From: an uncultured Prochlorococcus sp. | Lineage (GTDB): Bacteria > Cyanobacteriota > Cyanobacteriia > PCC-6307 > Cyanobiaceae | Direction of reading: 5' to 3' | Assembly: GCA_902564695.1 (NCBI GenBank) | Contig: CACFCB010000010.1 | Coordinates: 1-41,690, forward strand | Length of the DNA: 41,690 nucleotides | Part shown: in pieces, positions 1 to 41,690 of the stretch | How the letters are laid out: each line of letters opens with the position of its first letter | Numbering within the stretch: position 1 is the first letter of the stretch | Notes under the pieces: model-generated | Told to the model about the DNA's origin: nothing | Seen by the model: the letters and a program-made list of their open reading frames with translations, nothing else | Database searches by the model: none | Program-made: the position numbers and the translations under genes

Positions 1-486
1 TTTGAGGCAGGCATTTTCAGCTTCTTGTAAGTTTCCTAGCTGAACAAAACAATTAGCAAGGTTGCCCCAAGCAGAAGCTAATTGAGGATCGGATTTAGTG
101 GCTTTAATTAATAAAGATAATGCTTCTTGTTTGTTATCTGTATTGAGTTCAATACTTCCTAGATTCGTTAATGCTGGAGCGTAAGAATTATTAATTGCTA
201 TAGCTTTTTGATAATAGTTTTTAGCCGTATTAATATCACCAACAGCTTGATATGTGTTGCCTAGATCCTGAATAGATTCATAATCATTAGGTTTAAGAGT
301 CAGAGCTTTATGTAAATATAAACGAGCATCATCTATCTTTCTTATTGCTAAAAAAGATTTTGAGATTAATTTTATAGCTTCTATTGAATTTCTATCATTA
401 GCTAATATTTTATTACAAATATCAATTGCTTCTTGATATTTATTATTTTGAAAGAGGAGTTGAGCTATTTCTATATTTGCTTCCAA
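1..486 (-). CDS. TPR-repeat protein, N-terminal part (cut by window edge)
   Basis: The reading frame is open from a TTG at 484-486 to the window edge (162 codons, no stop), so only the N-terminal part is present. It is a string of tetratricopeptide repeats with the usual pattern (for example YAPALTNLGSIEL and LASAWGNLAN). TPRs form helical scaffolds that bind proteins or peptides. The first ~160 residues are a close paralogue of the N-terminus of the TPR/oxygenase gene at 1626-3875, with the same atypical TTG start in the same context, so the C-terminus outside the window may also be an oxygenase-like domain (inference). About 75 bases upstream of the start also match the other copy, which points to tandem gene duplication. 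Confidence 0.8.
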   Translation of the reverse strand, partial: MEANIEIAQLLFQNNKYQEAIDICNKILANDRNSIEAIKLISKSFLAIRKIDDARLYLHKALTLKPNDYESIQDLGNTYQAVGDINTAKNYYQKAIAINNSYAPALTNLGSIELNTDNKQEALSLLIKATKSDPQLASAWGNLANCFVQLGNLQEAENACLK

Positions 487-588
487 GTCTTAAATCCTGA
501 TATGCTGTTAATATATCAGATTTTATTTAAGTTCTCAGTGCTTGCCTTATAAAAATAACTATTTTCTAATGAAAACAAATCAAAAATA

Positions 589-1197
589 TTAGGAAATACT
601 GAAAGCCTTAGAACTTTTAGGGAGCAATTAAAAAATTGTATGATATTGGAAATTCATTCAAGGCAGAATGATCATTGCCTTGCTCTATTAAATGATTTCC
701 TTACTGGTGCAGAAACACCATCTCCTCTGATAAGGATTATGGTTATAAGACTAAAAATGGACGTAGAAAAGTAATTCTTTGGTCAAAAAATAAATGGACT
801 GATATTGATCAATTAGGTTCAAAGAAAATTCCAGCAGGAAGATTTATTTCAGGTATTACTAATGAGATTAAAATTATAGGCATTTCTTTCCTTGGAGATT
901 AGCACATGTAAGTACGGGAAGGAAAGATCATATATCCTTTATTAAAATTTAAATTTTTCAAGAAAAAAAACTATTATTCTTGGTGATTTTAATCAAAATA
1001 TTCCAAAACAAAATCAACCCGAGATAGTATTCTCTTCATTATGTCATTTGATAGATGGATTGAATTTATTAACTGCAAATATGGGTCTTGATAACATAGT
1101 AATTTCAAATGACTTAAAAGCAGAGAGTGTAACAAGAATTAAGACTGGGAATAATAGTGATAATGATTGGATTAGTTATTCAATTAAGTTTTCTTGA
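589..1197 (+). pseudogene. Decayed endonuclease/exonuclease/phosphatase (EEP) family gene
   Basis: No single frame is open, but consecutive pieces in shifting plus-strand frames read as an EEP-fold (DNase I-like) protein. From 589 one frame gives EIHSRQNDHCLALLNDF, resembling the catalytic Glu segment. After a shift near 720 another gives NGRRKVILWSKNKWTDID to about 890. A third gives PWRLAHVSTGRKDH near 890-930, then comes LGDFNQNIP near 980-1010 and a C-terminal piece (LDNIVISNDL, then NSDND) ending at a TGA at 1195-1197. The GDFN motif and the C-terminal D/H-like motif order are typical of EEP nucleases. At least three frame changes make it non-functional as one protein. It runs opposite to the flanking TPR genes. 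Confidence 0.72.
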
Positions 1198-1430
1198 TTT
1201 CTTCGCTTCCTCTACCTCATCACTAAATCTCACTTCGATTTACTCCCTCTTCGTTCTTATTTGGTGTAAGAGAGTTTCAAGAAGTTCTAAACAGATTAAA
1301 ATACATTACTAGTAAAAAGGTTTAGAGAAATAAGGAGTTTCAAGCGTTCACTTAGTGTGCCATAGAGATCGAAAATGTGGAGGGGGATTTTATGAACTGA
1401 TAATGGAGAGATAGATCTCTTGTATATCAA
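1198..1430 (-). pseudogene. Remnant of an unrecognised repeated gene (copy 1)
   Basis: Read on the minus strand this stretch contains a piece translating as IFDLYGTLSERLKLL, and further downstream a piece RFSDEVEEAKKSRK. The first closely resembles HRIHGTLTERLELLN in the remnant at 5596-5990. Frameshifts and stops interrupt it. I do not recognise the protein family. It lies between the EEP pseudogene and a TPR gene and looks like one copy of a decayed family scattered through the first 6.7 kb. Confidence 0.4.
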
Positions 1431-1506
1431 TCGGTTTCACGTTCGTGGAGGGTGATTGAGGTTTCTTGGCTGGATATGTCTGGTCTATTTATTACTGAAG
1501 GCATTA

Positions 1507-1534
1507 AAAAAGCACCTATCAGGTAGATGCTTTT
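1507..1534. terminator. Hairpin, possible terminator between EEP remnant and TPR gene
   Basis: An inverted repeat pairs AAAAGC with GCTTTT and, inside a small asymmetric bulge, ACCT with AGGT around a 3-base loop. It is followed on the plus strand by a T-rich run (TTTTCTTTTA). It lies about 90 bases beyond the 3' end of the minus-strand TPR gene at 1626-3875 and could end transcription in either direction. Confidence 0.45.
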
Positions 1535-1625
1535 CTTTTACTCAAAGAGAAATAGGACTCCTTGTTCTATTTATTTCGTTAGAAATTCTTGTATATTTTC
1601 TTTAAAAGAATTAGATCAGAGTTTC

Positions 1626-3875
1626 TTAGAATCCATAGAAATTTATACCAACCATTACTCTATCTTTATTTCCGCTGTATGAAACTGAATGATATTTTTC
1701 ACCATTAATAATTATAATCATACCATTTTTTGGCAATATTTCCTCTTCAGGATTATATAACTTGAGTATACCTGGTTCTTCTACAGTTTGATCTCCTATT
1801 TCAAGATAGTATACTAAGGAATACTTGTGTTGGCATAGTCCAAAATTCTTATCTTGTGGTCCGATATGATTATGCGATTTAGCTCCAGAACCTGAAGTAA
1901 AGATATTAAAAAATGAATCATTAATAATAATTTCTTTTTTTCTAAGTGCTTTTTTAGATATTTCTTTTAGATCCATTTCTAATTTTTTTATAATTTCAGA
2001 TTTATCTTCAAATAAATTAAAATCTGAGCATAATCCGTTTCCATATCTAACATCTTTTGTAAACTTTAGCTGTTTATTTTTTAGTGTATATAAATAAGAT
2101 AAAAGTTCATTTTCTACTGTTCGGTTTAATATTATTCTATCAAATTTTTTTGAAGCCTCTACATGATCTGACTGCGATTGATTCGTCGATTGTTTCTTAG
2201 CATAATTAATTCCACTTTCTGCGGCAAATAATAAATAATTTTTAACTTCATTTCCAGTTAATGAATACGCTTTATTAATATTTATTTTAGCTTCGTCTAA
2301 TGATCTCTTCTCAAATAGACAACTCGCATAATTGAAGTATAAGAGTCTATTTGGTTTAATTTCAATTGCTTTGCGAGTATATAATTCTGCCTCTTGTAAT
2401 TTGCCAAGATCTTTGAAAATGTTTCCCAGATTGGAATAAGACTCTGCGAAGTCAGGCTTGAGTTCAATTGCTTTGCGTAGTGATAATTCTGCTTCTTGTA
2501 ATTTGCCAAGATCTCTCAATATGGCTCCCAGATTTGAATGAGCATTAGCGAAATTAGGTTTGAGTTCAATCGCTTTGCGTGTATATAATTCTGCTTCTTG
2601 CAATTTGCCAAGATCTTTGAAAATGTTTCCTAGATTGGAATAAGACTCTGCGAAGTCAGGTTTGAGTTCAATTGCTTTGCGTAGTGATAATTCTGCTTCT
2701 TGTAATTTGCCAAGATCTTTGAATATGTTTCCTAGATTGGAATGAGCCTCTGCGAAATCAGGTTTGATTTCAATCGCTTTGCGATAGGACAATTCTGCTT
2801 CTTGAATCTTACCAAGATCTTTCAATATGATTCCCAGATTGTTATGAGCCTCTGCGAAATCAGGTTTGATTTCAATCGCTTTGCGAGTAGATATTTCAGC
2901 TTCTTGTAATTGTCCTAGGTCTTTTAAAACTACCCCAAGGCTTAGATGAGCCTGAAAGAAATCAGGATTGAGTTCAATAGTTTTGCGTAGAGGTTGTTCA
3001 GCATCTTGAAGTTTCTTTTTCCCAAGTAGGATTGTTCCAAGAAGGAAGTGAGGGTTGAAGAGATTGGGGTTTATTTCAATTGCTTTGCGTATAGATATTT
3101 CAGCTTCTTGTAATTTTCCTAAGTCTTTTAAAACTGCCCCAAGGTTTAAATGAGCTTGAAAGAAATCAGGCTTGAGTTCAATGGTTTTGCGTAGAGGTTG
3201 TTCTGCTTCTTGAAGTTTCTTTTGCCCAAGTAGGATTGATCCAAGAAGGAAGTGAGAATTAAAGAGATTTGGATTAAGTTCTATTGATTTGCGTATGGAT
3301 AATTCTGCTTCTTGAAGTTTTTTTTGTCTAAGGAGAATTGATCCGAGAAGGAAATGAGAGTTAAAGAGATTTGAATTGAGTTCTATTGCTTTGCGGCAAG
3401 CAATTTCAGCTTCTTGTGTCTTTCCTTGTTGAACATAGCCATTCGCAAGGTTCCCCCAAGCAGGAGCTAATTGTGGGTCAGATTCAGTCGCTTTGAGGAG
3501 CAATGCTAATGCGTCTTGTTTATTACCATTAATTAGTTCAATGGTTCCAAGATTGGTTAAAGCGGGAGCGTAAGAACTATTAATAGCTATTGCTTGTTGA
3601 TAATAATTTTTAGCAGTATTCGAATCCCCAACAGCTTGATAAGTATTGCCTAGATCTTTAATAATTTCATAATCATCAGGTTCAAGAGTCAGTGCTTTAT
3701 TAAAATACAAACGAGCATCTTCTATCTTTCTTGTTGCTAAACAAGATTGTGCGATTAATTTCATAGCTTCTATTGAATTGCTATCAGTAGCTAATATTTG
3801 ATTACAAGTATTAATTGTTTCTTTATATTTATTTTGTTTAAAGAGCGTTTGAGCTATTTCTATATTCGGTTCCAA
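1626..3875 (-). CDS. Large TPR protein with C-terminal 2OG-Fe(II) oxygenase-like domain
   Basis: A 749-residue protein starting at TTG (3873-3875). Residues ~1-530 are about fifteen TPR units of 34 residues; those from ~residue 180 on follow a near-identical consensus (LGKLQEAELSLRKAIELKPD). Residues ~590-749 resemble the 2-oxoglutarate/iron oxygenase-like family found at the end of TPR proteins (Pfam 2OG-FeII_Oxy_5 type): H668-N-H670, then KYSLVYYLEIGD, H729 in EKYHSV and R739 in DRVMVGINF. These fit iron and 2-oxoglutarate ligands, although the canonical HxD is not seen as such, so catalysis is uncertain. The TPR part presumably binds a protein substrate (inference). Parts of the repeat are nearly identical at DNA level with a 204-base period, indicating recent internal expansion. 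No signal peptide is seen. Confidence 0.85.
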   Translation of the reverse strand: MEPNIEIAQTLFKQNKYKETINTCNQILATDSNSIEAMKLIAQSCLATRKIEDARLYFNKALTLEPDDYEIIKDLGNTYQAVGDSNTAKNYYQQAIAINSSYAPALTNLGTIELINGNKQDALALLLKATESDPQLAPAWGNLANGYVQQGKTQEAEIACRKAIELNSNLFNSHFLLGSILLRQKKLQEAELSIRKSIELNPNLFNSHFLLGSILLGQKKLQEAEQPLRKTIELKPDFFQAHLNLGAVLKDLGKLQEAEISIRKAIEINPNLFNPHFLLGTILLGKKKLQDAEQPLRKTIELNPDFFQAHLSLGVVLKDLGQLQEAEISTRKAIEIKPDFAEAHNNLGIILKDLGKIQEAELSYRKAIEIKPDFAEAHSNLGNIFKDLGKLQEAELSLRKAIELKPDFAESYSNLGNIFKDLGKLQEAELYTRKAIELKPNFANAHSNLGAILRDLGKLQEAELSLRKAIELKPDFAESYSNLGNIFKDLGKLQEAELYTRKAIEIKPNRLLYFNYASCLFEKRSLDEAKININKAYSLTGNEVKNYLLFAAESGINYAKKQSTNQSQSDHVEASKKFDRIILNRTVENELLSYLYTLKNKQLKFTKDVRYGNGLCSDFNLFEDKSEIIKKLEMDLKEISKKALRKKEIIINDSFFNIFTSGSGAKSHNHIGPQDKNFGLCQHKYSLVYYLEIGDQTVEEPGILKLYNPEEEILPKNGMIIIINGEKYHSVSYSGNKDRVMVGINFYGF
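2380..2800 (-). repeat. Internal tandem repeat, 204-base period (two TPRs per unit)
   Basis: Within the 749-residue TPR gene the stretch around 2385-2500 recurs almost unchanged at about 2589-2704. Each unit encodes two TPRs, one with ELYTRKAIELKP and one with ELSLRKAIELKP. Third-codon positions are also conserved, so the identity reflects recent duplication or gene conversion rather than protein selection alone. Confidence 0.75.
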
Positions 3876-3904
3876 GTCTTAAACCCGAATGTAGGATTAA
3901 TATA

Positions 3905-4165
3905 TCAGGTTTTATTTAAGTTCTCAGTGCTTGTTTGATAAAAAGAACTATTTTCCCAATCAACTAATTGATTGAAGTCATCTAATTTGGTTATGTCTTT
4001 CAACCCATAGTAAAGGTTTGTTCAATCTCTTTTATTGGAAATTTCTGAAGTTTGAGTGAGTTTGGGTGCTTCCCAATCTACTTTGCTTCTAAGATACACA
4101 TTCCCAATAGAAGCCTTTTAGAGGTAAATCATCATTTCTGCATGAAAAATTTATGTAAATGCCTT
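3905..4165 (-). pseudogene. Remnant of an unrecognised repeated gene (copy 2)
   Basis: On the minus strand the stretch reads, with one in-frame TGA and an upstream frame change, as VYLRSKVDWEAPKLTQTSE followed by DITKLDDFNQLVDWENSSF, ending at a TGA at 3905-3907. The last segment nearly matches the end of the remnant at 5596-5990 (ITKLDDFNQLVDWKNSSFF). It sits about 30 bases upstream of the TTG start of the large TPR gene on the same strand. The family is unrecognised. The region 3876-4315 otherwise holds no gene I can support. Confidence 0.5.
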
Positions 4166-4315
4166 GTGCAGTAATTTCATTTTTCTTGGCTTTAGCCTAA
4201 TTATTTAGTAAGGCTATTAAGTAATATTTGTAATGGGAATATACTTTTTCTTTTAATAATATTATGTTATTAATCTAGCTGAGAAAGTAGTATTTAATAG
4301 TATAACTTGTTGAAT

Positions 4316-5491
4316 TTATAATACGTAAAAATTAACTACTATAACCACTCTATCTTTCTTCCCATCATAATGAACAGAATGAAATCTAGATGCTGGAAAA
4401 ATAACTATCATTCCCTCTTCGGGTATAAAGATTTTATTTGGATTATGAAATTTCAATATACCCTGATCTTTACCACTTTTGTCACCTATAGATAAATAAT
4501 AAACCAAGCTAAATTTCTGCTTTGCGATATCAATCTGAGCTATCTTATCTACTCGCCCAAGATGGTTGTGAATTTCACTTCCCCCTCCGATCCCATCTCT
4601 TGGCTTAATTATATTAAAAAAGGAATCAGTAATATATATTTCTGAACCAAAATATTCGCTTAGTTTTTGTAATAAATCTTTCTGAAAATATCTTAATATT
4701 GGGATATCGTTCTTGAACAAGAAATAATCTGATCCTTTAATATTTCCATAAATTGGACGTGATTTTTCTTCAGCTTTTAGTGTATATAATTTTTGAATCA
4801 GCTCTTCTTCTACAGATCTATGTAAAACAATTGGGCTCCATTCTGACTGATCATCTGATAGCAAATTTATTATATTTTCTAACCTCTTATTTTTAGGTTT
4901 GTTTTTCCTTTTCTCTTTTAGAATAGCCAGCAAAGTATTATTTTGCATATCATTGGGATCTAATTTATACGCTAATTCGAGTGTTTCTAATGAAGAATTT
5001 ATATCTCCTAGAGCAAACTGGTTAATTCCTAAACTTAATTTACATTTTGCAGATTTAGGGTCAAGCTTAATTGCTTTGTGAGTCGATACTTCTGCTTCTT
5101 CTAATTTACCAAGATCTCTCAATATGATTCCAAGATTGTAATGAGCATCGGCGTAATCAGGCTTGAGTTCAATTGCTTTGCGAGTCGATACTTCTGCTTC
5201 TTTTAAGTTGCCATGTTTTTGTAAAATGACTCCATAATTAGAAAAAACTCTGTGATCATTATATCCTTGATTTATGATCTGTTGATAGTATTTTTTTGCT
5301 TCTGGAATATTTCCTTTTAGATGAAACTGAATTGCTTGTTTAATTAATTGTTCTTTAGAAGTCTTAGTGGTGGCATTATTAGTACTAATAATAATATTTT
5401 CTTTAATTTCTCCTAAAGCAAATGGAACTGGGAATGTTTTGACATCGGTCACTTTCTTTTTTGCTTGCTTATTATCACGAGATTCCAACAT
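4316..5491 (-). CDS. TPR protein with C-terminal 2OG-Fe(II) oxygenase-like domain
   Basis: A 391-residue protein with an ATG start at 5489-5491. The leader (residues ~15-50, including FPVPFALGEIKENI) is followed by about four TPRs (residues ~52-190) and a C-terminal oxygenase-like domain (~residues 215-391) with H308-N-H310, FSLVYYLSIGD, H371 in SRFHSV and R381 in KKDRVVIVVNF. The C-terminus is a clear paralogue of the one in the 749-residue protein but carries far fewer TPRs. The leader and first TPR (NQGYNDHRVFSNYG) instead match the 511-residue protein at 6779-8314, which has a different oxygenase domain, so this gene looks like a recombinant of both types. It is probably cytoplasmic. Substrate unknown; peptide or protein hydroxylation is inference. 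Confidence 0.85.
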   Translation of the reverse strand: MLESRDNKQAKKKVTDVKTFPVPFALGEIKENIIISTNNATTKTSKEQLIKQAIQFHLKGNIPEAKKYYQQIINQGYNDHRVFSNYGVILQKHGNLKEAEVSTRKAIELKPDYADAHYNLGIILRDLGKLEEAEVSTHKAIKLDPKSAKCKLSLGINQFALGDINSSLETLELAYKLDPNDMQNNTLLAILKEKRKNKPKNKRLENIINLLSDDQSEWSPIVLHRSVEEELIQKLYTLKAEEKSRPIYGNIKGSDYFLFKNDIPILRYFQKDLLQKLSEYFGSEIYITDSFFNIIKPRDGIGGGSEIHNHLGRVDKIAQIDIAKQKFSLVYYLSIGDKSGKDQGILKFHNPNKIFIPEEGMIVIFPASRFHSVHYDGKKDRVVIVVNFYVL

Positions 5492-5595
5492 CTTCTAAGA
5501 TCTTCTATCTAAGTAATTCTACTATTAACACTATATTACCAATTAAAATGCTTACTGAGATTCTTTTTATTTAATTCATAGAGATAAATGAATGT

Positions 5596-5990
5596 TTACT
5601 TGCCTGCTTCGAAAAAAAGAACTGTTTTTCCAGTCAACTAATTGATTGAAGTCATCCAATTTGGTTATTTCTTTCATCTTATAGTCAAATCTTTTTCCCT
5701 TTAATCGGAATTACTCCCTCTCCGTTTTTTGTTGGTTCAGGTAAGTCTATATAAGTCCAAGAAACAGGAATAACGCTGTTGCAGTAAGGGGTTAGAAGAT
5801 TAAGTAGTTCAAGACGTTCGGTAAGTGTGCCATGGATTCTATGACCTGTGTAGGGAAAAATGTAGGGGAAATGGAAATCGCTGAAGGGATGCGAGATCTT
5901 AGGTATGTCGGTCTGTTTCGGGTGCTGTGTAGGGGACAGTTTTTTTGAGGATATGGGGTTCTCTATTCTCCTCCCTCTCCATATTCATTA
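5596..5990 (-). pseudogene. Remnant of an unrecognised repeated gene (copy 3, longest)
   Basis: Minus-strand pieces read HRIHGTLTERLELLN, then LTPYCNSVIPVSWTYIDLP, EPTKNGEGVIPIKG, and after a one-base frame change at an A-rich stretch FDYKMKEITKLDDF, NQLVDWKNSSFFEAGK and a TAA at 5596-5598. Upstream (5850-5990) further pieces such as ILKKTVPYTAPETDRHT occur but with stops. The sequence is protein-like enough to show a once-real gene. I do not recognise the family. It ends about 105 bases upstream of the start of the 391-residue TPR gene on the same strand, mirroring the arrangement at 3905-4165. Confidence 0.55.
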
Positions 5991-6020
5991 AGTTCACCCC
6001 AAATCAATAAAGTTCTAATA

Positions 6021-6492
6021 TTAATTAGCAAAACTGATCCAACCAGTAATTATATATTTTGATCCTTCTTGTAAAATATTACCTCTGTGTGCGGGTGAGT
6101 CCATTCAGCCGGCCATATTAACGTTAGACCTTTTCTTGGTTTTATTTCAAGATCATAATGACTGAACGATGTTGAACCACCTTCTTCAACATCGTTCAAG
6201 TAAATCATGAAAGCAAAAATACGGTGAAGACTATCTAAAGACATTTGTTCCGTATGCATCTTTTTAAAATGTTGAACAGGTTTATATCTTTGTAAATTAA
6301 AAGAACTAATTACTAATTTCTTAGATAATTCCTTTAAGAAACTCCATTCTTCTATGTAGTTTTTGTAACATTCCAAAAGTTGATCAAAATATGCTTTAAA
6401 TGCTTCAGTTCCTGGAAGAAGAATTTCTTTAGGATGTATAGTAATATCGATACTATCTTTTTTTTATTGTTTAATCTGTCAAAGAGATTCAT
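6021..6492 (-). pseudogene. Prolyl-4-hydroxylase-type 2OG-Fe(II) oxygenase, twice frameshifted
   Basis: The central open frame (6050-6376) encodes a typical small P4Hc-type oxygenase core: MHTEQMSLDSLHRIFAFM, YLNDVEEGGSTSF, IKPRKGLTLIWPAEWTHPH. HxE (MHTE) and the TH-H segment fit iron ligation. The expected continuation is in another frame: RGN, then LQEGSKYIITGWISFAN and a TAA at 6021-6023, so one frame change falls at about 6083-6090, exactly at the H-RG motif. The N-terminus is also displaced: an ATG at 6490-6492 starts MNLFDRLNNKKK, and a run of eight A (minus strand, about 6466-6473) breaks the frame into DSIDITIHPKEILLPGTEAF. Corrected, the protein would be ~157 residues. Either a pseudogene or a gene with sequencing errors or slippage; two independent breaks favour decay. 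Confidence 0.75.
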
Positions 6493-6778
6493 AGCTTTTG
6501 GTGAATATTTTTGTCCGTTTTAGGTGTTTTTGAGGGGCATATTTTTTTCTTCTTTACTCTTACCTTACTTTCCGTGACCTTTTTTTCTAGTATCTTTCAA
6601 GGGTTTCCTCTTCACTTTTGTTGAGTTAGGGTAAGTTTGTATCGGTAAACTTTTCTTAATAATTATTTTGAAGCATCTAAAATAATAAGGTTCATAAAGA
6701 TATAGTAAATTAATAGAATTATTACTTTTTCGAGGATTAATGTTAATTGAAAATATAGATTGATTTAAATAAAATTAT
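6493..6778. other. Gene-poor AT-rich spacer with a possible fourth remnant
   Basis: No intact gene is seen. On the minus strand near 6590-6655 the pieces TNLP and NKSEEETLERY fall where copy 3 has IDLPEPTKNGEGVIPIKG, and the DNA around TTAGGGTAAGT is similar to that near 5730, so this may be a further, heavily decayed copy of the unrecognised gene. The similarity is short and could be chance. Confidence 0.25.
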
Positions 6779-8314
6779 CTAATTTACACTTCTCTTCCCA
6801 AATAACATTGTGATATTAATTCTGCGATTTTCATATCCTTCTTTGAATTCATAACTATCAGTTTCGTGAAATAAATTAGAATTGAATACAACAGCACGAT
6901 TTTCTTTATAAGGAATAACTTTTGTATTTCCTTTACTTTTTTTTAGCTCTTCTCTCATTTTCTGTACATCACGATTGTAAATATTAAAATCCCAATCCTT
7001 AGGTGCTTCTACGTCATATACGATTACCCCACCAGAATCTGGATTTAAGTTTGCTTTATTAGGAGTAATCCAAAAATTGACATTTATCGCTGCGAAGTCT
7101 GCATGAATATTTATACCTCTTAGCGACGAATTTTTGTTTTTTGCTCGGCTATCATATTTGTATGCCCATATTTGACTTATAGGGAAATCTTTGAAGATTT
7201 TTGGGAATTTATTTCTTAGTTCTTCTGCGATTTGAATAATTAAAGGATTAGCTAAGCCCTCTTTTAAATATGCTCCAAGATATCCAGATTTTTTCACATC
7301 AAACCAAATTGTACTTTGAAGTAGAAACTTTTGAAGAGATTTTAGTGCTGAATTACTTAGGAAATTGTCAATATAAGTTAATCCAAATTCATGATTAAAA
7401 TAATCATTTGTGATTTCATCAATATTTAAGGAACTATTTAATGAATCACTTTTTAGTCTAGGTGCTTTTGTAATATGTATTAGACGATTATAACTATCTT
7501 TAAGAAGCCTTTTGGAGCTATCACTTAGAGCAATTAATTTAGTTTCAGAGGGCCAATCAATTTCACTAGCAACTTTCATGTAAAGATTGGTAAGTTTCAT
7601 AAATTTCTCTCTTTCTTCACTATGATTTGCAAGATATTCAAATTGTTCAATATCATGTTTTATCTTAGCCTTACTAATATTCGTAAATCGTTTTAGATTA
7701 TTTTCTTGATTGCCTAATCCTCTTAGCAGATTAGAACTTTTTGAGAAATATTTTAAGGATAAATCATGTTCACCTTTCTGAAGAAGTATGAATCCCAGAT
7801 TGGAATGAGCATTTGCTAATTCAGGCTTCAGTGCAATCGCCTTACGCTGTGATATTTCTGCGTCTTCTAAGTTACCAAGATTGTTCAAAATATTTCCTAG
7901 ATTTGAATATGCCTCTGCTAGATCAGGCTTAAGTGCAATTGCTTTTCGTAGTATTATTTCTGCTTCTTTTAATTTCCCAAGATTTTTTAATATCAGTCCA
8001 TAATTTGAAAAGACTCTATGATCATTATAACCTTGATTTATAAAGTCTTGATAATACCTGGCTGCTTCTTTAATATTTCCTTCTGAATGAAACTTAAATG
8101 CTTTATGAATTATTTGTTCTTTTGAAGGTTTTATTTCTGTATCGGTGGTAATATATATATTAGTTCTTATTTCTTCTGCAGCAAATTGAACTGGGAAAAT
8201 CTTGGCTGTTTGATCTTTTGAATATAATTGATTTTTTTTATGAGATTCTTCCATTTTTTCTTTTTTATCCTGTATCTGAGAGATTTTACTTCTAAAATCA
8301 ACGATATTAATCAT
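6779..8314 (-). CDS. TPR protein with a second type of 2OG-Fe(II) oxygenase domain
   Basis: A 511-residue protein. A leader (residues 35-65, with FPVQFAAEEIRTNI) resembles that of the 391-residue protein, and is followed by about four TPRs (residues ~66-200), a linker of mixed helices (~200-300) and a C-terminal domain (~300-511). The C-terminal domain shows INIHADFAAINVNFWITP (H404, D406), DSGGVIVYDVEAPKDWDF, then FNSNLFHETD (H483) and RRINITMLFGKR (R497/R498). This HxD...H...R order is the double-stranded beta-helix signature of 2OG-Fe(II) dioxygenases, and all expected ligands are present, unlike the HNH type of its neighbours. Probably a soluble hydroxylase using TPRs to bind its substrate (inference). 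It is the outermost intact member of the cluster. Confidence 0.82.
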   Translation of the reverse strand: MINIVDFRSKISQIQDKKEKMEESHKKNQLYSKDQTAKIFPVQFAAEEIRTNIYITTDTEIKPSKEQIIHKAFKFHSEGNIKEAARYYQDFINQGYNDHRVFSNYGLILKNLGKLKEAEIILRKAIALKPDLAEAYSNLGNILNNLGNLEDAEISQRKAIALKPELANAHSNLGFILLQKGEHDLSLKYFSKSSNLLRGLGNQENNLKRFTNISKAKIKHDIEQFEYLANHSEEREKFMKLTNLYMKVASEIDWPSETKLIALSDSSKRLLKDSYNRLIHITKAPRLKSDSLNSSLNIDEITNDYFNHEFGLTYIDNFLSNSALKSLQKFLLQSTIWFDVKKSGYLGAYLKEGLANPLIIQIAEELRNKFPKIFKDFPISQIWAYKYDSRAKNKNSSLRGINIHADFAAINVNFWITPNKANLNPDSGGVIVYDVEAPKDWDFNIYNRDVQKMREELKKSKGNTKVIPYKENRAVVFNSNLFHETDSYEFKEGYENRRINITMLFGKRSVN

Positions 8315-8979
8315 ATCTTTAATTTTGAAAAAATTTGTTGTGAGAAAACTTTTCTTCTTAAAGAAACTTTCTTTTGTAGATAAACCTTTTACTTGTCTCT
8401 AGGATTTTGTTGAAGTTATATTAATACAATGAAGATGTGCTAAAAATAGTCAATTACTTAAGTATAATTTCATAATGTTATCTTAGAAAAAATCGCTTTA
8501 TTTTGCACCATTATTGTAGGTAAAAGATATTTAATTTGCTTAAATTTACATTCAGAAAAAATTCTATGTTTTTTGTATTAAATCAAAGATAAAATATATC
8601 CGGTCTTCCGTGAGTTCAAAGGAATTAGTTTTGTTAAATAAAGAAAAGGTGAATATGCATAAGTCTCTTGTTTCTACTTTTTTAATAGTTGAAATGAAAT
8701 TTATTTTTTTATATAAATCATTAAAAAGGTTAAATCGCAGTTAAATGCTACTTATTTCAGATCTTTTTTTGTATTTTGAATATTCGCTATTTCGTTCTCT
8801 TCTTAGAAGGTGTTTTTAATTTGGTTTTTTTTTGAACCAATTCCTTAAATTATTGAAGAAATTGAGTTTACAAAATAAAATAGAATTCAAACCTATTGCA
8901 TTACTTCGTTTCAACTAGCCAATATTTTTAAAATCATTGTGATCCAAGTGCTTGAATAAGACAAATTTTTTCATTAAAA
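8315..8979. other. AT-rich spacer without a supported gene
   Basis: About 660 bases of very AT-rich sequence between the last TPR gene and the lysine/alanine-rich protein. The promoter of the minus-strand TPR gene and of the plus-strand gene at 8980 must lie here, but no convincing pair of promoter elements stands out. A 29-codon frame at 8655-8744 is the only candidate coding element and is weak. Confidence 0.5.
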
Positions 8980-9285
8980 GTGCAAGCGAAAACAGCTCAA
9001 GCAGAGAAGAAAGCTCTAGCGGAGAAGAAAGCTCTAGCGGAGAAGAAAGCTCTAGCGGAGAAGAAAGCGCAAGCGGAGAAGAAAGCGCAAGCGGAGAAGA
9101 AAGCTTTACCAGTGAAAAAAGTGAAAGCTCGATCGCAAATTGATTCACAGCAAAAACGAGATTCAAGAACTGAATTGCTAACAGTTTCAGTTTCTTTAAA
9201 TACAGGGAAGATTGTTGCAATATCCTCCATTGGTATTTTGGCTTCGGCTATTCTTGTTTCTGCGATGGTATTTCTTGCTGGGTAA
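8980..9285 (+). CDS. Lysine/alanine-rich repeat protein with C-terminal membrane segment
   Basis: A 101-residue frame from GTG at 8980. Residues 6-47 are hexapeptide repeats (A-L/Q-A-E-K-K), six regular copies plus one degenerate, a strongly charged alanine-rich helix recalling TolA or histone H1-like tails. A basic linker (residues 48-65) leads to a hydrophobic segment at ~77-100 (GKIVAISSIGILASAILVSA) ending two residues before the stop. All three plus frames are open through the repeat because of its periodicity; this frame is chosen because its C-terminus (TVSVSLNTGKIVAI) resembles that of the 44-residue protein at 10065-10199 (ATISVYLNTPIIAV). No strong ribosome-binding site is seen and the start is uncertain. 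Function unknown; topology suggests a membrane-anchored basic tail. Confidence 0.6.
   Translation: MQAKTAQAEKKALAEKKALAEKKALAEKKAQAEKKAQAEKKALPVKKVKARSQIDSQQKRDSRTELLTVSVSLNTGKIVAISSIGILASAILVSAMVFLAG
8995..9120 (+). repeat. 18-bp tandem minisatellite
   Basis: Seven consecutive 18-base units beginning with GCTCAAGCAGAGAAGAAA. Units 2 to 4 are identical to one another, units 5 and 6 are identical to each other (GCGCAAGCGG start), and unit 7 has diverged. The pattern indicates copy-number change by slippage. Each unit encodes one hexapeptide of the 101-residue protein. Confidence 0.9.
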
Positions 9286-9374
9286 TTCTATTTCGCGAAC
9301 ATCTATGTGAAATCAGAATTTTTTCCTGACTTTCTGCTATGTTTTTGTTTTTATTGTTTTTGTAAATCTAAGCT

Positions 9375-9938
9375 GTGCTTAAAGAAAGAATCCAGGAAGT
9401 TCTCGAGTTTTCTAAAAGTGAGTCTCCCTATAAAAAAGCTAATAAAGGTTGGATTAATCAAGATATATTTTTAGATCTCAGTCCTTCTGCTGAAAGTGCT
9501 AAACAAAAAAATGAAGTAGCAAAAATTTCATTATTATGGGCGCCAATAAATAATTTATTGTCTAATATATTCCTTGTATTAATTATAGGTTCGATATTAG
9601 TCTTTACTTCTTACTCTTTATCTAAAGGTAGAATAAATCTGAATTTATTTAATACTTCTTTCGTTAATCCAATAGTCAATGTTGAAGAAAATAGATTGAT
9701 AAATGAAAATCATTCAGAGGATATAGATAAAGAATCCTCTGAAAATGAAAAAACTCCTGTTACGGATAAAAAAATTAAATCTAGTAAAATTGATTTATCT
9801 GACAATTTAAAAATTGAATTAAAAAAGAATACTTTAAGTACTGAAATCCATCAAAAAGAGATTAAAGAAAATGTTCTTAAAAGTACCAATGATATCAAAT
9901 CATTGAAGAAAAATAAATCAAAATCAAACTTTTTATGA
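9375..9938 (+). CDS. Hypothetical single-pass membrane protein
   Basis: A 187-residue frame from a GTG at 9375, 89 bases downstream of the lysine/alanine-rich gene and on the same strand. Residues 1-55 are hydrophilic, ~58-80 form a membrane segment (NNLLSNIFLVLIIGSILVF), and ~85-187 are a highly charged, lysine- and glutamate-rich tail likely to be disordered. No known domain is recognised. AT-rich codon use matches the neighbours. Single-pass anchoring with a charged tail is shared with the preceding gene, so they may act together (inference). Confidence 0.5.
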   Translation: MLKERIQEVLEFSKSESPYKKANKGWINQDIFLDLSPSAESAKQKNEVAKISLLWAPINNLLSNIFLVLIIGSILVFTSYSLSKGRINLNLFNTSFVNPIVNVEENRLINENHSEDIDKESSENEKTPVTDKKIKSSKIDLSDNLKIELKKNTLSTEIHQKEIKENVLKSTNDIKSLKKNKSKSNFL

Positions 9939-10064
9939 ATTTTATATTCCATACGAATTAGCTGATTCTTTGGTTTTTTAATAAATTGTTTTATCAATTA
10001 AAATTTGTTTGTTATTTGGTATAGGTAGATGCTTTAATCATAGTGATTTTTAGGAGTTTTAAAG

Positions 10065-10199
10065 GTGGCCGAAGCAAAGGGTAATCAACTCGCGACAATA
10101 TCTGTTTACTTGAATACACCAATCATTGCAGTGCTTTTGGGCGTTGGATTTGTTTTGGGTTCAATTCTATTTGCAGGAATTTTACTTATTGCTAGATAG
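10065..10199 (+). CDS. 44-residue single-pass membrane peptide, relative of the 101-residue protein
   Basis: GTG start at 10065-10067 preceded at about 8 bases by TAGGAG, a good ribosome-binding site, and a TAG stop at 10197-10199. The product begins MAEAKGNQLATISVYLNTP and continues with one hydrophobic helix (IIAVLLGVGFVLGSILFAGI) to the end. The pattern LATISVYLNTPIIAV parallels LLTVSVSLNTGKIVAI in the 101-residue protein, so the two share a C-terminal membrane module, here without the repeat tail. Its last 8 bases overlap the 3' end of the convergent beta-lactamase-like gene. Small hydrophobic proteins of this size are common in picocyanobacterial thylakoid complexes, but the role is unknown. 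Confidence 0.65.
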   Translation: MAEAKGNQLATISVYLNTPIIAVLLGVGFVLGSILFAGILLIAR

Positions 10200-11085
10200 C
10201 TAATTTATTTAATTCGCTGCTTAAAGCAGGAAGTAAATATTGATTTTTGACTAAGTTATCTCCAGTTGTAAAAACAACGACAAGCATAGGTTTTTTGTTT
10301 GGAGCTTCCCACCATGCGACATCATGGCGAACTTCACTCATTAAACCTGCTTTGCTCCATATCTTTGAAGCTAAAGGGATACCCTCCCCTAAAAAACCAT
10401 CGACTTGATTTTCAGGATTTTGCTTTCTGATAAAAAGATCGAGAGAACGATTGAAAACTTCTTTTAAATTATCACTTTCAACTATTGATAACATTTGGTT
10501 AGTCATTAAAGACTCAAAAAACCTCGCAGTCCCATCAGTGGTCATTCTGTTTCTATTCTCATTGTTTGGACCATAGAAATCTTTTTCTCTTCCAAAAGGT
10601 CCTTCATTCCATGTCTTTTGACTACAATTCCAATTCTTAATTTCAGGCCATTGAAGTTTTCCTAACCAATTATTAATTAAGTTTCTTTGAATTTCCCATG
10701 CTTTATATCTTTCCTCATTAAGCGATGGTCCGCTTGTTGTTCCTGTTAAAAGATCTAAAATATAACTTGTTGCATCATTATTTGAATTTGCAATCATTTC
10801 ATACAATGCTCTTTTAAGTTCTTCTGAATCAATTATTAATCCTTCTTTTATCCATATCTGAGTTGCTAATGCATATACGATTTTTACCACACTTGCAGGG
10901 TAATAGGTTCTGTTGGAGTTCCATCCGGTTCCATAACCATTAAATGGGGATGGAGTTTTATTTTTATAACGTATCCATGTTATGGCTATATTATTTTGAA
11001 GGTTTGGATGACCATCTTTTTCAAATCTATCGAGGAGACCTTTGAGGCAGAATGCCATTTCAGGGTCTTGTCGGTAGAACGCCAT
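10192..11085 (-). CDS. Class A beta-lactamase-like serine hydrolase
   Basis: About 297 residues from the ATG at 11083-11085; a TTG at 11092-11094 would add three. Penicillin-recognising hydrolase motifs are present (numbering from the TTG): S68-V-V-K71 in YYPASVVKIVYAL (nucleophile and general base), S104-N-N in MIANSNNDATSYIL (SxN motif), and K248-A-G in IWSKAGLMSEVRHDVAW (KTG-like). The order and spacing fit the beta-lactamase2 family (PF13354). No signal peptide is seen, so it is probably not a secreted drug-resistance enzyme; such cyanobacterial proteins are of unknown substrate and may act on peptidoglycan fragments or other amides or esters. It is divergent from an NlpC/P60 gene only 21 bases away, which supports a cell-wall link (inference). 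Confidence 0.8.
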   Translation of the reverse strand: MAFYRQDPEMAFCLKGLLDRFEKDGHPNLQNNIAITWIRYKNKTPSPFNGYGTGWNSNRTYYPASVVKIVYALATQIWIKEGLIIDSEELKRALYEMIANSNNDATSYILDLLTGTTSGPSLNEERYKAWEIQRNLINNWLGKLQWPEIKNWNCSQKTWNEGPFGREKDFYGPNNENRNRMTTDGTARFFESLMTNQMLSIVESDNLKEVFNRSLDLFIRKQNPENQVDGFLGEGIPLASKIWSKAGLMSEVRHDVAWWEAPNKKPMLVVVFTTGDNLVKNQYLLPALSSELNKLAI

Positions 11086-11106
11086 AGCGCTCAAGAATAA
11101 TTCATT

Positions 11107-11850
11107 ATGACATTAGAGGTTTTGCTAACTAATTCTTCATTTGTTTTAGGAAGTTTGTGGAAACTTCGAATTAATATAGATTGTTTTAAAAATGAGTTTA
11201 GTGAAGAACTAGTTACTCAAGCTAGTATTGGCAGGTGTTTTCAATTGCTTGATTATTTCAAAATTGATTTTAAAAATAATCAAATGATCGATAGGGTTAA
11301 AGTACGTCTCTTGGAAGATGACTATATTTGTTGGTTGAAATTTTCTGAATTAACTCATAATGCTTTTAAAATAGAATTTTGGAAAGCTGAATTGCTTTCT
11401 AAAGAGCAAATTTTTGATAGGATCCCTTCTATTTTGGACTGGGTTAAAGCTGTAGCAGAAATTAGTAATGAGTATTTGTGGGGAGGCACAATTGGTCCCA
11501 ATTTTGACTGTTCTGGTTTGGTGCAATCTGCTTTCGCTAGTTCAGGTGTTTGGATACCAAGGGATGCATATCAACAGGAAAACTTTTGTAAAAATGTTTC
11601 AATGGATATTTCTTCTTTAGATGAAAAATTGATGCCTGGAGATTTAATTTTTTTTGGAACGGTTGAAAAGTGTACTCATGTTGGATTGCATATTGACAAT
11701 GGTTTTTATATTCATAGTTCTGGGGTCAGTAATGGGCATAATGGAATAGAGATTGATTGTTTATTTCCCCCGAACCTTGGAAATATCGCTTCTTTTTACA
11801 GATCTCACTTTAGATCTGCTGGACGAGTGATCTCTTCCTATCAGAGTTGA
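11107..11850 (+). CDS. NlpC/P60 family cysteine peptidase
   Basis: A 247-residue protein starting at ATG 11107. Residues ~1-95 form an N-terminal region likely to be an SH3-like binding domain as in related cyanobacterial proteins. Residues ~108-240 are the NlpC/P60 catalytic domain: C135 in NFDCSGLVQSAF, H191 in CTHVGLHID and H203 in FYIHSSG make the Cys-His-His triad, and LMPGDLIFF is the conserved family motif. Such enzymes cleave D-gamma-glutamyl-diaminopimelate bonds in peptidoglycan. No signal peptide is evident; non-classical export or recycling of wall peptides inside the cell are both possible. The gene diverges from the serine hydrolase and is followed 46 bases later by a glycosyltransferase. 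Confidence 0.87.
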   Translation: MTLEVLLTNSSFVLGSLWKLRINIDCFKNEFSEELVTQASIGRCFQLLDYFKIDFKNNQMIDRVKVRLLEDDYICWLKFSELTHNAFKIEFWKAELLSKEQIFDRIPSILDWVKAVAEISNEYLWGGTIGPNFDCSGLVQSAFASSGVWIPRDAYQQENFCKNVSMDISSLDEKLMPGDLIFFGTVEKCTHVGLHIDNGFYIHSSGVSNGHNGIEIDCLFPPNLGNIASFYRSHFRSAGRVISSYQS

Positions 11851-11895
11851 TCATTCTAAAAATATAAATTAATTGACCTTTATGAGGAATTTTGA

Positions 11896-12858
11896 ATGAG
11901 TTCTAATATCGCATTATCAATAGTTGTTCCTATTTTTAATGAAGAAGAAAGTATTCCTTTATTAGTTAATCAGTTATTAGAAGTTTTAGGTCCTATGGAG
12001 GAAACATTTGAATTAGTTTTAATTAATGATGGTTCGTCAGATAAAAGTGCAGAGGTGATGAGAAAACTAAGCTTATATGTACCAGAATTAGTAGGTGTTC
12101 TTCTACGTAAAAACTATGGTCAAACTGCAGCGATGGCAGCTGGTTTTGATATCTCCTCTGGTGATATTGTTATCACACTTGATGGTGACTTGCAAAATGA
12201 TCCTGCAGATATTCCGGTTTTAGTTAATAAGATTAGGGATGGGTTTGATCTCGTTAGTGGCTGGAGATTTCGAAGAAAAGATGCTGCTATTAGTAGAAAA
12301 CTTCCTTCTAAAATTGCTAACCGATTAATTGGTAAAGTGACTGGGGTTCGACTTAATGATTATGGATGTTCTTTAAAGGCTTATAGAAAAGAAGTATTAA
12401 CTGATATGAGATTATACGGAGAATTACATAGGTTTCTACCAGTTTTAGCAAATATTGAAGGGGCTAGGATTACAGAAGTTAAAGTTAATCATAGAGCACG
12501 CCAATTTGGATCTAGTAAATATGGAATAGATAGAACTTTTAGAGTTCTAATGGACTTATTGACTGTTTGGTTTATGAATAGATTTTTAACTAGACCAATG
12601 TATGTTTTTGGTTTCGGTGGAATCCTTGCAATTATTGGAAGTTTTATAACAAGCTTTTATTTATTAATTATTAAAGTTTTAGGTGAGGATATTGGTAATA
12701 GACCCTTGCTCATCTTCGCTTTACTTCTTGCTGTTACTGGCGTTCAACTTTTTGGCTTTGGATTGCTTGGAGAGCTTCAGATCAGAACTTATCATGAAAG
12801 TCAAAATCGACCAATTTATCGCATTCGGGATACATTTCGAGGAGGGCGAGAGACTTGA
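11896..12858 (+). CDS. Family 2 glycosyltransferase, membrane-anchored (GtrB/DPM1 type)
   Basis: A 320-residue protein with ATG start at 11896 and GAGGAA upstream. Residues ~5-230 are a GT-A fold of family 2: IVVPIFNEEESIPLLV at the N-terminus, LINDGSSDKSAEV and ITLDGDLQNDP (metal-binding DxD region). Two membrane helices follow at ~235-300 (FGFGGILAIIGSFIT and IFALLLAVTGVQLFGFGLL). This is the layout of polyprenyl-phosphate sugar transferases such as GtrB and cyanobacterial dolichol-phosphate mannosyltransferase-like enzymes, which load a sugar onto a lipid carrier for envelope glycan assembly. Sugar specificity cannot be read. Its last 43 bases overlap the convergent gene at 12816-13295. 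Confidence 0.87.
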   Translation: MSSNIALSIVVPIFNEEESIPLLVNQLLEVLGPMEETFELVLINDGSSDKSAEVMRKLSLYVPELVGVLLRKNYGQTAAMAAGFDISSGDIVITLDGDLQNDPADIPVLVNKIRDGFDLVSGWRFRRKDAAISRKLPSKIANRLIGKVTGVRLNDYGCSLKAYRKEVLTDMRLYGELHRFLPVLANIEGARITEVKVNHRARQFGSSKYGIDRTFRVLMDLLTVWFMNRFLTRPMYVFGFGGILAIIGSFITSFYLLIIKVLGEDIGNRPLLIFALLLAVTGVQLFGFGLLGELQIRTYHESQNRPIYRIRDTFRGGRET

Positions 12859-13295
12859 GAACTTTTTTGTGAATGAATAGTTTTCCCCTTAAAAGATTCA
12901 ATTGCAGTAGCAGATAGAATAACAATTCTACTGTCAAAATCCTTTAAACCTTTTCTTAAAAAAGGTAGTGCATTCTTGTGTTTCCAATGACTTGCAATTT
13001 GAATAGCCAAAAGACGATCTTCAGGGTTTCCAGAGATTAATTTAGTTAATTCTTTCTTTATTGTTATTGAATTAAGACGGGCTTCTTTAGCAAAAGGTGT
13101 TGATTTTTTATTGTTCAGTTTTTTTGGTTGTTGATTTTTTAAGCGTTTTTCGATTATTAAAGAGGTTGAGGCTTGGTTACTTAAAAAAGAATCCTTTTGA
13201 GATTGTAAAAAAGCTGATCTTTTGTAATGCTTTTTTGAACTCCAAAGAATTAAAGCAATAATGAGAGCTAAACCACCAGCAAAAACTTGATTCAT
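12816..13295 (-). CDS. Small membrane-anchored protein with HEAT-like C-terminus
   Basis: A 159-residue protein, ATG at 13293-13295. Residues ~4-19 form a hydrophobic segment (VFAGGLALIIALILW) followed by a lysine-rich linker. Residues ~85-140 resemble one to two HEAT-like repeats (EDRLLAIQIASHWKHKNALPFLRKGLKDFDSRIVILSATAI, given here as the region around 95-135). HEAT repeats mediate protein contacts. The C-terminus overlaps the 3' end of the glycosyltransferase gene by 43 bases in opposite orientation. Function unknown. No clear ribosome-binding site is seen. Confidence 0.65.
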   Translation of the reverse strand: MNQVFAGGLALIIALILWSSKKHYKRSAFLQSQKDSFLSNQASTSLIIEKRLKNQQPKKLNNKKSTPFAKEARLNSITIKKELTKLISGNPEDRLLAIQIASHWKHKNALPFLRKGLKDFDSRIVILSATAIESFKGKTIHSQKSSQVSRPPRNVSRMR

Positions 13296-13374
13296 GATGA
13301 GAAAACTTTTAAGTGATGAATCTTCTTTAGAAAAGATATACGGATTGAACTTTTATGTCATCAATGGGATGTAT

Positions 13375-13403
13375 TTGGTTTGATTAGATGATAATTCTAT
13401 AAA
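13375..13403 (+). promoter_or_regulatory. Candidate promoter of psaI-psaL
   Basis: TTGGTT (13375-13380) and TATAAA (13398-13403) are separated by 17 bases, about 28 bases upstream of the psaI start. Spacing and sequences fit a sigma-70-type promoter. This is a visual match only. Confidence 0.35.
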
Positions 13404-13430
13404 ATAGAAATGGATCTATTGAAATAAGTA

Positions 13431-13547
13431 ATGACTAGTGAACTCGCTTCAAGTTTGTTGCCCTCTATTCTGATTCCATTAGTTGGAATAATGGGTCCAG
13501 CAGTTTTCATTGTGTTGATTGGTCGGTACATAACAGCTACTGAGTAA
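13431..13547 (+). CDS. psaI: Photosystem I subunit VIII (PsaI)
   Basis: A 38-residue single-pass membrane protein, ATG 13431, TAA 13545-13547. The sequence ([20 protein letters not shown], then [18 protein letters not shown]) has the size and hydrophobic profile of PsaI, with the conserved SLLPSI(L/F)VPLVG-type start. PsaI sits next to PsaL in the photosystem I trimerisation region and stabilises PsaL binding. It is 31 bases upstream of psaL on the same strand, the arrangement known from cyanobacteria. Confidence 0.92.
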
Positions 13548-13578
13548 TTTCAAAAACATTTTTTATCCTTTTTTGTCA

Positions 13579-14106
13579 ATGACTAAATCTCAAGAAACAC
13601 TTATGCAAAAGTGGGCTGTGAAAACGGTCTCAGATCCAACTGTTGGTAATCTCCAAACCCCAGTAAATAGTGGTTGGTTTACAAAGATGGTTATTAATAA
13701 TCTTCCTGTTTATAGAGAGGGTTTGTCTCCAAATTTCAGAGGCCTTGAAACAGGCGCGATTTTTGGTTATTTACTTTATGGCCCTTTTTCAATGACTGGA
13801 CCTCTTAGAAATACTGACTTCGCCTTGACAGCTGGTTTGCTTGGTGGAGTGGGTGCTATTCAAATATTGACTGCTCTTTTTATTCTTTATAATGCTCCTG
13901 GTAAGGCGCCTAATATTCAACCTCCTGATGCAACAGTAGCTAACCCACCAGCTGATTTGTTTACTAGATCAGGATGGAATGATTTTACAAATGGTTTTTG
14001 GTTGGGCGGTACAGGAGGTGTTGTTTTTGCTTGGTTACTTATTGGTACTTTGCATCTAGATACTGTCCTTCCTTTGATTAAGGAATATCATTTACTAGGA
14101 GCATAA
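13579..14106 (+). CDS. psaL: Photosystem I subunit XI (PsaL)
   Basis: 175 residues from the ATG at 13579 (an in-frame TTG two codons earlier is less likely). Conserved PsaL features are visible: [15 protein letters not shown] near the N-terminus, [19 protein letters not shown] with the chlorophyll-site region, then hydrophobic helices ([50 protein letters not shown]). PsaL joins photosystem I monomers into trimers or tetramers in the thylakoid membrane. It probably forms an operon with psaI and ends in a strong hairpin at 14127-14168. Its last 52 codons are duplicated downstream. Confidence 0.96.
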
Positions 14107-14126
14107 AAAAAGCTCTTCTTGATAAA

Positions 14127-14168
14127 AGCAAATAAAAAACCCCTTAATAAAGGGGTTTTTTATTTGCT
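14127..14168 (+). terminator. Strong terminator hairpin after psaL
   Basis: A perfect 19-base inverted repeat (AGCAAATAAAAAACCCCTT, loop AATA, exact complement back to 14168). The core CCCC/GGGG stem followed by TTTTTT is a classic intrinsic terminator, and the A/T flanks make it usable in both directions. It starts about 20 bases past the psaL stop codon. Confidence 0.9.
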
Positions 14169-14192
14169 GAGGCAAAAACCATCTATCACTCT

Positions 14193-14349
14193 AGCTGATT
14201 TGTTTACTAGATCAGGATGGAATGATTTTACAAATTGTTTTTGGTTGGGCGGTACAGGAGGTGTTGTTTTTGCTTGGTTACTTATTGGTACTTTGCATCT
14301 AGATACTGTCCTTCCTTTGATTAAGGAATATCATTTACTAGGAGCATAA
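14193..14349 (+). pseudogene. Duplicate of the 3' third of psaL
   Basis: Positions 14193-14350 repeat 13950-14107 with a single mismatch (ATGG in psaL, ATTG here, changing Gly to Cys). It encodes the last 52 residues of PsaL, from [12 protein letters not shown] to EYHLLGA, and the same TAA. No psaL start, ribosome-binding site or upstream domain is present; an in-frame TTG at 14119 would begin ahead of and read through the terminator hairpin. It is most simply a partial duplication not translated on its own, although it keeps one full membrane helix. Confidence 0.88.
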
Positions 14350-14476
14350 AAAGATTTTCTTGGTCAGTGTCAATTAAAAAATATCTTCACTAAAGGGTTT
14401 TTACCTTAAATTTATTTGTTCTCAGTTTTAAAATCCTAAAAACTTAATTGAATAGATAATATTATTTTCCACAAAA

Positions 14477-14510
14477 AAAGAACACTGCATTGGTTTAGAC
14501 AGTGTTCTTT
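14477..14510. terminator. Hairpin terminator between the psaL duplicate and psaB
   Basis: AAAGAACACTG (14477-14487) and CAGTGTTCTTT (14500-14510) are perfect complements around a 12-base loop. A runs on the left flank and T on the right make it bidirectional. It lies 24 bases past the 3' end of psaB and is the likely end of the psaA-psaB transcript. Confidence 0.8.
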
Positions 14511-14533
14511 GATTGGAAGATTTTGTTAGGGAT

Positions 14534-16762
14534 TTATCCGAACTTACCTGAAGTAGATGCGATAACAAATGCTCCAAAGGTTACAAAGTTTCCAACTGTG
14601 AAATGGGTTAAACCAACTAATCGTGCTTGGACAATTGATAATGCAACAGGCTTATCTCTCCAACCAACTAAATTAGCTATTGGAGTTCTTTGATGAGCCC
14701 AAACAAGAGTTTCTATTAGTTCTTGCCAATAACCTCTCCAAGAGATGAGGAACATAAATCCAGTCGCCCAAATGAGATGACCAAATAAGAACATCCAAGC
14801 CCATGGAGATAAAGCATTTACACCAAATGGGTTATACCCATTGATTAGCTGAGAACTATTTAGCCATAGATAATCTCTAAACCAACCCATTAAATAGGTA
14901 CCGGATTCATTGAATTGAGCTGTATTACCCATCCAAATTGCTAGATGTTTCCAATGCCAATAAAATGTAATCCAAGCAATAGTATTTAAGGCCCAGAACA
15001 TTGCTAAATAAGTAGCGTCCCATGACGAACTATCACACGTACCACCACGGCCTGGGCCATCACAAGGGAAAGCAAATCCTAAATCCTTTTTATCTGGAAT
15101 TAGTTTTGTTCCTCTTGCATCAAGAGCACCCTTTATAAGAATCAAAGCAGTTGTATGTAGTCCTAGTGCAATCGCATGATGAACCAAGAAATCTGCAGGT
15201 CCAATTGGTAAGAAATTGGTTAGTGCATCTGGTCTATTGATCATGTCCATCCAGTAGTGATTTCCTGGCATGGAATTCGCAGCTATAGATGCAGAACTTG
15301 ATGCATTTGCTAGCAAAGCATTAAATCCATACATCATTTTTCCACTAGCAGCCTGTGCGAACTGTGCAAATACTGGTTCAATAAGAATTTGCTTTTCAGG
15401 TGTACCAAAGGCTACAACTACATCGTTGTGAACATAAATTCCAAGAGTATGGAAGCCTAGGAGCATTGTTACCCAACTTAAGTGGCTAATTAATGCTTCT
15501 TTGGTACTAAGTATTCGTGCTAGTACATTATCTTTATTCAGCTCTGGATCATAATCTCTGACAAAGAAAATTGCTCCGTGAGAGAACGCACCTACCATCA
15601 AGAACATTGCTATGTATTGATGATGGGTATATAGAGCTGATTGTGTTGTGTAATCCCTTGCAATAAATGCATATGAAGGAAGTGCACCCATATGCTGGGC
15701 AACCAAACTACAAGCTACACCTAAAGAAGCTAGTGCAAGTCCAAGTTGAAAATGGAGTGAATTGTTAACTGTCTCGAATAGTCCATTGTGTTTGATACCG
15801 AAATAACCCTTATGTGGATCTTTTGGGTGACTTGTATTATGGGCTTCAACAATTTCTTTAAGGCTATGGCCAATACCAAAGTTAGTTCTATACATATGGC
15901 CTGCAATTATAAATACAACTCCTATAGCCAAATGATGGTGAGCAATATCGGTTAGCCAAAGTGATTCACTTTGAGGATGAAGTCCACCTAAGAATGTAAA
16001 TATCGCTGTACCAGCTCCTTGAGTAGTTCCAAAAACTGCATCAAGTGAATCAGGGTTTTGAGCATAAGCTCCCCAATTACCAGAGAAGAATGGAGTTAAA
16101 CCTTCTGGATGAGGCATAACAGTTAACCAGTTATCCCAGCCAACATGTATTCCTCTTGATTCAGGGATAGCGACGTGAATTAAGTGACCAGTCCAAGCAA
16201 TACTGCTGAATCCAAAAAGAACAGCTAAGTGATGGTTTAACTGAGATTCTGCATTTTTAAACCATGCTAATGATGGTCTGTATTTAGGCTGAAGATGAAG
16301 CCATCCAGCAAACAATAACCAGCAGACAAGGATGTTCATAAAGATTGCACCCTGGAAAAGCTGCTCATTAGTTCTCATGCCAATTGTGTACCACCAGTGG
16401 TATAAGCCTGAGTAAGCAATATTGACAGGAGAAGTTGCTCCTGCCTGAGTTAGAGCATCAGTAAGACCTTGTCCAAAATGAGGATCCCAAATTGCATGGG
16501 CAATTGGACGAGTATGAGTTGGATCTATAACCCATTGCTCAAAGTTTCCTTGCCAAGCAATGTGAAAAAGATTTCCAGCCACCCAAAGACCGATGATGGC
16601 TAAGTGACCAAAATGAGTAGAGAAGAGTTTTTGATATAACTGTTCCTCTGTCATACCGTCATGACTTTCGAAGTCATGAGCGGTAGCTATGCCGTACCAG
16701 ATTCTTCTGGTTGTAGGGTCTTGAGCAAGACCCTGACTAAAAGATGGAAATTTAGTTGCCAT
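14534..16762 (-). CDS. psaB: Photosystem I P700 apoprotein A2 (PsaB)
   Basis: A 742-residue protein of the usual PsaB length with eleven membrane helices. It forms, with PsaA, the core that binds P700, the electron-transfer chlorophylls, phylloquinones and the F_X 4Fe-4S cluster. [18 protein letters not shown] supplies two of the four F_X cysteines. The start [16 protein letters not shown] and the helices starting [16 protein letters not shown] are typical. It begins 21 bases downstream of psaA and is presumably co-transcribed with it. Confidence 0.98.
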
Positions 16763-16783
16763 TTTATAAAAGATCAGAGAGGG

Positions 16784-19090
16784 TCAGCCGAGACCGATTA
16801 AGCGAGCGTGGAAGAAGGCCCAAGTTGTAGCAATTCCTCCTAGAAGGAAATGAGCTGCTCCTACTGCACGACCTTGAGTGATAGATAGAGCTCTTGGTTG
16901 AATAGTAGGTGCCAAGTTAAGTTTATTGTGAGCCCAAATGATTGACTCAAATAATTCTTGCCAGTAACCACGGCCACTGAATAGGAACATAAGACTAAAT
17001 GCCCAAACAAAATGTGCTCCTAAGAACATCAAACCATACATACTTATGGGTTGACCATAACTTGTAAGGACCTGCGATGACTGAGCCCAGAGGAAATCTC
17101 TAAGCCAACCATTAATAGTTATGGAGCTTTGAGCAAAGTTGCCTCCGGTAAGTCCCCATACATCACTTTGCATTTTCCATGAGAAGTGGAAGATAACTAC
17201 TGATAATCCGTTATACATCCAGAACAATCCAAGGAAAACGTGATCCCAAGATGAAACTTGGCATGTACCTCCTCTTCCTGGTCCATCACATGGGAATCTA
17301 AATCCAAGATTCGCTTTATCAGGAATTAGTCTGGAGCTCCTTGCGAATAAAACTCCCTTGAGAAGAATAAGAAGGGTTACGTGGATAGTAAAAGCATGGA
17401 TATGGTGAATCATGAAATCAGCTGTTCCTAGAGGAATAGGAGCGATTCCAATTTTTCCGCCAACTTGGCTTACAGAACCATTGAAAACTTCACTTACTAA
17501 ACCAGGTTGAAGATTTACATTGAAACCATTAAGTGTGGTTTCTCCTGCTGCGGAATGATGGATATTTTGAATCCATTGAGCAAAAACAGGTTGAAGTTGG
17601 ATTCCTGTGTCACTGAACATATCTGCAGGTCTTCCTAAGGCTCGCATTACATCGTTGTGGATATAAAGACCAAAACTATGGAAACCTAAGAACATGCAAG
17701 CCCAATTAAGATGACTAATTAATGCATCTCTTGCTTTCAAAATTCTATCTAGAACATTATCTATATGCATTGCAGGGTCATAGTCTCTAATCATTGCAAT
17801 GCCAGCATGTGCTGCAGCACCAACAATAAACAAACCTCCAATCCACATGTGGTGGGTAAATAAACCTAATACTGTTGGGTAATCAACAGATAAGTATGGA
17901 TAAGGAGGCATCGCATACATGTGATGAGAAATGATAATGCTCAAAGAACCAACCATTGCAAGGTTGATTGCTAATTGTGCATGCCAACTATCCGAAAGGA
18001 ATTCGTAAATTCCTTTATGTCCATTTGGAGCAGGGAAAAGTATTGGGTCTCCTGCGTGGTTATCAACTATTTCTTTAAGGCTATGACCAATACCAAACAT
18101 AGTTCTATATATATGTCCTCCAAATACAGCTAGCACCCCAAAAGCCAAATGATGGTGAGATATGTCTGTCATCCATAGACTTCCAGTTACAGGATTTAAT
18201 CCTCCTTTAAAGGTAAGGAAATCTGTAAATGCCCACCAATTTCCACTGAAGAAGTTTTCAACAGTTCTTCCTGCAAGACCAGGGAAGATCTGACTAGCTA
18301 TTTGTGGATTGCAAAATTCATGAGGAAGAGGCATGTCTGCAATGCTTGCAATTGATACTCCATCAATTACAAGTGGTTTACCTGCATCTATTGCATCCAT
18401 TAATGCTGCAGTAGGAGCACCAATATGAATACAGTGACCTGCCCATGCAATAGAACCTAAACCTATAAGTCCAGCTTGATGATGGTTGAGCATCGATTCA
18501 AGATTTCTGAACCAGTCAAGTTTAGGAGCTGCTTTGTGATAGTGATAAATACCACCATGTAGCATTATTGCTGCCATGAGAAGAGCACCAATAGCAAGAG
18601 CCATTAACTCAGTCTCATTTGTAATTCCCCAGCCTCTCCACATCTGGAAAATTCCTGATGTGATCTGAATGCCGTGATAGTTTGCACCTAAATCAGCGTT
18701 AAGCATTTCTTGGCCAACTATTGGCCAAACAACTTGGGCGCCGGGTTTTACATTGGTAGGATCAGCTAACCAGCCAGAATAATTCGAAAAGCGCGCCCCG
18801 TGAAAGAAGGCAGCGCTCATCCAAATAAAGATGACTGCTAAATGTCCAAAGTGAGCAGAAAAGATTTTTCTACTGGTTTCTTGTAGATCTCCAACATGGG
18901 TATCAAAATCATGCGCATCAGCATGAAGATTCCATATCCAAGTTGTCGTCTTTGGACCCTTCGCAAGGGTCTTGGACCAAAAACCAGGCTTATCAAGCTT
19001 GGAAAAATCTACAGGGATTGCATCAGTTTCGATAGGTTTATCGAGAACTGGTTCTTTTTTTTGTTCTCTTTCTGGTGGGCTAATGGTCAT
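16784..19090 (-). CDS. psaA: Photosystem I P700 apoprotein A1 (PsaA)
   Basis: A 768-residue protein, close to the usual PsaA length, starting at ATG 19088-19090 with AAGGA upstream. It pairs with PsaB to hold P700, A0, A1 and F_X in the thylakoid membrane. [18 protein letters not shown] gives its two F_X cysteine ligands, and numerous His residues in helices ([26 protein letters not shown]) bind chlorophyll. It is first in the psaA-psaB operon and is preceded by a 638-base non-coding region with potential leader structures. Confidence 0.98.
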
Positions 19091-19096
19091 CGAGTG

Positions 19097-19110
19097 ATTC
19101 CTTCAGGAAT
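19097..19110 (-). promoter_or_regulatory. psaA: Small hairpin covering the psaA ribosome-binding site
   Basis: In the psaA transcript ATTCC pairs with GGAAT around a TGAA loop, and the second arm contains most of the AAGGA ribosome-binding site. The hairpin ends 6 bases before the start codon. It could lower translation initiation until opened; this is inference from sequence. Confidence 0.35.
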
Positions 19111-19131
19111 GTGATCGAGGTTTTTTTGGGG

Positions 19132-19153
19132 CCTAATCTTGCTAAAGATCAGG
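19132..19153 (-). promoter_or_regulatory. psaA: Stem-loop in the psaA leader
   Basis: In the psaA sense, CCTGATCTT pairs with AAGATTAGG (nine pairs, one G-U) around a TAGC loop, 42 to 63 bases upstream of the start codon. No U-run follows in that direction, so it is not a terminator; it could be a transcript-stabilising or regulatory leader element. Confidence 0.35.
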
Positions 19154-19728
19154 ATTAAATCTTTGGTAAGTAATTCTACTTATGAAGTGGGATTACTTTG
19201 TGAAAGATTTCAGGAATTCAAGACCTACCTTTGAAGTTACTTGAAAACCTATATAAGGGTTATGACATAAGCATAAAGTAGACAGACAGTTACTACGGAA
19301 GCATGTAACAAATGTTCTACACTTTTATTTCTAAGCGGCCATTGAATCAATGGTTTTTCTTAATTAGTAAATCTTTGCCTTTATTTGAGCGAAGGGGAAA
19401 AAGTTATTTAGGTCTAGAGGCTTCACTTCTTGTAGACATTAATTCGTGAAAAATAAGTTATATTAATGCTTTCTTAGCTTTGAAAAGTTTAATTAGAAAA
19501 TAATCGCTAGGTAAAAATACTATAAGATTTCTTGATAAGAGTTTTTTATTGATTTCAAGAAATTTATTTAAAGACTATTTCACGGTTTTTGATGTTTGAT
19601 TTTTACTAAAGCTTTCTTTTAGAGGCTAACTTGTGTAGATAAATAAAAAATTTATTTTATTTCTCGTTCTGGAACAAACATTAATAAAAACTCCAAAAAG
19701 GATTGCATTTGGATTTTCTTTAAGCTCT

Positions 19729-21504
19729 TTGCCTTTGCTTGAGAGATTGCAAGCAAGCAATCATGTAGATCAAATCTTTATATCTAATGGTTCAACTCTT
19801 TCTTCAGAAAAAAAAATTGAATGTTTAGTTGAATCCTCACCAATTGATTTTTTAAAAGATCATTGGAATAACAATAATAAATTAATTTTTTTAGGTTCAA
19901 TCGGAGCTGTAGTAAGGCTCATATCTCCTTTTGTTAGATCTAAAAATAATGATCCAGCAATACTGGTAATGGATTCAAAAGCTAAAAATGTTATTTCTCT
20001 TTTAGGAGGCCATAAGCAAGGAGGAGACGCATTTGCTAATGAGTTGGCAGCTGCTTTAGAGGCAGAGGTAATTTGCACCTCAGATTCATTTACTGAAAGA
20101 AGAATTCCTTTGGATTGTTTTGGTGAAGGATGGGGTTGGTCAAGAGGTGGTGCAGATGTAGATTGGCGAAAATTAATGATTAGACAGTCTAAAGAGCAAA
20201 AAAATATAGTTTTTCAATCAAAAGGTTCAAAATTATGGCAAAAATTAAAAGGTTGTTCCAATTTTTCTTTTTTAGAGAAAAACGATCCAATTTTTTTTGA
20301 AAATATCAACTTATATATTGGTCAAGAAAATTCCAATATATGTTCATGGCATCCACCGACAATAATCATTGGAATTGGCTGTGAGAGAAATACAGATGAA
20401 ATGGTTATTGAAAGAGCAATTGATAAGTCTTTTAATCAAAATGGCTTATCACTTCTTTCAATCTCTGGTTTAGCAACGATTGATAAAAAAAATGATGAAA
20501 TAGGATTATTGAATTTGTCAAAAAAAAATGAATGGCCAATTTATTTTTTTAGTGCCTCTGAACTTTCACAAGTCAACGTGCCAACTCCTTCAAATGTAGT
20601 TTTGAATGAAATGGGAACTGCCTCAGTTGCTGAAGCTGCGGCAATTTTGTTAGGAGGTCAGTCTGGAAGATTAATACAAGAAAAAAAAATCTATTATTCC
20701 AACGAGGATGAGTGTGGTGCCGTAACAATTGCATTGGTCGAGTTATCAATTCCCTTTGCACCTCATAAAGGAGAATTGCATTTAATTGGCAGTGGACCTG
20801 GAGACTTGGAAATGCTTACCTCTGACTCACGTCGAGCTTTAACTAGATGCTCTGCTTGGATAGGTTATACCCCTTACTTAAATTATTTGGATTCAATTCG
20901 CCGTCCTGATCAGGTTCGTATTGATTCTGAATTAACTTTTGAAAAAGATCGATGTCAATACGCTCTTGATCTTGCAAAAGAGGGAGTAAAAGTTGCACTT
21001 ATTTCATCTGGCGATAGTGGAATTTATGGAATGGCAGGATTGGCTCTTGAACTTTGGCTACATGAAAAGATTGATTCAAGGCCTTTATTTCAAGTGCATC
21101 CAGGCATTAGCTCCTTTCAGATGGCTGCTGCAAAACTAGGAGCTCCTTTTATGCATGATTTTTGTTCTATCTCCTTAAGTGATCTTTTGACTCCGTGGGA
21201 TCAGATTGAGAGGAGAATTAAAAGTGCAGCGATAGGTGACTTTGTTATTGCAATATTTAATCCAAAATCAAAAAAACGTGATTGGCAGTTAAAAAAGACA
21301 GTTGATTTGCTAATTGAATTTCGCAAACCCTGCACACCTGTTGCTATCGCTAGAGAGCTTGGGAGGCCAGATGAAAGTATTGAAATTCATACACTCGAAA
21401 CCTTGCCATTTGATCAGGTCGATATGCTTACTATTTTGGTCATTGGCAATAGCCAGAGTGTTATTAAAAACAATAGATTTTTAACTCCAAGAGGCTATTT
21501 CTAA
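19729..21504 (+). CDS. cobJ: CbiG-CobJ fusion, cobalamin (B12) biosynthesis
   Basis: At least 591 residues. The N-terminal ~340 residues resemble CbiG (cobalt-precorrin-5A hydrolase: core with LIFLGSIGAVVRLISPFV and VISLLGGHKQGGDAFANELA, C-terminal piece with IIIGIGCERNTD and LNEMGTASVAEAAAIL). The C-terminal ~245 residues are a CobJ/CbiH precorrin-3B C17-methyltransferase (HLIGSGPGDLEMLTSDSR, LISSGDSGIYGMAGLAL, FVIAIFNPKSKKRDWQL). The fusion joins consecutive steps in corrin ring contraction. The first usual start is TTG 19729, but family-like sequence continues upstream in frame (TPKRIAFGFSLSS, ~19690-19728) to about 19639 without ATG, GTG or TTG, so the true start may be an unusual codon (CTG at 19669 is possible). 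Confidence 0.88.
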   Translation: MPLLERLQASNHVDQIFISNGSTLSSEKKIECLVESSPIDFLKDHWNNNNKLIFLGSIGAVVRLISPFVRSKNNDPAILVMDSKAKNVISLLGGHKQGGDAFANELAAALEAEVICTSDSFTERRIPLDCFGEGWGWSRGGADVDWRKLMIRQSKEQKNIVFQSKGSKLWQKLKGCSNFSFLEKNDPIFFENINLYIGQENSNICSWHPPTIIIGIGCERNTDEMVIERAIDKSFNQNGLSLLSISGLATIDKKNDEIGLLNLSKKNEWPIYFFSASELSQVNVPTPSNVVLNEMGTASVAEAAAILLGGQSGRLIQEKKIYYSNEDECGAVTIALVELSIPFAPHKGELHLIGSGPGDLEMLTSDSRRALTRCSAWIGYTPYLNYLDSIRRPDQVRIDSELTFEKDRCQYALDLAKEGVKVALISSGDSGIYGMAGLALELWLHEKIDSRPLFQVHPGISSFQMAAAKLGAPFMHDFCSISLSDLLTPWDQIERRIKSAAIGDFVIAIFNPKSKKRDWQLKKTVDLLIEFRKPCTPVAIARELGRPDESIEIHTLETLPFDQVDMLTILVIGNSQSVIKNNRFLTPRGYF

Positions 21505-21649
21505 TTCTATTTAATTGTTTTTGATTACTAAGAACCAGAAAATCAAATATTTATTTTTAATCTTATTTTTGTTGTCAAATTGAGAAGAAGTTAAAAAATC
21601 AAGTCAATCTGGAAATTCTTTCTAAAGTTAGTTTGTTATTAAAAGAGCT

Positions 21650-22519
21650 TTGCTTAAACCAGACTGGTTACGTGTTAAGGCACCACAGAAAGAGAGGATT
21701 GGCAATATTGCTGATCTATTAGTTGATTTAAAACTCAATACAGTTTGTCAGGAAGCAAGTTGTCCAAATATTGGAGAATGTTTTGCAGGAGGAACTGCTA
21801 CTTTTTTAATAATGGGACCAGCATGCACTAGGAAATGCCCTTATTGCGATATTTCATTTGATAATTCGAAAAGGCTTTTAGACCCATCAGAACCTGATCG
21901 TTTAGGTGAAGCTGTTTACAGGATGGGCTTAACTCATGTTGTTATAACTTCCGTCAATCGTGATGACTTAGAAGATGGTGGCGCTAGTCAATTTTTGAAA
22001 TGTATTAAGGCTGTTCAAAGCAGATCCCCTTTTACCTCTATTGAAGTTTTAATTCCAGATCTTTGCGGTAATTGGGATGCTTTGAAAGTTATTTTGGATG
22101 CCGCTCCAAATGTACTAAATCATAATATCGAGACTGTTCCCAGGCTATATCCAAGAGTCAGACCTCAAGGAAAATATGAAAGGTCTTTGGAATTATTGAA
22201 AAGAGTTCGTGAAGGTTGGCCAAGAGTGTATACGAAATCTGGCTTAATGGCTGGATTAGGGGAAACAGATGAAGAGATTTTGAGTGTTCTTTCTGATCTC
22301 CATTTAAATAAAGTTGATATAGTAACTATTGGCCAATATTTATCACCAGGACCAAAACATTTACCTGTTAATAGATTTGTATCTCCTTCTCAATTTGATA
22401 GTTATCGTATAGAGGGAGAAAATAAATTAGGATTTTTGCAGGTCATTAGTTCACCATTAACTAGAAGTAGTTATCACGCAGGAGAAGTTAAAAAATTAAT
22501 GATGTCTCATCCAAGATGA
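21650..22519 (+). CDS. lipA: Lipoyl synthase
   Basis: 289 residues from a TTG at 21650 with AAAAGAG just upstream. It is a radical-SAM enzyme that inserts two sulfurs into protein-bound octanoyl groups to make lipoate for pyruvate dehydrogenase and the glycine cleavage system. C33, C38 and C44 ([12 protein letters not shown]) bind the auxiliary cluster; C59, C63 and C66 (CTRKCPYC) bind the SAM cluster; RSSYHAGE near the C-terminus provides the conserved RSSY serine. The length fits LipA. Its last 13 bases overlap the convergent YCII-domain gene. Confidence 0.95.
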
Positions 22520-22833
22520 TTTGAAAATTTTGGTTGACTTCCATCAATTGATATCCATTCGTGAAGATCCCAGTTAACTAAATTATTTTTAATCATGGGA
22601 TCATTTTTTATGATCTTTTTTGCTGTTAAATAATCTTTAGCTTCAAGAATTAATAAACCTCCACCACCTGGCATTTCTTTTTCATTTATTAAATATCCGC
22701 TATGTATGAAATGGCCTGATTTACTAATATTATTAACCCATTCTTTATGCATTATTAAGAATTTCTTCCTTTCAATATTTGATAATTTTAAGGTTTTTTC
22801 TTTAAACTTCTCTTTCTTAATAAATATAGGCAT
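22507..22833 (-). CDS. YCII-domain protein
   Basis: 108 residues from ATG 22831-22833 with AGAGAAAAT upstream; an in-frame start at 22875 would overlap gltB and adds an unlike arginine-rich leader. The sequence ([20 protein letters not shown], then [20 protein letters not shown] and [17 protein letters not shown]) has the ferredoxin-like pattern of YCII/YciI proteins, with His in MHKEW and a conserved Asp in NDP. Family members are small dimeric proteins of mostly unknown function. It follows gltB by 10 bases, so probably shares its transcript. Confidence 0.75.
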
Positions 22834-22843
22834 TATTTTCTCT

Positions 22844-25800
22844 TTATGTTGTCGCTTTCTCAAGCGTTTCCTCAATACCTAATTTATTCTTTTCACTTGG
22901 AGGAACTACAATCTTAAATAACTTTTTCCATGAAGACCAGTTTGAGAGAATCTTTTGCGCTAAAGGACTTTTGGTTTTCTTATGATATTCAATAATTAAG
23001 TCATTTAAGAATTGTTCTTGGTTAGTTTCATTTAGATGATATACCTTAACAATCTCTTTATTCATTCTCAAGTCAAGTTCATTTTTGTTGTCAAGAATAA
23101 AAGCTATGCCTCCTGTCATTCCTGCTCCTATGTTTCTTCCAGTTTTTCCAAGCACAACAACTACTCCTCCAGTCATGTATTCGCAACAATGGTCACCAGC
23201 TCCTTCAATAACAGCATGAGCTCCACTATTACGAACTCCAAAACGTTCACCTGCTATTCCAAGGGCGAATAATTTCCCACCAGTTGCTCCATATAGACAT
23301 GTATTACCAAGTATTACTTGAGTGTTAGATGAGTCATTAATAATTTCGGGGACAATCGTAATGGAACCTCCGTTAATACCTTTTCCTACATAATCATTAG
23401 CTTCTCCTATCAAAGATATATTCATTCCTTTTAATATAAATGCACCAAAACTTTGGCCGGCGGAACCTTTAAATATCAAATTTAAATTCCCATTAAAACC
23501 TTTATTTCCATATTTTTTAGCTATTTCTCCAGAGATTCTTGCACAAACACTTCTATCTGTATTAACAATTGGAATTTCTTTAGTGATCCTTCCCTGAGTT
23601 TGAATTGCATTAGAAACTTCTTCATCTTTCAGTAGGGCATTTTCAAGAACTTCTCCATTGCTATGAGCTTTAATTTCGTGGCTTAACCATGAACGATCTG
23701 TTGAGTTATCTATAGGTTTGAGAAGGCTAGAAAGGTCAACCTCTTTTGTTTTTGTTAAGTCTAGATTTCGTGGAATTAATAGATCTGTTCTTCCAATAAG
23801 ATCCTCGACTTTTGCTACTCCAACTTGACTCATCAATTGTCTGACTTCCTCAGCTACGAAGATAAAAAAGTTAACGACATGTTCTGGTAATCCAGGGAAT
23901 CTTTTTCTTAAGCCTTCTTGCTGAGTTGCTACACCGACTGGACATTTGTTTGTATGGCAAATCCTCGCCATTATGCAACCTTCGGCAATCATTGCGATTG
24001 TTCCAAAACCATATTCTTCTGCTCCAAGTAAAGCTGCAATCAGCACATCCCACCCAGTCTTTAGACCTCCATCTGCTCTTAATAAAACCCTTTCGCGAAG
24101 ACCATTTTCTAATAAAGAGCGATGAACTTCCGTTAATCCAAGTTCCCATGGCAAACCAGCATGTTTGATTGAACTAAGTGGAGATGCACCCGTCCCTCCA
24201 TCATGTCCTGAAATTTGGATGACATCAGCATTGGCTTTGGCTACTCCCCCTGCAATTGTGCCAATACCTATCTCAGCCACTAATTTCACACTGACTTTTG
24301 CGGTTGGATTTATTTGATGTAGGTCATGAATAAGTTGGGCAAGATCTTCTATGGAATAGATATCATGATGAGGAGGAGGAGAAATAAGAGCTACTCCTGG
24401 CTTGCTATTACGAAGCTTTGCTATATATTCATCAACCTTTGTCCCAGGCAATTGTCCTCCTTCTCCAGGCTTTGCACCTTGAGCTACTTTGATTTCTAAT
24501 TGCTTGCCGCTAGTTAAATATTCAGGGGTTACACCAAATCGGCCAGACGCAATTTGTTTAATTGCAGAACATGCTGTATCTCCATTTAAAAGTCCTTTGA
24601 GATTAGGTAATGTTTTTGATTGATTATTTTCATCAACATCCTCGAGGACATTAAATCTCGCAGGATCCTCTCCTCCTTCACCACTATTACTTTTGCCTCC
24701 AATCCTATTCATTGCTATTGCAAGAACTTCATGAGCTTCCCTAGAGAGGGCACCTAGACTCATTCCCCCGGTGCAAAATCTTTGACAAATACTCTCAACA
24801 CTTTCTATTTGATCAATGGGTAAAGGCTTGGTAGCTGTTTTAAATGTAAGGAGATCTCTGAGGGTCGTAGCGGGACGACTTTCTAAAAGTTGTTGATAAG
24901 TTTTGAAGTGGTCATATCCAGGCCCAGCTTTCACTGCAGCATGAAGGATTTTCGACATTTCTGGATTATTTAAATGAAATTCTCCACTATTTCGATATTG
25001 AACAAATCCATTAAAATCAAGTTTTTTTTGCTCTAGTTCTGGGAAAGCTTTTTTATGAAATGAAACTGTCTCGATTGATAATTCGCTTAACGTTAGTCCT
25101 GCTATGCGACTTGTTGTTCCCTTGAAAGCTAAATCAATTAAATCTGCACCGATACCTACAGCTTCAAAGATTTGTGCTCCGTGATAACTTGCTAAAACTG
25201 AGATTCCTATCTTCGAAAGTATTTTTCTTAATCCATCTTCCATTGCTTTCTTAACATTATCTTGAGCAATCTCTATAGATAAATTATATAGCTTCCCATC
25301 GGAAATAAGTTTTTGAGTTTTAGGTAATTGCCACCAATGGCGAGTAGTTTCCCATGTCAACCAAGGACAAATTGCACTTGCTCCAAATCCAATCAGACAG
25401 GCTATATGATGTGTACTCCAGCATTGAGCTGTATCTATAATTAGCGAGGTTTTTAGTCTTAGTCCTTTTCTAAGTAAGTGATGATGAACTGCACCAACAG
25501 CAAGAAGAGGGGGGATGTAGGAGTTTTCTCGATTAATATCTCTATCCGAAAGGATTAGTATTTCTCCACCATTAATTACACTGCTTTCTGCTTCTTGGCA
25601 TAGATTTTTGAGACCTTTTTCAAGATTAATTTTATCATCATTAATAGGAATTAAGGTCGATATTTGCTTGCATGAAAGGTCTGATTTTGTTATTGAAGTT
25701 AATTCTTTTTCATTAATTATTGGTGATTTAATATGAATTAGTCTTGCAGACTCTGCGTTAGGCTTTAAGGGTGCTTTTCTAACCCCAAGATTCATCTCTA

Positions 25801-27433
25801 AGCTAGTGACTAGCTTTTCTCTAATAGGATCAATTGGTGGATTGGTAACTTGTGCAAATCTCTGTTTGAAATAGTCGTAAAGAATATGTGATTTATTAGA
25901 AAGTATTGCTAATGGTATATCGTCTCCCATGCAATAAGTTGGTTCTTTTGCATTTGCTGCCATGCTATTAATTATGTAATCAAAATCTTCTGCACTAAAG
26001 CCAAATGCAATTTGTTGCTGAAGCAATTTTTGCTTATCAAATTTATTATTGATTTCCCAACTTTGGTTGTTAAGATTTATACGATTTGCTTTTAACCAAT
26101 CTAAGTATGGGTATCTATTGGCTGACTCTTCTTTAACATCCCAGTTTCGTAAAATTCTCTTGCTTTCTAAATCTACCGCGAGCATTTGACCAGGACCTAG
26201 GCGACCTTTTTCTTGGATTAGATCTTCTTCTAATTCAACAACACCTGTTTCAGACCCCATAACAACATATCCATTTTTAGTGATGGAATAGCGGGCTGGT
26301 CTTAAACCATTTCTATCAAGAGTTGCGCCTATGTTTCTTCCATCAGTAAAGACTATTAATGCTGGGCCATCCCATGGCTCTTGGATACCCGCAGCATATT
26401 CATAAAAAGCAGTTATTTCAGGTTTATTTATTAATTCTGGTTGGTCTCTAAAAGCTTCGGGAATAAGTGTTAATAAACTATCAGTTATTGGCCTTCCACT
26501 TCGAACTAATAGTTCAAGGTTTAAATCAAGGTTTGCTGAATCACTATATAAATTATTGACTATAGGTTTTAGATCATTTGCATTCTCTTTCCAAACTGAA
26601 CTTATATCTGTTTCTGTTGCTTTAGCCCAATTGATATTTCCAAGTAATGTATTTATTTCTCCATTATGACCTAAAAGTCTCATTGGTTGGGCTAAAGGCC
26701 ATTTAGGTAATGTATTTGTACTAAATCTTCTATGATATAGCGTGTATGAAACTTCGAATCTATCGTTATTTAAATCTGTATAAAAAGGAGCCAGTATTTC
26801 AGATCTAACCATTCCTTTATATACGATTGTTTTGCTACTTAAAGAGCATATATAGAGACCTAATTTATCTTCCTTTAATTCTATATTTGCTCGATTTGAA
26901 ATCTTTTGCCTTAATCTAAAAAGTAAGGCCTCAAGATTTATTTCTTTATCCTGAATATCAACTATCCATTGTGAAATAAATGGTGCATTTTCTCTTGCAA
27001 GTTTGCCTAAAACTTCTTCATTAACAGGAACATCTCTCCATCCTCTTGAAGTTAATCCTAAAGATTCAGCCTCTTCCTCGCATATTTTTGTTGCTAGGTC
27101 TCTATTTTTGGCATCTTTAGGCATGAATATCATACCAATTCCAGATAATTCAGGTTCGCAATTTTTCGCATTATCCCAAACTGTCTTTAAAAATGACCAG
27201 GGAATTTCACATAAAATCCCAGCTCCATCTCCTGAATCACTATCTCCTCCGCAGCCTCCTCGATGCTCCATACATCTTAGGCCTCGTAATGCTTGAGATA
27301 AAACCCAGTTATTTTTCTTCCCTTCAACGTTAGCTATGAATCCAACTCCGCAAGAATCTTTTTCCCCAGAGAAGGCATCGGGATAAGTGCTATCGCAATA
27401 AGGCCAGTTTGATCTTGAGGGTCGTTGAAGCAT
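22844..27433 (-). CDS. gltB: Ferredoxin-dependent glutamate synthase (Fd-GOGAT)
   Basis: A 1,529-residue protein, the usual Fd-GOGAT length. Cleavage of a short propeptide would expose C28 (KDSCGVGFIANVEG) as the glutamine amidotransferase nucleophile. Then come the central domain, the FMN-binding synthase domain (SGHDGGTGASPLSSIKHAG, LLRADGGLKTGWDV) and a 3Fe-4S cysteine cluster (CIMARICHTNKCPVG). The C-terminal beta-helix has glycine-rich repeats (GMTGGIAFILD). It makes two glutamates from glutamine and 2-oxoglutarate using photosynthetic ferredoxin. It starts a short minus-strand unit with the YCII-domain gene. It is often named glsF or gltS in cyanobacteria. Confidence 0.97.
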   Translation of the reverse strand: MLQRPSRSNWPYCDSTYPDAFSGEKDSCGVGFIANVEGKKNNWVLSQALRGLRCMEHRGGCGGDSDSGDGAGILCEIPWSFLKTVWDNAKNCEPELSGIGMIFMPKDAKNRDLATKICEEEAESLGLTSRGWRDVPVNEEVLGKLARENAPFISQWIVDIQDKEINLEALLFRLRQKISNRANIELKEDKLGLYICSLSSKTIVYKGMVRSEILAPFYTDLNNDRFEVSYTLYHRRFSTNTLPKWPLAQPMRLLGHNGEINTLLGNINWAKATETDISSVWKENANDLKPIVNNLYSDSANLDLNLELLVRSGRPITDSLLTLIPEAFRDQPELINKPEITAFYEYAAGIQEPWDGPALIVFTDGRNIGATLDRNGLRPARYSITKNGYVVMGSETGVVELEEDLIQEKGRLGPGQMLAVDLESKRILRNWDVKEESANRYPYLDWLKANRINLNNQSWEINNKFDKQKLLQQQIAFGFSAEDFDYIINSMAANAKEPTYCMGDDIPLAILSNKSHILYDYFKQRFAQVTNPPIDPIREKLVTSLEMNLGVRKAPLKPNAESARLIHIKSPIINEKELTSITKSDLSCKQISTLIPINDDKINLEKGLKNLCQEAESSVINGGEILILSDRDINRENSYIPPLLAVGAVHHHLLRKGLRLKTSLIIDTAQCWSTHHIACLIGFGASAICPWLTWETTRHWWQLPKTQKLISDGKLYNLSIEIAQDNVKKAMEDGLRKILSKIGISVLASYHGAQIFEAVGIGADLIDLAFKGTTSRIAGLTLSELSIETVSFHKKAFPELEQKKLDFNGFVQYRNSGEFHLNNPEMSKILHAAVKAGPGYDHFKTYQQLLESRPATTLRDLLTFKTATKPLPIDQIESVESICQRFCTGGMSLGALSREAHEVLAIAMNRIGGKSNSGEGGEDPARFNVLEDVDENNQSKTLPNLKGLLNGDTACSAIKQIASGRFGVTPEYLTSGKQLEIKVAQGAKPGEGGQLPGTKVDEYIAKLRNSKPGVALISPPPHHDIYSIEDLAQLIHDLHQINPTAKVSVKLVAEIGIGTIAGGVAKANADVIQISGHDGGTGASPLSSIKHAGLPWELGLTEVHRSLLENGLRERVLLRADGGLKTGWDVLIAALLGAEEYGFGTIAMIAEGCIMARICHTNKCPVGVATQQEGLRKRFPGLPEHVVNFFIFVAEEVRQLMSQVGVAKVEDLIGRTDLLIPRNLDLTKTKEVDLSSLLKPIDNSTDRSWLSHEIKAHSNGEVLENALLKDEEVSNAIQTQGRITKEIPIVNTDRSVCARISGEIAKKYGNKGFNGNLNLIFKGSAGQSFGAFILKGMNISLIGEANDYVGKGINGGSITIVPEIINDSSNTQVILGNTCLYGATGGKLFALGIAGERFGVRNSGAHAVIEGAGDHCCEYMTGGVVVVLGKTGRNIGAGMTGGIAFILDNKNELDLRMNKEIVKVYHLNETNQEQFLNDLIIEYHKKTKSPLAQKILSNWSSWKKLFKIVVPPSEKNKLGIEETLEKATT

Positions 27434-27734
27434 GTTGTTAATTTAGTATTTTTTTCCTTACAAAAGTGCTATCGGTAGCTTTGACATGGGTGATTTGATT
27501 TTTGCTGAAGATTTCTAAATAAGATTGATTTGATAGTTCTTAGAGTTACATCTTAAACATTATTGTCGACCATCAAGTTTTTTATTCAATACTTTCTCGA
27601 AAAAAATTTGTACTTGTGTTTTTTGGCTGATAAAAAACAAAATAATAAATAAAAAAAATTAGGAATTTGGGTGGTTGACCAAGTAATCTGGAGAATTGTT
27701 GAATATGGTCGATTATCGGCCAAATATTAAATTA
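27434..27734. other. Spacer between gltB and the ribosomal cluster
   Basis: About 300 AT-rich bases with divergent promoters for gltB and rpsL. No gene, RNA or clear hairpin is seen. A TTG-initiated extension of rpsL into this region (27696) is unlikely because S12 has the right length from 27735. Confidence 0.6.
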
Positions 27735-28109
27735 ATGCCAACCATTCAACAGTTAATAAGAACAGAGCGAAAAACTCTAAAAACGAAGACTAAATCTCCA
27801 GCCTTGAGGGGGTGTCCAGAAAGGAGAGGAGTATGTACGAGGGTTTACACCTCAACTCCTAAAAAACCTAATTCAGCTCTTCGAAAAGTAGCTCGTGTGA
27901 GATTGACTTCAGGTTTTGAAGTGACCGCATACATTGGTGGTATTGGTCATAATCTCCAGGAACACTCTGTTGTTTTGCTTAGAGGTGGAAGAGTTAAAGA
28001 TCTCCCTGGTGTTAGATATCATATAGTTAGAGGAACTCTTGATACTGCTGGCGTTAAGGACCGTCGTCAATCAAGATCAAAATACGGAGCTAAATCTCCT
28101 AAAGAATAA
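27735..28109 (+). CDS. rpsL: 30S ribosomal protein S12
   Basis: 124 residues from ATG 27735, exactly the standard S12 length, starting [19 protein letters not shown]. The streptomycin-site loops are visible ([20 protein letters not shown] with the Lys in KKPNS, and [17 protein letters not shown]). S12 lies at the decoding centre and monitors codon-anticodon pairing. It is first gene of the rpsL-rpsG-fusA-tuf-rpsJ cluster. Confidence 0.97.
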
Positions 28110-28157
28110 AAATTTATTTTTATCCAGTGAATTTGTTCTCTTTTACAATTTAATTTC

Positions 28158-28628
28158 ATGTCAAGAAGAAACGCTGCAGAAAAAAGACCTGTTCTCCCTG
28201 ATCCACAATTCAATAATCGTTTGGCGAGTATGATGGTTCATCGTTTGATGAAGCACGGAAAGAAGTCAACTGCTCAAAGGATTCTTTCTGATGCTTTTGG
28301 TTTGATTAACGATAGGACTGGTTCAGATCCAATTGAACTTTTTGAAACAGCAGTGAAAAATGTTACACCTCTTGTTGAGGTAAGAGCTCGAAGAGTAGGT
28401 GGAGCTACTTATCAAGTTCCAATGGAAGTTCGTCAAGAAAGAGGAATTGCGATGGCGCTTAGATGGCTAGTAAATTTCTCAAGATCAAGAAATGGACGAA
28501 GCATGGCGCATAAACTTGCTGGGGAGCTTATGGATGCGGCTAATGAAGCTGGAAACGCAGTGAGGAAAAGGGAAGAGACCCATAAAATGGCCGAGGCCAA
28601 TAAAGCTTTTGCTCACTATCGCTATTGA
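28158..28628 (+). CDS. rpsG: 30S ribosomal protein S7
   Basis: 156 residues, standard for S7, beginning [17 protein letters not shown]. It nucleates assembly of the 3' domain of 16S rRNA and lies at the mRNA exit side. Characteristic segments are [18 protein letters not shown] and the C-terminal helix with [18 protein letters not shown]. It follows rpsL by 48 bases. Confidence 0.97.
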
Positions 28629-28733
28629 TTTTGGTCAAATTTTTCTACTTAAATCCTCAAAATATTCCTTTTTTAGCATGCTGAGTTGTAGAGTCCATGC
28701 GCATTTTAAAGCCCTTTAGTCGGAGTATTTTCT

Positions 28734-30809
28734 GTGGCACGCGCCTTTCCTTTGGAACGAGTAAGAAATATCGGAATTGCTGCACATATTGATGCTGGAA
28801 AGACAACTTGCACTGAAAGAATTCTTTTCTATTCAGGTGTAGTTCATAAAATGGGCGAAGTCCATGACGGTGCGGCTGTCACGGACTGGATGGCTCAAGA
28901 AAGAGAAAGAGGGATAACTATTACAGCGGCGGCTATTTCAACAACTTGGGACGATCACCGCATTAATATTATCGATACTCCAGGCCACGTTGATTTCACT
29001 ATTGAAGTTGAGAGGTCGATGAGGGTCCTTGATGGCGTTATTGCCGTTTTCTGCGCTGTTGGAGGAGTCCAGCCTCAGTCTGAGACAGTCTGGCGTCAGG
29101 CCGATAGGTATTCGGTGCCAAGAATGGTATTTGTCAACAAAATGGATAGAACAGGGGCAGATTTCCTGAAGGTTCATGGTCAAATTTCAGATAGATTAAA
29201 AGCAAATGCTGTTCCAATTCAGTTACCTATTGGAGCTGAAAATGATCTCAAGGGGATTATTGATCTTGTAGAAAATAAGGCATATATATACAAAGATGAT
29301 CTTGGGAAAGATATTGATCAGACTGAGGTCCCAAATGATATGGTCGATTTAGTTGATGATTGGCGCTCCAAGTTAATGGAGTCAATTGCTGAAACTGATG
29401 AAGATCTCCTAGACTCATTTTTAGAGAACGGAGAACTGACTGTAGAAGAACTTAAGTCTGGAATTAGAGAAGGAGTTCTTAAACACGGAGTTGTTCCAAT
29501 GTTATGTGGTTCAGCGTTTAAAAATAAAGGAGTTCAATTGCTTCTTGATGCCGTAGTTAATTATCTACCAGCTCCAGTTGATGTTCCTCCCATACAGGGG
29601 CTTTTGCCAAATGGGAAAGAAGCTGTTAGGCCCTCAGACGATGGCGCTCCATTTAGTGCACTAGCTTTTAAAGTAATGGCAGATCCATATGGAAAATTGA
29701 CTTTTGTTCGTATGTATTCAGGTATACTTGAAAAAGGAAGTTATGTGCTTAATTCAACCAAAGATGCTAAAGAACGGATATCTAGATTGATTGTTCTAAA
29801 AGCTGATGATCGAGAAGAGGTTGACGAATTAAGAGCTGGTGATCTTGGAGCTGTTCTTGGTTTAAAAAACACAACAACAGGAGACACTTTATGTGCTTCT
29901 GAAGAGGCGATTGTCCTTGAAACTCTTTATATTCCTGAACCAGTAATATCTGTTGCGGTAGAACCTAAGACAAAAAGCGATATGGAAAAGTTAGGCAAAG
30001 CTTTGACTTCTTTGTCGGAAGAAGATCCAACATTCAGGGTAAGTACCGATCAGGAAACAAATCAAACTGTAATTGCTGGGATGGGTGAACTTCATCTAGA
30101 GATACTTGTGGACAGGATGTTGAGAGAATTTAAAGTAGAGGCAAATATTGGTGCACCTCAAGTTTCCTATAGGGAAACCATTAGAGCTAGTTCCTCAGGT
30201 GAAGGTAAGTTTGCAAGGCAAACAGGTGGTAAAGGACAGTATGGACATGTTGTAATTGAAGTTGAGCCTGGAGAGCCAGGAACTGGTTTTGAATTCGTTA
30301 ATAAAATTGTTGGTGGAGCTGTTCCAAAGGAATACATAAAACCTGCAGAATCGGGAATGAAGGAAACATGTGAGTCAGGTGTAATTGCTGGCTATCCTTT
30401 AATAGATGTAAAAGTTACATTGGTTGATGGCTCTTATCATGATGTTGACTCATCTGAGATGGCTTTCAAAATTGCCGGATCAATGGCTTTCAAAGATGGA
30501 ATCAAGAAGTGCAATCCTGTGCTTCTAGAACCTATGATGAAAGTTGAGGTAGAGGTCCCTGAGGACTTCTTAGGCTCTATTATTGGAGATCTGTCCTCTA
30601 GACGAGGACAGGTTGAAGGTCAGTCCATCGATGATGGACAATCCAAAGTCCAGGCAAAAGTGCCATTAGCCGAAATGTTTGGCTATGCCACTCAACTCCG
30701 ATCAATGACTCAAGGTCGGGGTATTTTCTCAATGGAGTTCAGTACATATGAGGAAGTTCCTCGTAATGTTGCTGAAGCAATTATCTCCAAGAATCAGGGC
30801 AATTCCTGA
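28734..30809 (+). CDS. fusA: Elongation factor G
   Basis: 691 residues from a GTG at 28734. GTPase motifs are intact: [15 protein letters not shown] (G1), RGITITAAA (switch I region), DTPGHVDF (G3), NKMDRTGAD (G4) and a G5-like CGSAFKNKG. Domains II to V follow, with the translocation tip near the C-terminus ([20 protein letters not shown] region). It drives translocation on the ribosome. It lies between rpsG and tuf, the str-operon order. Confidence 0.97.
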
Positions 30810-30849
30810 TCTCTAAAATTTATTAACCAATCCCCGATTCTTTAAAAAA

Positions 30850-32049
30850 ATGGCTCGCGAGAAGTTTGAGAGGAACAAACCTCACGTCAACATAGGTACT
30901 ATTGGCCACGTTGACCATGGCAAAACAACCCTAACTGCTGCAATTACCAAGGTTTTAGCCAAGAAGGGTCAAGCCAAAGAGCAAGATTATGCTGATATTG
31001 ACGGTGCGCCAGAAGAGCGTGAGCGCGGTATCACTATCAATACTGCTCATGTCGAATATGAGACTGATGGAAGGCATTATGCTCATGTTGATTGTCCAGG
31101 CCACGCTGATTATGTGAAAAATATGATCACAGGAGCTGCTCAAATGGATGGGGCAATTCTAGTTGTTGCAGCTACAGATGGAGCAATGGCTCAGACCAAA
31201 GAGCATATTCTTTTGGCAAAACAAGTTGGTGTTCCTGCATTAGTAGTTGCACTCAATAAGTGCGACATGGTTGATGACGAAGAAATGATAGAACTTGTAG
31301 AAATGGAGATACGCGAACTCCTAACAAGTTATGACTTCCCTGGTGATGATATTCCTGTCATTCAAGTATCAGGATTAAAAGCAATTGAAGGAGAATCAGA
31401 TTGGGAGACAAAAATAGATGAATTAATGACAGCTGTTGATGCTTCTATTCCAGAACCAGAGAGAGAAGTTGATAAGCCTTTCTTAATGGCAGTTGAGGAT
31501 GTTTTCTCAATTACTGGACGTGGAACAGTAGCAACCGGAAGAATTGAAAGAGGTAAAGTAACTGTTGGAGAAGAGGTTGAAATTGTTGGTATCAGAGACA
31601 CAAGGGTAACAACTGTTACAGGTGTCGAGATGTTTAGAAAGCTTCTTGATGAAGGAATGGCTGGTGATAATGTTGGACTTCTCTTGAGAGGAATACAAAA
31701 AGAAGATATTGAGAGAGGAATGGTTCTAGTTAAAAAAGGATCTATTACTCCGCACACTAAATTTGAAGGTGAAGTGTATGTCTTGAAGAAAGAAGAGGGA
31801 GGTCGACATACTCCTTTCTTTGCAGGTTATCGCCCACAATTTTATATTCGTACTACTGATGTAACAGGTCAGATCACTGCTTTCACCTCAGATGATGGCA
31901 GTAATGTTGAGATGGTTATGCCAGGTGACAGAATAAAAATGACAGGTGAATTGATAGCCCCTGTGGCCATTGAACAAGGTATGAGATTCGCAATTCGAGA
32001 GGGTGGTCGTACCATAGGAGCTGGAGTAGTTTCAAAAATTATTGAGTAA
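30850..32049 (+). CDS. tuf: Elongation factor Tu
   Basis: 399 residues starting [20 protein letters not shown]. GTPase motifs [29 protein letters not shown] and [10 protein letters not shown] are intact, followed by domains 2 and 3 ([11 protein letters not shown], ending [16 protein letters not shown]). It carries aminoacyl-tRNA to the ribosome. It follows fusA by 40 bases and is followed by a hairpin and then rpsJ. Confidence 0.98.
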
Positions 32050-32057
32050 TCAACTTG

Positions 32058-32090
32058 AAGGATGACTTGTAATTTATTCAGGTCATCCTT
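32058..32090 (+). terminator. Hairpin after tuf
   Basis: AAGGATGAC (32058-32066) and GTCATCCTT (32082-32090) form a perfect 9-bp stem, 8 bases after the tuf stop. It lacks a clear T-run, so it may be a weak terminator or processing signal that separates abundant tuf mRNA from rpsJ. Confidence 0.55.
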
Positions 32091-32170
32091 TAGATTCAAT
32101 ATATCAATGAACCAACCAGTTCATTTAAAAAGAACCTCGAAAACTAATTTAGCTTTTTTGTTACATCATT

Positions 32171-32491
32171 ATGTCAACTGCAATAGCCCAGCAAAAGATA
32201 CGCATACGCCTGAAGGCTTTTGATAGAAGAATGCTTGACTTGTCTTGCGAAAAAATAATTGAGACTGCAGACACAACATCCGCTTCTGCAATAGGGCCAA
32301 TACCCCTTCCAACAAAAAGAAAAATTTATTGCGTTCTTCGTTCCCCTCATGTTGATAAAGATTCAAGAGAACATTTTGAGACAAGAACACATAGAAGAAT
32401 TATTGATATTTATAGCCCTTCTGCAAAGACTATAGATGCTTTAATGAAGTTGGACCTTCCAAGTGGAGTTGATATAGAAGTTAAGCTCTAG
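32171..32491 (+). CDS. rpsJ: 30S ribosomal protein S10
   Basis: 106 residues, standard for S10 (NusE), from ATG 32171. Typical segments are [33 protein letters not shown] and [17 protein letters not shown]10 acts in the 30S head and, with NusB, in transcription antitermination. It closes the ribosomal cluster. Confidence 0.97.
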
Positions 32492-32503
32492 AGCTTTTTC
32501 TTT
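32483..32503 (+). terminator. Weak terminator-like hairpin at the rpsJ stop
   Basis: AAGCT (32483-32487) pairs with AGCTT (32492-32496) around CTAG, overlapping the rpsJ stop codon, followed by TTTCTTT. The stem is only 5 bp, so partial readthrough into the LON-domain gene is likely. Confidence 0.35.
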
Positions 32504-32551
32504 CAAATCAGAGATTGATTATCTAGGATACTTTTAATTAGGAATTATCAT

Positions 32552-33214
32552 TTGAGCGAACTTTCAGTTAGGGAGCTTCCACTTTTCCCATTGCCTGAGG
32601 TTGTGCTTTTTCCTCAGGAATACTTGCCGCTGCATATTTTTGAGACTCGTTATAGAATTATGCTTCAATCTGTCTTGAAATCAGATAGCCGTTTTGGAGT
32701 AGTTAGATGGGATCCAATTGCTAAAAAAATGGCTGATGTTGGTTGTTGTGCTGAGATTATTAAGCATCAAACATCACAAGATGGTAGAAGTAATATTGTT
32801 ACTATTGGCCAACAAAGATTTCGAATATTAGAAATTATTAGTGAAACTCCTTTTATCAATGCTCTAGTTAGCTGGGTTGATGATGATCAGATTTTAGATC
32901 AAAAAAAACTTGAGGAACTAAAGCAATCTGTCTCAGTTGCATTAAAAGATGTAGTTTCTCTTACTTCAAAGTTAACTGACTCTGAAAAGTCTCTTCCTGA
33001 ATCCCTCCCAGATATCCCCAGGGAATTATCTTTTTGGATAGCTGCGCACCTTGGAGGTCCAGTAGCAAGCGAGCAGCAGAATTTATTAGAGTTAACAAAT
33101 ACATACCATCGCTTGGAAAGAGAATATGAACTTCTAGATCACACAAGAAGACAACTTGCCGCTAGGACTGCTTTAAAAGATACTTTTTCTAATGCTGATC
33201 CAGCAAATAATTAA
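32552..33214 (+). CDS. LON substrate-binding domain protein (no protease domain)
   Basis: 220 residues from TTG 32552 with TTAGGA upstream. The N-terminal LON domain pattern is clear: RELPLFPLPEVVLFPQEYLP, HIFETRYRIML and the helical C-part (LPESLPDIPRELSFWIAAHL, RLEREYELLDHTRRQLAART). The ATPase and Ser-Lys protease parts of Lon are absent, as in stand-alone LON-domain proteins widespread in cyanobacteria and plastids whose role is unknown, probably binding of unfolded proteins. The next gene begins 2 bases after its stop. Confidence 0.85.
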   Translation: MSELSVRELPLFPLPEVVLFPQEYLPLHIFETRYRIMLQSVLKSDSRFGVVRWDPIAKKMADVGCCAEIIKHQTSQDGRSNIVTIGQQRFRILEIISETPFINALVSWVDDDQILDQKKLEELKQSVSVALKDVVSLTSKLTDSEKSLPESLPDIPRELSFWIAAHLGGPVASEQQNLLELTNTYHRLEREYELLDHTRRQLAARTALKDTFSNADPANN

Positions 33215-33216
33215 TC

Positions 33217-34149
33217 ATGCAATTGATATTAATTATAACTTTTAGTGCTTTTCTAATACTTTTTCTAAGTACTACATGGCTAAAGAAGAATCGTAAATAT
33301 GAGTCTGTTAATAGTGTTGCTTCCTCATATGATTCGTGGACTAATGATCGTTTATTAGAAAATCTATGGGGAGAGCATATCCATCTTGGCTTTTATGAAA
33401 AGCCAAGGTTAAAAAAAGATTTTAGGAAAGCTAAGGTTGATTTTGTGCATGAATTAGTAGCTTGGAGTGGATTAAATAAATTGCCCAAGGGTTCAAGAGT
33501 TTTAGATGTTGGTTGTGGAATAGGCGGAAGTGCAAGAATCTTGTCTAACTACTATGGATTTGATGTCATAGGTATTTCTATAAGTCAAGAACAAATTAAA
33601 AGAGCAAATGAATTAACAATCAATAGTGATTTTTGTCGTTTTGAGATAATGAATGCACTTGATTTAAAATTTGATAAAGGTAGCTTCGATGGTGTCTGGA
33701 GTGTTGAGGCAGGACCTCATATTGCTGATAAACAAAAATTTGCTGACGAGATGCTTAGAGTTCTAAGACCAGGTGGTGTCTTGGCAGTTGCAGATTGGAA
33801 TCAAAGAGACTCTTTAAAGTATCCATTTAATTTTTGGGAGAAATTCATCTTGAATCAATTACTAATTCAATGGACTCATCCTGAATTTGCAAGTATTGAA
33901 GGATTTAAGAAAAATTTACTAAATAGCCCCTATTGTGGCAGTTCTGTAGAGATATCTGATTGGACAAAATATACAATTCAATCTTGGAATGAATCTATTT
34001 ATGAAGGGCTAAGAAGACCTCATTCGATTTTACGATTAGGCTTTAAATCTTTTATCAAAGCTTTAAGGGAAATTCCAACAATATTAATGATGAGATGGGC
34101 TTTTTCAAATGGGTTGATGAGGTTTGGAGTTTTCAAGTCAAGAGGATAA
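33217..34149 (+). CDS. MPBQ/MSBQ methyltransferase-like quinone methyltransferase
   Basis: 310 residues. An N-terminal membrane anchor (residues ~1-20, LILIITFSAFLILFLSTTW) precedes a class I SAM methyltransferase domain (RVLDVGCGIGGSARIL for SAM binding; IGISISQEQIKRANEL). The segments SVEAGPHIADK, VADWNQRDS, NFWEKFILNQLLIQW and HPEFASIEGFKKNL agree closely, from memory, with Synechocystis Sll0418, which methylates 2-methyl-6-phytyl- or solanesyl-benzoquinone in tocopherol and plastoquinone synthesis. C-terminal membrane-like helix as in that protein. It starts 2 bases after the LON-domain gene and ends 1 base from the convergent pheA. In an organism without tocopherol the plastoquinone-type reaction would be more likely (inference). 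Confidence 0.82.
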   Translation: MQLILIITFSAFLILFLSTTWLKKNRKYESVNSVASSYDSWTNDRLLENLWGEHIHLGFYEKPRLKKDFRKAKVDFVHELVAWSGLNKLPKGSRVLDVGCGIGGSARILSNYYGFDVIGISISQEQIKRANELTINSDFCRFEIMNALDLKFDKGSFDGVWSVEAGPHIADKQKFADEMLRVLRPGGVLAVADWNQRDSLKYPFNFWEKFILNQLLIQWTHPEFASIEGFKKNLLNSPYCGSSVEISDWTKYTIQSWNESIYEGLRRPHSILRLGFKSFIKALREIPTILMMRWAFSNGLMRFGVFKSRG

Positions 34150-34150
34150 A

Positions 34151-34981
34151 TTATTCAACCTCGGATCCAAAATAACATCCAAAATTAATTATTTGATTGC
34201 AATGAGGAGATAATTCTTCAGTAATTTTTTCAAAGTCTTTTTTATTGAAGCTATTTAAGTCAAGATCTATGAAAAAAACATATTCTCCTAATTCTCTTTT
34301 AGAAGGACGAGATTCAATCCTACTCATATTGAGGCCAAGATTTGCAATGCAATTCAATGCTTTAATCAATGCGCCTGGACTATTGGATTTAAGTGAAAAA
34401 GCCATACTTGCTTTGTTGCCATTCTCTTTAATGTTGTTTTTACCTAGAATTACAAAACGAGTACAATTTCCTTCAATGTCATTTATTGGATAAGCAAGAA
34501 TATTTAACTCTTCACGTGCATCTTTTGATCCTATTGCCGCTCTAAATGAGCTCCCTTTTACCATCCTTATGGCTTCTGCTGTTGAATTGGTTGGTAAATG
34601 AACTGCGTTAGGAACATTGTCATTTAACCACTGACTACATTGAGCTAGGGCTTGGGGATGAGAAAGAACTTCTGAAATAGTTGAGATTGATCCACTACTT
34701 ATTAACGAATGTTTTATCGGAAGTACTAATGCTCGATGAATAAATAGATTTTTATGTCTCCATAGCGAATCTAATGTGGATGTTACGCCCCCTTCGACTG
34801 AATTCTCAATTGGTACTACTGCTGCTTCACAAAGATTTTTTGAAAGGTTATCTACCACAGACATTAAGCCTTTGCATGGTAAAAATGAGGGAGAGTCTAG
34901 CTTTTCCAGGGATGCGAGCGCCTTTGCGGCTTTCTCTGCATATGTGCCTTTAGGGCCAAGGTAGGCCACTCGAGTGGACAT
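34151..34981 (-). CDS. pheA: Prephenate dehydratase
   Basis: 276 residues from ATG 34979-34981. The catalytic part begins VAYLGPKGTYAEKAA, with VPIENSVEGGVTSTLDSLW and, near residue ~180, NCTRFVILGKN (the conserved T-R-F). The C-terminal ACT domain (SPGALIKALNCIANLGLN, RIESRPSK) senses phenylalanine. It converts prephenate to phenylpyruvate for phenylalanine synthesis. No chorismate mutase part is present, as usual for cyanobacterial monofunctional PheA. Confidence 0.95.
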   Translation of the reverse strand: MSTRVAYLGPKGTYAEKAAKALASLEKLDSPSFLPCKGLMSVVDNLSKNLCEAAVVPIENSVEGGVTSTLDSLWRHKNLFIHRALVLPIKHSLISSGSISTISEVLSHPQALAQCSQWLNDNVPNAVHLPTNSTAEAIRMVKGSSFRAAIGSKDAREELNILAYPINDIEGNCTRFVILGKNNIKENGNKASMAFSLKSNSPGALIKALNCIANLGLNMSRIESRPSKRELGEYVFFIDLDLNSFNKKDFEKITEELSPHCNQIINFGCYFGSEVE

Positions 34982-35016
34982 TAGATAAAAAAAAGGGGGT
35001 AAATGCCGATAAGATC

Positions 35017-35550
35017 ATGCTGAGCAAGTTTTTGATAATGGCTCTTGCATTTAACGCACGACAAAAAATTGATCTAGTTGTTCAAGATAATGCAGGGCAA
35101 CTACCTGATTATCTCCTACAACAGGAAAGAGTTGTAGGAGCAATGCTTGATTCTAAAAAATTGACTCCTTTGGGGCCAGGTAGCTTCAAGTATGAAGTTA
35201 CAAGTTTTAAAGTTTTTCAACTTCAAATAAATCCTGTCGTATCAATAGGTGTGGAAAATACTGATAGAAAAATTCGAATGTATGTCACAGAAAGCCACTT
35301 AGATGGTTTGGGCTTAGTTGATGATTTCGACTTGACATTGAATGCGATTTTGGAGGCAAAGCCATCTGGTCTTGAAGGTGAAGCTCTTTTGGGTGTAACA
35401 GTTAGTCAACCTCCACTTTTAAGATTAATTCCTCCACAAATGCTTGAATCAACTGGTCAATCCATTTTGAATGGAATATTGCTAGGAATTAAAGCAAGGG
35501 TCGAGAAACAATTAATTATTGATTTTAAAAATTGGTGTAAAGAAAATTGA
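35017..35550 (+). CDS. DUF1997 family protein
   Basis: 177 residues from ATG 35017; a second in-frame ATG at 35038 gives a start (MALAFNARQ) that also looks plausible. The pattern FNARQKIDLVVQDNAGQLPDY, LGPGSFKYEVTSFKVFQLQI and LLRLIPPQMLESTGQSILN fits the cyanobacteria- and plant-specific DUF1997 family. Function unknown. It diverges from pheA and ends 16 bases before the convergent rnhB. Confidence 0.75.
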   Translation: MLSKFLIMALAFNARQKIDLVVQDNAGQLPDYLLQQERVVGAMLDSKKLTPLGPGSFKYEVTSFKVFQLQINPVVSIGVENTDRKIRMYVTESHLDGLGLVDDFDLTLNAILEAKPSGLEGEALLGVTVSQPPLLRLIPPQMLESTGQSILNGILLGIKARVEKQLIIDFKNWCKEN

Positions 35551-35566
35551 TTCCTCGATAAAATTA

Positions 35567-36154
35567 TCAAGTTATTTTTAATTTAGATAGAAAACTTTTT
35601 CTGTGAAGGTTTGTAGCCCCTTTTCTCATAAGGCTTTCTCTATGGCTTTTAGTTCCGTACCCCTTGTTCTTAGCAAGATCATAAAGGTGATATTTAGAGG
35701 CTAATCGTTGAATTAATTGATCTCTAGCTTCTTTTGCTAAAACGCTAGCAGCAGCAATTGAGGGGAAATGACTTTCTCCTCGAACTTGAGTTCGTTGTTT
35801 TCCTGGCCACAAGCGAAGAGGCAATATTCCGTCTACCAGAATCAAATTAGGCGGGGAAAGAAATTTTTCTAATGCCCTCAGCATGGCTTTTTCAGTGGCC
35901 AAACGAATCCCTAAAGTGTCTATTTCTTTTGCTGAAGCTTGGCCAAGAGACCAAGCTATGGAATTTTTTTTTATTAAAGGTACTAATCTATTCCTATGGC
36001 CTGGATTTAATTTTTTACTATCTTTCAAGCCTGCGTTTAAAAGTTTTATTTCGTTTGATTTGCTTAGTATTACAGCCCCAGCAAATACTGGACCAAATAA
36101 AGAACCTTTACCAACTTCATCAACTCCTGCAATTACGAATTCGTTACACTTCAT
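35567..36154 (-). CDS. rnhB: Ribonuclease HII
   Basis: About 195 residues from ATG 36152-36154 (a TTG at 36158-36160 overlaps the rne stop). Catalytic residues are in IAGVDEVGKGSLFGP (Asp-Glu) and a later Asp in LILVDGILPL; RGESHFPSIAAASVLAKEARD is the conserved substrate-binding region. It cleaves RNA in RNA-DNA hybrids and at single ribonucleotides. It follows rne at about 2 bases and is probably co-transcribed, an arrangement seen in cyanobacteria. Confidence 0.95.
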   Translation of the reverse strand: MKCNEFVIAGVDEVGKGSLFGPVFAGAVILSKSNEIKLLNAGLKDSKKLNPGHRNRLVPLIKKNSIAWSLGQASAKEIDTLGIRLATEKAMLRALEKFLSPPNLILVDGILPLRLWPGKQRTQVRGESHFPSIAAASVLAKEARDQLIQRLASKYHLYDLAKNKGYGTKSHRESLMRKGATNLHRKSFLSKLKIT

Positions 36155-36156
36155 AT

Positions 36157-38085
36157 TCAAGAAGAAGCGGATGATCTTCTTCTTTTTCTTCTAGGGTCTT
36201 CATTCACTTCCTCTACTTCGTTTGAATCTGATTGTTGTTTTTCAGTGTTTGAATCTGATTGTTGTTTTTCAGTTATAGAAATATTATCATCACTAATTAA
36301 GTTATTAGTTTCTTCAACTAAATCGACAATTGGTTCATTTTCTTTTGATGATTCTATTTCCTCAGGATTGGATATTTCTTGCTCAATTGACGTTTTGTTC
36401 TGAATACGAACAATAGTTTTGTTATTTTTTTTGCGTTTCTTATTAGTGCTATTAATAATATTTTGCCGAGCTTCATCAAGTATTTTATTTTTATCTTCTC
36501 CTGGCCTAATAATTTGAACTGTATAATTTTCAGATTGTGGGGGTTCTTCTAAAAGCAAAATAGGATCTAAACCCATTGAGCTATAAATATATTCTTCATT
36601 TTCATTCATATTTATACCAATTAGAACTTTTTCTTGTTTATGAATTTGATTATCTACATTCTCTTCTCCAATTACATCTAGAGTGCTCGCTTTAGATGCA
36701 TCATTAGATGGTTTGTTGTCCACATTAATCAAATTAGTTTCTAATTCTTTGCCTTTGACAATACGTTTCTTTTTAATATTTTCTTGTAGATTCTGTATAT
36801 CATTTCCAAAGACTAAAGATGAATTAATTACTCCGGTTTCAGATGAAATTGTTTGTGTTTGATCTTGGAAGGTTATATTTGGAAGATGACCTTGGCCTTG
36901 GCAATTAGAGCAAGGCTTTCCAAATAATTCATAAATATTTTGTCCTTGTCTTTTCCTTGTTAACTCAACGAGTCCAAGTTCAGTCAGTTGTGCAATTTGT
37001 GGACGAGCTGAGTCTCCATTAATAGCAGAGGTGAAATGTTCTAATAATTGAAGTTGATCTCTTCTTGTATCCATATCTATAAAATCAATGATAATAACCC
37101 CACCAATATTTCTTAACTTTAATTGTCTTGCTATTTCAATTGCTGCTTCACAATTGGTCCATAGAACAGTTTCTCTTGAATTTGAGGAGCGCGTAAACGA
37201 TCCTGAATTGACATCAATAACTGTTAATGCTTCAGTTGGTTCTATAATTATATAACCACCAGAAGGCAGATCCACCCTTGGTCTTAATGCATCGTTAATC
37301 GCAGCAGTTACTCTATATTTATCTAATATATTCTGTGATTCGCTATACAATTCTATTGTTAATTCCTTTCCATCTTTACCAAGAAAATTTTTAACCCTGC
37401 CTATGGCTTCAGGATTATCGACAACAATATTAGTTAAATTTTGGTCTATGTGATCCCTCAGGATTCTATGAATAAAGTCTTCATCTCTATTTAAAAGAAT
37501 GGGTGGCGTACAATTTTCAGAGGCTTGTTGAATCAGCTCCCATTGCTTAAGAAGATTTTCGAGATCATCGATTAAAAATTCCTCAGAAATATCTTCTGCT
37601 TCTGTTCTCATTAAAAGACCAGTGCTTGGAGGCTTTACTAGTACTCCTAACGCTCGAAGTCGATTTCTCTCGCTTTCTGAGCTTATTCTTCTAGAAATAT
37701 TTACACCTTGTCCATACGGTTGAAGAACAAGATATCTACCTGGAAGAGCTAAATTACCAGTTAATCTGGGTCCTTTATTCCCTGTTGGCTCTTTCATTAC
37801 TTGGACCAAAACCTTTTGTCTAGGTTCGAGTAATTCTGTTATTCCTGCGTTTGCCTTTTTTAATCTAAGTGGACCAAGATCATTAACATGAATAAAACCA
37901 TTTTTTTCATTTTCTCCAATATTTACAAAAGCCGCATCTATTCCAGGAAGAACATTTTCAACTGTTCCTAAGAATACATCTCCAATTTGGTAGCTACCTT
38001 GAGCCACAATTAATTCATCTATTCTCTCATCAGTGAGCAGAGCGGCAATTCGCAAATGCTCAGCAATGATAATTTGCTGGGGCAT
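36157..38085 (-). CDS. rne: Ribonuclease E/G
   Basis: 642 residues from ATG 38083-38085. An S1-type RNA-binding domain at ~36-120 (VFLGTVENVLPGIDAAFVNI) leads to the catalytic core with DVNSGSFTRSSNSRE and VIIIDFIDMD, whose Asp residues bind metal. The zinc-link CSNCQGQGH follows at about residue 395. The C-terminal ~240 residues are low in conservation, acidic, and include a short tandem repeat (EKQQSDSN twice), ending in an arginine-rich tail (EDPRRKRRRSSASS) like the nonapeptide-type motif by which cyanobacterial RNase E binds PNPase. It initiates mRNA decay. rnhB follows directly. Confidence 0.95.
   Translation of the reverse strand: MPQQIIIAEHLRIAALLTDERIDELIVAQGSYQIGDVFLGTVENVLPGIDAAFVNIGENEKNGFIHVNDLGPLRLKKANAGITELLEPRQKVLVQVMKEPTGNKGPRLTGNLALPGRYLVLQPYGQGVNISRRISSESERNRLRALGVLVKPPSTGLLMRTEAEDISEEFLIDDLENLLKQWELIQQASENCTPPILLNRDEDFIHRILRDHIDQNLTNIVVDNPEAIGRVKNFLGKDGKELTIELYSESQNILDKYRVTAAINDALRPRVDLPSGGYIIIEPTEALTVIDVNSGSFTRSSNSRETVLWTNCEAAIEIARQLKLRNIGGVIIIDFIDMDTRRDQLQLLEHFTSAINGDSARPQIAQLTELGLVELTRKRQGQNIYELFGKPCSNCQGQGHLPNITFQDQTQTISSETGVINSSLVFGNDIQNLQENIKKKRIVKGKELETNLINVDNKPSNDASKASTLDVIGEENVDNQIHKQEKVLIGINMNENEEYIYSSMGLDPILLLEEPPQSENYTVQIIRPGEDKNKILDEARQNIINSTNKKRKKNNKTIVRIQNKTSIEQEISNPEEIESSKENEPIVDLVEETNNLISDDNISITEKQQSDSNTEKQQSDSNEVEEVNEDPRRKRRRSSASS
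36216..36272 (-). repeat. Direct repeat in the rne tail
   Basis: A unit of 27 bases containing TTTGAATCTGATTGTTGTTT, followed by TTCAGT, occurs twice in tandem (nearly exact) in the region encoding the acidic tail. It gives the repeated peptide EKQQSDSN. It is a small slippage-type expansion in a disordered segment. Confidence 0.7.
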
Positions 38086-38477
38086 TTATAGTAATGGTGA
38101 GCTTTTACAAGCTTTTAAAAATGATTAGCAGATAAACTGCAGATGAAATGGGTAGAAATTTTTTAACGCCAAAAAAATTAAAAGAGATTTTTGGTTACTG
38201 ATCGGAATGTGAACTAAATATAATCCGGGTTAATTGCCGGAAATGTCTGAGTTTAATTTGGTGTCTCTTTGAAAATAACTGACGTTAGATTAAGAACATT
38301 AAGGGCTAAACCCTTTTCTTATATCCACACTAATTCTAACATAGAACCCCTTTTATCAAATAATTTTTCAGTCTGAAGATTTTTTTGGAAAATAATTCTT
38401 ATTTGTATAATCGTCTACCTTGAAGAATTTGTTGGTATTTAAAGGATTATCCTTAAATAGATCTAGGCGATTTTAAA
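38086..38477. other. Divergent spacer: rne leader and dapL promoter
   Basis: About 390 bases without a gene. On the minus strand it must hold the rne promoter and leader. CCAAAAA and TTTTTGG (38169-38195 region) form a 7-bp hairpin, and CCGG-AATTGCCGG near 38225-38240 a smaller one. RNase E mRNAs are often autoregulated through structured leaders (known for enterobacteria), so these are candidates only. A TATAAT lies near dapL. Confidence 0.45.
38406..38411 (+). promoter_or_regulatory. dapL: Candidate -10 element of dapL
   Basis: A perfect TATAAT, about 67 bases upstream of the dapL start. The region 17 bases upstream (TTTTGG) is only a poor -35. Strength unknown. Confidence 0.35.
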
Positions 38478-39701
38478 GTGGTTCAAGTTAATGCTGATTA
38501 CCTGAAGCTAAAAGCAGGATATCTTTTTCCAGAAATTTCTAGAAGAATTCAGGATTTCAATTCTAAAAATCACAATGCTGATTTAATACGTTTAGGCATT
38601 GGTGATGTTACTGAACCATTACCCTTGGCTTGTCGAGAAGCAATGAAGAGGGCGATTGAAGAGATGGGAACTGAGTCAGGATTTAGAGGATATGGACCAG
38701 AACAGGGATATCTTTGGCTACGTGAGAGTATCTCTAAAAATGATTATTTATCTCGTGGTTGTGAAATTTCAGCAGATGAAATCTTTGTCTCAGATGGCTC
38801 AAAATGCGATAGCAGTAATATTCTCGATATTCTTGGAAAGAATAATAAAATTGCAGTAACTGATCCTGTATATCCAGTATATGTAGACACAAACGTTATG
38901 ACGGGGAGGACAGGAGAAGCTAACGCAAATGGAGAATATTTGGGTTTAAATTACATACCAATTAATTCTGAAAATAATTTTGAGGCGCAAATACCAAAAG
39001 AAAAGTTTGATTTAATTTATCTTTGCTTTCCTAATAATCCCACTGGGGCAGTAGCAACAAAAGAGCAGCTAACATCTTGGGTCGAATATGCAAAAAATAA
39101 TAATGCTTTGATCCTTTTTGATGCTGCTTATGAGGCTTTTATTAAAGATGATTCTCTTCCTCATTCGATTTATGAAATTGAAGGAGCGAAAGATTGTGCA
39201 ATTGAGTTTCGTTCCTTTTCCAAAAATGCAGGTTTCACCGGCACAAGATGTGCTTTCACAGTTATTCCTAAGTCTTTGAAGGGGAAAGCAGGTCAAGAAG
39301 AAGTTGACTTATGGTCTTTATGGAATCGTCGTCAAAGTACAAAATTTAATGGTGTAAGCTACATAGTCCAAAGAGGAGCAGAGGCTGTTTATTCTAAAGA
39401 AGGGCAAATTCAAATCGAAAAATTAGTTGGTTTTTATATGGATAATGCGCAAATCATTAAAGAAAATCTTACTTCTGCAGGATTTGAAGTTTTTGGGGCT
39501 AACAATGCTCCTTATGCTTGGATAAAAACACCAGAAAAGATGAGTTCATGGGATTTCTTTGATTTTTTACTTGAGAAGGCAAATGTAGTTGGGACTCCAG
39601 GAAGTGGCTTTGGCGCGGCAGGAGAGGGATATTTTCGATTATCAGCATTCAACAGCAGAGCCAATGTCGAAAAAGCCATGCAAAGGATCGTAGAATTGTA
39701 A
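38478..39701 (+). CDS. dapL: LL-diaminopimelate aminotransferase
   Basis: 407 residues from GTG 38478. It is a pyridoxal-phosphate class I/II aminotransferase that makes LL-diaminopimelate directly from tetrahydrodipicolinate, the plant, cyanobacterial and chlamydial route to lysine and peptidoglycan. The PLP lysine is K249 in [23 protein letters not shown] and FDAAYEAFI are other cofactor motifs; [15 protein letters not shown] near residue 70 is typical of DapL. It overlaps the frame upstream of clpS by one base (TAATG) and is probably co-transcribed with it. Confidence 0.96.
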
Positions 39702-39760
39702 TGCAAATTCTTGTGGTAAATTCATTTTTTAAAAGTGTTTTTCATCCAGGGGGTGTCAAT

Positions 39761-40072
39761 ATGATTAATTCTGCGAAGCAAAATGATGGAGATACAGCTG
39801 TTATTGATCGCGAAGTTCAGCGAGTAAGAAAAATTTCACCTAAATATAAGGTTTTGTTGCATAATGATCCAGTGAATACAATGGATTATGTTGTTGCGAC
39901 CTTAAGGCAAGTAGTTCCGCAATTAAGTGAACAAGATGCTCTCAATATCATGTTAGAAACTCATAATAATGGTATTGGACTTGTTATTGTTTGTGACTTG
40001 GAACCAGCTGAATTTTATTCTGAATCTTTAAAGGCTAAAGGTCTAACTAGTACAATAGAATTAGAAAGCTGA
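39761..40072 (+). CDS. clpS: ATP-dependent Clp protease adaptor ClpS
   Basis: 103 residues from ATG 39761, chosen because AGGGGGT lies about 7 bases upstream and the family-like sequence begins there; an in-frame ATG at 39701 overlapping the dapL stop would add 20 unlike residues. The ClpS core is KYKVLLHNDPVNTMDYVVATL, ALNIMLETHNNGIGLVIVCD and EPAEFYSESLKAKGL. H and N residues of LLHNDP and the TMDYV helix bind N-end-rule substrates and deliver them to ClpC-type ATPases. Confidence 0.93.
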   Translation: MINSAKQNDGDTAVIDREVQRVRKISPKYKVLLHNDPVNTMDYVVATLRQVVPQLSEQDALNIMLETHNNGIGLVIVCDLEPAEFYSESLKAKGLTSTIELES

Positions 40073-40116
40073 AATCATTAATTAGACTATTTTGGTATAG
40101 GTGGTTGCATCAAAAA

Positions 40117-40968
40117 ATGCGATGGATACCAACATTTACTCTTTTTTTATTTTTGTATCCTTTTGGATGGTTTATTAGTAATTTTTCTTACTTTTTTAAT
40201 AAGAATCTTAGTTCAAATGATTTAAGTATTATAGGTACAATAATAACTTTCTTTTTGTTCTTAATGCTTCTTCCTAGCTGGGCAAGAAGAAGATGGAATA
40301 CTTCTGATTTGTGGTTGTCTATAGGCTTAGATTTTAAAAATCATTTAAAATCATTAAAAATATTTTTAAATGGTATTCTTTGGTCATTTGTGATTTTGTT
40401 GATTTTTATAATATTTATTTTTGTATGCGGTTGGGTAGATAGTTTTAACAATATTAAAGTGAATGATTTATTTAATGCAATATTATTGATAGTCGGAATT
40501 GTTTTTGCTGAAGAACTTATTTTTCGAGGATGGTTAACTGAAGAAATGGTTCTTTTGTTTGGTCTGAAAAGAGGAATTATTTTTCAATCTGCAATTTTTA
40601 GTCTTGCTCATTATAGATCTGATATTGGCATTTTGGCCTTAATCCCTTACTTAAGTGGTCTTTTTGTTTTTGGATTAGTTCTAACATTAAGACGTACTAT
40701 TGATGAAGGATCACTGTGGGGTTGTATAGGTTTACATGGTGGATTAGTTGGTAGTTGGTATTTGTTTGACTCTGGAATGGTTATTTTTTCTGATGATTTA
40801 CCGTATTATTTTTTAGGACCAAGTAAAGAAATGGTAAATCCTATAGGAGGTATTATTGGCATAATAGTTTTGTTAACTATAATATTTTTTCAACGAAGAC
40901 TGTTTTTAAGAACTGGACGATTTTTAGCTTCAACAGTTAATGCTTCTTTTAAAGATGACATTCCATAA
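40117..40968 (+). CDS. CPBP-family intramembrane metalloprotease
   Basis: 283 residues from ATG 40117, with AGGTGG 12 bases upstream; a TTG at 40105 is less likely. At least six hydrophobic helices are visible (for example FTLFLFLYPFGWFI and LWSFVILLIFIIFIFVCG). The CPBP (Rce1/CAAX-like) motifs are EELIFRGWL (EExxxR), FSLAHYR (FxxxH-like) and GLHGGLVGSW (HxxxN/B-like). Members cleave prenylated or bacteriocin-related peptides or act as membrane anchors; the substrate here is unknown. Its last 79 bases overlap the convergent radical-SAM gene. Confidence 0.82.
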   Translation: MRWIPTFTLFLFLYPFGWFISNFSYFFNKNLSSNDLSIIGTIITFFLFLMLLPSWARRRWNTSDLWLSIGLDFKNHLKSLKIFLNGILWSFVILLIFIIFIFVCGWVDSFNNIKVNDLFNAILLIVGIVFAEELIFRGWLTEEMVLLFGLKRGIIFQSAIFSLAHYRSDIGILALIPYLSGLFVFGLVLTLRRTIDEGSLWGCIGLHGGLVGSWYLFDSGMVIFSDDLPYYFLGPSKEMVNPIGGIIGIIVLLTIIFFQRRLFLRTGRFLASTVNASFKDDIP

Positions 40969-41690
40969 TCTCTTTCTAATAAGTTCATAACAGTTCGACC
41001 GAAATCATTTGGATTTATATCGAACGCTTCCAAACAAATTCTGCCAAATTCTTTGCCCATTGGCTCAGGGTTCCAAAGTAATTTTCTCGCAGTCCAAGGC
41101 ATTAAACTCATTGGATTATAACCTGGTTTTAATAGACCATTTTTCAAACCATACTCTTCTAATAATGTATGAGGTTGAAGACCTATGAAAAATATAGAAG
41201 GCTCAACAACATTAGCTCCAAAAATCTTTTCTAATTCTCTATGATAAGCAACAGTTTGTCTTATTGTTTCGGGACGTTCGTCGATAACATTAAATGAATA
41301 ATTGACTGAAACATGATCTTGAAAACCTGCTTTAGCTAGCAGGTCGCAATTTTTTAGAACTGTTTTTAAGTTGTATCCCATTCTCATTTTTCTAACAAGC
41401 TCTTGTGACCCAGATGTTATTCCAATTTCAAAATAGCTCATGCCTGTCTGAACCATTAATTCAGCTAGTTCTTCGTCTAAATTATCTGCCCGTATATATG
41501 CTGCCCATTTAATATCGTGTAGGCCTTCATTGAGGATAGCTTTAAGAATATCTTTGGCATTTTGAATATGTCCTCTAGATGGGATAAACTGCGCATCAGT
41601 AAACCAAAAACCACGAACTCCTAGATTATACAATTGTTTGATTTCATTAATTACTTCACTTACTGGATTTATTCTTACTTTTTTCCCTTC
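40890..41690 (-). CDS. Radical-SAM family protein, C-terminal part (cut by window edge)
   Basis: The frame is open from the right edge for 267 codons to a stop at 40890. The N-terminal radical-SAM CxxxCxxC and any B12-binding domain would lie outside the window. Visible segments GVRGFWFTDAQFIPSRG, MSYFEIGITSGSQELVRKMR and SFNVIDERPETIRQTVAYH follow the second half of radical-SAM TIM barrels of the BchE/Elp3-like group. The 3' part overlaps the protease gene by 79 bases, unusually long. Function cannot be read from this part; cyanobacterial members are often called Fe-S oxidoreductases. Confidence 0.75.
   Translation of the reverse strand, partial: EGKKVRINPVSEVINEIKQLYNLGVRGFWFTDAQFIPSRGHIQNAKDILKAILNEGLHDIKWAAYIRADNLDEELAELMVQTGMSYFEIGITSGSQELVRKMRMGYNLKTVLKNCDLLAKAGFQDHVSVNYSFNVIDERPETIRQTVAYHRELEKIFGANVVEPSIFFIGLQPHTLLEEYGLKNGLLKPGYNPMSLMPWTARKLLWNPEPMGKEFGRICLEAFDINPNDFGRTVMNLLERDYGMSSLKEALTVEAKNRPVLKNSLR

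Follow-up and report, generated by a model that had tools for sequence, protein, structure and literature searches.

A cluster of oxygenase genes in an uncultured Prochlorococcus belongs to a large family joining a shared leader and variable TPR repeats to about a dozen enzyme domains

What do the TPR and oxygenase genes crowded at the edge of a Prochlorococcus contig encode: a set of hydroxylases, or part of something larger? The window, a stretch of 41,690 nucleotides from an uncultured Prochlorococcus sp., carries them within its first 8,314 positions, and a first-pass annotation made from the sequence alone described them as a set of related hydroxylases with two catalytic modules and changeable scaffolds, perhaps acting on surface proteins or glycans. 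The cluster is real, and the 749-, 391- and 511-residue TPR reading frames and the TPR gene truncated where the contig begins are confirmed, all on the minus strand (Table 1). TPR identity is unambiguous, the TPR_1 profile matching the three proteins at 8.7e-104, 5.2e-20 and 2e-14, respectively, and the longest gene carries 102/204-bp tandem DNA repeats.

Table 1. Positions of the genes, remnants and tRNA copies of the window
Feature	Position	Strand	Remarks
TPR gene, NT2 (second leader type)	1..486	-	cut by contig start; enzyme end outside window
Degenerate tRNA-Ser(GCT) 3'-end copy, between cassettes	1235..1254	+	4 mismatches in 20
749 aa: NT2 leader, long TPR array, HxH-type 2OG oxygenase-like domain	1626..3875	-	catalytic part ~1629-2147
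391 aa: NT1 leader, TPRs, HxH-type 2OG oxygenase-like domain	4316..5491	-	NT1 5222-5446; catalytic part 4319-4909
Degenerate tRNA-Ser(GCT) 3'-end copy with downstream flank	5706..5741	+	4 mismatches in 20
P4H-type oxygenase gene remnant	6020..6460	-	tblastn of intact homologues; PF13640 2e-08
511 aa: NT1 leader, TPRs, HxD...H...R 2OG oxygenase	6779..8314	-	NT1 7991-8206; catalytic part 6782-7672
Lysine-rich short protein, 6-aa repeats, hydrophobic C-terminal segment	8980..9285	+	island edge on core side
Conserved gene at island edge, 187 aa	9375..9938	+	no NCBIfam match
Conserved anchor, serine hydrolase	10192..11094	-	weak class A beta-lactamase likeness 2.5e-04, under family cut-off
Conserved anchor, NlpC/P60-like protein	11107-11850	+	anchor region 11107..12858
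Conserved anchor next to NlpC/P60-like gene	11896-12858	+	GT2 from direct reading of sequence

Both kinds of C-terminal domain resemble 2OG oxygenases, as had been proposed. The HAD-type domain of the 511-residue protein has no significant match in a Pfam profile search; its AlphaFold model (pLDDT 95.7, pTM 0.92) gives 493 PDB matches at E<=0.001, the best of them a prolyl hydroxylase, with P4H, PHD2, HalD and EctD among the top matches at query TM-scores of about 0.4-0.5. In an alignment of 54 rows, made from 53 of 68 loci and the window (L177 and L189 dropped for stop or frame breaks, 13 loci untried), H190-x-D192, H269 and R283/R284 are listed as invariant. The domain thus combines the features of the 2OG superfamily, a beta-helix fold in the model and, in the alignment, an HxD...H iron triad and a 2OG-binding arginine, and its assignment as a 2OG-Fe(II) enzyme with a predicted double-stranded beta-helix fold is well supported.

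For the HNH-type C-termini of the 749- and 391-residue proteins a 2OG oxygenase-like fold is moderately supported. H114, H116, D121, H177 and R187 are invariant in 22 of 22 aligned rows, HxH standing in place of the HxD/E of the canonical iron triad, which makes iron binding putative for this group. Matches to PF13640 (20.8 and 25.0 bits) fall below the curated cut-off of 27, and phrog_81, labelled “2OG-Fe(II) oxygenase”, matches the two domains at 5.1e-08 and 7.4e-14. The model of the 391-residue protein, of moderate confidence in its oxygenase part, matches viral 2OG enzymes, cyanophage included, at TMt of ~0.5-0.7 among many TPR matches. A comparison of the HNH domain with PDB sequences matched nothing useful, and its alignment with Oxy_5 is weak and lies at the HNH motif. 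The structure predictions bear out an oxygenase fold well for one of the two types and give moderate support for the other. The lone gene, annotated as a stand-alone P4H-type gene (6050-6376), does not hold up as such: it is damaged relative to intact homologues of 198-199 residues in other genomes, tblastn placing no counterpart to about the first 54 residues and aligning the last ~23 in another frame near 6090 for two of three homologues. Because the start is missing and the frame shifts, we regard it as a remnant or an assembly error.

Shared ancestry of the HNH and HAD oxygenases is unsupported by profile comparison, and we disbelieve the PHROG labels “minor coat protein” (phrog_1644) and “DNA endonuclease V” (phrog_274) attached to these domains. 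A recent phage origin was also considered and rejected, since phage records match weakly or partially: the HNH domain has four matches, all in phage S-CAM8 (30%, E 4e-3), and the HAD domain has one (32%, E 1e-17). A single-protein scan of viral contigs with the HNH domain, a method that reaches close relatives only, found none. What remains, judging from the profile matches, is a remote kinship with the phage family phrog_81.

The oxygenase genes of the window belong to a large Prochlorococcus family in which a shared leader and variable repeats are combined with about a dozen enzyme domains. Across 41 Prochlorococcus genomes, the conserved NT1 leader ahead of a TPR array is matched 1-46 times in each; G003 has 3, and in G009, G026, G030 and G031 all matches are weak (E 6e-10 to 2e-7), which shows that a genome can do without the array. 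After removal of 8 edge-cut duplicates, 147 NT1 reading frames were counted, 130 of them with a C-terminus of at least 60 residues, and these C-termini fall into 16 clusters. The modules include GT41/OGT, GT9-like, sulfotransferase, methyltransferase, radical-SAM, three 2OG types and others, the oxygenases (Oxy_5, HAD and HNH clusters) making up 22 of the 130; modules labelled unknown, alpha/beta-hydrolase-like, papain-like or SGNH-like have no or weak family support. “A set of related hydroxylases” was thus too narrow a description, as the same leader and TPRs carry glycosyltransferases and several other chemistries. The repeat number does vary between members, as the annotation had said. No paper among those listed in literature searches appears to describe such a leader-TPR-enzyme family.

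The changeable scaffold, by contrast with the narrow hydroxylase set, proved a sound proposal: leader and TPRs are interchangeable with respect to the enzyme. Among 105 proteins (27 of the 147 having been left out for lack of a full NT1, then 15 for lack of a usable module), NT1 identity is 0.601 for pairs with the same module (809) and 0.601 for pairs with different modules (4651; permutation 0.473), and the nearest NT1 neighbour has the same module in 16% of cases against 15% expected. By this test, NT1 similarity gives no prediction of the attached enzyme. At the DNA level, 111 proteins from three complete genomes were compared in 6105 pairs at a 92% threshold. NT1 reached it in 11 pairs, each with both members in one genome and all 11 with different modules; the module reached it in 18 pairs, 16 of them within one genome, and in none of these did NT1 do so, its identity running from no hit up to 91% while TPR number differed in all 18. 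Since 0 of 18 pairs share both leader and module at this identity, recent whole-gene duplication is unsupported as the main source of paralogues. A screen of 22 same-module pairs found module DNA identity of at least 0.905 in 17, with leader-region identity of 0.636-0.813 in 16 of these and 0.899 in one. In seven chosen pairs, runs of 80-98% identity extend across leader and TPRs and stop close to the junction at which the shorter array ends. For the chimeric pairs that were examined, this endpoint lies close to the TPR/enzyme junction in the protein with the smaller number of repeats and within the repeats in its partner, which would naturally place the crossovers in the ~102-bp repeat DNA. 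Recombination of leader/TPR and enzyme segments with each other within genomes is therefore established at the level of sequence. The 14 NT1 reading frames of the window genome include no recent chimera (their closest leader, at 89.5%, lies in another genome), so the shuffling is seen in relatives rather than in the window.

The locus itself varies as the annotation anticipated. Between the conserved anchors, of which the serine hydrolase is found in 36 of 41 genus genomes, ten related genomes hold 0, 0, 0, 1, 1, 3, 3, 4, 4 and 10 family genes, and in ten genomes a tRNA-Ser(GCT) stands at the far island end. Because the window starts at the contig edge and holds no tRNA, the far end of its cluster lies outside view. 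Two results had been named beforehand as counting against the proposal, C-termini of a fold other than the beta-helix and gene content and TPR number alike in all strains; neither was obtained. Extra degenerate copies of the tRNA 3' end (at most 4 mismatches in 20) occur at 6 of 16 loci of this site and at 0 of 7 loci elsewhere. The flank of the longer copy in the window, with which in view the longer search pattern was designed, resembles post-tRNA sequence in L042 and L049. An integron-like cassette array was considered; BLAST identified the intergenic repeats that were followed as upstream regions common to family genes and as tRNA-Ser 3' ends with flank, and a tRNA-bounded additive island is therefore favoured. 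The resemblance is to additive flexible genomic islands and tycheposons, which are tRNA-bounded with tRNA 3'-end repeats between cassettes; such repeats are described at a tRNA-Lys island of Methylophilaceae in the relevant part of PMC10872708. Unlike in tycheposons, no PF00589 recombinase was found in or beside the island in seven genomes (for the window genome, its sequenced island part), and the cargo is mostly one shuffling enzyme family. As no tyrosine recombinase was found, we class it as a tRNA-bounded additive island and not as a tycheposon.

What such proteins may do is suggested by their architecture: an NT1 or NT2 leader comes first, a TPR superhelix follows, and the C-terminus is usually drawn from a wide choice of enzymes. 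The repeats are of the OGT type, a superhelix with asparagine at position 6, which occurs in 800 of 850 TPR units, similarly across modules, a residue also present in all 11 model seed units and in 110 of 122 units of other bacteria's TPRs. A TPR-like part lies beside a DSBH hydroxylase in collagen P4H, leprecan and AspH; the HAD module matches P4H/PHD2 folds, and the HNH group differs by its invariant HxH for HxD. The O-GlcNAc transferases and SPINDLY (GT41) likewise have an N-terminal TPR superhelix with this asparagine followed by a C-terminal enzyme, and the GT41 module is their direct homologue; the present family differs in that one scaffold and leader serve many enzymes, with recombination swapping them. 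In SPINDLY, the TPRs recruit protein substrates through an Asn ladder and a disordered regulatory peptide precedes TPR1, according to the sections of PMC10027727 that treat them. The NT1 leader is also predicted to be disordered and may serve all members for docking or regulation. FlmG of Caulobacter, in the portion of PMC7591256 concerned with it, joins a flagellin-binding TPR half to a GT-B enzyme half, both needed, as the C-terminal glycosyltransferase alone fails to restore modification; it differs in having a known substrate, and that portion describes neither a shared leader family nor shuffling.

We therefore favour, at a probability of roughly 0.55, a recombining array of cytoplasmic modifying enzymes whose TPRs bind the acceptor, the window holding part of one island. 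The proteins would be cytoplasmic; the superhelix would bind an extended acceptor polypeptide, by analogy with OGT and FlmG, and the C-terminal module would hydroxylate, glycosylate, sulfate or methylate it. Shuffling would then re-pair acceptor specificity with chemistry, probably so that products at the surface or secreted become more diverse in the face of phages or grazers. Surface proteins or glycans, the substrates first suggested, are plausible.

The same shuffled family could instead act on surface glycans or small molecules, the TPRs docking enzymes to one another or to assembly machinery and the modules adding sulfate, methyl, hydroxyl or sugar groups to the sugars of O-antigen or capsule. 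This we consider possible, at decidedly less than even odds. It would suit the company that other family islands keep: among 59 non-TPR reading frames scanned, of 135 listed and with G004 and G006 as the only sources, GDP-mannose dehydratase/epimerase is most frequent (8), and the first 25 of 63 families also include DegT aminotransferase (3), DAHP-synthetase type (3), cytidylyltransferase (2), carbamoyltransferase (2) and C-methyltransferase (2). Such sugar-nucleotide genes fit glycan decoration and protein modification equally. The largest module cluster, GT9-like (36), also points to glycans, with its best Pfam match to heptosyltransferases (PF01075, 0.00046) at 20 bits, just under the 22-bit cut-off; however, the second largest (22) is a true GT41/OGT of the protein-modifying class, matching PDB O-GlcNAc transferase chains at 6e-79, and OGT-like TPR units accompany every module class.

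A non-adaptive repeat family, its gene conversion and expansion in the islands fuelled by repeated DNA and most of its enzymes simply carried along on the way to loss, would account for the wide range in copy number, for remnants such as the P4H piece and an HAD copy riddled with stops in G015, and for the 17 of 147 NT1 proteins that have no C-terminal module of at least 60 residues. We find it improbable, as catalytic residues are invariant in both oxygenase alignments, pN is below pS in leader and cap (0.278 against 0.453 in the moderately constrained leader), internal stops affect only 1 of 130 NT1 matches in the three complete genomes, and in those genomes the family takes 3.3-4.4% of a small amount of DNA. 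Polymorphic toxins aimed at competitors resemble the family formally, in that an unchanging N-terminus is joined to C-terminal effectors that are swapped, and are a very unlikely model here, for the identified modules are enzymes of biosynthesis or modification and not nucleases or pore formers, what precedes the TPRs is a short polar peptide, and no secretion domain is among the best 25 Pfam families for each of five window proteins.

Prochlorococcus genomes are famously streamlined, and that some of them give 3-4% of their DNA to a re-paired family needs to be explained by strong selection, perhaps for diversity of the surface or of products. More tentatively than the array itself, we propose a combinatorial protein-modification system, in which a leader and Asn-ladder TPRs are rewired through repeat DNA to at least ten kinds of enzyme, giving each strain new pairings of protein and chemistry. 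The family would offer an alternative to photosystem assembly for the TPR surplus of low-light Prochlorococcus, in whose strains TPR Pfams are most represented and linked to photosystem II in the pertinent text of PMC11357015, the main text of which does not use the word “sulfotransferase”, nor does that text describe a module family. It also supplies natural, testable swaps of scaffold and enzyme. Since leader and scaffold recombine with about a dozen domains, a set of modifying enzymes appears to be reshuffled again and again in a genome of very small size. If true, this would be a bacterial equivalent of antigenic variation in which the modifying enzymes, and not a surface protein, are what changes.

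The oxygenases of the window are one part of a larger family of TPR proteins. A search of the window's own genome with the 391-residue protein returned many relatives, and many of these in translation have in common an N-terminal stretch of about 73 residues (NT1), made up of the peptide K-x-F-x-V-P-F-x-L-x-E-I-K-x-N-I and a helical cap, after which the TPRs follow. Each of the 41 genomes of the genus, Prochlorococcus, contains between 1 and 46 NT1 matches; in G009, G026, G030 and G031 all are weak (E 6e-10 to 2e-7), perhaps no more than ordinary TPRs. Across a sample of the order, 85 of 299 genomes have a match. The positive genomes beyond the genus all fall within the same family, with 1 to 6 mostly weaker matches each (lower bounds), and one from another genus, G274, combines strong NT1 (6 matches, best 3.4e-38) with the HAD module, the 2OG oxygenase type of the 511-residue gene. 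A second leader, NT2, begins the 749-residue gene and the cut gene of the window. A strict cut-off recovered it in seven ORFs of one set, with a HAD module, an HNH module (the HxH type of the 749- and 391-residue genes) or none recognised, and in loci beyond that set it stands ahead of a methyltransferase (L049) or an Oxy_5 module (L057); L130 and L142 have it in their HAD genes too. The leader peptide is moderately conserved and predicted to be disordered (residues 1-41 score under 50 in the model of the 391-residue protein), and docking or autoregulation are guesses at its role.

The range of chemistry was assessed in 147 non-duplicate NT1 ORFs drawn from three complete genomes (G004 to G006), from the genome of the window and, in G002 and G007, from the corresponding locus. 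The C-terminus is 60 residues or longer in 130 of them, which form 16 clusters: GT9-like (36 ORFs), GT41 (22, matching O-GlcNAc transferase chains at 6e-79), sulfotransferase (18), methyltransferase (10), HAD and Oxy_5, a third 2OG oxygenase type (8 each), HNH and TylF-type (6 each), a weak SGNH-like module (4), an unknown module (3), FkbM, radical SAM/SPASM and an alpha/beta-hydrolase-like module that is our own reading, with no Pfam hit (2 each), and three singletons, one papain-like by our reading and two perhaps leftover scaffold. Ten module types have a recognisable enzyme family. NT1 genes occupy 4.42%, 3.31% and 3.95% of G004, G005 and G006. Split cassettes occur in three places, where a separate prolyl-4-hydroxylase-type (P4H) gene comes no more than 10 bases after a scaffold in whose C-terminus no enzyme was recognised.

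The window's cluster consists of four TPR genes and a P4H remnant, with 102- and 204-bp tandem DNA repeats within the 749-residue gene. The C-terminal domain of the 511-residue protein has no significant Pfam match; with an alignment of 54 sequences as input its predicted fold reaches pLDDT 95.7, the best PDB matches being Pseudomonas prolyl-4-hydroxylase, PHD2, HalD and EctD, and H190, D192, H269 and R283/R284 are invariant in that alignment. The 749- and 391-residue domains form a separate group, with HxH instead of HxD in 22 of 22 alignment rows, which matches phrog_81 and is present in 19 of the 41 genus genomes, in one weakly. Matches to the 391-residue model, whose oxygenase part has a confidence of mostly 57-81, include viral 2OG oxygenases, some from cyanophages. 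2OG oxygenase domains are also hit by the PHROG families phrog_1644 (minor coat protein) and phrog_274 (DNA endonuclease V), whose names therefore look wrong or mixed.

Of 300 family genomes, 16 have a match to the HAD domain, a weak one in one case. Prochlorococcus accounts for 18 of 68 HAD loci in named genomes, and the remainder come from marine and other Alpha- and Gammaproteobacteria, Methylophilaceae, Nitrospirae and others, with TPR-like sequence preceding the domain in most of the non-Prochlorococcus loci checked. NT1 accompanies 15 of the Prochlorococcus loci and L133, and none of the 49 other named loci. The nearest named loci are from Prochlorococcus with the sole exception of L133 (PBXW01000132.1), a 6.4-kb metagenome-assembled contig labelled Crocinitomicaceae that bears NT1-TPR genes and a HAD module, and may be either mis-binned Prochlorococcus DNA or a gene transfer. 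A Methylophilaceae contig, L141, has a HAD-type oxygenase and, about 3.6 kb away, a cut HNH-type one, a hint that modules of this sort move between pelagic bacteria.

Coordinates of the features discussed (L-numbers, loci from relatives or named genomes)
Feature	Location	Position	Remark
TPR genes and P4H remnant	window	1-8314	minus strand
psaA	window	16784-19090	
Hexapeptide-repeat gene	window	8980-9285	101 aa
Hexapeptide-repeat gene	L042	3659-4537	
Hexapeptide-repeat gene	L043	3373-4431	353 aa
Hexapeptide-repeat gene	L051	15894-16565	
P4H-type gene, split cassette	L044	10315-10908	198-199 aa
P4H-type gene, split cassette	L044	18622-19218	198-199 aa
P4H-type gene, split cassette	L047	8414-9010	198-199 aa
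HAD match	G018, contig C19	8686-9567	
HAD locus	L132, contig QCIR01000019.1		Prochlorococcus sp. AG-402-M23
HAD-type and cut HNH-type oxygenases	L141	2-1105 and 4671-5102	

Leader and module occur in shuffled combinations. Across 105 proteins, same-module pairs (809) and different-module pairs (4651) have the same NT1 identity, 0.601, and a protein's closest neighbour by NT1 shares its module in 16% of cases (15% expected). At the DNA level (111 proteins from G004 to G006, 6105 pairs), leaders are at least 92% identical in 11 pairs, every one intragenomic and with differing modules, and modules are at least 92% identical in 18 pairs, 16 of them intragenomic and all with unequal TPR numbers; none of these 18 shares a leader at that level, their leaders running from no hit up to 91%. 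In seven chosen chimeric pairs the leader and TPRs are 80-98% identical, and identity breaks off close to the final TPR of the shorter array, inside the longer one; a sulfotransferase gene and an unknown-module gene, for example, match at 98.4% from -46 to +1016. No leader pair exceeds 89.5% in the window's own genome, so the recent swaps are those seen in relatives. That genome, whose size and GC make the low-light LLI clade likely, is incomplete (72%, 1.44 Mb, 76 contigs). Ten of its contig ends interrupt TPR-family genes (C4, C6, C10, which is the window, C15, C22, C25, C29, C31, C33 and C50). The repeats of the family therefore probably disrupt assembly from short reads, which would leave its members undercounted in draft genomes.

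The serine hydrolase adjoining the cluster is present in 36 of the 41 genus genomes, and both island edges, the core-side anchors and tRNA-Ser(GCT), were retrieved in ten genomes, other retrieved sites stopping at contig edges. Between the edges lie no family genes (NT1 or NT2) in L051, L056 and L058, one in L042 and L049, three in L041 and L043, four in L046 and L047, and ten in L044 and L045 combined. Of 16 loci of this site, 6 (one of them the window) contain degenerate copies of the tRNA 3' end, and of 7 loci elsewhere none does; the 13-base core of that end, at no more than one mismatch, occurs twice in the window against 0.02 expected. No PF00589 integrase was found inside or adjoining the island in the seven genomes searched. 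Other family islands contain sugar-nucleotide genes in G004 and G006 (59 of 135 listed ORFs scanned), and tRNA-Ala, -Arg, -Asn or -Phe in some retrieved stretches. At the island edge, a gene of (AEKKAL)n-type lysine-rich hexapeptide repeats (18-bp DNA repeat) with a C-terminal hydrophobic segment varies in length and occurs in L051 too, whose island is empty.

The NT1-TPR family is described in none of the listed titles and abstracts, drawn mostly from open-access literature. Low-light strains are described as TPR-enriched, in connection with photosystem II, in PMC11357015, and LLI-specific islands are mentioned in PMC7522525, whose text gave no hit for TPR.

Of 850 TPR units in the family, 800 have Asn at position 6, alike for all modules (every seed unit of the search model has it there), as do 110 of 122 units from other bacteria. 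An Asn ladder of this kind reportedly holds the acceptor peptide in SPINDLY and OGT (PMC10027727), and flagellins are reported to be bound by the TPR half of FlmG, whose GT half alone fails to restore modification (PMC7591256). By analogy with these enzymes, the best reading of the family is an array of cytoplasmic modifying enzymes in which the TPR scaffold would bind the acceptor, and in which recombination would re-pair that acceptor-binding scaffold with different chemistry.
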